From: Acidobacteriaceae bacterium
GTDB lineage: Bacteria > Acidobacteriota > Terriglobia > Terriglobales > Acidobacteriaceae
Length of the DNA stretch: 61,080 nucleotides
Assembly (NCBI GenBank): GCA_025934135.1
Contig: JAICYR010000002.1
Location: 1-61,080 of the forward strand
Direction of reading: 5' to 3'
Shown here: positions 1 through 61,080 of the stretch, in pieces
How the letters are laid out: each line of letters begins with the position of its first letter
Numbering within the stretch: position 1 is the stretch's first letter
Translations under genes and position numbers: made by a program
Notes under the pieces: model-generated
Database searches by the model: none
Told to the model about the DNA's origin: nothing
What the model saw: only the letters and a program-made list of their open reading frames with translations

Positions 1-32
1 AGGCTGTGACTCTACCACTGAGTTACTCCCGC
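1..32 (-). tRNA. tRNA-Gly, 5' part only (truncated by window edge; anticodon outside window)
   Basis: Reverse complement GCGGGAGTAACTCAGTGGTAGAGTCACAGCCT has tRNA acceptor/D-arm sequence typical of tRNA-Gly. Confidence 0.75.
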
Positions 33-55
33 CTGAAAGCTACCAGCTAAACGTC

Positions 56-131
<76 letters not shown>

Positions 132-141
132 CCTCTAAAAA

Positions 142-342
142 CTACCGCCCCTCATCGGGAGGCTTTTCCTCATCGTATCGCGAACGGTCATGCGCGAGCG
201 CGATCCGAATTGCAAATCCTGCAAGCACAATCAGAACAACCAGGCGTATTTTCCCCGGTTCCAATGTGCTCCAAGCCAGACCCGCCACGAATGCCAGCCC
301 GACCAGCGCAATCACCTTGCGCTTTACGCCCGCGACCGCCAT
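142..342 (-). CDS. small hydrophobic protein (66 aa, about two TM segments) between tRNA genes
   Basis: ORF in the gap between tRNA-Tyr and tRNA-Thr on the same strand; hydrophobic VIALVGLAFVAGLAW and VVLIVLAGFAIRIAL. Confidence 0.5.
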   Translation of the reverse strand: MAVAGVKRKVIALVGLAFVAGLAWSTLEPGKIRLVVLIVLAGFAIRIALAHDRSRYDEEKPPDEGR

Positions 343-369
343 CCGCGCCGTCCCGCCTTCCCAATCTTC

Positions 370-457
370 TGGTGCACAGGGGAGGATTCGAACCTCCGTA
401 GCTCCAAGGAGCGGCAGATTTACAGTCTGCTGCCATTAACCGCTCGGCCACCTGTGC
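370..457 (-). tRNA. tRNA-Tyr (GTA)
   Basis: Long variable arm, anticodon stem-loop CAGACTGTAAATCTG, acceptor GCACAGG/CCTGTGC, encoded CCA. Confidence 0.95.
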
Positions 458-648
458 ACTTCCGCCGGGAGCTTCCACGCTCCCGCTTTCAAAACTCTTC
501 GCCGCCTTGCTCCGCCCAGTCTCCCGCATTCCAGAGCCGCACTCCTCTGGAGCCGCACTCCGGTTCAATTTCTCTGCGTTGTCGAGGGATTTTTCGCTCC
601 GAAGCCGGCCCGGCAAACCCTGCTTGCATCCTGCTTTGTCTGTGTAGT

Positions 649-724
<76 letters not shown>

Positions 725-995
725 CCAAAACAGGCCTAATACCTAAACCTGTTCCGGACACACGAAGGCATTCGCAAACAGGGGGGTACAGAATGAAATT
801 TTAGCATGGGGCCAGAGGCGGAGCAAACGCGCTATACACAGTGTTTTTCCACCTCCCGCTGCCGCCGTCCGGCTCACGGAAAGCGCACCGCGCCAGCCCG
901 CGCTGAAAGTCGCTTCCGCGCATCTGAATGATTGCCCATTTGATATTCGGTTTGTTCGTGGAGCAATCTTGTAAACAAGAGAAATTCGGAGGTAT

Positions 996-1484
996 ATGCA
1001 GATGTCCCAGTCAGCACCAAGCGGTAACGACATGACTCAAAACGATCCCGCCGGCAAACAGGCGCCCGGCCACGCGGCCGGCCATTCAGCGGATGACGGC
1101 AACATGGTCGACAAGCTCCTCCAATTCGACCTTGAACAGGAGATCGCCGCCGCGGAGCAGAAAAAGCCGTGGCCATCGGGGATTCACGCCAAGACCCTCG
1201 TCAAAAAGCCTGACCTCCGCGTTGTGCTGATCCTCGCCGCACCGGGCGGAAAAATGGACCAGCACCATGCTGACGGCACGATTTCCGTTCAAGTGCTCAA
1301 AGGCCGAATCCAGTTCAGCACATCGGGAGAAAGCCACAGCCTCCGCGCTGGGAACTTCCTGACTTTGGCAGCATCCATCAAGCACGATGTGGAGGCACAG
1401 GAGGACTCGGCATTTCTGCTGACGATTGGCTGGCCCAAGGGTGAAGACCTGGAGTCCATGCCGCATCGCGGCTACGGTTCCTGA
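996..1484 (+). CDS. cupin-domain protein
   Basis: KMDQHHADGTISVQVLKGRIQFSTSGESHSLRAGNFLTLAASIKHDVEAQEDSAFLLTI is a cupin_2-like core. Confidence 0.75.
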   Translation: MQMSQSAPSGNDMTQNDPAGKQAPGHAAGHSADDGNMVDKLLQFDLEQEIAAAEQKKPWPSGIHAKTLVKKPDLRVVLILAAPGGKMDQHHADGTISVQVLKGRIQFSTSGESHSLRAGNFLTLAASIKHDVEAQEDSAFLLTIGWPKGEDLESMPHRGYGS

Positions 1485-1579
1485 CGGAACTGCGGCTCCT
1501 GAGCGCTTTCCCTCTCGCGGCAACTCGGTCAACCAGCCTGCCCATCCCAATGAGGAGAAGGCAGGAGGAAATTTCCTGA

Positions 1580-1849
1580 ATGACTGAACACGATAAAACT
1601 CCGAGAACAACGCGCAACGAAAACGAAGGCGGCCGGGAATTTGGACATGTCCATTCGCCCAGCCAGACCCAACTCGCAAGCCAGAATCGAGGACTCGCGG
1701 ACGATTCGATGCGGGATGATTCGCGGCGGAAAACTCCGCCGGGCCAGCGCGAAGCCAGCGCCATGAACCGCAGGGGGAATGGCACGCAACAGAGCAGCCC
1801 ACCCGGCAAAACGGTGCGGGACAAGCGGCAGCATAAGCGTGCCGCCTGA
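1580..1849 (+). CDS. small, highly charged, predicted disordered protein (89 aa)
   Basis: AGGAGG upstream of ATG; ORF followed 16 nt later by a strong intrinsic terminator. Confidence 0.5.
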   Translation: MTEHDKTPRTTRNENEGGREFGHVHSPSQTQLASQNRGLADDSMRDDSRRKTPPGQREASAMNRRGNGTQQSSPPGKTVRDKRQHKRAA

Positions 1850-1865
1850 CGCCCAATGGTCCCAC

Positions 1866-1899
1866 AGAAAAAGGTCGCCATTCACAGCGGCCTTTTTCT
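1866..1899 (+). terminator. intrinsic terminator
   Basis: AGAAAAAGGTCGC-cattcaca-GCGGCCTTTTTCT 13-bp stem (one G-U) with U-rich 3' side. Confidence 0.8.
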
Positions 1900-1963
1900 A
1901 TGCCACGTGAAGCCCCACGCTGACGCCTGGCATGTAGAAAGCATCTAAAACATTGCTCTCCAG

Positions 1964-3019
1964 TTGACTTGGAGAAAGCTTATGAAGAAGACCGCCTCAG
2001 CATTTCCTGCCCTGCCGGCGCTGGTGCTCGGTATTCTGGTGATCGGCGCAACCGGATGTCACAGCAATCCGCCCCAGAACAGCGACCAATCACAAAACGC
2101 CGCCGCCACTCAGGCCGCCGATGAAAGCCAGGATCCGGCGGAGCAGGCTAACTTGGCACCCGCGGTTGAGACCACGCCTCCACCTTCCTCGAACCAACAG
2201 TACGCTTACAATGCGCCCGAATCCGACGAGCAAGCGGAGTACGCGCCCGGGCCGCCCCCGCCCCTGCCGGATTATGAACAGCCCGAAGCGCCAGATCCCA
2301 ATTACATCTGGGCACCCGGCTATTGGCACTACGCGAATACCGGCTACTACTGGGTCCCGGGAGCATGGGTGATGGCACCCTATGTCGGCGCGCTTTGGAC
2401 CCCCGGCTACTGGGGTATTTACAACGGCCGATACCTGTGGCACCACGGCTACTGGGGACCGCATGTTGGCTTCTATGGCGGCATCAATTACGGACACGGC
2501 TATACAGGCGTGGGCTATGTCGGCGGATATTGGGACAACGGCTCTTTCCGCTACAACACCGCCGTTACACAAGTGAATCCGGAGGTTATCCACAGTACTT
2601 ATTCGCATCGCGTAAGAGTGGTGCAGAATCCCCGCGTGAGCTACAACGGCGGACGCGGTGGCTTGGCCGCACGCCCTCTGACTGCGGAGAGGGTCGCCTC
2701 TCACGAGCGCCACACCGGTCCGCTCCCCTCCCAACAACAGCATCGGCAGCGGGCCAGCCAAAACCGGGAGCAGTGGGCAAGCCAGAACCACGGACATCCT
2801 AAAACCGCGGCCGCTTCGCAGCCACTGAATGCGGGTCGACAGAAGCCGGACTCGATGCCGCCAGCAGTCCACGAGCAGGTGCAGCGCGAGCGGCAGGGGC
2901 ACGCGCCGGAGGCGGCATCACGTTCCACGCATCCCGACAGCCGTCAGCCCCAGCGAAACAATCAGCGTCCGCAACGCCGCGAACAGCCGAACAGAACGGA
3001 CCAGAACCCACGCCCGTGA
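1964..3019 (+). CDS. YXWGXW-repeat lipoprotein-like secreted protein
   Basis: Signal peptide with lipobox-like GATGCHS; repeated WAPGYW, WVPGAW, WTPGYW, WHHGYW motifs; Q/R/N/P-rich C-terminus. Start could be the internal Met at 1982 (MKKTASAFPAL). Confidence 0.75.
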   Translation: MTWRKLMKKTASAFPALPALVLGILVIGATGCHSNPPQNSDQSQNAAATQAADESQDPAEQANLAPAVETTPPPSSNQQYAYNAPESDEQAEYAPGPPPPLPDYEQPEAPDPNYIWAPGYWHYANTGYYWVPGAWVMAPYVGALWTPGYWGIYNGRYLWHHGYWGPHVGFYGGINYGHGYTGVGYVGGYWDNGSFRYNTAVTQVNPEVIHSTYSHRVRVVQNPRVSYNGGRGGLAARPLTAERVASHERHTGPLPSQQQHRQRASQNREQWASQNHGHPKTAAASQPLNAGRQKPDSMPPAVHEQVQRERQGHAPEAASRSTHPDSRQPQRNNQRPQRREQPNRTDQNPRP

Positions 3020-3032
3020 TCACCAAAAGCAC

Positions 3033-3065
3033 AAGAGGGAGAACGCAGTCAGCGCTCTCCCTCTT
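3033..3065 (+). terminator. hairpin downstream of the YXWGXW gene
   Basis: AAGAGGGAGA / TCTCCCTCTT inverted repeat just after the stop codon. Confidence 0.6.
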
Positions 3066-3099
3066 CAATCTCATTGGTTCCGATGGTCGATTCTGAAAA

Positions 3100-3176
3100 T
3101 GGTCGGGACGGGCAGATTTGAACTGCCGACCCCTCGCACCCCAAGCGAGTGCTCTACCAGGCTGAGCCACGTCCCG
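3100..3176 (-). tRNA. tRNA-Pro (GGG)
   Basis: Acceptor CGGGACG/CGTCCCG, anticodon stem-loop CTCGCTTGGGGTGCGAG, encoded CCA. Confidence 0.95.
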
Positions 3177-3237
3177 ACGACCAGGGTCACTGAGCTAGTT
3201 TACATGAAATGGCGAGCCGTCCGCCGCGCAAGTTCCA

Positions 3238-3510
3238 CTACTTGCTGGGCGGAACATACTCCTTGGGCAGCACCATGCCGTCTCCAAAAAAGAACCGCTG
3301 CATCTGCTCGGCCAGGAACTCCTGCGCCTGCGGGGTCCACGGTTGCAGCCGGTACTCGTTCAGCAGCATCTTCTGGTGTTCGGTCCAGTCGTGCCAAGCC
3401 TTCTTTGACACATTTTCATAAATCTTCCGGCCAAAATCGTTGTCGAACGGAGGCTCGTCCAAACCCTCCATCTCCTGCTTGTAACGCGAACATAATACGG
3501 TATGCGCCAT
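3238..3510 (-). CDS. yggX: Fe(2+)-trafficking / oxidative damage protection protein
   Basis: VLCSRYKQEMEGLDEPPF...GRKIYENVSKKAWHDWTEHQKMLLNEYRL...EFLAEQMQRFFF matches the YggX pattern. Confidence 0.9.
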   Translation of the reverse strand: MAHTVLCSRYKQEMEGLDEPPFDNDFGRKIYENVSKKAWHDWTEHQKMLLNEYRLQPWTPQAQEFLAEQMQRFFFGDGMVLPKEYVPPSK

Positions 3511-3561
3511 TCGTCTCTCTCTTGGCTCTATTGTAATTTAACGGCGCGGACCGGCTCCGCT

Positions 3562-3996
3562 CTACCTCCTCCACAGTAGCTCAAGCACGCACTGCACCAG
3601 CGTAAAAATTGCGCTCATGGCCACGGCGAATCCCTTCGCCCTTTGAAAGCTCCGCTCATGCTGCTCCACACGGCCCTCAATGGCCGCAATGCGCCCCGAA
3701 TTTCCATCACCCAGCAGCGTGCTCATCTGGTTCTTCAGCACGGACAAGTCAAAGATCACCACGTCCTCAAAGTTCTTCATCCGGCAGTTCGTCGCCCTTC
3801 CCCTCTGCGACACTTCCTGCGCAAACGCCGGCACGCGGCCTACCGCCATGGAAGCGCGAAGATACCGCTGCAGCAGACTCTCCGTTCTCTTTCGGTAGAA
3901 AACAACGCCGTTTGTGCTCCCGGCCTCGGGTGTCGGCTGCGGCAACGCCTCCGCGGCCGTCGCCCAAACGTAGGGTAGGGTCAATGCCGCGCTCAT
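3562..3996 (-). CDS. hypothetical protein with C-terminal hydrophobic segment
   Basis: 144-aa ORF overlapping the upstream gene by ATGA; FYRKRTESLLQRYLRASMAVGRVP segment; C-terminal TM-like AMSAIFTLVQCVLELLW. Confidence 0.6.
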   Translation of the reverse strand: MSAALTLPYVWATAAEALPQPTPEAGSTNGVVFYRKRTESLLQRYLRASMAVGRVPAFAQEVSQRGRATNCRMKNFEDVVIFDLSVLKNQMSTLLGDGNSGRIAAIEGRVEQHERSFQRAKGFAVAMSAIFTLVQCVLELLWRR

Positions 3997-4187
3997 CGCA
4001 CACCTCCCGTCTCTGCAACTGCAATCGAGTGCTTACGAGGACGGCCCGGTCTGCGTTTCGTTTCTCTCGAATGACCTCTCAGCCTCCTCTCGCACAAGCC
4101 ACAATAAACCTTGCTTTCTTCCTGGGTGCGAAACCATAACCCCCCGCACCCCTCGCAAATTTTCAGATATACGCGCGAATAAACCAT
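3993..4187 (-). CDS. small zinc-ribbon protein with AT-hook-like tail
   Basis: CEGCGGLW...YCGLC two CxxC pairs, then RRPGRPRK; ATGA overlap with the downstream gene. Confidence 0.6.
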   Translation of the reverse strand: MVYSRVYLKICEGCGGLWFRTQEESKVYCGLCERRLRGHSRETKRRPGRPRKHSIAVAETGGVR

Positions 4188-4602
4188 GAATTCTCCAGGC
4201 GGATCTCACGCCCGCGGTCGTTTCTTTCTTCTCCGCGGGGCACTGCAAGGGTTTGCTGCGTGTTCTAATCACAGCCCACTCTTCGCATTGGTTAAAAGAA
4301 ATGGCGCGCGGATCCAGGACAGGAAATCAGTGCTTACAACGCCGACGGCTCGTTTTGCGCTCGCGCCTTGCTCGACGCAATGTGCAACAGCATCGAAATG
4401 CGATGTGAGCACCACATTCTGATTTGGATGATTAGACCTTTGGCGAAAGTGTTTCCGACTTTATTACTGGGTCTTGCGAACGTCAATCGCCGCATCGCGC
4501 CTGGCGCGATATCGACTTGCGGCTACTCTTTAGTCACACCCTGATGGCTGATAAACGCTACCGGCTTGCTTTGCAATCAGCAAACTTCTTAGTAGGGGTG
4601 TA

Positions 4603-5331
4603 TTGCTTAAAGCCAAAATTCCACAGATGAATTTTTCCCAACTCCACGAGCGCCTTCGCGCGGAAATGGCTCGCCGCATTGACCGCGGCCAACTCACCGG
4701 TACGCTTCTCGCTCGTCAGACCGGACTCCAGCCCTCTCATCTTTCCAATTTCATCCGCCGCAAACGGCGCCTCAGTCTTCCGGCTCTCGACCGTGTACTC
4801 GCCGCTCAACTGCTCAGCCTCGAAGACCTCCTTCCAGACTCTCCCCGCACCGGCATCCAGTCCGGTTTTGACGATGCCTCCATCGTGCCGCTCGTCTCGC
4901 ATGAAACTGCTCTGCGATCTCCGGCCATCAACCAGCGCTCCGTCCTCGACCTCATCCATCTACCAGCAGGCTCGCTCGATCACCTTCGTCCCCGTCGCAC
5001 GCTCTCCCGGCGCGAATGGCAGCGTTTCCTCGCCGTTCGTCTCACTGCTGCGCAGGCCCGCCCCATGGATCCGCTCCTCGTTCCCGGCTCAATCGTCGTC
5101 ATCGACCGGCACTACAATTCCCTCGCCCCCAGCCATCCCGCGCGACCCAATATCTACGCCATTGATGTCAACAACGACCTTGTTTTTCGTTACGTAAGCT
5201 ATGAGGCCAATCGCCTCGTCCTGCGCCCCCGCTCTCTCGACTCCCGTGTCGAAGTGCTCCGGCTCGCCCCCGACGAACCGCCCTCCTCCTGCATCGTTGG
5301 CAGACTTTGCATCACCATCGCTGAACTATGA
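4603..5331 (+). CDS. XRE-type HTH regulator with S24/LexA-like C-terminal domain (start may be 4627)
   Basis: LARQTGLQPSHLSNFIRRKRRLSLPALDRVL HTH; DPLLVPGSIVVIDRHYN S24-like segment. Confidence 0.7.
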   Translation: MLKAKIPQMNFSQLHERLRAEMARRIDRGQLTGTLLARQTGLQPSHLSNFIRRKRRLSLPALDRVLAAQLLSLEDLLPDSPRTGIQSGFDDASIVPLVSHETALRSPAINQRSVLDLIHLPAGSLDHLRPRRTLSRREWQRFLAVRLTAAQARPMDPLLVPGSIVVIDRHYNSLAPSHPARPNIYAIDVNNDLVFRYVSYEANRLVLRPRSLDSRVEVLRLAPDEPPSSCIVGRLCITIAEL

Positions 5332-5419
5332 ATTCAATTCTTCTGAATGTCGATCGCTAAACGCCCGGCCTATCCTTGCGGTAACATTCATCTGCGGCTG
5401 CTTCGCTCGGAAAGGCGCT

Positions 5420-6466
5420 ATGAAAATCAACGTCAAGGATCAATTCTCTGGCCTGCTGGCCCTCTGCTTCGCAATGTCCATGATCCTCTGCGGCGGCATG
5501 GCCGCTGCACAGAACGGCCCCTACCATGTCGAAACTCAATGGAAAATCGGCGGTGACACCGGCTGGGACTACCTCGCCATTGATCCCGCCAGCAAACTGC
5601 TCTACGTTACTCACGGCGACCACGTCCTGGTCATCGACACCGCTACAGGCAAGGTGAAAACTGACATCACCGGTCTCCAGGGGACTCACGGCGTCGCTTT
5701 CGACACCAGCGGTAAGTTCGGATACATCAGCGACGGCCGCGCCAATCAGGTCGTTGTCTTCGACCGCAAGACCGACGCCATCCTTCAGCGGATCCCCGCC
5801 GGCACCAATCCAGACGGCATCGTCTTCGAGCCCGTCACGCAGACCGTCTGGGCCTTCAATGGCCGCAGTAAAAACGCCACCGTCATCAGCGATAAGACCC
5901 ATCAGGTCGTCGCTACCGTGCAGCTTCCCGGCAAACCCGAATTCCCCGTCGCCGACGGCAAAGGCTCCGTCTACGACAACATCGAAGACCTCAGCGAAAT
6001 CGTCCATATTGACGCCCGCACTCACAAGGTCCTCGCCGCGTGGCCCATTGCTCCCTGCGAAGGCCCCTCCGGTCTCGCCATTGATAAGCAGCATCAGCGG
6101 CTGTTCGCCGTCTGCGATGGCAAAATGGCTGTCGTGAACGCCTCCACCGGAAAAATCGTTGCCACGCCCACCATCGGCAACGGCCCCGACGCCGCCCGCT
6201 TCGATCCCAAATACCAGCTCGCCTTCAGTTCAAATGGAGAAGGTACTCTGAGCGTCGTGCATCAGAATTCGCCGGATTCCTACTCCGTCATTCAAACCCT
6301 GCCCACCAAACGCAGCGCGCGCACCATGGCGCTGGATGAGTCAACAGGAAAAATCTATCTTTCCGCTGCTGAATTTGACCCTCGCCCTGCGGCAACCGCC
6401 CAGAACCCTCGTCCTCGCCCCAGCCGGGTACCCGGCAGCTTTGAAATCATCGTCGTCAGCCGATAA
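5420..6466 (+). CDS. secreted YVTN/NHL-type beta-propeller protein
   Basis: Signal peptide MKINVKDQFSGLLALCFAMSMILCGGMAAAQ; repeated LYVTHGDHVLVIDTATGKV, VVVFDRKTDAILQRIPAGTNPDG, MAVVNASTGKIVA blades. Confidence 0.8.
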   Translation: MKINVKDQFSGLLALCFAMSMILCGGMAAAQNGPYHVETQWKIGGDTGWDYLAIDPASKLLYVTHGDHVLVIDTATGKVKTDITGLQGTHGVAFDTSGKFGYISDGRANQVVVFDRKTDAILQRIPAGTNPDGIVFEPVTQTVWAFNGRSKNATVISDKTHQVVATVQLPGKPEFPVADGKGSVYDNIEDLSEIVHIDARTHKVLAAWPIAPCEGPSGLAIDKQHQRLFAVCDGKMAVVNASTGKIVATPTIGNGPDAARFDPKYQLAFSSNGEGTLSVVHQNSPDSYSVIQTLPTKRSARTMALDESTGKIYLSAAEFDPRPAATAQNPRPRPSRVPGSFEIIVVSR

Positions 6467-6472
6467 AAAAAT

Positions 6473-6497
6473 GCCGCTCTCCCTTGTGGAGAGCGGC
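6473..6497 (-). terminator. intrinsic terminator in a convergent intergenic region
   Basis: GCCGCTCTCC-cttgt-GGAGAGCGGC with A7 on the + side (U7 tail for the minus strand gene). Confidence 0.9.
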
Positions 6498-6517
6498 ACT
6501 CCTCAGCCATCGCTGCG

Positions 6518-7528
6518 CTACTCCCGAGCGCTCCCATACACCGGAATCCCAGAGTGCATCTTGTACACCAGGTTCGCGGCCTGCGGCGCATACTCTGAAT
6601 CCGGATACTTCGTCTCCAACTGTTGCGCGAGCTTTTCCGCCTGCTCCCGGTCATCCTTGGCGTGCCGCGTGTTTCCGTCCGCCATCCACATGTCGCCGGC
6701 CGCCGCCAGCCGCCAAGCCGCCTTGTACAGCGCCTCCGGAGCGCGCGGTGAACCCGGATATTGTTCCGCGTATTTCGCGTAGTACTCCGACTCTTTCTCC
6801 GGACACTTCTCCGATCCCTGCCAATCGCCGCACAGCTTATTGTCGATTAGCTCATAGGCCGCATAATCCGCCCACTTCGTGTTCGGGAAATACTTCTCAA
6901 TGTCCTTCAATTCGTTGTCATCCGGAAGTTCCCGCAAATACGAAGCCTTCTCATGCGCCGAAGGCAGCGTCGATGCATCCGCCTTCTGCAACTGCCAGCG
7001 AATGTCCGCCGCCCGCCACATCGCCTCCGCTGTCAGCGAAGACTTGGGGAACATCTCCACCACCCGCATGTACAGGAGCCGCGCCTCAAGCGCTGCCTGC
7101 GGTGGCGGATGCGGCTCCGACGCGGCATCCTCTTTGCTCTCCGCCTCACCAAATAAAATCTTGTCCCCGTTCGGCGTATTCACATCAATCACGCCTTTGT
7201 TCAGCATCCATCCCGACAGCGGAACCACTTCCGAGCCGCCCCCCATGGTCGGAGCGCTCGCGTCCTGCTCGTGGCCGCTCACCTCATCAATGTTCGCGAA
7301 CACCCGCACCCAGTCACCGCTCCGCTCCACAATCACCATCTCGCGCCCCGGCAGAATCACAGAAACCCGCTGCGCCTGCTCGTTCGGCTGCACGTAGAGA
7401 TTGGCATCGCGTACCAGCGTCGCCCGCGGCCCATTCTTCGGGATCTGTTGCTCCGGCATCCGCTTCTGCGCCAGCGCAACCCCGCATGAGGCAATTAAGA
7501 ATATTAGAAAATAAGCTCGAATTCGCAT
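6518..7528 (-). CDS. exported SH3/TPR-like (outer membrane assembly lipoprotein-type) protein
   Basis: Signal peptide MRIRAYFLIFLIASCGVALAQ; SH3-like RATLVRDANLYVQPNEQAQRVSVILPGREMVIVERSGDWVRV; TPR-like YPGSPRAPEALYKAAWRLA and YPDSEYAPQAANLV. Confidence 0.7.
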   Translation of the reverse strand: MRIRAYFLIFLIASCGVALAQKRMPEQQIPKNGPRATLVRDANLYVQPNEQAQRVSVILPGREMVIVERSGDWVRVFANIDEVSGHEQDASAPTMGGGSEVVPLSGWMLNKGVIDVNTPNGDKILFGEAESKEDAASEPHPPPQAALEARLLYMRVVEMFPKSSLTAEAMWRAADIRWQLQKADASTLPSAHEKASYLRELPDDNELKDIEKYFPNTKWADYAAYELIDNKLCGDWQGSEKCPEKESEYYAKYAEQYPGSPRAPEALYKAAWRLAAAGDMWMADGNTRHAKDDREQAEKLAQQLETKYPDSEYAPQAANLVYKMHSGIPVYGSARE

Positions 7529-7598
7529 CGCAAAGATAAGACGCAAACAAAACCAAAAACGTCTCGCAGCCAGCATACCTTAAGGCCAACCGAGTTCT

Positions 7599-7650
7599 GG
7601 GTGCCCCATCCTTGCCGCCGCATCTTCATTCGTCTGAGCGGCAAGGGTGA
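7599..7650. repeat. dispersed palindromic repeat
   Basis: GGGTGCCCCATCCTTGCCGC...GCGGCAAGGGTGAG. Confidence 0.8.
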
Positions 7651-7670
7651 GAAACCTCGGTCCTTGGCCC

Positions 7671-8612
7671 CTAGTAGTTCGCTCCGCTCATCACCGCCAC
7701 GGCCTTCCCATATGCCCCAAGCTCCGCCCCATGGAACATCACCGCCGCCGTCGTCACCGCCCCACTCGGCTCCGCCTTCACCCCGGCGGACTCAAGTACC
7801 CCCATGGCCTCCTGAATCTCACCCTCAGACACCGTAAGGATGTCGTCCACAAATGTCCGAATGCACTCGAAATTCAGTTCTCCCAGGCTCTGCGTCCGCA
7901 GCCCGTCGCAAATCGTGCGCGTCGTCTTTTCCGCCGGCCACGTCACCAGCCTGCCCGTCCGGAAGCTCTCCCGCGCATCGCCCGCCAACTCCGGCTCTAC
8001 GCCAATCACGCGCGCATTCGGATTCAGATACTTCACCGCCGCCGCCACCCCGCTCAGCAACCCTCCGCCGCTCACCGGAGCAAGCACTAGATCCACATCC
8101 GGCATGTCTTCCACTATCTCCAGCCCACACGTCCCCTGCCCGGCAATAATCGCGGCATCGTCATAAGGAGGCACAACCGCATACCCAAACTCCGCCGCCA
8201 ACTCCTCCGCTTTCTGCTTCCGCTCCGCGCTCGCCGGCCCCACCACAACAATCTCGGCGCCCAGCGCTTCCGTCGCCCTTCGCTTCTTCTCCGACGCATT
8301 CCCCGGCATCACCACCACTGCCTCCACCCCCAGCGCCCGCGCCGCATACGCCACCCCCTGCGCATGATTGCCGCTCGAATACGTAATCACACCGCGCCCC
8401 CGCTCCTCCGCCGGCAACTGCGCAATCTTGTTGTAGGCCCCGCGCAGCTTAAAGCTGCCCGTAGCCTGCAACCCCTCATTTTTGATAAAAATTTTGCCCG
8501 GCACTCCCGGTATCTCAACCCGCACCAAAGGAGTCCGCACCGCCACGCCGGAAAGCCGTTCCGCCGCCGCCCGAATCTCATTCAAAGTGACCGAGGAGTC
8601 CGTGATTGCCAT
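7671..8612 (-). CDS. PLP-dependent threonine/serine dehydratase family protein
   Basis: KNEGLQATGSFKLRGA PLP-lysine motif, SSGNHAQGVA, PVSGGGLLSG. Confidence 0.9.
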   Translation of the reverse strand: MAITDSSVTLNEIRAAAERLSGVAVRTPLVRVEIPGVPGKIFIKNEGLQATGSFKLRGAYNKIAQLPAEERGRGVITYSSGNHAQGVAYAARALGVEAVVVMPGNASEKKRRATEALGAEIVVVGPASAERKQKAEELAAEFGYAVVPPYDDAAIIAGQGTCGLEIVEDMPDVDLVLAPVSGGGLLSGVAAAVKYLNPNARVIGVEPELAGDARESFRTGRLVTWPAEKTTRTICDGLRTQSLGELNFECIRTFVDDILTVSEGEIQEAMGVLESAGVKAEPSGAVTTAAVMFHGAELGAYGKAVAVMSGANY

Positions 8613-8683
8613 CTCAACCAGCCCCGCGCACGACCCGGGCTACCAGCTCAACGCTTCTTAGCTGCCCGCTTTTTAGCTACCCG

Positions 8684-10342
8684 CTATATCTCGAGAATCA
8701 CCGGCATAATCAGCGGACGCCGGCTCGAATTTTTCTGGATATACCGCTTCAAATCAATCCGGATTTTTTCCTTAATGACCCCGTAGTCGGCTTTCTCCTC
8801 CGCGCTTGACCCGTCCAGCGTCTTCGCCACCACTTGCCGCGCCGACTCGATCAATTCCTCGTCGGCTACGAATCCGCGCGTAAATACATCCGGTTGCCGC
8901 TCCACTTTGCCCGTCTGCTTGTTGATAGTCAGAATCGGCAGCACAATCCCGTCTTCCGACAAGTGCCTCCGGTCGCGGATCACCAGGTCCTCCACCACGT
9001 CCGCCGCCGAACCCGAATCGATGCACACACGCCCCGCCGTCACCTTGCCCGCCTTGCTCGCATTCGCGCGGTCCAGTTCCAACACGTCGCCGTTCTCGAT
9101 CACCAGCGCCAGGTCCACCACGCCCACGCTCTGCGCCAGTTCGGCATGTTTCCTCAAGTGACGGTAATCCCCATGCACCGGAATAAAAAACTTCGGCTTC
9201 AGCAAATTAATCATCAGCCGCTGCTCTTCCTGGCTCGCATGCCCGCTTACATGGATCAGTCCCGACGCGCCATCGTCATAAATCACTTGCGCGTCCCGCC
9301 GATACAAATGGTCGATCACCCGGTAAATGCTCTTCTCATTTCCCGGAATCACCCTCGAACTCAGCACCACCGTATCGCCCGGCAATATCCGTGCATGCTT
9401 GTGGTTGTCCACCGCCGCCCGGCTCAGCGCGCTCATCGGCTCGCCCTGTGTTCCACTGATCAGCACCATTACTTGTTCCGGAGCGTGGTCCGCAATCTGC
9501 CCCGGATGAATCAGCAGCCCCGGCGGAACATCCAGATAGCCCAGGTCCTGTGCCACCTCCGACGACTCCACCATCGAGCGCCCCACCACCGCGACCTTGC
9601 GTCCATGCGCCCGCGCCAGGTCCATCGCAATCCGTATCCGGTAAATGGACGACGAAAAGCAGCTAAAGAACAGCTTCTTCTTCGTGCGCGAAAAAAGCTC
9701 GTCCAGACGCGGCTTGACTGACCACTCGCTCGGCGTATACCCCGGCCTGTCCACATTGGTCGAGTCCTGCAGCAGCGCCAGCACGCCGCGCTTACCGTAC
9801 TCCGCGAACCGATGCAGATCAAACGCTTTCCCATCCGGCGGCGACAGGTCAATCTTGAAGTCGCCCGTATGTACAATCACGCCCACCGGAGTCTCAATGG
9901 CCAGCGCCACGCAGTCCACCAGGCTGTGCGTCACCCGAATCGGTTCAATCGTGAACGGCCCCAGCCCAAACTTCGCTCCCGGAACAATCTCAATCAGTTC
10001 CGAGTCATCCAGCATCTTGTGCTCTTCGAGCTTGTTTTCCACATATGCCAGCGTGAACTCCGTCCCATACACCGGAACATTCAGTTCAGACAGAATCCAC
10101 GGCAGCCCACCAATGTGGTCCTCATGCCCGTGCGTCAGAATAATCCCGCGCACGTGTTCTTTGTTCTCGATCAGGTAAGAAATGTCCGGGACAACAACAT
10201 CCACGCCCAGCAGTTCCGACTCTGGAAACATCAACCCGGCGTCGATCACAATAATGTCGTCGTGCCAGCGGACGGCCAGGCAATTCATGCCAAATTCGCC
10301 CAGCCCACCCAGCGGAATAATCTGTAATTTTGAGTCAGCCAT
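8684..10342 (-). CDS. rnj: ribonuclease J
   Basis: Metallo-beta-lactamase/beta-CASP: GGLGEFGMNC, THGHEDHIGG, SGTQGEPMSALSR, HVSGHASQEE. Confidence 0.95.
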   Translation of the reverse strand: MADSKLQIIPLGGLGEFGMNCLAVRWHDDIIVIDAGLMFPESELLGVDVVVPDISYLIENKEHVRGIILTHGHEDHIGGLPWILSELNVPVYGTEFTLAYVENKLEEHKMLDDSELIEIVPGAKFGLGPFTIEPIRVTHSLVDCVALAIETPVGVIVHTGDFKIDLSPPDGKAFDLHRFAEYGKRGVLALLQDSTNVDRPGYTPSEWSVKPRLDELFSRTKKKLFFSCFSSSIYRIRIAMDLARAHGRKVAVVGRSMVESSEVAQDLGYLDVPPGLLIHPGQIADHAPEQVMVLISGTQGEPMSALSRAAVDNHKHARILPGDTVVLSSRVIPGNEKSIYRVIDHLYRRDAQVIYDDGASGLIHVSGHASQEEQRLMINLLKPKFFIPVHGDYRHLRKHAELAQSVGVVDLALVIENGDVLELDRANASKAGKVTAGRVCIDSGSAADVVEDLVIRDRRHLSEDGIVLPILTINKQTGKVERQPDVFTRGFVADEELIESARQVVAKTLDGSSAEEKADYGVIKEKIRIDLKRYIQKNSSRRPLIMPVILEI

Positions 10343-10468
10343 CGAAACTACGATGCTATCAGGTGTACGGCCACCATCAAAGCCGATTAGCTCAAACTGC
10401 CGAAGGTTGCCCCAGTGTAGTCATATTTGCGTCCCTTCGCAGCGCCAGTACTGCGCATCAATCTATCT

Positions 10469-10876
10469 ATGGACAGAACGCATCGGCCCTGCTTTCTCGT
10501 TGTTGACCGCGAATACTCCGGCAGCATTTCGACCCGCAAACTTGTCATTGAAACCGCGAAGTTCAACGTTCTCACCGCCTACAGTGTCGCCGAGGCACTT
10601 ACCACTCTCAGGAGATTCCCCGCGGTCGATGGAATCGTGGTGGACGCCGAAATGCCGGAGATGCCCTGCCCCGACCTCGTCCGCTCTCTCAAGCATCTAG
10701 CGCCTTCCGTCCCCGTCATTATCGTCCACCGGCCACTCAGTGAGCCTTGCAACGGGGCCGAATATCAGCTCGACACTTTCGACCCCAAGCAGTTGCTCGG
10801 CCTGCTGCAAAGCCTCTGCCCCGAACAGGCGAAGGCTGTCGAAGAGCGGAACGAATCGTTGAAAGCACAGGAATAG
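10469..10876 (+). CDS. response-regulator receiver-domain protein
   Basis: FLVVDREYSGS...DGIVVDAEMPEMPCPDLVRSLK receiver pattern. Confidence 0.75.
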   Translation: MDRTHRPCFLVVDREYSGSISTRKLVIETAKFNVLTAYSVAEALTTLRRFPAVDGIVVDAEMPEMPCPDLVRSLKHLAPSVPVIIVHRPLSEPCNGAEYQLDTFDPKQLLGLLQSLCPEQAKAVEERNESLKAQE

Positions 10877-10993
10877 TCTTGCCTCGTATTTTTTCGCTCC
10901 AGCCGCGAGTGGCTCATTCAGGCTATAATCCTCCTGCCTGGTCCCCGCCCGGCGCCGCGCCCTTCCACTCCACATCAGGGCGGAGGACACCCA

Positions 10994-12919
10994 ATGTGCG
11001 GAATTGCCGCGCTGTTTTCACGCCGTGATCCGGTTTCTGCCGCGACGATTGAGCGCGCCACGCGGAGCCTGCACCATCGCGGCCCAGATGGCCAGCGCCA
11101 CTGGATATCCCCGGACCGCCGCGTCGCACTGGGCCATGCGCGCCTCAGCATTATTGACCTCGCTACCGGCGACCAGCCCATCGCCAGTGAGGATGGACGC
11201 ACACACATCATCGTCAACGGCGAGCTCTACGGATATGAAGCCATCCAGCGCGAACTGGAAGCATCCGGCCACCATCTTCGCACCCGGTCCGACAGCGAAA
11301 TTGCCCTCCATCTGTACGAAGACCTTGGTCCCGAATGTCTTCACAAGCTGCGCGGCGAGTTCGCGTTCGTTCTCTGGGATGAAACCAACCGGACCCTTTT
11401 CGCCGCACGCGACCGCTTCGGAATCAAGCCCCTGTTTTACGCGATTCACAATGACACCCTTTATTTCGCTTCCGAGGTCAAGGCGCTCTTCGCTGCCGGC
11501 GTGCCCGCCCGCTGGGACGCCGAGTCCGTCTACCACTCCATCGAGGGCGGTAGCCACCAGTCGCGCACGCTCTACGACGGAGTCTTCCAGGTCCCGCCCG
11601 GCCACTATCTCATCGCCACCGGGAAGCACCTCCAGATTCACCAATACTGGGATTTCAACTATCCCGCCGCCGATCACGCCCCGCTTCGCTCGGACGCCGA
11701 TTACGCCGCCGAGGTTCGCCACGCGCTGGAAGAAGCTGTTCGCATACGCCTCCGCGCCGATGTGCCTGTCGGTTGCTATCTCAGCGGCGGACTCGACTCC
11801 TGTGCTGTCCTCGGCCTCGCCGCCAAACATCACGCCGATCCCATTCGCGCCTTCTCCCTCACCTTCGACCACCCTGACTACGACGAAGAGAAGCAGGCGA
11901 AGGAAATGGCTGCCAAAGCCAACGCGGAGTTCCACCCTATTCCCATCCGCCAGGATGACCTCGCCGACAACCTTCCCGGAGCAATCCTGCAGTCGGAAAC
12001 CTTCTGCATCAATGCTCATGGCGTAGCCAAGTACGTTCTCAGCCGCGCCGTCCACAATGCCGGATACAAGGTCGTGCTCACCGGCGAAGGTTCCGATGAG
12101 ATCCTCGCCGGATATCCCCACTTCCGCCGCGACATGCTGCTCTACAACCGCAACGGACAGGACCCAGCCCAAATAGCCGCGCTACTCAGCAACCTGGAAA
12201 AGCTCAACCCTGTGTCGCGCGGCCTGCTGATGCCCGACGGCGATGCCCGTCCGCTCGAAAACGTTCAGCGCGTGCTTGGCTTTATCCCGTCCTGGATTGA
12301 AACCTTCTCCGCGCGCGCCGCCAAAATGCAGACCCTGCTCGCGCCCGACTTCACCGCGGAATACGGTGGCCGTGAGAGCTACCAACCTCTATTCAGCGGC
12401 CTCGACATTCGCAAGCAGCTCACAGGCCGCGACCCTGTGCATCAATCCCTGTATCTCTGGGCAAAGACGCTGCTGCCCAACTACATCCTCACCGTCCTCG
12501 GCGACCGCATGGAGATGGCCCACTCCGTTGAAGGCCGTGTGCCCTTTCTAGACCACCACCTCGTCGAAGTCATCTGCTCCCAACCCGTAAGCCAGAAGAT
12601 CCACGGCACCACCGAAAAATACGTCCTCCGCGAAGCCACCCGCGACGTCATCACCGACACGGTCTACCGCCGCCAGAAGCACCCATTTGTCAGCCCGCCT
12701 GCAACGCTGAATCCCAAACAAAAGCTCAGCGCGTTCGTCAACGATACTCTGCGCGGATCGGCCCTGACAGCCATCCCTTTTTTCAATCAGAAAAATGTCG
12801 TCGGTTTGCTCGACCGGGTTGGCACAATGGACGAAGGCGCGCGCGTAGCTTACGACCAGGTCCTCATGCTCCTCGTCAGCGCCTGTACCCTGCAAACAGG
12901 ACTAAAGCTGGAAGCATAA
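10994..12919 (+). CDS. asnB: asparagine synthase (glutamine-hydrolysing)
   Basis: MCGIAALF class II amidotransferase N-terminus; SGGLDSCAVLGLA PP-loop; EGSDEILAGYPHF. Confidence 0.95.
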   Translation: MCGIAALFSRRDPVSAATIERATRSLHHRGPDGQRHWISPDRRVALGHARLSIIDLATGDQPIASEDGRTHIIVNGELYGYEAIQRELEASGHHLRTRSDSEIALHLYEDLGPECLHKLRGEFAFVLWDETNRTLFAARDRFGIKPLFYAIHNDTLYFASEVKALFAAGVPARWDAESVYHSIEGGSHQSRTLYDGVFQVPPGHYLIATGKHLQIHQYWDFNYPAADHAPLRSDADYAAEVRHALEEAVRIRLRADVPVGCYLSGGLDSCAVLGLAAKHHADPIRAFSLTFDHPDYDEEKQAKEMAAKANAEFHPIPIRQDDLADNLPGAILQSETFCINAHGVAKYVLSRAVHNAGYKVVLTGEGSDEILAGYPHFRRDMLLYNRNGQDPAQIAALLSNLEKLNPVSRGLLMPDGDARPLENVQRVLGFIPSWIETFSARAAKMQTLLAPDFTAEYGGRESYQPLFSGLDIRKQLTGRDPVHQSLYLWAKTLLPNYILTVLGDRMEMAHSVEGRVPFLDHHLVEVICSQPVSQKIHGTTEKYVLREATRDVITDTVYRRQKHPFVSPPATLNPKQKLSAFVNDTLRGSALTAIPFFNQKNVVGLLDRVGTMDEGARVAYDQVLMLLVSACTLQTGLKLEA

Positions 12920-12991
12920 GTGCGAAGCGGGCGCCGGGTTGCTGCGCAGGAACTGCTACAATTTTGCGATCAATCGTGGAGACCCAATCGC

Positions 12992-13414
12992 ATGCGTAAC
13001 CAATCCATCGGTCTTCTTGTTCTCCGCATCCTTGTCGGCTGGGTCTTCATTTCAGAAGGCATTCAGAAGCTCTATTTCCCCGGAACCCTCGGCGTCGCCC
13101 GCTTCGCTAAAATCGGGATCCCCGACCCCGGCTTCTCCGCTCCCTTCGTTGGCGGCGTCGAGATCGTCTTCGGAGTGCTGGTTCTGCTCGGAATCTACAC
13201 CGTCTGGGCTTGCATCCCTCTGCTGGCCGTCATCTGCACCGCCATTGCTACCACCAAGATTCCCTACTTTATCCACCACGGTGCCTGGGCCGCCCTGCAC
13301 GAGAGCCGAACCGACATCTCGATGCTCCTCGGCCTCATCGCCATCCTCTTACTCGGCCCGGGACTGCTCTCCCTCGACGCCCGCCGCCGTCGCACGACTC
13401 AGCCCATCCGCTGA
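12992..13414 (+). CDS. DoxX family membrane protein
   Basis: LLVLRILVGWVFISEGIQKLYFPGTLGVARFAKIGIP. Confidence 0.85.
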   Translation: MRNQSIGLLVLRILVGWVFISEGIQKLYFPGTLGVARFAKIGIPDPGFSAPFVGGVEIVFGVLVLLGIYTVWACIPLLAVICTAIATTKIPYFIHHGAWAALHESRTDISMLLGLIAILLLGPGLLSLDARRRRTTQPIR

Positions 13415-13528
13415 CCCACCGCTCCTTTGAATAGAACCTGATCCACTCCTGGCCCCGCGACCAGCGGGAGCGCCTTAACGGATTGATCCAAAGAGGCGCG
13501 AAGCGCGTTCGCCTGGACGGCCAGTCCC

Positions 13529-14374
13529 CTAGCGCAGCAGTTCTTCCAGTGCCGAGCTCAACTCTGTCTTCTCGTCCCGGTACTTCACAATCACCGGAGT
13601 GTAAACACTCAACCCCCACTCCTCAGCCTTGCCCTTATGCACTGCCCGCGCTCCCGGAACCACCACCGCACCTTCCGGAATCACCAGCGGCTTTTCGCCC
13701 TCGGCGCGCAGCACTTCGCCTTTCACCACGTCATACACCGGAGTCCCCCGCGTCAGCACCGTTCCCGCCGCCAGCACCGCCCGCTTCCGCACGATAGTGC
13801 CCTCATACACGCCGCAGTTGCCGCCCACCAGCACATCATCTTCCAGAATCACCGGACTCGCATTCACCGGCTCCAGCACGCCACCCACCTGCGCCGCCGC
13901 GCTCAGGTGAACTCGCTTGCCAATCTGCGCGCAACTCCCCACCAACGCGTGCGAATCCACCATCGTGCCCTCGTCCACATACGCGCCCACGTTCACGTAC
14001 ATGGGAGGCATGCACACTACGCCCTTCGCCACATACGCCCCGGCCCGCACCGACGATCCGCCCGGAACCACCCGCACGCCCTCTTCCGCCGTGAACCGCC
14101 GCGCCGGATACGTGTGCTTGTCAACGAACGATAGTCCATCGCCCGACGTCGTCAGCGACCCCAGCCGAAACCCCAGCAGGATCCCCTGTTTCACCCACGC
14201 ATTCACCCGCCAACCCGTCGGCGAATCAGCGTCCGGTTCCGCCGCGCGAACCACGCCCTTTTCCAGCGCCTCGCGCAGGTTTTCAAATGCGACCATCGCG
14301 CCTGAGTCACCCACAACGGCCACACCGGACGCAAAATACTCCTCAATTTTCAGGGAAAGATCTTCTCGACTCAC
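13529..14374 (-). CDS. dapD: 2,3,4,5-tetrahydropyridine-2,6-dicarboxylate N-succinyltransferase
   Basis: Hexapeptide-repeat transferase: [70 protein letters not shown]. Confidence 0.95.
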
Positions 14375-14586
14375 AACCGGAGTCTACCAGAGGCATTAGA
14401 TTGCTTCCGCAGTGCAGGCAGCGAGCCGATTCAGTCGAACTCACGCGCGTACATCCGTCGTGTCATCGGTCGGGCCACGGATACTGTAGCAGTGTGGAAG
14501 CGGAAGAGGGCTTTATCCTCTTTCGATTCCACACCCGCCCGTCCGGCAAGGACCGCCCGCCGCGCAGGCGCCGCCAGAGGCCAACC

Positions 14587-15489
14587 TCACTCGCGCCCCG
14601 CGGCCGTCCCCGCTCCAATCACCGCCATCGCCGGATCTTCCGGCAGCACTTCGAGCGAATAGCTCTGCATGGGGCTCATCTTCACCATCTGATACAACAA
14701 TTCCTTCAGCCGCGCCAGGTCCAGCCTGCCAATCTCGCGCCCTGTGAAGTAGAACCGCCCCGACCCTTCCAGATGAATCATCGAAGCGGTCGCCGCCGCC
14801 AGTGCCCTGTGCCACAGGTCTACGAAATTGGCGCAGCGACGGTCGCCTTTTCGCGCGTGCTCGAAAATTTCGTGCGGCTCCATGTCCATAAACCGCAGCC
14901 GCATCGCGCGATACCCCATGATTCCCTCCAGATGCCCCTTGCCGCCGCACCCGCAGTAGTTCTCTTTAGGATCGAGCGTCACCACCATATGGCCGCCCTC
15001 TAAAGGGCAGTCCGACGTGGGAAACTTTCCATATCCAATCCCGTTCCCAATCGTCCATACCCGAATCATCCGGTCCAGGTGCCCGCGCGTTGCCGCCAGT
15101 CCCGCCGCAACCGCGTCCGCGTCGTTCATCGCGCATACCGGATACTGGAGTCCCCGCTCCGCCAGCCCGCCGCGAATCGCCTCCTCTACCCTTGTGCCCT
15201 TCAGTTGCGGAAGATTCGGCGAGTCCTCCACCACTCCACTGCGAATCATCCCCGGCAGCGCCACGCCAACCGCCTGTACTCCCGAACCTTTCGGAGCCAG
15301 CGTCGCAATCTCGTCGCAAATCATCTCCCACAGCGAGTCCGCCGGAGTCTCCACCAGCGGCCCATTCTCTTCCGCATCCCCTTCCGGATGCTCGGGAAAC
15401 TGCCGCAGCTCGCCCGCGATCTTATGGTCCTCAATCAGTCCGGCCGCAATCCGGTCTGTCATCACTACGCCGACGGTCTTTGCCATCAC
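14587..15489 (-). CDS. ROK family protein (glucokinase-like)
   Basis: GVALPGMIRSGVVEDSPNLP...NDADAVAAGLA...CGCGGKGHLEGIMG. Confidence 0.85.
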   Translation of the reverse strand: MMAKTVGVVMTDRIAAGLIEDHKIAGELRQFPEHPEGDAEENGPLVETPADSLWEMICDEIATLAPKGSGVQAVGVALPGMIRSGVVEDSPNLPQLKGTRVEEAIRGGLAERGLQYPVCAMNDADAVAAGLAATRGHLDRMIRVWTIGNGIGYGKFPTSDCPLEGGHMVVTLDPKENYCGCGGKGHLEGIMGYRAMRLRFMDMEPHEIFEHARKGDRRCANFVDLWHRALAAATASMIHLEGSGRFYFTGREIGRLDLARLKELLYQMVKMSPMQSYSLEVLPEDPAMAVIGAGTAAGRE

Positions 15490-15504
15490 ATCCCCCTCGC
15501 CGCT

Positions 15505-16902
15505 TCAGCTTTCAAACCGCGCCAGCCGGTTGATCCCGTTAAACGCCGCCGCCTTATAGCATTCCGCCAGCGTCGGATAGTTAAATACCGTGTTGATAAA
15601 GTAGTCCACCGCGCCGCCCAGCACCATCACCGCCTGGCCAATATGGACCAGCTCCGCCGCGCCTTCGCCAATAATATGCACGCCCAGAATCTTTCGCGTC
15701 TCGCGATGAAAAATCAGCTTCAGCCTTCCCGTCGTGTCGCCCCGAATCTGCCCCCGCGCAATTTCGCGGTAATAGGCCACGCCCACCTCATACGGAACAT
15801 CCTCTTCCGTCAACTGCTCTTCCGTCTTCCCAATAAACGAAATCTCAGGAATCGTATAAATCCCATACGGATAAAAACTCGGGTTCGACTGCACGCCCTC
15901 ATCACCAAAAGCGCGCTCCACCGCGACCCGCCCCTGCTCCATCGAAACCGAAGCCAGGCTCGGAAACCCAATCACATCTCCGACGGCGAAAATATGCGGA
16001 ACCTTTGTCCGAAAATCCTTGTCCACCGGAATCCGCCCGCGCGCATCAGCCTCAATCCCGGCCGCAGTCAGGTTCAACTCATCGATGTTCCCCTGCCGTC
16101 CCACCGCGTACAGCAGCGCGTCGCCGGAAATCCGCTTCTTGCTCTCCAGATTCGCCACCACCGTCCCATCAGCAAGCTCCTCCACGCTCTCCACTTCTTC
16201 ATGCAGACGCATTGTCACGCGGCTGTCCCGCAGGTGATAGCTCAGCGCCTCCACAATCTCCTGATCTGCAAACTCCAGCAGCCTGGGCCTCTTCTCCACC
16301 AGTGTTACCCTCACGCCCAGCGCCGCAAACATACATGTGTACTCCACGCCAATCACGCCGCCGCCCACCACAATCAGTGTCTTCGGTAGCGCCTGCAAGT
16401 CCAGAATCTGATCGCTATTAATAATGTTCCGCCCGTTGATCGGAACCTTTGGAGAACTCGCCGGCTTTGTACCCACCGCGATTACAATCTTCTCCGCCTC
16501 GAAGAGGCTTTCTCCGCCTGGCGCGCAGACCTTCAGGTGATGGTCATCCACAAAGGTCGCCACGCCCGTCACCACGTCCACGCCGTTGCGTGAAAGCTGC
16601 GCCTCCGTCACATCCACTTCCGTCTTGATCACGTGCTGCACACGAAAGGCAAGATCAGACATCGTGATCTTTTCCTTCACGCGATAATTCCTCCCGTAAC
16701 TCGAGCGGTAGTTGTAGCCCGAGAGATGCAGCACCGCTTCCCGCATCGTCTTGCTGGGAATTGTGCCCGTGTTGATGCACACTCCTCCCACCACGTTCCG
16801 CATCTCCACCAGGGCCACTTTCTTGCCCTTCTTCACCGCCGAAACCGCCGCCCGCTGCCCCGACGGCCCCGATCCAATCACCAGCAAATCGTATTGAGCC
16901 AT
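15505..16902 (-). CDS. sthA: soluble pyridine nucleotide transhydrogenase / FAD disulfide oxidoreductase family
   Basis: LLVIGSGPSGQRAAVSAVKKGKKVALVE; VGGVCINTGTIPSKTMRE; dimerisation domain HIIGEGAAELVHIGQA. Confidence 0.9.
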   Translation of the reverse strand: MAQYDLLVIGSGPSGQRAAVSAVKKGKKVALVEMRNVVGGVCINTGTIPSKTMREAVLHLSGYNYRSSYGRNYRVKEKITMSDLAFRVQHVIKTEVDVTEAQLSRNGVDVVTGVATFVDDHHLKVCAPGGESLFEAEKIVIAVGTKPASSPKVPINGRNIINSDQILDLQALPKTLIVVGGGVIGVEYTCMFAALGVRVTLVEKRPRLLEFADQEIVEALSYHLRDSRVTMRLHEEVESVEELADGTVVANLESKKRISGDALLYAVGRQGNIDELNLTAAGIEADARGRIPVDKDFRTKVPHIFAVGDVIGFPSLASVSMEQGRVAVERAFGDEGVQSNPSFYPYGIYTIPEISFIGKTEEQLTEEDVPYEVGVAYYREIARGQIRGDTTGRLKLIFHRETRKILGVHIIGEGAAELVHIGQAVMVLGGAVDYFINTVFNYPTLAECYKAAAFNGINRLARFES

Positions 16903-17059
16903 ACTCTCCGAAAACTTCTACTCGTAGATGCCACCACGCGCTATCTTAACTCTAAGCGTTCACCGTCAAATGATCTCTCCGCACCCAATCAACACCCGAT
17001 TCCCAAAAACGAATGGACATCATCCTCCTAATCCCTCAACGCCCTAATCCCTAACTACG

Positions 17060-17758
17060 ATGCTCCTCTACGCCATCACCAACCGTCATCTGCTCCAACC
17101 CGACGATCCGGGTGCCCCATCCTTGGCGGCGGATGCAGAGCATTCGACAAGGGTGGGAACCGCCGCCCTCATCACTCTCGCCCGCCAATGGGCCGCCCGC
17201 AACATCGACTACATCCAGATTCGAGAAAAAGACCTCGACCTCCGCGAACTCACCCACGCCATCGTCTCCGCTGTCCGCGAAATCAACCAGACCACGAAGG
17301 TCCTCTTGAACGGCCCCGCCGCCAGCGCCCTCGCCGCCGGAGCCGACGGCGTCCACCTCCCCACTAACGCCGCTCCAAACGTCGCAGCCGAAGCCCGCGC
17401 CCTCTTTGCCCAATCCGGACGCGACGCCATTCTCAGTCACTCCTGCCACTCCATTCAGGAAGTCATGAGAATCCGCGAGGAATCGCAGCGCGACCCACAC
17501 GCCACCACCGCCAACACACTCATCCTCTACGCGCCGGTCTTTGAAAAAGTAATCGCCCCGCCGGCGCCCAATCAGCCAGCCGAAAAAGTCTGCGGACAGG
17601 GCCTCGACGCCCTCCGCGCCGCCGTTCACGCCGCCGGAAACATCCCCGTCCTCGCCCTCGGCGGCATCACGACCGAAAACGCCCCAACCTGCCTCGCCGC
17701 CGGTGCCTCCGGCATCGCCGCGATCCGCCTCTTTCTCAATTACGAGTGGCCAGTTTGA
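17060..17758 (+). CDS. thiE: thiamine-phosphate synthase
   Basis: LYAITNRHLL...IDYIQIREKDLDLREL...VLLNGPAASALAAGADGVHLP...PVLALGGITTENA. Confidence 0.85.
   Translation: MLLYAITNRHLLQPDDPGAPSLAADAEHSTRVGTAALITLARQWAARNIDYIQIREKDLDLRELTHAIVSAVREINQTTKVLLNGPAASALAAGADGVHLPTNAAPNVAAEARALFAQSGRDAILSHSCHSIQEVMRIREESQRDPHATTANTLILYAPVFEKVIAPPAPNQPAEKVCGQGLDALRAAVHAAGNIPVLALGGITTENAPTCLAAGASGIAAIRLFLNYEWPV
17110..17158. repeat. dispersed palindromic repeat inside thiE
   Basis: GGGTGCCCCATCCTTGGCGG...GACAAGGGTGGGA. Confidence 0.75.
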
Positions 17759-17805
17759 CATCTGTTGTCATATTTGACAAAATACCGTTTGGATGAGCCC
17801 AGCAC

Positions 17806-18153
17806 ATGACTCGACAAACTAGGCCAGTCTCATGGGTCAATGCTGCCCTCAAAGAGTTTCGGACATTTCCCGAAGACGCTCAGGCCATCTGCCTCACGGC
17901 GCTTACCATCGCCGCCGAAGGCGGTAAGTCTGACATCGCGAAGCCAATGCGGGGTCTGGGATCAGGCGTCTTTGAAATCGCATTGCCTAATAAGCGAGAT
18001 GCCTTTCGAGTCATCTATGCGCTGCAACTCGGCGAGGAAATTTGGGTGGTTCATGCTTTTCAGAAGAAATCAACTCAGGGCATCAAGACCCCCAAACGTG
18101 AAATCGAACTTATATCGGATCGCCTAAAGAGACTCAAGGAGACCTTGCGATGA
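17806..18153 (+). CDS. type II toxin, RelE/HigB (phage Gp49-like) family
   Basis: GLGSGVFEIALPNKRDAFRVIYALQLGEEIWVVHAFQKKSTQGIKTPKREIEL is the Gp49/HigB signature. Confidence 0.9.
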   Translation: MTRQTRPVSWVNAALKEFRTFPEDAQAICLTALTIAAEGGKSDIAKPMRGLGSGVFEIALPNKRDAFRVIYALQLGEEIWVVHAFQKKSTQGIKTPKREIELISDRLKRLKETLR

Positions 18154-18449
18154 AAACCAAATCCTTCCCACTAACCCGCGGAAGTGGCAATGTATTCCGC
18201 GATCTCGAACATCCAAATGCCGACATCGAGCAATTCAAAGCCATTCTCGCCGCAGAAATCATCAAAGCTCTCGACCGCGAGCACCTCACCGTCCGCGCCG
18301 CTCACGACCGTACCGGAATCGCTGCGGCGGATTTCTCCCGCATCCGCAATGCCAATCTTGCGCGCTTTACCGTGGACCGACTCATGGCCATCCTCAACCG
18401 CCTCGGCTCGCGCGTGGAGGTAAAGGTCCGCGTCCGCCGTGCCGCCTGA
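18150..18449 (+). CDS. cognate XRE-family antitoxin
   Basis: ATGA overlap with toxin; NVFRDLEHPNADIEQFKAILAAEIIKALDREHLTVRAAHDRTGIAAADFSRIRNANLARFTVDRLMAILNRLG. Confidence 0.9.
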   Translation: MKTKSFPLTRGSGNVFRDLEHPNADIEQFKAILAAEIIKALDREHLTVRAAHDRTGIAAADFSRIRNANLARFTVDRLMAILNRLGSRVEVKVRVRRAA

Positions 18450-18458
18450 CCCGTCGCC

Positions 18459-21400
18459 CTAAAAATACAGCCTGCACCCCACCTGGATCTTCCGGTCGTG
18501 ATACAGCCCCGTGCTGTTGCTGTTGATCGTCTCCCCAAACGCCGCTGTCGGACTCCCAATCAATTCCTTGTGCGTCTGCCCATCGGCGCCAATCACCGAC
18601 TGCGTCTTCAATCCGCTCTGGTAAACCATCGTGACGGTATTCGCGTAAGGATAGGCCCCGCTCTTGGACTGATTGCGCAGCCGGTATCCGATGTTCTGCA
18701 CCCGCGTCACATTTCGATGATTCAGCACATTCAGCGCCTCGGCAAAAAATTCCAACCCAATATGCTCTGTAATCGACGTTCGCTTCGACGCCCGAACATC
18801 CAGCCCCACCGCCCCCGGCGCGCGAAACGTGTTCCGCCCAATCAACGGAATCAAGTCTTCCCCACCCGAACCATTCAGCGTCGGCCCCAGCCCCGGAGCA
18901 GGCCGTGCGCCATCGGTAATCACGCCTCCCGGAGCGGTCACGTCCTTCAGGCAGTTCGACCCTCCGTCCGGCCCTCCCGCCGCCAGCCAGTCGTAATTGG
19001 AGCACAGCGGAGTCGGCACCGAGCCTTCCGTCCGCATCGTATACGGAAGCCCCGTCCTCCACTCACCCAAAGCGGACAGCGCATACCCATTCGCAATCCG
19101 TCCAAACCATCCATCAAACCTCCACGGCACATGCGCAATAACCGCCCCGGAAACCCGCTGCCGCAAATCGAAGGTCGACGTTCCGTGCTCCAGCCCCAAC
19201 TTGGCCGGATCATAAACCGTATTTACCTTCGCGAACGTCGCAGACGTCTGGTTATCGTCAAAGGCGTGCGACCAGGTGTAAGTCATATGCACCCCAATCC
19301 CACGCGACGCCCGCCTCGTGAAGCGAACAACCGCCCCCTGATAGCTGGAAGTCGCCTCGCTCAGAATGTCCGTAATTGGCCCATAATTCGGATTCAGCCT
19401 CTGGTAATAAAACGGCACCGTAAACCCATGCTGGATCGGCCCCAGATGCTCCGGGTTCGTTGAAAAATCCAGAACATAATTGATCGGCGCGACTGCGCTC
19501 AGATCAATATTCCGGTCCAGATACTGCGGCAGCTCGCGCCCCTCGGAAGCCATCAGCGTAATCGTGACCGAAGACCCGCGCCCAAGCCGCTGCTTCAGCG
19601 AAATCTCCGCCTGATGGATCTGCGGATTCTGAAAACGTCGGTCGAAATAAACAGCGTTGGGTCTTGACCGCAGTTGGTCCGCCGCATTCGGATCGGTGTA
19701 CGGAGTTTCATTCGCGGCAAACACATAAGGAAACTGCGGTGCCCCCGCATCCAGCGGTCGATAGAAATAGCTGCGCGCCGAGCGCGTCGATCCAGTCGAG
19801 GTCAGCGCATTGAACACCATCGCATTCGGCACCCGCGCGTAATAAAGTCCATACCCTCCGCGCAATATCGTGTGCCCTGAACCAAACACGTCCCACGCAA
19901 AGCCCACCCTCGGACCAAAGTTATTGCGGTCATGGGGCAGATACGCCGTCTGCGGAATGTCCGGATTCACCACCAGCTTATTCGTATCGGGCAGCCGCTC
20001 GTAGTCGTAGCGCACGCCCAGCGAGAGTGTCAGCCTCGGCCTCAATCGCCAGTCATCAGAAAAATATGCCGCATAGTCAGCCGTCTCAAACTTCCAAACC
20101 GAAGACCCCAGCGTCTGCCGAAACCACGAATAGCACGGATAATCCCCCACTCCCGTCGTCGTCCCATCGCAACGATCGGGCGCAAGCAGATCAGCCACAA
20201 AATTCGCCAGCGATGAATACGAATACTCCCCGCTCTGGTTCGCCACTCCGTTAATAGACTCGGTAATGTGGTTATAGTCGTATCCAAACCGAAATTCATG
20301 CGGCCCGTGGATCCAGCTAATCGCGTCCACAAACTGCTGCCGCGTCTCCAGCGGATACTGCGACTTCCCTTCCGACGACAGTGCCCCGATATTAAATCCC
20401 GCACCTGAGTCAATCGAAATCTCCGGGGAGCGCCCATACGAATTCGCCGCAAATGGCTTCTCAAAATCCGTCGGATCAGCCGACATCTGCGACAACAAGT
20501 CCCGGCTGTACTGGTAGCGCGCGTTCGACAACACAGCCGGAGCAAGAAAATACTCCAGTCGCCCCACAGCCGAGTTCTGCCGAACCCGGCTCACTCCAAA
20601 GCTCCCCATCCCGTCGGTGGCGCTCGCCCCACCCAGCACTCCATTCGGAGAGTCGCGCCGCATCAGGTTATATTCGCCGCTCAAATGGATCCGGTTGTTA
20701 TACCACCAGTCAATCTTCGGAAAAAGAATGATCTGCCGCGACGTCCGCGGCACCTCGCCCAGAACGCCCCCAAGCTGGTTCAGCACCGCCGTGTATGCGC
20801 ACGAAGCCCGCGCGTTCAGGCTTGCACCCTGGCAGCTCGTATAGATCGGATTGCTGCTGGTCGAAATCCGCGCCGCAAGCGTCTGGGTCGTCGCCGACGA
20901 CGGCGGCGCAAAAAATATCTCCGCCTCGGCCGCGCGCGCCACCGCCGGGTAATCGCGCCTGGAGTAATCCCCGGCGAAAAACCAGAACAGCTTGTCCCGC
21001 CGGATCGGTCCTCCGCCATCAATGCCAAACTGCAGCCTCCGGTCCAGCGCTTTATACGGCCGGTCAACATAGGTAATCGGCTGCCCATTCAGATACTGAA
21101 CAAGCGAGCCATCCGCCGTCGTTTTCGCCCCCGCTGGCTCGGCCTGCATCACGCGGGCATAGGCGTTCGCCGCCCCCCACGCGGCATTGCGCTCGCGAAA
21201 AGTCGCCGTCGCGTGCAGCCTGTTCCCGCCCGACCGCGTTACGGAATTGATGACGCCCCCCGCCGCTCCTCCAGACTCGGCGGAAAAGTTGGAACTGCTC
21301 ACCCGAAACTGGCTCACCGCCGCGCGCGCCGTCACATATCCGCCGCCCGTCACTCCACGCTCGCGCGCCCGGAACGCGACCGTGTTGTCCACCCCGTCCA

Positions 21401-21983
21401 ACCTGATTCCATTCATCGCTGGGCTGAGTCCGCGAAAACTCCTCGCCGACACGCCGGACTCATCTTCAGAAATCACAGGGGCCGATGCCGCCGCCAAATC
21501 AGCGAACGCCGACCAGTGTCCGTCCGTGCTGGGCAGCGCATCTATATAGGATTCGCCAACGTTGCTGCCGACGGCTGGCGTCAAATCCGATTCAGGAGAA
21601 TACGACGCCCGCCCCGGAGGCCCCGAAAAGAATGCCACTGTCATGCGCGGATCAAGAAATGTCGTTCGGCCAATTTCCACCATAATGTTGAAAGCGTGCC
21701 AAATCGCCGTTCCCGGAGCATTTACCCGCGCGGAATAAACTCCAGGCTCGACTTCGGCAAAACGGAAGTTCCCAGCAGCGTCGCTCAACGCTTGGACCTC
21801 GGCTCCCGTTTCTACGTCTTGCAGCGTCACCAGCGCCCGGAAGTGGTTTCCGGAAATCCCCGAAACCTGACCCGCAACCGACCCTCCCGTGCCCGACTGG
21901 GCACGAAGCTCAGCAAGTCCGCAAACAATGACGATGAACAGAAGGAGAACCTGGCCGGCGCGCGAAAACCGATGCGGATTCAT
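18459..21983 (-). CDS. TonB-dependent receptor with carboxypeptidase-regulatory-like N-terminal domain (Oar-like)
   Basis: Signal peptide; GQVSGISGNHFRALVTLQDVETGAEVQALSDAAGNFRFAEVEPGVYSARV; plug-like AMNGIRLDGVDNTV; long beta-barrel ending in aromatic CRLYF. Confidence 0.9.
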   Translation of the reverse strand: MNPHRFSRAGQVLLLFIVIVCGLAELRAQSGTGGSVAGQVSGISGNHFRALVTLQDVETGAEVQALSDAAGNFRFAEVEPGVYSARVNAPGTAIWHAFNIMVEIGRTTFLDPRMTVAFFSGPPGRASYSPESDLTPAVGSNVGESYIDALPSTDGHWSAFADLAAASAPVISEDESGVSARSFRGLSPAMNGIRLDGVDNTVAFRARERGVTGGGYVTARAAVSQFRVSSSNFSAESGGAAGGVINSVTRSGGNRLHATATFRERNAAWGAANAYARVMQAEPAGAKTTADGSLVQYLNGQPITYVDRPYKALDRRLQFGIDGGGPIRRDKLFWFFAGDYSRRDYPAVARAAEAEIFFAPPSSATTQTLAARISTSSNPIYTSCQGASLNARASCAYTAVLNQLGGVLGEVPRTSRQIILFPKIDWWYNNRIHLSGEYNLMRRDSPNGVLGGASATDGMGSFGVSRVRQNSAVGRLEYFLAPAVLSNARYQYSRDLLSQMSADPTDFEKPFAANSYGRSPEISIDSGAGFNIGALSSEGKSQYPLETRQQFVDAISWIHGPHEFRFGYDYNHITESINGVANQSGEYSYSSLANFVADLLAPDRCDGTTTGVGDYPCYSWFRQTLGSSVWKFETADYAAYFSDDWRLRPRLTLSLGVRYDYERLPDTNKLVVNPDIPQTAYLPHDRNNFGPRVGFAWDVFGSGHTILRGGYGLYYARVPNAMVFNALTSTGSTRSARSYFYRPLDAGAPQFPYVFAANETPYTDPNAADQLRSRPNAVYFDRRFQNPQIHQAEISLKQRLGRGSSVTITLMASEGRELPQYLDRNIDLSAVAPINYVLDFSTNPEHLGPIQHGFTVPFYYQRLNPNYGPITDILSEATSSYQGAVVRFTRRASRGIGVHMTYTWSHAFDDNQTSATFAKVNTVYDPAKLGLEHGTSTFDLRQRVSGAVIAHVPWRFDGWFGRIANGYALSALGEWRTGLPYTMRTEGSVPTPLCSNYDWLAAGGPDGGSNCLKDVTAPGGVITDGARPAPGLGPTLNGSGGEDLIPLIGRNTFRAPGAVGLDVRASKRTSITEHIGLEFFAEALNVLNHRNVTRVQNIGYRLRNQSKSGAYPYANTVTMVYQSGLKTQSVIGADGQTHKELIGSPTAAFGETINSNSTGLYHDRKIQVGCRLYF

Positions 21984-22130
21984 GCAGGCCCTCCCCCCGT
22001 TGTGTTGTTTCGCGACAGCGGAAAGCAGGCGGGCAATCTGGCCCCCAACCTTGTTGGCGCCACGAAGCTTCAGCTAATCGCTTGATTTCGTGAGTGAAGA
22101 GTAACGTGATTCGATAGACTGAGGACAAGA

Positions 22131-23156
22131 ATGTTCATTGACGAAGCGAAAATCCGGGTAAAAGCAGGTGACGGAGGTAATGGGTGTATGGCCTTCCGTC
22201 GCGAAAAGTTTGTCCCTCGCGGCGGCCCCTCCGGCGGAGACGGCGGACGCGGCGGCGACATCATCATGGAGTCCTCCCAGCGCCACAACACCCTCATGTA
22301 CTTCCGCTACAACCCCGAACACAAGGGCGAGCGCGGCGAGCACGGAATGGGATCCAACTGCACTGGCCGCGAAGGCCACGACGTCGTCCTCAAAGTCCCA
22401 GTCGGCACGCAGCTTTACGACGCTGAAACCGGCGAGCTTGTACACGACTTCTCTCATCCCGACGAGCGCGTCGTCATCGCCAAAGCCGGGCGCGGCGGAC
22501 GCGGAAACCAGCACTTCGCCACTCCCACCCACCAGGCCCCGCGCGAATATGAACTCGGCAAGCCCGGCGAGGAGCGCGTCTACCGCCTGGAGCTAAAAGT
22601 TCTCGCCGACGTCGGCCTCGTCGGCTTTCCCAACGTCGGCAAATCCACTCTCATCTCACGCATCTCCGCGGCCAAGCCCAAGATCGCCGACTACCCCTTC
22701 ACCACGCTGCAGCCGAATCTCGGCGTGGTCTCCATCGGCGAGGCCCCTTATGAGGAAAGCTACGTCGTCGCCGACATCCCCGGCCTCATCGAAGGCGCGC
22801 ACACAGGCGCTGGACTCGGCGTACAGTTCCTGCGCCACATCGAGCGCACCCGCCTGCTCGCCCACCTCGTCGACGTATCCGACGCAAGCGCACGGCCCGA
22901 CCCCGTCGAGGACTTCAAAGTCATCCTCGGCGAACTGGAGAGCTTTGGCCACGGCCTCACAGACAAGCCCATGATCGTCATCGCTTCCAAAGCCGACGTC
23001 GCCAACCCCGAAAAACTCAAAAAACTCCGAGCCATGGCCAAGCGAAAGAAGTTGGACTTCTACGAAATCTCCGCCGTCACCGGCCTCGGCATTGACAAGC
23101 TGAAATATGCCATCGGTGCCCGTGTCCGCGAGTTGCGCGAAACCGCGGCTGCATGA
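22131..23156 (+). CDS. obgE: Obg family GTPase
   Basis: [63 protein letters not shown]. Confidence 0.97.
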
Positions 23157-23167
23157 AAAACCACAGT

Positions 23168-23214
23168 GGGTGCCCCATCCTTTCGCGCTTGCTTCATCGC
23201 GCGAAAGGGTGGGA
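23168..23214. repeat. dispersed palindromic repeat downstream of obgE
   Basis: GGGTGCCCCATCCTTTCGCGC-ttgcttcat-CGCGCGAAAGGGTGGGA. Confidence 0.85.
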
Positions 23215-23236
23215 ATTGAGGAAGAGAATCGAATGT

Positions 23237-23266
23237 GGGTGCCCCATGTCTCGCAGAGACATGGGA
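23237..23266. repeat. dispersed palindromic repeat, second variant
   Basis: GGGTGCCCCATGTCTCGCAGAGACATGGGA. Confidence 0.85.
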
Positions 23267-23272
23267 GAAAAC

Positions 23273-24442
23273 TTACGCTTCTTGGACCTGAGTTAATTCT
23301 TTCCGGATTAACAGAAACAGAGGAACCAGCGCCACCGCGCTCGCCAGCGCATCCACCAGGAACAGCCCTCGCACGCCAAAGTGGCTGAAGCCCTGCCCAT
23401 CTGCCCACGTCATGTACACCACCGCCGCGTTGATCGCCGCCGTAAACAGCCCAAGCTGCGTGCTCGCCACCGCGCTCGTCCGCCCCACCAGTTGGAACGC
23501 CAGCGAATTGAACGCCGCGTACACCACGCCCGTCAGCGCATTGTAGATCAGCACACCGGCAATGTACGCCTCCAGCGTGTGCCCCGTCAGCGCCAGCGTC
23601 AGCGATACCACCACAATCCCCACCGCCGCGCCCAGATAAAGAAGTCCGCGATTCACATGGTTGGCCGCATATCCGCCCGCCAGAGCGCCTACTGACGTTG
23701 CTACCGCCGCGCCGGCGCCGGTAATCAACACCACCATGCTTTCGCTCACGTGGAAATTCTGTCCCAGCCCCGCGAACAAATTGATCCCAGCGCACGCGCC
23801 CACCGGTGCCAGAAACAGCGCGAACCCCACCAGGCTTGCCCGCTTCCGCGAGGCCGCCCACGTCGCCTTCAGCGTCTTCGTAAACACCTGCTTAAACTTG
23901 AACGCTGACCGCCGCGACGCCGGAAACACCACCGTCGGCAGCACGCCCAGCACAATGCACGCCGCCAGCCCCGCCCCGATCCACTCCATCCTCATATGCG
24001 GAGCCAGCGCCATCACCGCCATCGAACCCGCCGCGCCGCCGCCCAGGTTGGCCACGTTCGTCCATCCCGCAACCGACCCTCTCCGGTTGTCCGGCAGAAA
24101 TTCCGCCATCCATCCGTTCGCGGCATTCGCATACATCACCATGCCCAGTTCGGCCAACAGCAGCAACCCTGTTGCAAGCCCCAGCCGCCCCGGAGACAAC
24201 GCCCGCAGCGCCGCCGCCATGCACGCCGCTGACACCACGGCCAGAATCCAGCAGTAGGCCCGCCGCGTCAGCCCCGTATCCAGCACCGGACACAACAAAA
24301 ATCCCCAGAACGTGGGAGACATCACCACCGCGCTCGTCGAGGCCACCTGCCCCAGCGGAATCCCCTGCCGCGTCAATAGAAAAGGCAGCGCCGTGATCGT
24401 AAACCCAACCACCAGCCCGAATGGAAAAAGCGCCAGCCCCAC
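23273..24442 (-). CDS. major facilitator superfamily transporter
   Basis: About 12 hydrophobic segments; MFS AmpG-like arrangement. Confidence 0.75.
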   Translation of the reverse strand: MGLALFPFGLVVGFTITALPFLLTRQGIPLGQVASTSAVVMSPTFWGFLLCPVLDTGLTRRAYCWILAVVSAACMAAALRALSPGRLGLATGLLLLAELGMVMYANAANGWMAEFLPDNRRGSVAGWTNVANLGGGAAGSMAVMALAPHMRMEWIGAGLAACIVLGVLPTVVFPASRRSAFKFKQVFTKTLKATWAASRKRASLVGFALFLAPVGACAGINLFAGLGQNFHVSESMVVLITGAGAAVATSVGALAGGYAANHVNRGLLYLGAAVGIVVVSLTLALTGHTLEAYIAGVLIYNALTGVVYAAFNSLAFQLVGRTSAVASTQLGLFTAAINAAVVYMTWADGQGFSHFGVRGLFLVDALASAVALVPLFLLIRKELTQVQEA

Positions 24443-24594
24443 AATCCACGCGGGCGGAACGCGCGCGGGCGAGGCAGACGATGCCGAAGACCCAGGCAGA
24501 ACAACCGGTTCAGACAGACAACACTCCCGGGCGCAAAATCAACCCGCCTTCGATCCTCTCACAAGACAAAATCGGTGGCTCACTCAGGATATTG

Positions 24595-24634
24595 GGGTGG
24601 CCCATTCAAGCCCGGTTTTGGCTTGAGTGGGGGA
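24595..24634. repeat. dispersed palindromic repeat, third variant (GGGTGGCCCACTCAAGCC...GGCTTGAGTGGG)
   Basis: GGGTGGCCCATTCAAGCCcggtttTGGCTTGAGTGGGGGAC; same family as 38227. Confidence 0.85.
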
Positions 24635-24729
24635 CAAGCGAAACAAAAATTCACACCCCTCCCGCCATATTGATGTACGCTTGTAGGCCAGTTCCCTCTC
24701 CCAATCTCCGAGCATCAACCGGGGGAAGC

Positions 24730-25419
24730 ATGTCTCTTACCGTAACCTCACGTTATTGCGGGACCGTTTGCATCATCGACTGCGATGGCCGCATCATGGC
24801 CGGACACGAAGCGACCGTCCTGGAAGCGGCGCTCGAAGAGGCCGAGCAGGAATTCTCCCGCATTGTCCTGAACCTCGCCCGCGTCTCCCGCATGGACAGC
24901 ATGGGGCTGGGAATGATCGTGCGGCAAACCTACCGCGTCAGCACGCGCGGAGGCTCCATCCGCATCGCCGCCCCGCAGCCCTTCGTCTCTCACCTGCTCG
25001 GAATCACAAAACTCAACGAATTCCTCCGGAGCTACTCCACCGAAGATGAAGCCATCCAGTCATTCCTCGGCGCGTGCCCGCCGCCCGTCAAGGAGAAAAA
25101 GCCCGGCCCCACCCTGCTGGTTTTCGACCAGTCCTCTGACCTTTGCGCCTTCGTGCGAAGCGTGCTGTCCCAACACGGCTTTCACGTAAAAACCGTTTGC
25201 TCGCTCCGCGACGCCAGAATCCTGCTCTGCGCCGATCAGGTGGATTACTTACTCATCGGCCCGTGTAACCCGCAGCTCACGTCGCAAATGGTCTACAAAG
25301 AGCTGACCTCGCTCGCTCCCAAGGCCTCCGCTCTGCAGCTCGCCCCGGACTTCCACTCCCACGACGCCGCCCACGCCACCCAAACCCTCCTCCAAATGCT
25401 CGGAGTCGCCACCGCCTGA
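24730..25419 (+). CDS. STAS-domain (anti-sigma factor antagonist-like) protein with C-terminal receiver-like domain
   Basis: VTSRYCGTVCIIDCDGRIMAGHEA...IVLNLARVSRMDSMGLGMIV STAS; then PTLLVFDQSSDLCAFVRSVLSQHGFHVKTVCSLRDARILL. Confidence 0.75.
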   Translation: MSLTVTSRYCGTVCIIDCDGRIMAGHEATVLEAALEEAEQEFSRIVLNLARVSRMDSMGLGMIVRQTYRVSTRGGSIRIAAPQPFVSHLLGITKLNEFLRSYSTEDEAIQSFLGACPPPVKEKKPGPTLLVFDQSSDLCAFVRSVLSQHGFHVKTVCSLRDARILLCADQVDYLLIGPCNPQLTSQMVYKELTSLAPKASALQLAPDFHSHDAAHATQTLLQMLGVATA

Positions 25420-25431
25420 AATTACGGTCGC

Positions 25432-26019
25432 CTAATCTTTGGTTGGGTTTTGCAGTCGAAGCTTGAGGTACTCCCCAACCAAAATGGCGCTGGGATAGAG
25501 GACCTGCTCTTCGGTTTGGGCATGCACAAGAAGCTTTTCCGCAAAAGCCGTGGCCTCGGGTTGGTTCTCTTCCCGGCCCGCCGTTTCCAGGTCCCGCGCG
25601 GCTGCTTCAATTGCCCGGTGCTCGACCAGCATCTCAGGCAACTGCGCCTTCAGATCATCGGAAAGCGCAATGGCCGGGCGCATGTCCTGCGTTACTTTTC
25701 CCTGAGACAGGGGACCCAACAGGCCGAGAGGAGGCAACGCATACTTCTCCTCCTTCTCAAAATGCGGTTGCAACTCCTTCTGGAGCTTCCGCGCCGCTGT
25801 GCCGGTTTTCCCTCCAGCTTGAGTTAACTTGGAAAGCTCCGCGCGCAATTCCTTGTGCTCGGCCTCAACAGCGGAAGGAACTTGCAACCAGTTCTGATTT
25901 TCCGACTTGGTCGAAGGAGCCTGTGATTGGGCCGCCGCACTTAATGCCAGAAAGGTTAGGGCCAGAAGGATGGTTGCGCGCGAAATGGCTGGCAAGGGCC
26001 GCCCGTGGACTGTTTTCAT
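25432..26019 (-). CDS. exported hemerythrin-like HHE-domain protein
   Basis: Signal peptide MKTVHGRPLPAISRATILLALTFLALSAAAQS; AEHKEL, PHFEKEE, VEHRAIE, VHAQTEEQVLYP metal-ligand pattern. Confidence 0.75.
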   Translation of the reverse strand: MKTVHGRPLPAISRATILLALTFLALSAAAQSQAPSTKSENQNWLQVPSAVEAEHKELRAELSKLTQAGGKTGTAARKLQKELQPHFEKEEKYALPPLGLLGPLSQGKVTQDMRPAIALSDDLKAQLPEMLVEHRAIEAAARDLETAGREENQPEATAFAEKLLVHAQTEEQVLYPSAILVGEYLKLRLQNPTKD

Positions 26020-26142
26020 TACGATGCTCCTTTCCTTTGAGCACCTCAGTCGGATGCGCCCCGCGGAGACCTCGTTGCAGCACTTTTGCTTGCATGGATA
26101 GGTGGCAGGTGGTCCTGATAACTCCGGTCGGGAACAACCGAC

Positions 26143-26182
26143 GGTCGGCCCACACAACCCTGGGTCTTGGATTGTGTGGGGA
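26143..26182. repeat. diverged palindromic repeat of the same style
   Basis: GGTCGGCCCACACAAccctgggtcttggATTGTGTGGGGA. Confidence 0.6.
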
Positions 26183-26198
26183 AAAGCTCTATCCGGTC

Positions 26199-27404
26199 TT
26201 ATGCCGTCTGCGCCACCTGGTTCGCACGCACCCGGAAGTGCTTCGTCGTGATCGCCAGCGTCTTCTCCATCTTGCGCAGCAATGTCCTCTCATCAGGAGC
26301 CGCGAACGTGGAAGCCACTCCCTTGGCCGAGTTGCGCCCCGTGCGCCCGATGCGATGCACAAAGTCCTCGGCCTCGCGAGGCATGTCGTAATTGACAACG
26401 TGGGCCACATGGGCCACATCGATCCCGCGCGCGGCCACATCTGTCGCCACAAGCACCCGATGCCCACCCTGAGCAAAGCTCTTCAGCGCGGCATTGCGCT
26501 GCGACTGCGAGCGGTCGCCATGGATCTGCGTGGCCGTGTGCCCCGAACGCTTCAGCCTGCGCGCCACGCGGTCCGCTCCATGTTTCGTGCGAACAAACAC
26601 CAGAAAGCTTCCCTTGCTCTGCCCCAGCAGGTGCTCGAGCAACTCCTGCTTTTTGTCAGTCGGGACCTCGAATGTCTGTAGCTCCACATTTTCGCAGGGC
26701 TTCAGCACCGACCCAATCTCAATGCGCGCCGGATTCCTCAAATAATCCCGCACTACTTCCTTGATCTGCTCACTCAGCGTTGCCGAGTAGCACATCGTTT
26801 GCCGCTCCTTGGGCAGCGCGGCGGCAATCCGCCGGATCGACGGCTTAAAGCCCATGTCCAGCATGCGGTCCACTTCGTCCAGCACCAGCATCTTCACGCC
26901 GCTCAGGTTCACCAACCTGCGCTCCAGATAATCCTCCAGCCGCCCCGGCGTCGCCACAATAATCCGCGCGCCGTTGCGGATCGCCTGCAACTGCGGCCCT
27001 TCGGCCATGCCGCCAACAACCAGCGCAATGGAATTGTAGTTGCCCGTCAGCTTGCGGTAGTGCTGCTCCACCTGCATCGCCAGCTCGCGCGTAGGCAGCA
27101 GAATCAGCGCCGAGCACCCCTTCGCCTTCGGCATCCGCTCAATCAGCGGAATCAAAAAGCTCAAAGTCTTGCCTGTGCCCGTCTGCGCCGTCGCCAACAC
27201 ATCGCGTCCTTCCAGTGCCGGAGGAATGGCCTGCGCCTGCACTGGCGTCGGAGTAATAAAGTTTGCCGCCGTAAGCTGCTTCTTCAGCCCGGCGGAAATA
27301 GAAAATTCAGAAAATTGGTTCACTTGGTCCTTGCGCCTGCGGTCGCGTTCATCCGCGTATCTCAAGATACGAGCCACCGCTGGCGTAGATAATTCCCTGC
27401 ACAC
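26199..27404 (-). CDS. DEAD-box RNA helicase (RhlE-like)
   Basis: ATAQTGTGKT, LLPTRELAMQ, VLDEVDRMLDMGF (DEVD variant of DEAD), YSAT, HRIGRTGR. N-terminal start uncertain. Confidence 0.93.
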   Translation of the reverse strand: MCRELSTPAVARILRYADERDRRRKDQVNQFSEFSISAGLKKQLTAANFITPTPVQAQAIPPALEGRDVLATAQTGTGKTLSFLIPLIERMPKAKGCSALILLPTRELAMQVEQHYRKLTGNYNSIALVVGGMAEGPQLQAIRNGARIIVATPGRLEDYLERRLVNLSGVKMLVLDEVDRMLDMGFKPSIRRIAAALPKERQTMCYSATLSEQIKEVVRDYLRNPARIEIGSVLKPCENVELQTFEVPTDKKQELLEHLLGQSKGSFLVFVRTKHGADRVARRLKRSGHTATQIHGDRSQSQRNAALKSFAQGGHRVLVATDVAARGIDVAHVAHVVNYDMPREAEDFVHRIGRTGRNSAKGVASTFAAPDERTLLRKMEKTLAITTKHFRVRANQVAQTA

Positions 27405-27651
27405 TTAAGGCGCGGGAAAAGTACATTTCTTACGTAGGGAAGTTTTTGAGTTGCCTCAACTCTGCCGCACGCTGCGTCTTCGGTTGCCATGCAACCTGGC
27501 CGGATGAGTATCAATCGGGCCATTACGCTGAGGGGCTTGGGGGAAAATTCCTGACAGGCGGTCTTGCTGGATGAGGGCTAAGAGCTGCTCACAGTCCAAA
27601 CAACTGAGCGTGGATCAAGTATAGCATCCATCACTCAAAAAAGGGCTTATC

Positions 27652-28980
27652 ATGTTGCCCATGCCCGCGCGCCCCCTCTTTTCCATCCTCTTTTTCGCGG
27701 CCCTCCTGCCCCTTTCTCTTCTCGCTCAAGCTCCCGCGCCGCCCGCCATCATCCTCCACGCCGCGCATCTCCTCAACGTGGAAAAAGCCTCCCTCATCTC
27801 TCCCGGAGAAATCCTCATCAACGGCAACCACATCGCCGCCGTCGGAACCACCGTCCCGCATCCGCCCGGCGCTCGCGTCATCGACCTCGGCCCGCTCACC
27901 CTCATGCCCGGACTCATCGACGCGCATGTCCATCTCTTCCTCCACCCCGCGCCCGATGAAAACCTACAGACCGTGGACGAATCCGTCCCCGAGCGCACCA
28001 TCACCGCCACCCTTCAGGCACGCGCCGACCTCCTTGCCGGATTCACCGCCGAGCGCGACATGGGCACCGAAGGCGCAGGCTCCGCCGACACCGCCGTGCG
28101 CGACGCCATCAACTCCGGTGAGATCCCCGGCCCCCGCCTCCGCATCACCGGCAACGCCATCAGCATCACCGGAGGCCATGAGGACGCCCTCGGCTTCAAC
28201 CCCGCCCTGCACATTCCCGGCAACGCCACCTACGCCGACTCCACCGACCAGCTCATCCACGTCATCCGCACCCAAATCAAGCAAGGCGCGGACATGATCA
28301 AGATCTACCAGACCGGCCACGACCGCATGGTCAACGGAATGTTAGTCGCGCCCTACCAATACACTGAGGCCCAGCTCGCAGCCGCCGTCGCCGAAGCCCA
28401 CCGCCTCCGCACCGAGGTCGGAGTCCACTGCACCACCGAGCCCGCCGCGCTCTACGCCGCGCAGGCCGGAGTCGCCTCCATCGACCACGCCCTCTACCTC
28501 AGCGCCGAAACTGAAGCTCTGATGAAGCAGAAGCAGATCTTCGCCGTCCCCACCCTCACCATCTTCGAGTACTTTGCCGCCCACGCGCCCAACGCCGCCG
28601 CAGCCGCCCGCGAGCAAGCCTTCTTCGACTTCCACACCGCGCAGTTCCGCAAGCAGGTCGCCGCCGGAGTCCCCATGGCTGTCGGCTCCGACGTTGGCCC
28701 CTTCCCACATGGCACCCAGGCCCGCGAATTCGTCCTCATGAACAAATACGGAATGCCCGCCGCCGATGTCCTCCGCGCCGACCTCATCAACGGAGCGCGC
28801 CTTCTCATGTGGCCCGACCAGATCGGCCAGCTCAAGCCCGGCTTCTACGCCGATATCATCGCCATCGACGGAGACCCGCTCGCCGACATCTCCGCCGTCA
28901 CCCGCGTCAAATTCGTGATGAAGAACGGCGTCATCTACAAATCCCAAGACAAAATCCAACCTGAAGGAGCGCAGCCGTGA
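27652..28980 (+). CDS. exported metal-dependent amidohydrolase
   Basis: LMPGLIDAHVHLF, IDHALYL, AVGSDVG, LKPGFYADIIAIDGDPLADI; N-terminal signal peptide. Confidence 0.9.
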   Translation: MLPMPARPLFSILFFAALLPLSLLAQAPAPPAIILHAAHLLNVEKASLISPGEILINGNHIAAVGTTVPHPPGARVIDLGPLTLMPGLIDAHVHLFLHPAPDENLQTVDESVPERTITATLQARADLLAGFTAERDMGTEGAGSADTAVRDAINSGEIPGPRLRITGNAISITGGHEDALGFNPALHIPGNATYADSTDQLIHVIRTQIKQGADMIKIYQTGHDRMVNGMLVAPYQYTEAQLAAAVAEAHRLRTEVGVHCTTEPAALYAAQAGVASIDHALYLSAETEALMKQKQIFAVPTLTIFEYFAAHAPNAAAAAREQAFFDFHTAQFRKQVAAGVPMAVGSDVGPFPHGTQAREFVLMNKYGMPAADVLRADLINGARLLMWPDQIGQLKPGFYADIIAIDGDPLADISAVTRVKFVMKNGVIYKSQDKIQPEGAQP

Positions 28981-30083
28981 AACGACTGGCCGTCCTGCTG
29001 GCCTGCATTCTCGTCCCGGTACTCACCATGCCCGCACAGAGCAAAGCCCAAACCCACAAGCCGCGCGCGTCCAGGCCCCACAAATGGGCCGTCGTCCTCC
29101 ACGGCGGAGCAGGCGTCATCGAGCGCTCCTCCATGTCTCCGCAAATTGAGAAGCAGTACCGCGACGGCCTTCGCCAGGCCATCACCGCCGCCGGGGCCGT
29201 CCTCGATAAAGGAGGCTCCTCCCTCGACGCCGTTCAGGCCGCCATCGAAATCCTCGAAGACAATCCCCTCTTCAACGCCGGCCGCGGAGCCGTCTTCGCC
29301 GCCAACGGAACCAACCAGATGGACGCCTCCATTATGGACGGAGCCACCATGAAGGCCGGGGCCGTCGCCGATGTCCAGCACACGCGCCACCCCATCGCCC
29401 TCGCCCGCGCCGTTATGGAGAAGACCCCCTTCGTCCTGCTCTCCGGCACCGGGGCCGACGCCTTCTCCGTCCACGCCGGACTCCAGCAGGAGCCGCGCAG
29501 CTACTTCTTCACCGAGTCGCGCTGGCAGGCCCTCATCAAAGAACTGAAGAAGGAAAACCTCCCCGTCCCGCCGCGTCCGCAGGGAGTCCCGCCCCCGCCC
29601 ACATCAGGCCGCGCCCGCGCCCAATTCGGCAACGGCTACATCGAGCTTCCCGACAACCATAATTACGGAACCGTGGGCGTGGTCGCCCTCGACCAGCACG
29701 GCAACGTCGCCGCCGGAACCTCCACCGGAGGACTCACCGCCAAGCGCTGGGACCGCATCGGAGACTCCCCCCTCATCGGAGCCGGAACCTACGCCTCCAA
29801 CCAATCCTGCGCCGTCTCCGGAACCGGCATCGGAGAATACTTCATCCGCTACACCGTCGCCCGCACCATCTGCGCCCTGGTGCAATACAAACACATGCGC
29901 CTGCAAGCCGCGGCGGATCAAGTTATCCAGAAACAACTCGCCCCCATCCACGGCGACGGCGGAGTCATCGCCATCACCCCCGACGGCCAACTCGCCTGGA
30001 GCTTCAACACCCCCGGCATGTTCCGCGCGAAGTTAAAACAAGGTGGCAAGGTGCAGATTGGGATTTATAAGAATGAGCCGTGA
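28977..30083 (+). CDS. exported isoaspartyl peptidase / L-asparaginase (Ntn hydrolase)
   Basis: VVLHGGAGVIE; NAGRGAVFAANGTNQMDASIMDG; autocleavage context NYGTVGVVALDQHGNVAAGTSTGG; ATGA overlap with preceding gene. Confidence 0.92.
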   Translation: MKRLAVLLACILVPVLTMPAQSKAQTHKPRASRPHKWAVVLHGGAGVIERSSMSPQIEKQYRDGLRQAITAAGAVLDKGGSSLDAVQAAIEILEDNPLFNAGRGAVFAANGTNQMDASIMDGATMKAGAVADVQHTRHPIALARAVMEKTPFVLLSGTGADAFSVHAGLQQEPRSYFFTESRWQALIKELKKENLPVPPRPQGVPPPPTSGRARAQFGNGYIELPDNHNYGTVGVVALDQHGNVAAGTSTGGLTAKRWDRIGDSPLIGAGTYASNQSCAVSGTGIGEYFIRYTVARTICALVQYKHMRLQAAADQVIQKQLAPIHGDGGVIAITPDGQLAWSFNTPGMFRAKLKQGGKVQIGIYKNEP

Positions 30084-30217
30084 GGAGAAGCCCGTTTCGG
30101 GGGACCTATGCTCGTGCTCGAACCAGAAGCCTCTCTAGATGAGTGATTTGCCTGAATGGGCCAATCTAAAACCTCTGCGGTCGCTCTTGGAGGGCATTCA
30201 AATCGAACTTCGATCCT

Positions 30218-30925
30218 TCAAAGACCACAAATCGCCCTCGCGTGTTCCAAGTCCGTGGAAAGCTGCAGATTAACTGCGTTGAAGTCTGCCTCCAGAGTCG
30301 CCGGCATCTGACCTGGCGTACCGTAATCGTCCTTATTGGAAGTGACCAGCACCAACGGGCAAGCAAAACCATAAGCAGAGAGTTGCACCGCTACTTCAAG
30401 GCAATGCTCTAAGATCACGCAGTCGGCGACCGAGCCTCCGCGCTCAGCTGGAGCACGCCTGGCCATGATTCTCTGCATCGCCTTTTGAAAGCACAGGTCA
30501 TCTTGCTCGATTGAGGCTGATGTGTTCATAAGAGATAGAGCGAGCTGTTCTAGGCTTGCGCCGATATTGAATCCAGCCAAAGAAACATGACTGGGTCTGG
30601 ATGCGGGCGGAAGATTTTCGAGTACGTCATGAATCCGGCCAATCGCAGCATCGGTCTTGATAATGTGCCGACTGACTTCATTGCGAACCGTTGGAACATT
30701 ACGGTTCCATTCGTCGCGGACTTGTTGAATCTGGATTGGCCACACCCTGCGCGGAGTAGCCGCCGCCAGTGCGGCGATCGTTCGCGCCGCCGTAACGTTC
30801 TCGACTCGCATCCTCATTGTCGTGCGTAGCACGTCAAGAAGTGAGCAGGTGTCGAGAAATATGACAGGTGCCGGGTCCTGATTAATGGCCTGTACTGCCT
30901 GCGGTATGAGCATTGAACCAATCAC
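30218..30925 (-). CDS. PIN-like domain protein (start GTG 30925 or ATG 30913)
   Basis: VIFLDTCSLLDVLR N-terminal Asp motif, SVADCVILEHCLE, PLVLVTSNKDDYG acidic motifs as in PIN/DUF4935-type nucleases. Confidence 0.65.
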   Translation of the reverse strand: MIGSMLIPQAVQAINQDPAPVIFLDTCSLLDVLRTTMRMRVENVTAARTIAALAAATPRRVWPIQIQQVRDEWNRNVPTVRNEVSRHIIKTDAAIGRIHDVLENLPPASRPSHVSLAGFNIGASLEQLALSLMNTSASIEQDDLCFQKAMQRIMARRAPAERGGSVADCVILEHCLEVAVQLSAYGFACPLVLVTSNKDDYGTPGQMPATLEADFNAVNLQLSTDLEHARAICGL

Positions 30926-31560
30926 TGGTGGGAGTCGTAGCGATCAAGGAGCCCTCGAGCAAATTCATACTCAAGGCGGAGATCCGAAGTTATTTCATCG
31001 GACCAGCCATAAGATTCTGTCAGAAGGCGGCCGAGCATCGTTGTGTCTAGAACAGCACGATCCTTATGCGATGAGATGAGAAAGTCGTACCAACGCTCGC
31101 GATCCCTTGGATGAGCTGATCCGGTAGACTTATTCGCGGATAGCGAAAAGGATTCAAGAAGCTGTATTGTTCGATTTGAGAGTCCGAAGTGGCTCGCGTC
31201 AACATCGGCATCGGTAAGGAAACTCCGAAACCCCAATTCGGTTGCAGCCTGCTTTGTGGCGTGCTCGTAAAAATCGGCGACAATTCGGTTGTAAGCGTCA
31301 ATCCCCAAACGTGATGAATCGGTTGGGATGACGTTTGCAACCCATGCTGCCGAGCGCTCGGAATGATACGAGATCCACACCTCAGCGTTCGGTAACCCGT
31401 CGCGGGATGAGCAGGCGAAACAGAGATAGGATTCCCTGAGTTTTTTCTCTGCGCTTCGGTTTCTTTTCCACCCGGTGGGGAGGTGCGCTTCAATCGCCGC
31501 AGCAAGTTTGCTCAGTTGCTCGAGTTCGCACTCGACGAAGAGTTCGCGATGTATTTTCAT
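30922..31560 (-). CDS. uncharacterised protein (212 aa) upstream of and overlapping the PIN gene
   Basis: Same-strand ORF whose TGA overlaps the candidate GTG start of the PIN gene; no domain recognised by eye. Confidence 0.65.
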   Translation of the reverse strand: MKIHRELFVECELEQLSKLAAAIEAHLPTGWKRNRSAEKKLRESYLCFACSSRDGLPNAEVWISYHSERSAAWVANVIPTDSSRLGIDAYNRIVADFYEHATKQAATELGFRSFLTDADVDASHFGLSNRTIQLLESFSLSANKSTGSAHPRDRERWYDFLISSHKDRAVLDTTMLGRLLTESYGWSDEITSDLRLEYEFARGLLDRYDSHQ

Positions 31561-31727
31561 TCACAACTCCGTGATGGATCACTTGGTCTCGTGGTAATGG
31601 GAATTATAGCGGTCTCCCGGTCCCAGCACTTTCCAAATCACAGATGAGCGTGCCGCCGGTCCCTCGCGATTGAAGCCCCGGGATGACATGGGCACCAGCA
31701 GGCCGGACTCGGATGCGACAGTTACTG

Positions 31728-31767
31728 GGGGTGCCCCATCCTTTCGCGCTCTTAGCGAAAGGGTGGG
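31728..31767. repeat. dispersed palindromic repeat (GGGTGCCCCATCCTTTCGCGC...GCGAAAGGGTGGG type)
   Basis: Same core as copies at 7599, 17110, 23168 and 37862. Confidence 0.8.
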
Positions 31768-31807
31768 CAAGGAAGCTTCGTATCATGGCATGGCTTCAGC
31801 CCATGCT

Positions 31808-31897
31808 GAAAAAATCAGCTCCGAAGGAGCGCACCTTGCTGCCGCAGGCCCGAGCGGAGTCGCAGACGAAGCGAGCCGCCCCCACGCCGCCAGCGGC
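31808..31897. repeat. about 90-bp repeat, copy A (left of RelE/XRE module)
   Basis: gaaaaaatcagctccgaaggagcgcaccttgctgccgcaggcccgagcggagtcgcagacgaagcgagccgcccc...cgccgccagcggc; nearly identical to 32756..32847. Confidence 0.9.
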
Positions 31898-32217
31898 TAC
31901 GCCACGATTTCCAGCCCCTTTTTCTCCACCAGAGACAAGAGCTTAAGCGAAGGCCCCTGTGGATGCTTCTCTCCCCGCTCCCATTTGCTCACCAGGCTCG
32001 GAGTCACGTTGAGGTACGCCGCAAAAACCGCCTGACTTGCCTTCTCCCTCGTACGCAGCGCACGAATCTTCCTGGGAGTCATCTTCTGGATAGGCGTGAG
32101 GCAAAGCGCGTCGAATTTCCGCATCGTCCTCTTGTCAATCCCACCCGCGCGGTGCAGATCGGAAGCCGTCTCATGAACAGCCGCGAGCGCCGCACTGCCA
32201 AACTTATTTCCACTCAT
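31897..32217 (-). CDS. XRE-family antitoxin
   Basis: MTPRKIRALRTREKASQAVFAAYLNVTPSLVSKWERGEKHPQGPSLKLLSLVEKKGLEIV HTH; ATGA overlap with toxin gene. Confidence 0.9.
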   Translation of the reverse strand: MSGNKFGSAALAAVHETASDLHRAGGIDKRTMRKFDALCLTPIQKMTPRKIRALRTREKASQAVFAAYLNVTPSLVSKWERGEKHPQGPSLKLLSLVEKKGLEIVA

Positions 32218-32615
32218 CTCCCGACCTCCTCCTGAACTCTGAAGAAAACTCCATCGTCGACAAACCTTGCCATCTCGGCCTCCGTGTGGCCAAGAACGAT
32301 GGCCGCCAACTCCCGGAACGCCACCAGGTCATTTGCCTTAATGTTCGCCAGGTCTTTCTTCTCGAATCCATAAACATAAACCGCCCGCTTGTTCCTCTTA
32401 AACAGAATGATCGAGCGCGAACCTCCCGACTTTCCCTGCCCGGCACGCGCAATGCGCTGCTTGATCACATCTCCACCCAAGTCCGCGTCGATTGATCCAT
32501 CGTTGGCAGGTTGAGCGGCCTTCCACAAGTCCGCATCCGTGATGCGGGCCTTTCTGGCAAAACGAGCAAACGCCTTGTTCTTGTAAACGAGGACTTCATC
32601 GGGACTTTCGCTCAC
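32214..32615 (-). CDS. RelE-type toxin (DUF1044-like)
   Basis: DLGGDVIKQRIARAGQGKSGGSRSIILFKRNKRAVYVYGFEKKDLANIKANDLVAFRELA. Confidence 0.9.
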   Translation of the reverse strand: MSESPDEVLVYKNKAFARFARKARITDADLWKAAQPANDGSIDADLGGDVIKQRIARAGQGKSGGSRSIILFKRNKRAVYVYGFEKKDLANIKANDLVAFRELAAIVLGHTEAEMARFVDDGVFFRVQEEVGR

Positions 32616-32654
32616 TCAAGAAAGTATAGCACCAAGTACCATAGAGACGGGTGC

Positions 32655-32684
32655 GGGTGCCCCATGTCTCGCAGAGACATGGGA
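32655..32684. repeat. dispersed palindromic repeat (GGGTGCCCCATGTCTCGCAGAGACATGGGA type)
   Basis: Same as the copy at 23237..23266. Confidence 0.85.
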
Positions 32685-32755
32685 TCCGTCCCTAAGCTCG
32701 TGGTGAACCTCTAACCGAGAAACTCAGAACGTATCGGCATGCCTCCCGCCATTCC

Positions 32756-32847
32756 GAAAAAATCCGCTCCGAAGGAGCGTACCTTGCTGCCGCAGGCCCG
32801 AGCGGAGTCGCAGACGAAGCGAGCCGCCCCCTCACGCCGCCAGCGGC
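32756..32847. repeat. about 90-bp repeat, copy B (right of RelE/XRE module)
   Basis: Near-identical to 31808..31897, same orientation. Confidence 0.9.
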
Positions 32848-32851
32848 CTCA

Positions 32852-33898
32852 TCAAAAATGTGCAGCCTCGTCGCTCGCTGCCTCATCCCCCAGCGCCTTC
32901 CGCACATGCCCCGCCGAAATCCCTAGCGCGTGGACCGTCTTCCGATAGCTCTTCTCCAGCGCGTTGCCCGTTGAGTCTTGCGCCGTTGCAAGCGCCTTCG
33001 ATGTATGCGCGTCCCCGGTGGCCAGCGCGTCCGAGGTTTCCGCGCCGCCCTTCGCCAGCGCATCTTCCGTCGTGCTGCTCACTGCAATCACTCCCTGCGC
33101 CGGATGCCGCCCCGTATGGAACCACGCAATCTCCCCCGCCGGAAGCCCGTCCACGCGCGCCAGTGTCTCCGCCGGAAAATTCGACGTCTCCATCTTTTCC
33201 CTGAGCGGCCACCGCTTCGACGCCACAAACACCGACCCATTCATCGGATGCCCCACCTCGCCCAGGTTGATGATCGCCTGCACGCGCAGCGGAACCATCC
33301 GCTCGCACCGGTCCGCGCCGCACCCTTTTTCGCACATCGCCTGGTCAAAATACGACGCATGTTTCCCCGGCGAAATCCACACCACTGGCCCGCCATGCGC
33401 CGCACCCAGCGTCGACGCCCGCGCAATCTGGCTCACATCGCAGACAGTGTTTTCATGCGCCGCCGCATACCAGTACAACGCGGTCCACGCCCCTGCCGAC
33501 TCCCGCACCAGCGCCGACACATGCTCGGCATCCAGCGCATGTCCATGCCGCCCGCAGTCCGTACGCCACAAATGGTAGTAGTGGATCTCCACCTCGCGAC
33601 CAGCCGCACCCTTCTCCGGAAACACCTGTCCATAGATGGTCCCGTTCTGCGCCTGCACCGTCGGCCGCTTCACATCCGCCTTGAATTCGCTCGGCGCGTC
33701 CGAGCAGTCCCCCTGCCCCACCATGAACCTCGGCGTAAACTGCACCAGCAGCGCCTGCTCCAGAGCATCCGGCAGGCCGTCGCCATCCGAATCCGCCCGG
33801 ACCGCCCCCTGCGCCGCCACGGCATAAGAAGCGCACAGCAGAAAGATCAGACCGCACATCAACAGCCGCCGCACTAGCCGCGCCCCAATCGAATCCAT
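32852..33898 (-). CDS. secreted protein with DxDGDGxxD calcium-binding-like motif and C-terminal 11-residue repeats
   Basis: N-terminal hydrophobic signal, ADSDGDGLPDALE, central HYYHLWRTDCGRHGHALDAEHV and SPGKHASYFD segments. Confidence 0.7.
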   Translation of the reverse strand: MDSIGARLVRRLLMCGLIFLLCASYAVAAQGAVRADSDGDGLPDALEQALLVQFTPRFMVGQGDCSDAPSEFKADVKRPTVQAQNGTIYGQVFPEKGAAGREVEIHYYHLWRTDCGRHGHALDAEHVSALVRESAGAWTALYWYAAAHENTVCDVSQIARASTLGAAHGGPVVWISPGKHASYFDQAMCEKGCGADRCERMVPLRVQAIINLGEVGHPMNGSVFVASKRWPLREKMETSNFPAETLARVDGLPAGEIAWFHTGRHPAQGVIAVSSTTEDALAKGGAETSDALATGDAHTSKALATAQDSTGNALEKSYRKTVHALGISAGHVRKALGDEAASDEAAHF

Positions 33899-33946
33899 TC
33901 GTCCCGCATCCTCCCGCAGTCCCTATTATCACGCCAGAAAAGGAAA

Positions 33947-33966
33947 GGCCCCGCCGAGACGGGGCC
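33947..33966 (-). terminator. intrinsic terminator of the ribonucleotide reductase gene
   Basis: Minus strand GGCCCC-gtctcggc-GGGGCC followed by TTTCCTTTTCT. Confidence 0.75.
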
Positions 33967-33991
33967 AATCGGGTCCATGCAGCGTTTGCTC

Positions 33992-36900
33992 TTAGCTGCA
34001 CCCGCTCGTCGAGCCACAGCTCATGCAGCGGTAGCAGCTTCCATTCCGCACCATGATAGCTCCGCACGTGTGGCAGCTTGGAGCATCGCCCATGTCGTAC
34101 ATCTCCTTCATGGCATCGGCTGCGTGAAACACCCCGCGGTCCTGCAAATGCAGCTCGCCTTCACTCGCGCCCGCCAGGTCGGAAATAATCCCGCCCTGCG
34201 GCGCCGCCGTAGCGCCCATCCCTCGCGTTGAAGCATGCTGCTCAGGCGCAATCGGCCCTTCGCTCGGAACCACTCCCGCCACCGGCACCGCTGCCCCCGC
34301 CGGAGCCAGTCCCACAAACAGCGACAACTGCTGCCCCGACAGGAACCGCAACTGGAGCCACCGGAAGATGTAGTCCATCACCGACTTCGCGTACCCAATC
34401 TGCTCGTTGCCCGTCCAGCCCGAAGGCTCAAATCGGCTGTGTGCGAATTTCTCGCACAGCACCCGCAGCGGAACCCCATGCTGAAGCGCCAGCGAAATTG
34501 CCGTCGCAAAGCTGTCCATCAGCCCCGCCACCGTCGAGCCTTCCTTCGCCATGCGGATAAAAATCTCGCCCGGCTGCCCATTCGGATACAGCCCGACCGT
34601 GATGTATCCCTCATGTCCGGCAATGCCGAACTTGTGCGTCAGCGACGGCCGCTCCTCCGGCAGCCTGTGTCGCACCGCCCGCGGAGGCGCCTTCAGGTCC
34701 TGCTCCTCCGTCAGGGCTGAATCCACGCCCAGCGATGCCAGCGCCGCCGTGAACGCGCTCGCCGCTCCACTCACGGATCGCGCCGTCACTTCGATCTTCT
34801 CCGCCAGCTTCGCTTCCAGCGTCTTCACATCGTCCGCCGGAGCCGCCTTGCCCGTCGCAATCGCGGCCAGCACGCGGTCCGCCGCCGCGTTCAGCGTCTC
34901 ATCGGCGCTCGCGCCCTTGATCGCCTTCGCCTTGTTCCCGTCGGAAACATTCAGCGGCTGCGCGCCCTTTGATCCATCGCGATAAATCGCCACGGCCTTC
35001 AGGCCCTGCCGCCACGACTCCAGGTAAGCCTCGGCAACGTCCTCCACCGAGCAGTCATGCGGCAGATTCACCGTCTTTGAAATCGCGCCCGACAAAAACG
35101 GCTGCGCCGCGGACATCATCTTGATGTGCCCCATGTAGTGGATCGACCGCGTGCCCTTCGACGGCTTGAACGAGCAGTCGAACACCGCCAGATGCTCCGG
35201 CTTGATTCCCGGCGCGCCTTCAATCGTTCCGGTGGCGTCAATGTAGCTCACAATCACGTCCACCTGCTTGTTGTTGTAGCCCAGCTTGAACAGCGCCGCC
35301 GGCACCGTGTTGTTCACAATCTTGATCATGCCGCCGCCGACCAGCTTCTTATACTTCACCAGCGCCAGATCCGGCTCAATGCCCGTCGTATCGCAATCCA
35401 TCATGAAGCCGATCGTCCCCGTCGGAGCCAGCACCGTCACCTGCGAATTGCGATACCCATGCTTCTCGCCGTGCGCCAGCGCCTTGTCCCAGCAGTCGCG
35501 GCTCGCTTCCAGCAACTCGTCAAACTGCGGCACAGCAAACGTCTTGTCGCCCGCCGTGCGCGACTTCCCAATGTTGTTCACCTCGGCCCTGTGCATCCGG
35601 ATCACATCCAGAAACGGCTCGCGGTTCACATAAAATCCCGGGCACGCGCCGCCGTTCCGCTCCGCGCTCGCTGTCAGCGGAGTGGCCGACCCAAGCGCCG
35701 GGCACTTCTCCGCAACCCGCGATGACTGCAAATACGCCTCGCCGCACATGATCGCCGTCAGCGTCGCCGCAAAGTCGCGCCCCGCGTCCGAGTCATACGG
35801 AAGCCCGAACGCCATCAGCAGCGCGCCCAGGTTTGCATACCCCAGCCCTAGCGGCCGGTAGTCATGCGAGTTCCGCGCAATCGACTCAGTCGGATACCCG
35901 GAGTTGTCCACCAGAATCTCCATCGCAGTAATCAGAATGTCGATGGCCGCCCGGTACGCCGCAATATCAAATGTGCCCGCCGGAGTTACAAACTTCAGCA
36001 GGTTGAAACTCGCCAGGTTGCACGCCGAGTTGTCCAGAAACATATATTCCGAGCACGGATTTGACGCATTGATCCGCGCCGTGTTCTTCGACGTATGCCA
36101 CCGATTAATGGTCGAGTCATACTGCATTCCCGGATCGCCGCACTGCCACGTAGCGTCCGCAATCTTGTGCATCAGGTCGCGCGCCTTGTAGGTCTTCACC
36201 GGAGTGCCGTCCTTCACCGTGCGCGTCGCAAACTCGCCGTCCTTCTCGAACGCGCGCATAAACTCGTCCGTCACCCGCACCGAGTTGTTCGCGTTCTGGA
36301 AGAAAATGCTCGAATACGCCTCGCTATCCGGCCCGGACGAGCCGTCATAGCCTTCGCGCATCAGCGCCCAGGCCTTCGCCTCCTCCTTCATCTTGCACTC
36401 GACAAAATCCACAATGTCCGGATGGTCCACATTCAGGATCACCATCTTCGCGGCGCGCCGCGTCTTCCCGCCCGACTTAATCACGCCCGCAAAAGCGTCA
36501 AATCCGCGCATAAAGCTCAGCGGCCCAGAAGCCGTACCGCCGCCCGAAAGCTGCTCCATCGACCCGCGCAGGCTCGAAAGGTTCGACCCCGTTCCCGACC
36601 CCCACTTGAACAACATCCCTTCCGTCTTCGCCAGCGTCAGAATCGAGTCCAGCGAGTCCTCCACGGCATTAATAAAGCACGCCGAGCACTGCGGCTTCCG
36701 ATAGCCCGCCACCGAAAACTCAATCGCGCAGGTGTGCTGGTTCCAGTGCCAGTTCTGCGCGTCCGAATTCGGCTCCAGCCGGTCGCACCCCACGTTGAAC
36801 CACACTGGAGAATTGAACGCCGCCTTCTGCGTCACCAGCAGATGCACCAGCTCGTCATGGAAAATCGCCGCGTCCTCCGGCGTCGAGAAATACCCACCCG

Positions 36901-37243
36901 CCAGGCCCCAGTCCCTAACCGTCTCCGCCACCCGTCCTACAAGCTGCCGCACGCCCGTCTCGCGCTCCGGCGTCCCCATCTGCCCATGCAGATACTTGCT
37001 GGCCACAATGTTGGTCGCCGTCATCGACCAGTCGACCGGAACCTCTACGTCCTTCTGCTCAAAAATCGTCTTGCCCGCGGCATCGGTGATCAGTGCCGTC
37101 CGGCGCTCCCACTGAACCTCGTCATAGGGAGAAACCTTGGACTTCGAGAAAAAACGGCTAAACCGCAGCGCGGACGCAGAGCCGCCTTCCCTGGCGGCAG
37201 TGGAGGTGGCGGTTACAACGGATTTGTGGGTGGCCTCAGCCAT
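33992..37243 (-). CDS. nrdJ: adenosylcobalamin-dependent (class II) ribonucleoside-diphosphate reductase
   Basis: FNSPVWFNVG, GSGTGSNLSSLRGSMEQLSGGGTASGP, NPCSEYMFLDNSACNLASFNL, C-terminal CHTCGAIMVRNGSCYRCMSCG. Confidence 0.95.
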   Translation of the reverse strand: MAEATHKSVVTATSTAAREGGSASALRFSRFFSKSKVSPYDEVQWERRTALITDAAGKTIFEQKDVEVPVDWSMTATNIVASKYLHGQMGTPERETGVRQLVGRVAETVRDWGLAGGYFSTPEDAAIFHDELVHLLVTQKAAFNSPVWFNVGCDRLEPNSDAQNWHWNQHTCAIEFSVAGYRKPQCSACFINAVEDSLDSILTLAKTEGMLFKWGSGTGSNLSSLRGSMEQLSGGGTASGPLSFMRGFDAFAGVIKSGGKTRRAAKMVILNVDHPDIVDFVECKMKEEAKAWALMREGYDGSSGPDSEAYSSIFFQNANNSVRVTDEFMRAFEKDGEFATRTVKDGTPVKTYKARDLMHKIADATWQCGDPGMQYDSTINRWHTSKNTARINASNPCSEYMFLDNSACNLASFNLLKFVTPAGTFDIAAYRAAIDILITAMEILVDNSGYPTESIARNSHDYRPLGLGYANLGALLMAFGLPYDSDAGRDFAATLTAIMCGEAYLQSSRVAEKCPALGSATPLTASAERNGGACPGFYVNREPFLDVIRMHRAEVNNIGKSRTAGDKTFAVPQFDELLEASRDCWDKALAHGEKHGYRNSQVTVLAPTGTIGFMMDCDTTGIEPDLALVKYKKLVGGGMIKIVNNTVPAALFKLGYNNKQVDVIVSYIDATGTIEGAPGIKPEHLAVFDCSFKPSKGTRSIHYMGHIKMMSAAQPFLSGAISKTVNLPHDCSVEDVAEAYLESWRQGLKAVAIYRDGSKGAQPLNVSDGNKAKAIKGASADETLNAAADRVLAAIATGKAAPADDVKTLEAKLAEKIEVTARSVSGAASAFTAALASLGVDSALTEEQDLKAPPRAVRHRLPEERPSLTHKFGIAGHEGYITVGLYPNGQPGEIFIRMAKEGSTVAGLMDSFATAISLALQHGVPLRVLCEKFAHSRFEPSGWTGNEQIGYAKSVMDYIFRWLQLRFLSGQQLSLFVGLAPAGAAVPVAGVVPSEGPIAPEQHASTRGMGATAAPQGGIISDLAGASEGELHLQDRGVFHAADAMKEMYDMGDAPSCHTCGAIMVRNGSCYRCMSCGSTSGCS

Positions 37244-37481
37244 GGGAATGCTCCTCCGGGGGTAAAAAAATGGGGTACTGCTTGGACTCTTCTCATCAAG
37301 GCGGGCCGCGAAAAAGTTCGGCGGGCCCTACAATTCACGAACAACAAATGGTCAACGAGAAGATATCCAATCGGAGCTTTCTACCCCGTCGGAAACCGCC
37401 CATCTCATTGCCTGCGGCCAAAGCTCCTACAAGAGCCGCAGTTGGCAAAGTACCGCTGTTACTTGTGCATGTCAAGCAAGA

Positions 37482-37499
37482 ACCACTACATCTTGTATT
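37482..37499. promoter_or_regulatory. candidate NrdR box upstream of nrdJ
   Basis: Minus strand ATACAAGATGTAGTGG matches ACACWATATATWGTGT at 12 of 16 positions by eye. Confidence 0.35.
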
Positions 37500-37750
37500 T
37501 TAGACGCAATCCGGTAATCCAGTGCCGCAAATTCAGGCATTCGCCTGTGGAGAACCCCCGGACCCCGCTCTGCTCGCGATCTAGGCGCTTCAAAGGTCAG
37601 TGCCAAGTTGGGCTTCGACGGATAATCCCTATTCCCTGATCCCTGATCCCTGCCTTTCCGACCCTACTCCCCACCCCCTTGCCCCACAAGACGCAGAACC
37701 ATTGCATCTTTTGTGGAAAGCTGTGGAACTCGTGGACAACCAGGACTGGA

Positions 37751-37814
37751 GGGTGGCCCACACCGGGGTCCCCACACCGGGGCCCCCGTGAACAGGTCTT
37801 CGTTCGTGGGGTGG
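37751..37814. repeat. palindromic repeat with internally duplicated CACCGGGGTCCCC
   Basis: GGGTGGCCCACACCGGGGTCCCCACACCGGGGCCCCCGTGAACAGGTCTTCGTTCGTGGGGTGG. Confidence 0.75.
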
Positions 37815-37843
37815 ACTCAAGCCTGGTTTTGGCTTGAATGGGG
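37809..37843. repeat. palindromic repeat (third variant)
   Basis: GGGGTGGACTCAAGCCtggttTTGGCTTGAATGGGG. Confidence 0.75.
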
Positions 37844-37861
37844 AACAAACACTAAAACCTG

Positions 37862-37949
37862 CGGGTGCCCCATCCTTTCGCGCACCGGGGTCCCCGTGAA
37901 CAGGTCTTCGTTCACGGGGTGGTAGTCTTCATCGTGCGAAAGGGTGGGT
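37862..37949. repeat. nested palindromic repeat: first-variant hairpin interrupted by an ACCGGGGTCCCCGTGAAC... hairpin
   Basis: Outer GGGTGCCCCATCCTTTCGCGC ... CGTGCGAAAGGGTGGGT with CACCGGGGTCCCCGTGAACAGGTCTTCGTTCACGGGGTGG in the loop. Confidence 0.85.
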
Positions 37950-38075
37950 AGACCTGCGAGGCATCCAATTTTGTCAAGTGCCACCAGAGTCTAAGTGGCT
38001 GCAACAACGATATTTACCAGATGCATATAATTTCGCTGAATTTGGTAAAATAGAACTTAGATGGAGATCGACAGA

Positions 38076-38100
38076 AGGCGCAGCCGCAAGCTGCGCCTTT
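38076..38100 (+). terminator. terminator-like hairpin without an upstream gene
   Basis: AGGCGCAGC-cgcaa-GCTGCGCCT followed by TTCGTGTTCTT. Confidence 0.45.
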
Positions 38101-38132
38101 CGTGTTCTTACTGGATTGACACTAACGATGTC

Positions 38133-38183
38133 ATCCTGAGCGAAGACGCTCGCGCAAGAGCGCGAACGTCGAAGTCGAAGGAT
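38133..38183. repeat. hairpin repeat of TCATCCTGAGCGAAG...CGAAGTCGAAGGATCTGCGG type
   Basis: ATCCT/AGGAT ends, internal GACGCTC/GAGCGC...CGTC pairing. Confidence 0.55.
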
Positions 38184-38226
38184 CTGCGGTTCTGCCGAGG
38201 TGGAATCGCAACCCTAGGTATTTGGT

Positions 38227-38265
38227 GGGTGGCCCACTCAAGCCTGATTTTGGCTTGAGTGGGGG
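38227..38265. repeat. dispersed palindromic repeat, third variant
   Basis: GGGTGGCCCACTCAAGCCtgattTTGGCTTGAGTGGGGGA. Confidence 0.85.
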
Positions 38266-38658
38266 ACAGCATTCTATAACTAAGTATTTGAAAAAGGCTG
38301 ACTTGCGCCCAACTCGTTGACCAGGGCTGACTTACGGCCGCCACCAGCCGCTAACTTAAACAAAAGAAAGGAAAACACGAGAATTTCGTCGAAAATCTCC
38401 GCATGGTGCGGGTGGCATACCCTGCCCTGAGCGAAGGTCGAAGGGTCTCGCTTTTGAGAAATGGGCCACGAGATCAATCAACGCCCATTCCTCCGGCCAG
38501 CCAGCCGAAGGTCAATCTAACTCATTGAAGCCAGAGAAGATTCTTACAAGTTCTCTGAAATCAATAAATTCCATGAAGGCTAATTTTCAGAAACCATATT
38601 AGAATCAATGAACTACAGTATCGACCATAAAAAAATTCGCCAAAAGCTGCCGCGACAT

Positions 38659-41600
38659 CTACACCTGATTGACATTGAACCCTCCCACCGCGATCCTCGG
38701 CTTCTCCCCTCGCGTATCGGCCTGGTTCAGTTCGACTGAAATGGTCTGCCGCTCCCCTGGCATCAGCGTCACATAGTTGTCGCTGTAGATGGTCGGCAAA
38801 ATCCGGTCGCCTGACTTCTCCCGCACCGCCTTCAGCCGGACCATCAGCGCTGGACCCGCGGACGTGTTCTCAAGCTCGGTCGTCAGCCGCCATACGCTGC
38901 CGTCCTGCTTGGCCGTGGTCGTGGCCTTCACCTGGGCCTTGTCCAGCTCCCGGATCGCACGGTAGTTCCCCTCCTCCAGCCCCCGCATATAGAGGTTGCT
39001 GGAGACGACGGCCCCCGCTCTGGTCAGCGTCAGCCGCAGGAAATGCACCGGCGTCAGCCCCTGCGGGTACTTCATCGGGATGCACGACTCCGTGCTGTCC
39101 TCCTTGCTGTCCACCGATGCGGTCTTGGACCACTTACTGGTTCCATCGAAGTTCAGCACCTCGACCTTGGCGGTCAGGCCGGAGACATCGCCGCCGCTGT
39201 AGTTCACCACCTCGATGGCGTCGGTCTCGCGGTTCCATTGGATATGGAGCGGCTCCGACCCCTTTTTGCACCCGAAGTAGGCCGCCGTCGGCTCGAAGTA
39301 GTAGTCGTAGGTCTGCCACACAAACGAGGGCCAGCACGGATGACTCATCCATAGCAGCACGCCCATCCGGTACTTGCTCTGCGCCTCGAAGATGGCGCGG
39401 TAGCCTTCATAGTTCAGGAACTGGGCCAGCGTCACCCACTCCTCGGCGTCCTTCGCGCCGCCGTAGTCGTTGTCGATCATCGACCGGAAGGTCCGCCCGC
39501 CCTGCGCCCCGTCTAGGCAGAAGTCGTGCAGGCCCCAGTCCAGCCCCTGCGGCCACATCGCCTGCTCCGGCATCATCCGCCGCACGCTCTCAATTGGCGG
39601 AATGTTCGGCATCCCGATCTCGCTGTGCAGCTTGCTGTCCGCCAACCGGAAGTAGAACACCGGCGGCAGCGCGTTATAAGGCCCGTGCCCGCTCACTGTG
39701 TCATCCGCCGAGCTGGGAATGTAGTGCATCTCCGCATCGAGCTCCGCAATCGCCTTGCGCAGACCGCTCTCCAGCCTCGGAGGCGGATAGCCCTCGTTCC
39801 GTCCGCAATACAGGCCCATCGAGGCATGGTTCCGAACCCGCAGGATCAGGTCGCGTGCATTGCGCAGGAACAGAGCGTCGTCATTGGGGTTCGGCCCGTC
39901 CCACGGATTGGCCAGCCAGAAGTCCTGCCACACCACAATCCCGTGCCGGTCGCAGGCTTCGTAGAAGGCCTCGTCGCCAATCTGACCCACCCAGTTCCGT
40001 ACCATCGTGAAGTTCATCTCGCGGTGGTATCGCGCCGCCGTATCGTACTCGCGCCCGCGGTAGCGCAGCATCGACTCGCTGAAGCCCCAGTTGCCGCCCT
40101 TCGCCACGAACCGCCGCCCGTTCACCCACATCCGCAGCTTCCCGCCATCTTCGGAATAGGTCCACCGCCGAAGCCCGGCCTTGAACCGCTTCGTGTCCGA
40201 CGACTTCTGGTGATGGGCCTCGAAGGAAAGCTCCGCGTCATACAGGTGCGGCTCGCCATAGCCGTTCGGCCACCACAACTTCGGGTTCTTAATTCGGAGT
40301 GCGGCGTGAGTGTTGGGATCGAGCTTCACGTGCTGCGTCGCCGAGCCTTGTAGCTCGACCTCCTGCTCGAACCGCACATCGCCCAACCGCCCGCGCAGCG
40401 TGCCCTTCACCGCGTGCGGCTCATGATTCACCAGGTCGACCTCCACCGTCACATCCGCCCGCGAGTTGTCGGGAAGCGGAAGGTTGGTCGAGACGAACGG
40501 GTTCTCCACCGTCACCGCGCCCGTCTTCGTCAGGTACACATCGCCCCAGATGCCGGTGTTTCGGCCGCGAATCGTCGGAATCCAGTCCCAGCCAATCGAG
40601 GCGTGGTACGTCGGGTTGTCCGCTCCCAGCGCGCCGCCGTTCTTTCCCGGAGCTTCGAAGGTCTTCTGCTTGCAGCTTCCCGGCGTATCGTTCTTCTCGA
40701 TCCTCACGGCCAGCGCATTCGGCTTACCCGACGCCACCTTGCCCGTCACATCGAAGCGCCCGCGCATGAAGCCGCCCTCAATGCGCCCCAGTTTCTCGCC
40801 ATTCAGGAAGACATCGGCCTTCCAGTTGATGCCGTCGAAGTTCAGCCAGACTGCCTCGCCGCTCTCCACCGCCGGAGCCTCAAACTCCGTCCGATACCAG
40901 AAGTCCGAGTAGAAATACGAGTCCGAGATATAAAGCTGGTTCTGCCCATAATTAGGGTCGGGAATCGCGCCCACATTCAGATACGAGCTCAGCACCGTTC
41001 CGGGAACCGTGGCCACAACCCAGCCATCGTCCTTATACCCGCTCTTCGCAACCGCCTCTCCCGGATCGGCGACAAAGTTCGACCGCTGCACCCGCCACGC
41101 GCCTCCGGCCAGCTTCAACTTTCCGTCCGCACTTGGACCCGCCGCCGGATGCGCCTTCGCCACCGGCCCGCCCTTCCCAAACACCTCAATCTCGCTCAGG
41201 ATGTAACCAGCCGGAGACGTGGGCCGCGTCATCAGCACCCGCACATACCGCGCCGTCGCGGGCTTCGCCAGCTTGATGTCATCCACCTGATCGGTTCCAT
41301 TGGAAAACGCCCGCACATCGCGCCAGTTCTGCGCGTCATCCGACGCCTGAACAATCCCCTCGGCAGCGCGAGCAATCCAGTGCAGCGTGACGCGGTCGAA
41401 GGAGCATCGCGCACCCAGGTCCACATAGACCCATTCCTCGCCCGACCCCGCGCTCATCCACGCGCTCGAAAACGAGTACGGTCCTCCAACCTGCACCCGC
41501 TCCTTGCCGCGATAAAAGGCCACTTCTCCCAGTTGCCAAATGGAGACGAAAGGCATCGCCTCAGGCAGGTTCGACGCCGCCAGATCGACCCTGTAGTAGC

Positions 41601-42306
41601 GGTTCCGGCACGGCTGGCTCAGAGCAATCGACGGGTTATAGAGGCTGGAGTGCCTCACAAAATCCGGAGGATACCCTGCTGGCGAGAGCGCTTTCGGCGC
41701 GCTCGCGCGACCCATCTCCTCCCATGTCCTCCCATCGTCCGAAACCGATATCTTGAAGCTCAGGTTCGCCGCCGGAAGTTCTTGCGGAACCGCGACCAAC
41801 ACCTCAACCCGATCAATCTCCGGAGCATCCCCGCCGCCCATGTAAATCTCCGCGAACGGGGTTTCCCCCATCAGCGGCTGCGTCGCCACAGGAAAGTGGT
41901 TGACGATGATCTCCCGCTCATTGATCGGAAGCTTCTCGAAGGGATTCACCGAAACCGCGATCCAGTTCGGCAGCTTCGTGTCCTTGATCCCATCCGTCAC
42001 CAGTTGCGCCGTCAGGTTGTAGTCGTAGCTGCTGGAGTGGTACGCCGGACGCAACAGCGCCAGATTCCGATACGTCGAGTTATCAATCTCCAGAGTGGGG
42101 CTGAAGTCTTCCGCCGGGTCGCCGGGATAAACCCCGATGCCGCGCGTGTAACCCGGCCCGGTGCTTGCACTTTCGCTGGCAACAGCCTCTTGGCGCAACG
42201 CCGTCGGCTTGCTCGCCGCCTCTGCCATGCCCGCAGCCGGAGGCAGCACCACGCCCGCCCCTGCAATGATTGTTGTCTTCAGAAAATCCCGTCTCGATGT
42301 TGACAT
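38659..42306 (-). CDS. Tat-exported glycoside hydrolase family 2-like enzyme with F5/8 type C (discoidin-like) domain
   Basis: MSTSRRDFLKTTIIAGAGVVLPPAA Tat signal; GH2 jelly-roll WLNFDGINWKADVFLNGEKLG; YCGRNEGYPPPR catalytic-type NE motif; DDIKLAKPATARYVRVLMTRPTSPAGYILSEIEVFG. Confidence 0.85.
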   Translation of the reverse strand: MSTSRRDFLKTTIIAGAGVVLPPAAGMAEAASKPTALRQEAVASESASTGPGYTRGIGVYPGDPAEDFSPTLEIDNSTYRNLALLRPAYHSSSYDYNLTAQLVTDGIKDTKLPNWIAVSVNPFEKLPINEREIIVNHFPVATQPLMGETPFAEIYMGGGDAPEIDRVEVLVAVPQELPAANLSFKISVSDDGRTWEEMGRASAPKALSPAGYPPDFVRHSSLYNPSIALSQPCRNRYYRVDLAASNLPEAMPFVSIWQLGEVAFYRGKERVQVGGPYSFSSAWMSAGSGEEWVYVDLGARCSFDRVTLHWIARAAEGIVQASDDAQNWRDVRAFSNGTDQVDDIKLAKPATARYVRVLMTRPTSPAGYILSEIEVFGKGGPVAKAHPAAGPSADGKLKLAGGAWRVQRSNFVADPGEAVAKSGYKDDGWVVATVPGTVLSSYLNVGAIPDPNYGQNQLYISDSYFYSDFWYRTEFEAPAVESGEAVWLNFDGINWKADVFLNGEKLGRIEGGFMRGRFDVTGKVASGKPNALAVRIEKNDTPGSCKQKTFEAPGKNGGALGADNPTYHASIGWDWIPTIRGRNTGIWGDVYLTKTGAVTVENPFVSTNLPLPDNSRADVTVEVDLVNHEPHAVKGTLRGRLGDVRFEQEVELQGSATQHVKLDPNTHAALRIKNPKLWWPNGYGEPHLYDAELSFEAHHQKSSDTKRFKAGLRRWTYSEDGGKLRMWVNGRRFVAKGGNWGFSESMLRYRGREYDTAARYHREMNFTMVRNWVGQIGDEAFYEACDRHGIVVWQDFWLANPWDGPNPNDDALFLRNARDLILRVRNHASMGLYCGRNEGYPPPRLESGLRKAIAELDAEMHYIPSSADDTVSGHGPYNALPPVFYFRLADSKLHSEIGMPNIPPIESVRRMMPEQAMWPQGLDWGLHDFCLDGAQGGRTFRSMIDNDYGGAKDAEEWVTLAQFLNYEGYRAIFEAQSKYRMGVLLWMSHPCWPSFVWQTYDYYFEPTAAYFGCKKGSEPLHIQWNRETDAIEVVNYSGGDVSGLTAKVEVLNFDGTSKWSKTASVDSKEDSTESCIPMKYPQGLTPVHFLRLTLTRAGAVVSSNLYMRGLEEGNYRAIRELDKAQVKATTTAKQDGSVWRLTTELENTSAGPALMVRLKAVREKSGDRILPTIYSDNYVTLMPGERQTISVELNQADTRGEKPRIAVGGFNVNQV

Positions 42307-42439
42307 CCTTGGCCCTCATCTCCGCTCCCGCGCCTCCTGCCCGCGCGAGTAAATTCATATAGCAAAGGACTTCTCCGCCCTTATACCAGTTCCTTCGCGC
42401 AATTCAAACTTTGGGATAGAATCAATCGAAGACGACGAA

Positions 42440-42462
42440 ACCCGGCGCGCCTAACGCCGGGT
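42440..42462 (-). terminator. hairpin downstream of the alcohol dehydrogenase-like gene
   Basis: ACCCGGCG-cgcctaa-CGCCGGGT; weak U-tail on the minus strand. Confidence 0.5.
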
Positions 42463-42504
42463 CCGTCACTTGAGAAGAGAATTGTCGGGTTAACGCGCGT
42501 GCGA

Positions 42505-43698
42505 TCAGGCTGCAGCAGCTTCCGCCCAAGGATCAAGCACCACCTTCGTGCAATGGTCCTCTTTCTCGCGGAAGATGCGATAGCCTTCCGGCGCCTGAGT
42601 CAGAGGCAGACGGTGGCTGATCACAAAGGACGGATCGATCTCTCCTTTTTCAATACGTTCCAGCAGAGGCTTCATGTAGCGCATCATGTGCGTCTGGCCC
42701 GTCTTGAGCGTCAGCGACTTATTCATGAATGCGCCCAACGGCACCTTGTCGTCGAACCCGGCATAAACACCCGGAACCGAAACCGTGCCGCCTTTCCTGC
42801 ATGCCTGAATGCACTGCCGCAGCACTCCAATCCGGTCCTGCACCAGGCGGAGCTTCTGCTTGGCCGAATCATAGAAGTACTGCATTCCATGCCCCGACGC
42901 CTCCATCCCCACGGCATCCATGCACGCATCAGGACCCTTACTGCCGGTGATCTCGCGCAGGGCTTCCAGCACGTCCACATCGTCAAAGTTCAGCGTCTCC
43001 GCTCCGCCTTCACGCGCCATCTGGAGCCTTTCCGGCACATGGTCAATCGCAATCACGCGCCCTGCTCCCATCATGAAGGCGCTTCGAATCGCAAATTGCC
43101 CTATAGGACCGCAGCCCCAGATCGCGACCGTATCTCCGGGCTTAATATTGCAGTTCTCCGCCGCCATATAGCCCGTCGGGAATATATCGGACAGAAACAC
43201 CACCTGATCGTCCCGCAGCGATTCGGGGACCTTGATCGGCCCCACATCGGCAAATGGCACGCGCACGTATTGCGCTTGTCCGCCCGCATAGCCGCCCATC
43301 ATGTGGGTATATCCAAAAAGCCCTGACGGCGAGTGTCCCATCAGCTTTTCCACAAACCACGCGTTCGGGTTCGAGTTATCGCAGAGCGACCACAATTCCT
43401 CATGGCATGGCCCGCAGCCTCCGCACGCAATCGTAAACGGAACCACCACGCGATCTCCCGTTTTCAATTTGGCCGAATCCACTCCCGGCCCTGTCTCCAC
43501 AACTTCGCCCATGAACTCGTGGCCCAGAATGTCTCCCTGCGCCAGCGTCGGAACCAGCCCGTCATACAGGTGCAGATCCGATCCGCAAATGCACGTCGTG
43601 GTTACGCGAACAATGGCATCACGCGGGTTCAGGATCTTCGGCTCCGGAACCTCATGCACCTGCATGTCTTCTTTTCCCATCCAGCAAACGGCTTTCAT
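42505..43698 (-). CDS. zinc-dependent medium-chain alcohol/formaldehyde dehydrogenase-like protein
   Basis: [52 protein letters not shown]. Confidence 0.9.
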
Positions 43699-43727
43699 AG
43701 AAAACTCCTTTTCTGGTCCCCCCCCGC

Positions 43728-44501
43728 TCAGGCAATGCGGCGGATAGGTTCAACTTTCGCCGTTCTCTGCGGCTTGGGCATATTCGAGGTTTCGCGAAGC
43801 AATATATTTTGCAGGTGCCCATGAATGCCGCGCGGCCCGTGCGTCTGGCCCGCCGTCGTCGGAATCTCTCCGGTCTCCAGAAACGCCTTAAAGCGGCGAA
43901 GGTCCTCCCTCACCGTGAACTCCGGGTTTCTTCCCAGCATCGTCGTGAACGTCTTCCCTACCGCGCCGCCCGGCAGAAAATACTGCATTCTCAGCGTCGC
44001 AAGAATGCTGCCCTCATGTGGGCCTGGACGAAACTCAATCGCGCCTTCATTCGTCACCAGCGATCCCGGTAGCGACCGCCAGGAGATTCTTTCATTCTCT
44101 ACTTCTTCCACAATCTCCGCGTTCCAACTCAGGTGTACCCCGAGCGGCCCCGCTACCGTCCAATGGGATTGATGTTCCCTTCGCGTAACCGATTGCAGGT
44201 GCGGCATGAACCGAGGCAGGTTTTCAAAGTCCCGCCACAATTCATAGGCCCGCTCGCGCGAGCAGCGGATCACAAAGCTCGCGACCGCCGCATCGGGTTT
44301 GCCCTGCTCCGTCGCGGCTTTCTCGGCACTTCGCCTTATCGCCACTGCTCCGATTGCGCCAACTGCCGCAGTGGCGACGAGCTTTGGTTTTCCGCGGACG
44401 AGACTATATGCGCCCAGCGCTCCAGCCAGCAGCATCAACGGCATGCCGGCGTAGGTAGAAGCTGAACAACTGCGAGAGGATGTTTCACCAGGATTTTGCA
44501 C
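43728..44501 (-). CDS. SRPBCC (START/cyclase-dehydrase-like) membrane protein
   Basis: [48 protein letters not shown]. Confidence 0.85.
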
Positions 44502-44855
44502 GGGGAGCCAGCCTTTCCGATCAATCGAATGATGTTCGTTCAGGCGTTCGCGAAGAGGGATCGAGCTACTTCCTTGGATTCGCCCCCGGAGAATTACTGT
44601 TGCCTCGGGACCGAGATCAGCTGCTCAGGATACCGGCAGGTCCTGACACTGGATCGCGAAGACCACCACCTTTGCAAGCAGATGTTCTTCGTGATGACGG
44701 GCTTGAAAGTTCGCCTAGTTGTCCGAGTTGACCACTCGCTTCTACCCATTCATCCCCGACGTTGGCGGTTGCGTGTTCGCCTCCGCTTGACGCAGGGCAT
44801 GGTTATGCGTATAACTTCGACCTTGAACAGCATTTATCCCGGGGAAAATTCCTCC

Positions 44856-45416
44856 ATGCCCGAAGCACGTCATGAAAGCGCCAAAATCAAAGCTTTGCGT
44901 ACGGTAACGGCCAGGAAAGCTCCGTCCGCGAAGCCCGCACTCCATCCCTCGTTCACGCAATATCAGAACGCCATGCAATTGTTGCAGGAGGGAAAATTCG
45001 AGAAGGCGCGCACTCTATTTGAAAAGCTTTGCAAAGACGGCGCTCCGGAACTGCTGGAGCGCTCGCGTACCTATCTCGCTATCTGCGAGCGCAATGGCAA
45101 GAAAAACGGCCTCGCCTTCAGCAGTCCCGAGGAGCAGTACGACTATGCCATCTCTCTGCTGAACACCGGCAATTACGAGGACGCGCGCGACCAGTTTGAA
45201 AGCCTGCTGAAAAACGGCATCCTGATTGATTATGCCCATTACGGTCTCGCCATCCTGAACAGCATCACTGGGCAGGCCGAGGAATGTCTCGACCATCTTC
45301 ATAAAGCGATCGAAATGAATCCGCAGAACCGCATTCAGGCACGCGGGGATACCGACTTCAACGACATGGCCGACGATCCGCGGTTCACAGAACTTCTCTA
45401 TCCGGAAGCCACTTGA
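44856..45416 (+). CDS. tetratricopeptide-repeat protein (start by homology-style inspection)
   Basis: QYQNAMQLLQEGKFEKARTLFEKL, YDYAISLLNTGNYEDARDQFESLLKNG, LDHLHKAIEMNP. Confidence 0.75.
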   Translation: MPEARHESAKIKALRTVTARKAPSAKPALHPSFTQYQNAMQLLQEGKFEKARTLFEKLCKDGAPELLERSRTYLAICERNGKKNGLAFSSPEEQYDYAISLLNTGNYEDARDQFESLLKNGILIDYAHYGLAILNSITGQAEECLDHLHKAIEMNPQNRIQARGDTDFNDMADDPRFTELLYPEAT

Positions 45417-45459
45417 TCTTGCGCCGGGGCCGCTCCGGCCCATCCCGATACACTGTCCT

Positions 45460-46515
45460 ATGGATCTCTCCGTGATTGCGAACCCGCCGTCGTCGCGCTC
45501 CATTGAACGAAGCGGACTCAGAGTCGTGGCTATCGGCGGCGGTACCGGGCTGTCGACGCTTCTACGTGGGCTCAAGCAGTATGCGCCTTCCGCGCTCGGC
45601 ACGGGCATCCCCGGAGACGCGCCCACCTCCATCAGCGATCTGGCCGCCGTTGTCACCGTAACCGATGACGGCGGATCGAGCGGACGGCTCAGGAAGAACT
45701 TCAATATGCTTCCCCCCGGCGACTTGCGCAATTGCATGGTCGCCCTCTCAGAAGACGAGCGCCTAATGTCGCGCCTCTTCCGGCATCGCTTTCAGGCCGG
45801 CGGCGAACTCGAAGGCCACAGCTTTGGCAATCTGTTTGTCGCGGCTCTAACCGAAATGACCGGAGACTTTGGCCACGCGCTCAAGCTGGCCGGTGAGGTC
45901 CTGGCCATGCGCGGACAAATTTATCCCGCCACCTATACAAACACGACTCTCGTTGCCCGCATGGCAAATGGCTCCGTCGTTCGCGGAGAGACCAACATTA
46001 CCGCCAGCAAGGAACAGGTCATAGAACTGAGCCTTGATCCCCCTGTTGTCGAGCCGCTTCCGGAAACACTGGCCGCCATCGCCGAGGCCGATTTGATCAC
46101 CCTTGGTCCCGGTTCGCTTTACACAAGCCTCATTACCAACCTCCTTGTTCAAGGGGTTCCCGAGGCCCTCGCTTCCGCCAAAGGCACGCGCGTCTACATC
46201 GCTAATCTCATGACCCAGGCGAATGAGAGCTTGCACCTCACCGCATCCGAACACATCGAGCGCATCTATGCGCACACGCAAAAACCCGTCTTCGACTACG
46301 CCCTACTCAACACCGCTCCCGTCTCCGAGTCGCTCCGCGAACGCTATGCCGTCCAGGGCGCGGAGACCATTCAGCCGGACATCGAGCGCATCGAGGCCAT
46401 GGGCATTCGCTGCATCACCGGCAATTTCGCCGCCGAAGGAGACGTCCTTCGTCACGATGCGGAGCGCGTCGCCCGCACCGTTCTCCAGATCGCCGCCTCC
46501 GGACCTGCCCAATGA
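45460..46515 (+). CDS. yvcK: YvcK family gluconeogenesis factor (UDP-GlcNAc-binding type)
   Basis: LRVVAIGGGTGLSTLLRGLKQY, VTVTDDGGSSGRLRK, PPGDLRNCMVALS, LGPGSLYTSLITNLLV. Confidence 0.95.
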   Translation: MDLSVIANPPSSRSIERSGLRVVAIGGGTGLSTLLRGLKQYAPSALGTGIPGDAPTSISDLAAVVTVTDDGGSSGRLRKNFNMLPPGDLRNCMVALSEDERLMSRLFRHRFQAGGELEGHSFGNLFVAALTEMTGDFGHALKLAGEVLAMRGQIYPATYTNTTLVARMANGSVVRGETNITASKEQVIELSLDPPVVEPLPETLAAIAEADLITLGPGSLYTSLITNLLVQGVPEALASAKGTRVYIANLMTQANESLHLTASEHIERIYAHTQKPVFDYALLNTAPVSESLRERYAVQGAETIQPDIERIEAMGIRCITGNFAAEGDVLRHDAERVARTVLQIAASGPAQ

Positions 46516-47471
46516 GAGTCGGGGTCTTCACGCCGCTACTGTCACAGCTTGCCCTGCCCGCAGTCCTCGAAAAGCTTCGCGGGTTGAAAATCGACACCAT
46601 AGAACTTGGCGCCGGCAATTACCCCGGCGACGCCCACTGCAAGCTCTCCATGCTCGACAATCCCTCCGCGCTGGCTGATTTCCGCCAGATACTTGCCGAC
46701 CACGGGGCCTCGATCAGCGCCCTGAGCTGTCACGGCAACCCATTACATCCCGATACCGCGCGCGCCCGCCACGATGCCGAGGTCAGCCGCAAAACCATTC
46801 TGCTCGCGGAAACACTCGGCGTCCCAACCGTGGTCGATTTTTCCGGATGCCCCGGCGACTCGCTCACGGCCAAAGCTCCCAATTGGATCACCTGCCCTTG
46901 GCCGCCTGACTATCTCGAAGTCCTTGAATGGCAGTGGAACGAAGTCGTCGCGCCTTATTGGATCGGGCACACCAAATTCGCCGCCGATCATGGCGTCAGA
47001 GTCGCCCTCGAAATGCACCCCGGCTTCGTCGTCTATAGCCCGGAAACGCTGCTCAAACTGCGCTCCATCGTCGGGCTAGCCGTCGGCTGCAACTTCGACC
47101 CCAGCCATCTCTTCTGGCAGAACATCGATCCCATCGCCGCGGTCCGCGTGCTTGGCGAAGCCATCTTCCACGTCCACGCCAAGGACACCCAGCTTTATCC
47201 GGCCAACCTGTCGCGTACCGGCGTCCTCGACACCAAACCCTACACCGACGAGCGCCATCGCGGCTGGATCTTCCGCACCTGCGGTTACGGTCACGGCGCG
47301 GAGTGGTGGAAGGAGTTCATTTCCACGCTGCGCATGTTCGGATACGACTCCGTCCTCTCCATCGAGCACGAAGACAGCCTGCTCTCTGCTGAAGAGGGAC
47401 TGACCAAAGCCGCCGCGTTTCTGAATGATCTCGTTGTCCGCGAGCAGCCCGACACAGCATGGTGGACCTGA
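46512..47471 (+). CDS. sugar phosphate isomerase/epimerase (xylose isomerase-like TIM barrel)
   Basis: IDTIELGAGNYPGDAHCKLSML, EMHPGFVVYSPET, NFDPSHLFWQNIDP, HVHAKDTQL; ATGA overlap with yvcK. Confidence 0.85.
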   Translation: MRVGVFTPLLSQLALPAVLEKLRGLKIDTIELGAGNYPGDAHCKLSMLDNPSALADFRQILADHGASISALSCHGNPLHPDTARARHDAEVSRKTILLAETLGVPTVVDFSGCPGDSLTAKAPNWITCPWPPDYLEVLEWQWNEVVAPYWIGHTKFAADHGVRVALEMHPGFVVYSPETLLKLRSIVGLAVGCNFDPSHLFWQNIDPIAAVRVLGEAIFHVHAKDTQLYPANLSRTGVLDTKPYTDERHRGWIFRTCGYGHGAEWWKEFISTLRMFGYDSVLSIEHEDSLLSAEEGLTKAAAFLNDLVVREQPDTAWWT

Positions 47472-47479
47472 GCCGGGAA

Positions 47480-48994
47480 CTACTGCAAAGAATTCCCACT
47501 GCCGGTCCTTACAAAAATTACCGAAGCCTGGTCCGAATAGACCTTCTTCCAGTTCGGCATCAGCGGAAGCACATGCACAATTGGAGAGTCCTTCCCCAGC
47601 AGGCAGAAGCTGATGTGGTACTTGTCCAGAAGCTGATTCGGATTGGTCTGCAGCGTCGCCCACCCGCCGAATTCCTTTAGCACTCCGGTCCACTCAAAGA
47701 TATCGGCGCGCCCATCGATAAAGACCGGATGTTCCGGCAGCGCCCAGATCAGGTATCCGCCATAGCCATAATCATTCAGCATGTTGCCTGCAAGGTGGTG
47801 GGACTGAATATATTCCACCGCTTGAACTGGGCTTCCACTGCCGACTTCTTTCGCGAGGGCCCGGCGGTTTGGGAATCCCCAAAAAAGCGCCGCTGCAACC
47901 ACGCCGATGAAAATCACATTGGGCGCGATGCGGTCCTTGTCCGCGTCATATCGGTCCCAGAAGTCTGAGCAAAGCCGGGAAACAACCGGCGCGGCCAGTA
48001 TTCCGAATACAAATACCAGCCGGCGATGGTTCAGCGCCATCCATGTGCCCATGCCCAGCAGGACCAATTCATGGAGATAAAGCACCTGCGAGCGCCGGAG
48101 CAGCAGGACAAGAAAGATGAGAGCCAGAACACAAAGCAGTCCGATCCCGCGTCCATGATGCAACGGCAGCGGCTGCCACTCCTGCACGTAACTCAGGTTC
48201 ACGGGCTGGTGCAACATCGTGTCCAGCGGATACAAGACCTGACGCCAGCCCACAGGATTGAGAAACACCGCCCCGCTTGAAAGCGCCAGCGCGAGCATCA
48301 ACACGCGGCGGCGGCCGGAGTCCCACGGCACCGAAACCAGCGATCCTTTGCGAAAGCCAAAAAAGGAGCAGGCCAGGATTACGCCTAGGACGATCAACCC
48401 TAGGATGAAAGAACCATGGCAGTTCACCCAAACGGCAAACAGGGGCGGCAGACAGAGGAGCCATCGCGGGCTGCGCGACCAGCCGAGATACAGAACCAAT
48501 AGCTCCACTGCTAACAGGAAGTAGCCAATCATCTGCGGCCGTATCGACATGCCCGAAGTCGAGAAGAGCCAGAGCACAATCACACCCAGCAGCCCGATCT
48601 TGGAATTGCCGGAATACAAGCTGCTCAGCGCATAGCCCACAACGAAAAGCGCCGTGGCCAGCAGGAATATCCACAGCATCAGGCCGACATAGCCATCCAG
48701 CCTGTAGGCCGCATACATCGATAACTGCGACAGCCACTCCTGCGGCACCAACGGGTGATGCAAGGCGGTGAAGGAAAACAAATCAACTGTGGGAACAGCG
48801 TGCTTTGTCCAGATAACCTCTCCGGACTTAAGGTGCCACCACATGTCAGGATCATTCAGGCGTCCGCGCGCGCTCAATTCGGCCAGCACCGCGAGGGAGC
48901 ATCCGATTGCAACAGGAAATGAGAAGATACGCCGCAAAATGCGCTGAGGAGCGGAAGGCGCGCTGTTCCGCGCGGGAAGAGAAGCGGTGCTCAA
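47480..48994 (-). CDS. polytopic membrane protein (GT-C glycosyltransferase-like)
   Basis: NDPDMWWHLKSGEVIW near N-terminus plus about 10 TM segments and a soluble C-terminal domain. Confidence 0.65.
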   Translation of the reverse strand: MSTASLPARNSAPSAPQRILRRIFSFPVAIGCSLAVLAELSARGRLNDPDMWWHLKSGEVIWTKHAVPTVDLFSFTALHHPLVPQEWLSQLSMYAAYRLDGYVGLMLWIFLLATALFVVGYALSSLYSGNSKIGLLGVIVLWLFSTSGMSIRPQMIGYFLLAVELLVLYLGWSRSPRWLLCLPPLFAVWVNCHGSFILGLIVLGVILACSFFGFRKGSLVSVPWDSGRRRVLMLALALSSGAVFLNPVGWRQVLYPLDTMLHQPVNLSYVQEWQPLPLHHGRGIGLLCVLALIFLVLLLRRSQVLYLHELVLLGMGTWMALNHRRLVFVFGILAAPVVSRLCSDFWDRYDADKDRIAPNVIFIGVVAAALFWGFPNRRALAKEVGSGSPVQAVEYIQSHHLAGNMLNDYGYGGYLIWALPEHPVFIDGRADIFEWTGVLKEFGGWATLQTNPNQLLDKYHISFCLLGKDSPIVHVLPLMPNWKKVYSDQASVIFVRTGSGNSLQ

Positions 48995-50385
48995 GCGGTG
49001 CCTGCATCCATCGATTCTTGCGGCATGGTCGGGTCCTCATCCGCCTGGCGAATCAGGCGGTGCAGGTACGCGCGAGAGATATTCAGGCTGCGCGCGGCGA
49101 GTGTCTTGTTGCCGTTGTGTTCACGAACAGCCGCTTCCGCCAGCTTCACCTTGTAGTCGCGGAGCCGGCTCTCAAACGAGTTGGAGGGCTGAAAGTCGGC
49201 AATGCTCACCAGCGTCTCGTCCTGAATGTTTCCGGGAAGGTCTTCCTCGCTGATGGTTTTGCCGGAGGTGACAATGATAGCCCTCTGGATCACATTTTCC
49301 AGCTCCCGCACATTCCCCGGCCACGAATAGGCCTGGAGCAGGGCCATTGCCCCCGGCTCGAAATCATCCACCCGCTTTTGATAAATCTGCGTGTAATGCC
49401 GCAAAAAGTGCATCGCGATCTGCGGAATGTCTTCCACGCGCTCCCGCAGTGGCGGGGCCGTGATCTTCATCACGTTGATCCTGTAATACAAATCCAGACG
49501 GAACTTGCCCTGCGCCACCAGTTCACTCAGGTCCGCGTGCGTAGCGAAGATGAGCCGCGCCCGCAGCGGAATCAGCTTATTGCTTCCCAGGCGGCTGAAT
49601 TCGCGCTGTTGTAGAACGCGCAGCAACTTGACCTGCGTCGCTGGGCTCAACTCTCCAATTTCATCCAAAAATAGAGTGCCCTCGCCGGCCTGCTCCAGAT
49701 GGCCTTCGCGCGCCCCCACTGTCCCGGTAAACGCCCCCTTCTCGTGGCCAAACAGTTCCGCCTCGATCAGCGTCTCCGGAATCGCGCCGCAGCATACCGC
49801 GACAAATGGACGAAGAGAATGCGCGCCCAGATTATGAATCGCGCGGGCGATAAGCTCTTTTCCAGTCCCGCTCTCCCCGGCCACCAGGACCGAGGCGTTC
49901 AGACTTGCCACCCGCCGCACCAGATCGTAAACCTGAAGCATTTGCGGGTTGGAACCAATCATCTGGTCGCAGGAGTTGATCTCTTCAGCAGCATTGCGCA
50001 CGTCATCGTGGTCCTGTCGCAGCAGGCAACGCTCATGTACGCGCCGCATGATCGCCCTGAGTTCCCGTACCGATGGTGGCTTACGAAGATAGCTGTAGGC
50101 CCCCAGCCGCACAAGCTCTTCGGCGGTCCCGCGAAGCCCATCGTCGGCCATGACCACGCAGGAACCCTGTGATCCCACGATCCGCTTGCAGGCCGCGGTC
50201 CTTTCCTTCACCAAGGGATGATTTGAATCCAGATCGAGAACGACCACGTCCCACTCTCCCCTGGAGAGCTTTTTCGTGATCTCGTCCTCGCTCGGTTCAA
50301 GCTGCACCTGAAATTCATGCCCCAATGCGGAGGACAAGATTGGCAGCAGCTTCCGATCTTCCGAGTACAGCCCAATGCGTACCAT
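48991..50385 (-). CDS. sigma-54-dependent response regulator (NtrC family)
   Basis: GESGTGKELIARAIH, GAFTG, GTLFLDEIGELSPATQVKLLRVLQQREFSRLG, Fis-like HTH NKTLAARSLNISRAYLHRLI. Confidence 0.93.
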   Translation of the reverse strand: MVRIGLYSEDRKLLPILSSALGHEFQVQLEPSEDEITKKLSRGEWDVVVLDLDSNHPLVKERTAACKRIVGSQGSCVVMADDGLRGTAEELVRLGAYSYLRKPPSVRELRAIMRRVHERCLLRQDHDDVRNAAEEINSCDQMIGSNPQMLQVYDLVRRVASLNASVLVAGESGTGKELIARAIHNLGAHSLRPFVAVCCGAIPETLIEAELFGHEKGAFTGTVGAREGHLEQAGEGTLFLDEIGELSPATQVKLLRVLQQREFSRLGSNKLIPLRARLIFATHADLSELVAQGKFRLDLYYRINVMKITAPPLRERVEDIPQIAMHFLRHYTQIYQKRVDDFEPGAMALLQAYSWPGNVRELENVIQRAIIVTSGKTISEEDLPGNIQDETLVSIADFQPSNSFESRLRDYKVKLAEAAVREHNGNKTLAARSLNISRAYLHRLIRQADEDPTMPQESMDAGTA

Positions 50386-50866
50386 GTTCTGGCCTAATCT
50401 CCTTCATCCATGCTGAAAATCACCCTGAAGTTCTTGTTGCGGTCCGGGGACGGAGTCCTTCATTCAGGTCCAAAATGTTTCCAACACGGCGGAAGAGCGC
50501 CTGCTCGCCTTGGAAGCGAGATATGAACGGCTTCTTCTATGCAGGCAGCTAGTTATTGATAACTAAACAGCTTGCAAATGTCCAGAAAATTCTTCGCACC
50601 ACAGTATCCAAAATTGACCTTGCAAGTAACCTTTCGGGTACATTACTTCCGTTATTGCCATTGAAGTCCAAGCAATCACCCGCTCTTTATCGGCAAAGAC
50701 CCGTCAGCTCGCGAGGGAGTCCATCAGGGGAAGCATGGCGGGTGGCCCCGCGGGCACAGACGCCGCGGACGAGCGCGGCATTGACTGTCCCATGTTGAAT
50801 CAGGCACTCCACCTTAAAAGTGTGTATGATCTGCTTCTCCCCTGTTATATTTCCTGTAAACAGAGG

Positions 50867-50896
50867 TTGACATCCGTGGAACGGGTGCGCTGATAA
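50867..50896 (+). promoter_or_regulatory. candidate sigma70-type promoter upstream of the tad operon
   Basis: TTGACA - 18 nt - TGATAA. Confidence 0.35.
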
Positions 50897-50972
50897 CACT
50901 TGAATTCCGGTACTCAATGGCCGGTAATATTGGATAGTTTGTTTTGCATTTATCCACAGCCTTTGACGTTGT

Positions 50973-51515
50973 ATGGGGGTCCGCATGCGCTCTTCGATAA
51001 CATTGTGGCCAATTGTTGCCCTGGTAGCGGTGGCCACTTTTACCGACCTGCGGAGCCGGCGTATCCCGAATTGGCTGGTGCTTCCCTTTCTCGCGGCGGG
51101 GATCGCGGTATCCACCTGGCTCCATGGCTGGAGCGGGCTCGGACAAAGTCTTCTCGGAATGGCACTCGGAGGGCTATTATTTGGCATCCTCGCGGTGATG
51201 GGCGGGATGGGAGGGGGAGACGTAAAGTTATGCGCCGCTGTAGGCGCTTGGATATGGTGGCATCAGACACTTCTCGCCCTAGTTCTAACGGGGATTACCG
51301 GAGGCATTATGGCCCTTTGCTGGGCTGCCGCGGGAGGCTTTCTCGGCGATTTGTTTCGCGGCGCGGGGAGTTTGATATTCGATGCTGGCAAACGAGGACT
51401 AAGGCAAGACCCGGAAATGAATCTGGACAATCCGCTGGCGAGGAAAATGCCGTATGCTCCGGCCATCGCCATCGGAACACTCATATCATTTTTGGCCCAA
51501 TATCCAGCAAGATGA
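50973..51515 (+). CDS. A24-type prepilin peptidase (TadV/CpaA)
   Basis: TDLRSRRIPNWLVLP and GGGDVKLCAAVGAW aspartyl protease motifs. Confidence 0.9.
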   Translation: MGVRMRSSITLWPIVALVAVATFTDLRSRRIPNWLVLPFLAAGIAVSTWLHGWSGLGQSLLGMALGGLLFGILAVMGGMGGGDVKLCAAVGAWIWWHQTLLALVLTGITGGIMALCWAAAGGFLGDLFRGAGSLIFDAGKRGLRQDPEMNLDNPLARKMPYAPAIAIGTLISFLAQYPAR

Positions 51516-51584
51516 GTGAGAATAGAGGAGCCATCGGCAACTTTGGTGGCAAAGATGCAAGGACCACGGAGTAACCAGTTTGTA

Positions 51585-52784
51585 ATGTCTGTCTACACAC
51601 AAGATACCGACACCCTCGGCGCCAATCTCCTGACCGTCGCCCTCATTGGCCCCGACGAATCGCGTCGTCGCGACCTGGCTGTGGCGATCGCCGGGCCACA
51701 GGCGACTGTCGCCCAGGAGTTCCGCGAATATCCAGGACTGGACGATGTGCCGCAGATAGTGGAAGCGGGTTATCAGGTCGTTATTATTGAATTGGACAGC
51801 AATCCCGAACAGGCGCTTGATCTGGTCGAGCACATCGGCGCCCACAGCAACGTTACCGTAATGGTCTACTCCGCCCGCGCCGACTCGGACCTGTTGGTCC
51901 GCTGTATGCGAGCGGGCGCTCGCGAATTCCTCACCGCGCCCTTCTTGCAGAGCACTATCGCCGAAGCCATGGTTCGGGCTTCGGTGCGCCGTCCCGCGAT
52001 CAAGACTTCCAAGCAGGCCCTCGGGAGACTGTTGGTCTTCACCGGGGCCAAGGGCGGCTCCGGAGTCACCACCATTGCCACTAATTTCGCCGTCGCGCTG
52101 GCCCACGAGTCGGAGCAGAAGGTACTGCTGATCGACCTTGATCTTCCCTTGGGCGCCGCCGCGCTCGACCTCGGTATCACCGCGCCATTTTCCACCGTCG
52201 ACGCTCTCCAGAATGCCAACAGGCTCGATTCCAACTTCCTCTCCCGCCTTCTTGTCAAGCATGACTCGGGCCTTTCCGTGCTGGCCGCTCCGGACAAATA
52301 TGCCTCCGTTTCAATTCCTGTCGAGGCCCTCGAAAAGCTGCTGACCTCGGCGCGCCAGGATTTTACTTATGTGATCGTCGATGCAGGATCCGCCACGGGC
52401 GCGGTCTATAACCTGCTGGTTGACTCCGCCACGCTCATCTATTTGATTGCGCAGGTCAGCATTTCCGAGCTAAGGAATTCCAATCGCCTCATTTCAGAGT
52501 TCTTTGGTTCCAGGGCCACAAAGCTCCAGATTGTTCTGAACCGTTTCACCCCCCGGTCTTTGGTCATTGATGAAGAAAGCATTACAAAAGCGCTCACCCT
52601 GCCTCCCACCTGGAAAGTCCCCAGCGACTATCCCGTGGTCCGGCAGGCACAGAACAGCGCAACACCGTTCGCATTAGGCGACTCGCCCATAGCTAGCGTC
52701 ATTCGACAAATGGCCAGGACAGCGTGCGGCCTTACCGCCGTCCCGGAAAAGAAAAAGCGGTTCGGCCTGGGGCTATTTGGTTAA
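51585..52784 (+). CDS. TadZ/CpaE-like ATPase with N-terminal receiver-like domain
   Basis: VFTGAKGGSGVTTIATNFAVALA deviant Walker A; LLIDLDLPLGAAALDLG. Confidence 0.9.
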   Translation: MSVYTQDTDTLGANLLTVALIGPDESRRRDLAVAIAGPQATVAQEFREYPGLDDVPQIVEAGYQVVIIELDSNPEQALDLVEHIGAHSNVTVMVYSARADSDLLVRCMRAGAREFLTAPFLQSTIAEAMVRASVRRPAIKTSKQALGRLLVFTGAKGGSGVTTIATNFAVALAHESEQKVLLIDLDLPLGAAALDLGITAPFSTVDALQNANRLDSNFLSRLLVKHDSGLSVLAAPDKYASVSIPVEALEKLLTSARQDFTYVIVDAGSATGAVYNLLVDSATLIYLIAQVSISELRNSNRLISEFFGSRATKLQIVLNRFTPRSLVIDEESITKALTLPPTWKVPSDYPVVRQAQNSATPFALGDSPIASVIRQMARTACGLTAVPEKKKRFGLGLFG

Positions 52785-52832
52785 CGGACTGAAGCCCAAT
52801 CCGTTCACAACGATAAATAGGGATAGAAGAGC

Positions 52833-54113
<1,281 letters not shown>

Positions 54114-54135
54114 GAGACAGGGAATCGAGGTCGGC

Positions 54136-55110
54136 ATGTTACTAGTCATTGTGCTCGTCTTTCTTGGAGTATTCGCCGTGGCTGCGCTGTTGCTCGTCGC
54201 GAGCGGCACCGGGGCCTCGCAGCAGACCAAGCGGACCCTCACCGTGCTTGACGCGGCCCTCAGCGCCGAAAAGCAGGGGGTCGCCTCTGACCCTGTCGTC
54301 GATGTCCGCAAGAAAGAACTTCTCAGCGCTGTTCCCCTGCTGAACCGCTTCCTGCTCAAAATGGAGATGGCGCCCCGCCTGCGCCACCTGCTGTATCAGG
54401 CCAACGTGAAATGGACAGCCGGCGGACTGATCCTGATGTCCCTGGCCGCCTTCGTCATTCCTTTCTATCTTGTTTACCTGAAGACGGACCATCTCCTTCT
54501 CGCCTTCATCATCGGCCTTTTTCTCGGGCTGTGCCCCTTCGGATATGTGCTCTTTAAGCGAAGGCGCCGCTTTAATCAATTTGAAAAGTTGCTGCCTGAG
54601 GCCCTCGACCTGATGGTGAATGCTATGCGCGCGGGCCACAGCCTCAACTCGTCGCTCGATCTAGTGGCCCATGAAATTGACGACCCTATCGGGACCGAGT
54701 TCCGCATCTGCTTCGAAGAACAGAATTATGGCCTGGAATTATCAACGGCCATGTACAATCTCATTTCCCGTGTTCCCCTCCACGACATGAAAATGATCGT
54801 CACCGCCATCCTCATTCAGAAGGAAAGCGGCGGCAATCTCGCCGAGGTTCTCGATAAGGTGGCGTACGTAATCCGCGAGCGCTTCCAGCTCAGACGGCAA
54901 GTCCGCACCCATACCGCCCAGGGACGCATGACCGGCTGGGTCCTCACTATGCTTCCCGTTATCCTGGGGTTCCTGCTCTATCTCATCAACCCCAAGGACA
55001 TGAGCCTTCTTTGGACAAGCGCCGCTGGCATCAAGCTCCTTTACGCCGCGGGTGTCATGACTATCATCGGCGGCTTGATCATTCGCAAGATCGTCAATAT
55101 GGAAGTTTAG
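54136..55110 (+). CDS. TadB-like type II secretion F-domain protein
   Basis: LPEALDLMVNAMRAGHSLNSSLDLVAHEIDDPIGTEFR. Confidence 0.92.
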   Translation: MLLVIVLVFLGVFAVAALLLVASGTGASQQTKRTLTVLDAALSAEKQGVASDPVVDVRKKELLSAVPLLNRFLLKMEMAPRLRHLLYQANVKWTAGGLILMSLAAFVIPFYLVYLKTDHLLLAFIIGLFLGLCPFGYVLFKRRRRFNQFEKLLPEALDLMVNAMRAGHSLNSSLDLVAHEIDDPIGTEFRICFEEQNYGLELSTAMYNLISRVPLHDMKMIVTAILIQKESGGNLAEVLDKVAYVIRERFQLRRQVRTHTAQGRMTGWVLTMLPVILGFLLYLINPKDMSLLWTSAAGIKLLYAAGVMTIIGGLIIRKIVNMEV

Positions 55111-55119
55111 GGGTAGGTT

Positions 55120-56031
55120 ATGGGAGTCGCAATCTTCGCGTTTATCGTATTCTTCCTGTTGATCGCCAGCGCCGGCCTGATCCTCTTCTACCGCGAGGCC
55201 ATGCTGCAGCGGATCGCCGCCGTCACTTCCCCACGTGTCAAATCCGGCCCCAGGGGCCTGGGCGGCACCATTCATCAGACGGGCCTTTCGCTCACGACCA
55301 TCGTCGAGCAGTTCGAGCGCGTCATGCCGAAGAACGAGCGCGACATCTCCTCATCTCGCCAGAAGCTCATCCGCGCCGGCTACCGCAATGAATCCACGCT
55401 CAAGGTGTTTCAGGGGTCCAAAGTTTTCGTCCCTGTTGTGCTCTGCATCGTTGTCCTGGTCACAGGACTGGGACGCAATAGTCCGTTTTTGTTCTATGCC
55501 ATGGCTGTGGGGATCGGGTATTTGGCGCCCGATATCTGGCTCCGCCGCCAAATCTCCCAGCGCCAGAAAAAAATTCGCAGGGCACTTCCCGATGTCCTCG
55601 ATCTGCTGGTCATCTGCGTCGAAGCCGGGCTAAGTCTTGATCAGGCCGTCATCCGCACCTCGCAGGAATTGCGAGTGGCCCAGCCAGAGTTGTGCGATGA
55701 ACTCGGCGTCGTTGTCCTTGAGCAGGCCGCGGGGCGCCCTCGCACTGATGCTTGGAAAAGCCTTGCCGATCGTACAGATGTGGACAGCATCCGCAATCTC
55801 GTCTCCATCCTCGTCCAGGCGGAAAAGTTCGGAACCAGTGTCGGCAGGACGCTCCGCATCCACTCCGATACGCTCCGAACCGAACGCCGCCAAAAGGTCG
55901 AGGAGCAGGCGGCGAAGACCACCGTCAAACTGGTTTTCCCTCTGGTTCTATTTATTTTTCCTTCGATCTTTGTTGTTACCTTGGGTCCAGCAATGATCAA
56001 AATGTCGGAATTTTTCAAAAATTTTCACTAA
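55120..56031 (+). CDS. TadC-like type II secretion F-domain protein
   Basis: LPDVLDLLVICVEAGLSLDQAVIRTSQELRVAQPELCDELGVVVLEQAAGRPR. Confidence 0.92.
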   Translation: MGVAIFAFIVFFLLIASAGLILFYREAMLQRIAAVTSPRVKSGPRGLGGTIHQTGLSLTTIVEQFERVMPKNERDISSSRQKLIRAGYRNESTLKVFQGSKVFVPVVLCIVVLVTGLGRNSPFLFYAMAVGIGYLAPDIWLRRQISQRQKKIRRALPDVLDLLVICVEAGLSLDQAVIRTSQELRVAQPELCDELGVVVLEQAAGRPRTDAWKSLADRTDVDSIRNLVSILVQAEKFGTSVGRTLRIHSDTLRTERRQKVEEQAAKTTVKLVFPLVLFIFPSIFVVTLGPAMIKMSEFFKNFH

Positions 56032-56046
56032 GAAAGGAGAGCTGTC

Positions 56047-56142
56047 ATGGCCGATCCAACAGTCATCCGGGTTATCGCCGCAGTCGTCGCTGTCGTCCTG
56101 CTGGTCATCTTGATCCAGCGTCGCCGCAAAAGAGCAAATTAA
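56047..56142 (+). CDS. 31-aa single-TM small protein (not in supplied ORF track)
   Basis: AAGGAG 8 nt before ATG; MADPTVIRVIAAVVAVVLLVILIQRRRKRAN; 15 nt after tadC stop. Confidence 0.7.
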   Translation: MADPTVIRVIAAVVAVVLLVILIQRRRKRAN

Positions 56143-56529
56143 CCTCCCATGGGGGGTCCGCGGCAATCTGCAATTTGCCGCATGCGGAACCTCCGAGAAA
56201 TCGGGCGCGCAATTGGCTCCCCCGCCGGGAAATCAAACCTGCCTGGTTCGCTCCTGAAAGCTCTGCTCCCGGGACGGAACGTTGTGTTCGTTTTCGTCTA
56301 TTCTGGAACGGGGCTTTCGATTTCGAAACCTGGGCCAAAACGTCTTGAAAGGATATGCGCCTAAAGTCGCGTCTACAGGGACAGGGATTCCGTACTCGAA
56401 GAGGTGTGGCGGTCAGGGCGGTCTCATTTTTGTCTCCTGAGTCACTATCAAAGTGGTTTTCCGCTGGAAAAGTCGTCCTGTATCGCCCTTGAAACCGCTA
56501 TGGCAATTGTGAAACCGCTCTAGACCGCC

Positions 56530-56952
56530 ATGGAGAAACAAACCTACTGCGTCTACAATCAGACCCGCGAGTGCTTCCTCTGCCTGGGCGTCACTCCCGC
56601 GGACACTACGTTCTCGCGCCTCAAGGGCTTGATCGGGAAACTCAAACTCAAGCTCGATGAGGGCCTTTGGGTCGTTCCCTCGCAGGGCATTCATACTCTC
56701 GGGGTGCTCTTCCCTCTCGACCTCATCTATCTGGACGAAACCCTGAAGGTCATCCATGCCATCGAACACTTCCCCAGATTCCGCATCGCCCCCCTTAGAA
56801 TTCAGGCGGCCAGCGTCCTCGAACTGCCAACCCACACCATATACTCGTCACAAACTCAGACAGGCGATCAACTGATTATCTGCGCGGTTGATGAAATTGA
56901 ATCACGCCTGAAACATGGGTCGTTTGCACAAATCAAGGACCAGGTAATTTAG
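56530..56952 (+). CDS. DUF192 family protein
   Basis: SRLKGLIGKLKLKLDEGLWVVPSQGIHTLGVLFPLDLIYLDETLKVIHAIEHFPRFRIAPLRIQAASVLELP. Confidence 0.8.
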   Translation: MEKQTYCVYNQTRECFLCLGVTPADTTFSRLKGLIGKLKLKLDEGLWVVPSQGIHTLGVLFPLDLIYLDETLKVIHAIEHFPRFRIAPLRIQAASVLELPTHTIYSSQTQTGDQLIICAVDEIESRLKHGSFAQIKDQVI

Positions 56953-57002
56953 CCGATAACCTGCCTGTGCCAGGACGAACTTTAATCCGGGAAAATGAGA
57001 CA

Positions 57003-57521
57003 ATGGTTCCGAATGATCGGCATTCCCGGCCAGACGTTCCTTCCCCGGCCTCTGCGACGCTCCGCCTGTCCTGGACAGAGCCAGTCCACGCTCTGCATCA
57101 GGCCGCGCAAGGTACGAAGATGAAGGATTGGCTCAAATCTCTGTTGCTCCCCGATCAGCGAAAGGCGTCGCGCAAGAAGACGCCGCCGCTGGTCGCATAT
57201 TTCTGGGACGGCGGCCGCCCCGTGGCCCATAATGTTCGCGACATCAGTTCCACGGGCTTTTATCTCACCACTGAGGAACGCTGGCTCCTCGGCACCCTCG
57301 TCATGATTACCCTCCAGAGGACGAAGACCGAGGCGGACAGGCCCGACTGCTCTGTCATCGTCATGGCCAAAGTCGTTCACCACGGCGACGACGGCGTTGG
57401 ATTTACCTTTCTGCCCGTGGACAGTGCCACCCCCGGCCAGCGGCCCCGCCCGGGCTTCCATGCCGCAGACCGCAAGACCCTTGAGCGCTTTCTACAGCGT
57501 CTCGCCTCTGACCGCAGCTGA
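57003..57521 (+). CDS. PilZ-domain protein
   Basis: RKASRKKTPPLVAYFWDGGRPVAHNVRDISSTGFYLTTEERWLLGTLVMITLQ...VIVMAKVVHHGDDGVGFTF. Confidence 0.75.
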   Translation: MVPNDRHSRPDVPSPASATLRLSWTEPVHALHQAAQGTKMKDWLKSLLLPDQRKASRKKTPPLVAYFWDGGRPVAHNVRDISSTGFYLTTEERWLLGTLVMITLQRTKTEADRPDCSVIVMAKVVHHGDDGVGFTFLPVDSATPGQRPRPGFHAADRKTLERFLQRLASDRS

Positions 57522-57669
57522 CCCCTCTGTGGACCATCCCTGTCCTCCCTCAAAAAATGTCTTGATTTGCGTCACTTCTTGGCGGATACTTATCGCCAGT
57601 CTCCGGTAATAAGAATTTGGGTCCCTTTGGTAATACTCGGAAGTCCCTTCCGGTAATGGAGAGGCGCCA

Positions 57670-58944
57670 ATGAGAAAGCTTGGCAATGAAAGCGGACAAA
57701 CCCTGGTCTTTGTCGCGCTGGGAATATCCCTGATGCTCGGTTTTGCGGCCCTCGCAACTGACATCGGGATCATGCTCCGCGAACAGAACCTTGCCCAGCA
57801 CGCGGCTGACAGCGCCGCCATCGCCGGCGCCACGAGATTGCATTATGCATCCTCCGTTGTAACCGCCGCCGCACTTTACGATGCTTCGCTGAATGGCTTC
57901 ACCAACGGCACCAACGGTGTCACCGTGACTGTCATTGATTCGCCCTCCGCCAGTGACAGTGGGAATGCCGCCTTCACGGGGCCAAATTTCGTTAAGGTGA
58001 CCATCTCCGAGGACACCCCCGGCTTCTTCATGAGAGCCTTTAACCGCACCTCCATGGCGGTAAGCGCCAGTGCTGTGGCCACCAATTCAGCCCGAAGCAC
58101 TGTGTGCTTTTACATATTGGATCCGGTCGATCCTTATTCCATGCAACTCCAGGGGTCTTTTTACGTGAACGCGCCGAGTTGCAGCTTCCAGATTAACTCG
58201 AGCAGCGGCGATGCCCTGCACTTTAATGGAACCAACGGCCATCTCACAGCGCAAGCCGTCGATGTTGTTGGCGGAGCCAGCGGCCAAACCGGGGACAGCA
58301 CCCCGACCCCCACCTTGGGTGTCACCCCGCTAGACGATCCTTTAGCGTGGGAAGCTCCCCCCTCTGGTTACACTTGCAGCGGCACCGCCGGCACCACATA
58401 CACCATCGCTGGCGCCTCCGCCACTAACCAACTCACCATCGGCCCCACCGATGGAGGAACCGTCTGCTACAACGGAAACGTGACCCTGAGCAATGTCATT
58501 CTGAATCCCGGAACCTACGTGTTTCCGAATGGGAATGTCTCGCTCGGGGGCAAAGTAGACGGAAACGGCGTCACGCTTTTCCTCGGCCAGGGCGATCTCT
58601 CCGCCACCACCAATTCAGTCCTGAACCTCACCGCGCCGGGAAGCGGCGACTACAGCGGACTCCTGATCTTCAACGACTCTCCATTGGCTTCCCCGCTACA
58701 CTTGGTCAACCTCGAACCTGGCAATGCCACTGGATATCTAGAGGGAATTATCTATGCACCGTTTTCGCAGTTGTATATCCACGACAGCGGCGGGGATACC
58801 AGCGGCGGCAATACGCTGACGTTCAATGTTGATTTTGTCGTTTATCAGTTCAGTGATCAGACCGGCGTTCTCACCATTACACCCTATAACCCGACCGTCG
58901 CTTCGTTTTCCTTCCCTCTTACTTCCGTAACATTGGTTGAGTAA
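57670..58944 (+). CDS. TadG-like protein, paralog 1 (Tad N-terminal domain plus beta-rich C-terminus)
   Basis: MRKLGNESGQTLVFVALGISLMLGFAALATDIGIMLREQNLAQHAADSAAIAGA; NPGTYVFPNGNVSLGGKVDGNGVTLFL. Confidence 0.85.
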   Translation: MRKLGNESGQTLVFVALGISLMLGFAALATDIGIMLREQNLAQHAADSAAIAGATRLHYASSVVTAAALYDASLNGFTNGTNGVTVTVIDSPSASDSGNAAFTGPNFVKVTISEDTPGFFMRAFNRTSMAVSASAVATNSARSTVCFYILDPVDPYSMQLQGSFYVNAPSCSFQINSSSGDALHFNGTNGHLTAQAVDVVGGASGQTGDSTPTPTLGVTPLDDPLAWEAPPSGYTCSGTAGTTYTIAGASATNQLTIGPTDGGTVCYNGNVTLSNVILNPGTYVFPNGNVSLGGKVDGNGVTLFLGQGDLSATTNSVLNLTAPGSGDYSGLLIFNDSPLASPLHLVNLEPGNATGYLEGIIYAPFSQLYIHDSGGDTSGGNTLTFNVDFVVYQFSDQTGVLTITPYNPTVASFSFPLTSVTLVE

Positions 58945-58980
58945 CTAAATAGTTAAACAAGTTACGTTGACTCTCGCCTG

Positions 58981-59094
58981 ACGATTCACTATCGTTAACT
59001 TTCTGTCGGCGTGCCGCCGCATCTAGGCATCTCTTCGCGGATGCCTTGCATCGTTCGTAGAGCGGCACAGATGGTATCCGGTCGACTCGACCGG
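58981..59094 (+). ncRNA. candidate structured intergenic RNA / leader between TadG-like paralogs
   Basis: Four exact inverted repeats: ACGAT/ATCGT (58981-58995), GTGCCGC/GCGGCAC (59011-59068) enclosing AGGCATC/GATGCCT (59025-59046), CCGGTCG/CGACCGG (59078-59094). Confidence 0.35.
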
Positions 59095-59215
59095 TGCCTA
59101 GCCTATGCCGATAGTAAGGATGTTCGGCTTGTCCGGACTTCACTCCCCTAGTAGCAATTTGGCATTCAGCGTGCAGGGCCGGTTTCAGGCCCGTGCTGCG
59201 CAGGGAGAACTATAT

Positions 59216-60571
59216 ATGAGAAGATTTGGCGACGAAAGCGGTCAGACCCTGGTAATGGTGGCCCTGAGCATGGCGGTGCTGCTTGGCTTTGCGGCATTCG
59301 CAACGGACGTGGGCGTCATGCTCAACGCAAAGAGGCGGGTACAATCGGCGGCGGACAGCGCCGCGATTGCCGCCGCCTGGGGAGTCAGCCAGAATACGGG
59401 CGCCGTCGCTACTGGAACTGCGGCTGCCACCGCGAACGGCTACACCGCCGGGACCGACGCCAATGGGTACGCTACAACTGTGGACATCGAGCCGACTCCC
59501 ATTGATGGCCAATTCGCGGGCCAATCTGGTTATACGGAAGCAATCATCACCCAGCAGGTGCCGACCTTTTTCATGCACATGTTCGGTAGAGATTCCGCGA
59601 CAGTCGCCGCCAGGGCGGTCGCAACCGACAAAGGCTCCTCCCTAAACTGCCTCACGGCAACCAAAGCTACAGACACGACCATGATCTTTAAGGGATCATT
59701 CCACGTGACCGCCCCCGGATGCGCGGTATCGGTCCAGTCCAGCGATCCTGATGCCCTGCAATTTACAGGCGGCGCCGGCAGCCTAACCGCCGCTTCAGTT
59801 TCGGTCGTCGGTGGCGACGGCGGGCAGACTGGCGACAGCACTCCCGCGCCGACCACCGGGGCCGACTATAGCGGAGATCCACTAGCCGGGCAGTTGACCA
59901 CCCCCAGCTACGGTCCCAGCGGCACTACACCTTGCACCGACGTTAGCAGTACAGGCATAGGCACAACCGGTTCTCAAACTTATATTCCTAATCCCACAGG
60001 CACGGTGTGCTACAGCAGCACCGGGGACATCAATCTCACAAACGTGAACCTGGCCCCCGGCACCTACATTTTTAACAATCCCACCGGTACGCTGGTCCTG
60101 GGCGGAGCAATCAATGGCCCAACCACGTCTGGTTCGACTGACCCCAGTACTGCATCCATTGACCATTCCAGCGGAGCTGGAGTGACCCTCTATGTCCTCG
60201 GCGGCATGAATGAGACCGCCGGAACTGTACTGAACCTGTACGCGCCCGGAAGCGGCAGTTATAGCGGCATCCTGCTCTGGGGCGGGGGGACCTATGCCGG
60301 TACCTCGATTTGTCCAACCGGTACTGGCAATGCTGGGCCGGGAGTCATCCAGCTCAACCTGGGCAACTCGACCGGAAATTTTTACGGAATCATCTACGCG
60401 CCCACTTCCGACCTGGTGTTCCAGGACAGCGGCAGCGACAGCGCCGGGCCGGATATTACTACCAATATCGTTGTGGGCACCATGTGCGACCAAACGGCGG
60501 ATATCAATATAACCAGTTACACCCAGGCGAGCGGTAACGGACGTTTTCCAAGAATTTCTCTGGTCGAGTAA
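59216..60571 (+). CDS. TadG-like protein, paralog 2
   Basis: MRRFGDESGQTLVMVALSMAVLLGFAAFATDVGVMLNAKRRVQSAADSAAIAAA; APGTYIFNNPTGTLVLGGAINGP; LNLYAPGSGSYSGILLWGG. Confidence 0.85.
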   Translation: MRRFGDESGQTLVMVALSMAVLLGFAAFATDVGVMLNAKRRVQSAADSAAIAAAWGVSQNTGAVATGTAAATANGYTAGTDANGYATTVDIEPTPIDGQFAGQSGYTEAIITQQVPTFFMHMFGRDSATVAARAVATDKGSSLNCLTATKATDTTMIFKGSFHVTAPGCAVSVQSSDPDALQFTGGAGSLTAASVSVVGGDGGQTGDSTPAPTTGADYSGDPLAGQLTTPSYGPSGTTPCTDVSSTGIGTTGSQTYIPNPTGTVCYSSTGDINLTNVNLAPGTYIFNNPTGTLVLGGAINGPTTSGSTDPSTASIDHSSGAGVTLYVLGGMNETAGTVLNLYAPGSGSYSGILLWGGGTYAGTSICPTGTGNAGPGVIQLNLGNSTGNFYGIIYAPTSDLVFQDSGSDSAGPDITTNIVVGTMCDQTADINITSYTQASGNGRFPRISLVE

Positions 60572-60620
60572 CCGGTTAGGCCCTATAATGCCTCATGGCT
60601 GTTTAGAAAGGAGGGCGACC

Positions 60621-61080
60621 ATGAAGATCAGCACCCTGCGGAATGACCGCGGCAGCGCATTTGTGGAACTCGCTCTCGTACTGCCACTCCTGACCCTGGT
60701 GCTTATCGGGGCTGCAGAACTCGGACGCATGGCTTACTTCGCCATTGAGGTTTCAGACGCCGCCCGCGCCGGAGTTGCTTACGGCGCCCAAAGCGCAGCA
60801 ACCGCCCCAGACACCGCTAATATAGCAATCGCAGCAAGGGCCGCCGCGCCCGATCTCCCTTCCACCATGACCGTCACGTCAAACGACCCCTGCATATGCG
60901 AAAGCGTCACCACCAGCACCGGAACCGTTACGACCACCCCGATCCCGGTTAGTTCCTGTGGCGGCTCCTCGCTGCCAGCCACCCTGTGCCCTCCCAGCAC
61001 AACCGCCGGCACAACCAACTTTGTGGTCATCTACGTGCAGGTATCAACCTCTGCGACCGTAAGCACAATGTTCAATTATC
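60621..61080 (+). CDS. TadE-like pseudopilin (truncated at window edge)
   Basis: AAAGGAGGGCGACC-ATG; MKISTLRNDRGSAFVELALVLPLLTLVLIGAAELGRMAYFAIEVSDAARAGVAYGAQ. Confidence 0.88.
   Translation, partial: MKISTLRNDRGSAFVELALVLPLLTLVLIGAAELGRMAYFAIEVSDAARAGVAYGAQSAATAPDTANIAIAARAAAPDLPSTMTVTSNDPCICESVTTSTGTVTTTPIPVSSCGGSSLPATLCPPSTTAGTTNFVVIYVQVSTSATVSTMFNY

Follow-up and report, generated by a model that had tools for sequence, protein, structure and literature searches.

A two-gene locus in the genome of an Acidobacteriaceae bacterium raises the question whether a PIN-like protein and the larger protein encoded in front of it constitute a new toxin-antitoxin (TA) or defence pair. In the majority of known PIN toxin systems, the antitoxin is small and binds DNA. 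The locus belongs to contig C295, one of 300 contigs in an assembly of 3.7 Mb, and is read from the minus strand; it lies within a stretch of 61,080 nucleotides that was analysed as a whole and is called the window here. The initial annotation had proposed two co-directional ORFs without stating their strand, with the stop codon of the first ORF either overlapping a GTG start or lying 8 nt from an ATG. Both ORFs are found as proposed (Table 1), and the second gene offers both starts, a GTG within a 4-nt GTGA overlap and an in-frame ATG 8 nt past the partner stop. As read from the sequence, a Shine-Dalgarno motif comparable to the one preceding the partner gene is not evident ahead of the PIN start.

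Table 1. Positions of the gene pair and of neighbouring features in the window
Feature	Positions	Strand	Remarks
Partner gene, 212 aa	31560..30922	minus	ATG start, TGA stop
PIN-like gene, 235 aa/codons from GTG	30925..30218	minus	alternative in-frame ATG at 30913
GTGA, 4-nt overlap	30922..30925	minus	partner TGA stop / PIN GTG start
Probable Shine-Dalgarno motif GGAG	31567..31570	minus	6 nt before partner ATG; read from sequence
RelE toxin gene, then XRE/HTH_3 antitoxin gene	31897-32615	minus	RelE: PF06296, 3e-41
Direct repeat, 83 bp, two copies	31801-31883 and 32749-32831		95% identical; bracketing the RelE/XRE genes

The pair had also been placed about 0.3 kb from a RelE/XRE module and close to a repeat cluster. 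The 212-aa gene follows the end of the XRE gene at a distance of 336 bp, and the repeat cluster corresponds to the two-copy direct repeat around the RelE/XRE genes. Further copies of this repeat were not found in the rest of the assembly, and it may represent the boundary of an insertion or duplication. The RelE/XRE genes show the toxin-first order of HigBA-like systems and form an ordinary type II TA module.

In single-sequence searches of about 395 other Acidobacteriota genomes neither gene was found, apart from one weak match to a long single-gene PIN_12 protein, and the pair is present in 1 of about 400 genomes of this phylum, the window genome included. Plasmid searches revealed the adjacent pair on plasmids of Sinorhizobium chiapasense and S. 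meliloti. A degenerate-peptide scan of assembled genome contigs with the partner yielded one locus, the pair in a Singulisphaera MAG, which also encodes a second, divergent pair; the corresponding scan with the PIN protein gave no match. Linkage was determined in 45 planctomycete genomes from the order of this MAG. The PIN profile matched 12 of them at 16 loci, with the partner directly upstream at 15 of the 16; the single locus without partner encodes a 381-aa single-gene PIN_12 protein. Conversely, the partner profile matched 15 loci in these genomes, each followed by a PIN gene (15/15). In all homologous pairs checked, the two genes overlap by at most 4 nt or stand no more than 6 nt apart (-4 to +6 nt). 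Thus, the pairing of the PIN and partner genes is real and spans Acidobacteriota, Planctomycetota, and Alphaproteobacteria. The absence of neighbouring homologs in other genomes had been set beforehand as a refuting observation, and the planctomycete loci together with the two Sinorhizobium plasmids show the opposite.

Both proteins are conserved across phyla with identities of 24-40%, and both genes are constrained. In the planctomycete pair L053/L054, dN/dS values (NG86) are about 0.13 for the partner and 0.12 for the PIN gene, and in L051/L052 they are 0.25 and 0.22, respectively, which indicates purifying selection on both genes. Owing to this conservation and to dN/dS values of about 0.12-0.25, the pair is more than two chance ORFs. 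Pairwise divergences of PIN and partner proteins are correlated (Mantel r 0.77, 0/10000 permutations), a result that shared ancestry alone would also produce. Frame breaks in the PIN or the partner gene occur at five loci (L049, L057, L058, L061, L063), and one planctomycete paired PIN gene is cut at a contig end.

The motifs VIFLDTCSLLDVLR, SVADCVILEHCLE, and LVTSNKDDYG, on which the PIN identity had been based, are all found in the downstream protein. The sole Pfam match of this protein is PIN_12 (PF16289, formerly DUF4935) with an E-value of 6.6e-4 and 20.5 bits, which is below the cut-off of 32 bits. For the homolog from S. meliloti the PIN_12 match reaches 7.6e-15 and 56.2 bits against the same cut-off, and the profile matches all five family members first tested (5/5). 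In 12 divergent PIN homologs, the residues D25, T26, C27, D31, R34, E72, A149, R152, P159, D168, and N197 are invariant; D25, E72, D168, and N197 presumably follow the order of the acidic site of PIN domains. The profile match and the invariant acidic residues uphold the PIN identity, and the window protein is predicted to be a divergent PIN_12 nuclease. This assignment rests on sequence, since an AlphaFold2 model computed from two sequences was poor (mean pLDDT 53.5) and a Foldseek search with it gave nothing meaningful. PDB matches of the PIN profile were rejected as coiled-coil artefacts. In PIN_12 proteins, as in the paired PIN protein, the profile match spans the whole PIN core. PIN_12 relatives encountered in these searches outside the pair are mostly longer single-gene proteins of about 335-390 aa without a partner, in contrast to the paired PIN proteins of about 230-260 aa. 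One of these longer proteins (351 aa), from another acidobacterium (L047 on contig 38 of G141), is encoded next to a putative DNA methyltransferase gene and a SIR2-like gene; judged by eye, this neighbourhood is a probable defence cluster. A profile search for the PIN protein in viral contigs gave no match, and tblastn searches with both proteins gave no match in phages.

The partner had been described as a protein without recognised domain and without obvious DNA-binding motif, and both statements hold. The window protein has no domain in Pfam, NCBIfam, or PADLOC, the wider family has no convincing match in PHROGs or Pfam, and RHH, AbrB, Phd, or HTH domains of the kind found in VapB were detected neither with Pfam in 14 members nor with NCBIfam in the window protein. 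Thus, the family is missing from the domain libraries searched. The structural model (mean pLDDT 85.3, pTM 0.62) consists of an alpha/beta N-terminal half (about residues 1-116) and a helical C-terminal half (about 129-211). No PDB entry matched the model at E<=0.001 in Foldseek; a viral protein of 115 aa (A0A345MLQ5) aligned over about 83 columns with a probability of 1.00, an rmsd of 2.1, and an E-value of 3.5e-3. A PDB sequence match of the partner profile to Crov588 disappeared once the alignment was enlarged. Conserved positions in 14 members are W31, F138, A142, W157, F160, L176, L180, G185, W186, L194, and L205. They are mostly aromatic, hydrophobic, or glycine residues, which would suit a protein with a structural or binding function better than an enzyme. 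One clade carries the motif FSxxANKSTGxAHPxDxxRWxxF in the C-terminal half, as does the window protein. This half resembles a 110-aa protein from another acidobacterial genome (L020, 1510-1842; hhalign 94.7%), which belongs to DUF1889 (PF08986; Pfam 4.9e-11), the family of YoaC from E. coli (PDB 2es9). The 110-aa protein carries NxSTGxxHP, similar to ANKSTGxAHP in the partner. However, PF08986 matched none of 14 partners, and the resemblance is a lead only, because E. coli YoaC itself was not detected from the partner and the link is therefore transitive.

The composition of the pair agrees with the accessory-DNA setting assumed at the outset. In the window, its GC content is 53% compared to mostly 58-68% in the surroundings, and its GC3 is 0.54-0.56, whereas the long genes closest to it have values of about 0.80; this composition marks the pair as recently acquired. 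In the nearest relative (G694) a neighbouring isoaspartyl-peptidase-like gene is conserved and the DNA beyond it differs, so that synteny does not provide a clean empty site. The flanks of the pair also differ from genome to genome. On the conjugative plasmid pRRI128_3 of S. meliloti, a type II CBASS operon precedes the pair, and 161 bp separate its SAVED-2TM gene from the pair. This copy alone adjoins CBASS genes, none being found near the window copy or in the other flanks inspected. The planctomycete pairs inspected are located among unrelated genes, and a general association of the pair with defence islands is therefore not supported.

Three partner genes stand alone, with no PIN gene in their vicinity or anywhere else on the record, and all of them are located on phage-like elements. 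On viral contig L010 the lone partner lies between tape-measure and distal-tail genes, and on the prophage-like viral contig L011 an Abi_alpha gene precedes it and an integrase is close to it. On plasmid7 of Fischerella its neighbours encode the large and small terminase subunits, which indicates that this plasmid is probably phage-derived. Beside the lone partner in the tail cluster of L010, a 312-aa gene without assigned function is located on the opposite strand (4080-5018) in a moron-cassette-like arrangement. A weak partner-profile match in another genome (L017 in G564) was a chance hit that overlaps other genes and contains an internal stop. Altogether, 18 of 18 cellular or large-plasmid copies of the partner are paired with a PIN gene, and 3 of 3 lone copies are on phage-like elements. 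Under the assumption that location has no bearing on pairing, the chance of such a split is 1/1330, a figure to be read with the loci being non-independent and the sample not unbiased. In the partner tree the lone copies fall inside the clade of the window protein, without resolution.

From these data, the pair is probably an uncharacterised TA-like or virus-defence module. The explanation to which a somewhat better than even chance can be given is a horizontally acquired two-gene TA-like module consisting of a PIN RNase and a partner that inhibits or restrains this nuclease, and the best reading is a type-II-like one, in which the partner is a protein that inhibits or regulates the predicted RNase. 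The downstream gene would encode a PIN-fold metal-dependent RNase with putative toxicity, and the upstream gene a two-domain partner that would be translated first, bind directly to the nuclease, and keep it inactive. The stop/start overlap probably couples translation of the nuclease to that of the partner. Alternatively, the partner might restrain the nuclease until a trigger, for example phage infection, sets it free. TA modules typically have the partner first, coupled translation, mobility, and patchy occurrence, and these same features make the TA-like reading the most likely one. As in type II systems, two adjacent co-directional genes are kept as a pair (15/16 and 15/15 loci). The usual autoregulation of TA modules is not evident, because the partner shows no recognisable DNA-binding domain. 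Several further points speak against the TA-like reading. In size the partner exceeds most antitoxins, and its model (pLDDT 85) shows a folded protein, not a short disordered neutraliser. The three phage-like elements carry it without a PIN gene, so that it may also have a role of its own. In addition, the PIN_12 score of the window protein lies below the cut-off, and its structural model is of too low a quality to support a PIN fold.

The same folded, two-domain model is compatible with a different division of labour, in which the partner would serve a two-protein anti-phage system as sensor or guide, recognising a phage product and recruiting or activating the PIN nuclease. Defence would then need both proteins, and the PIN protein alone would be harmless. 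The position of the pRRI128_3 pair directly 3' of the type II CBASS operon, the Abi_alpha gene adjoining a lone partner on a phage contig, and the location of longer partnerless PIN_12 proteins near Shedu, Abi, and DNA-methylase/SIR2-like genes would fit such a system. However, TA modules usually look like this pair, with overlapping genes, the partner first, and no third component. In addition, the planctomycete pairs are not located in large defence islands, and a partner that activates killing would be less readily expected alone on phages. With roughly one chance in its favour to three against, this function of the partner is a minority reading.

Regarding the lone partners, the inhibitory reading can be extended. 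The pair might be a PIN-nuclease defence or TA system whose folded antitoxin represents a new class, and phages might have captured the antitoxin gene by itself and carry it as counter-defence; this proposal is tentative and should be regarded as improbable rather than favoured. Phage proteins that block TA systems are a precedent, as reported for TifA acting against ToxIN (PMC10853763). The lone phage partners would offer a direct test case for counter-defence via antitoxin capture.

A role outside genetic conflict, as a housekeeping pair of a PIN RNase and an RNA- or protein-binding cofactor in RNA processing, is unlikely. RNA processing is another known task of PIN domains (PMC3710099), and the purifying selection on both genes would suit such a function, but a very patchy occurrence (1 of about 400 Acidobacteriota genomes, 12/45 planctomycetes of one order), broken copies (L049, L058, L061), plasmid carriage, and foreign composition argue against it. 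Very unlikely is a VapBC system proper whose VapB has diverged strongly. It would explain why the PIN gene follows another gene and overlaps it by 4 nt. It would explain neither the size of the partner (212-230 aa), its alpha/beta plus helical model, and the lack of an RHH, AbrB, Phd, or HTH domain detected by Pfam or NCBIfam, nor a PIN_12-like nuclease that exceeds VapC proteins of typical, generally known size by about 100 aa.

In the literature searched, to which subscription papers and supplements did not belong, no description of the pair was found, and DUF4935 and DUF1889 are each named in a single paper; a prior listing in a TA prediction database is possible. If the TA-like reading is true, the different, folded partner would constitute a new antitoxin or regulator family across Acidobacteriota, Planctomycetota, and Alphaproteobacteria, and a role would be suggested for PIN_12 proteins. 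With VapBC systems the pair shares the two-gene operon with an upstream partner and a downstream PIN protein, the D/E/D acidic site, the overlapping genes, and the mobile and patchy occurrence. In contrast to VapBC, the partner is large and folded with no detected DNA-binding domain, the PIN protein groups with PIN_12 and not with VapC families, and neutralisation is putative. As a DNA-binding antitoxin was looked for and not detected, the pair is not filed as VapBC. Folded antitoxin domains such as Panacea have been proposed as sensors in the promiscuous NetFlax TA network, in several nodes of which PIN domains recur (PMC10440598). Although no Panacea domain was detected in the partner, the pair resembles this network in combining a folded partner with a PIN domain.
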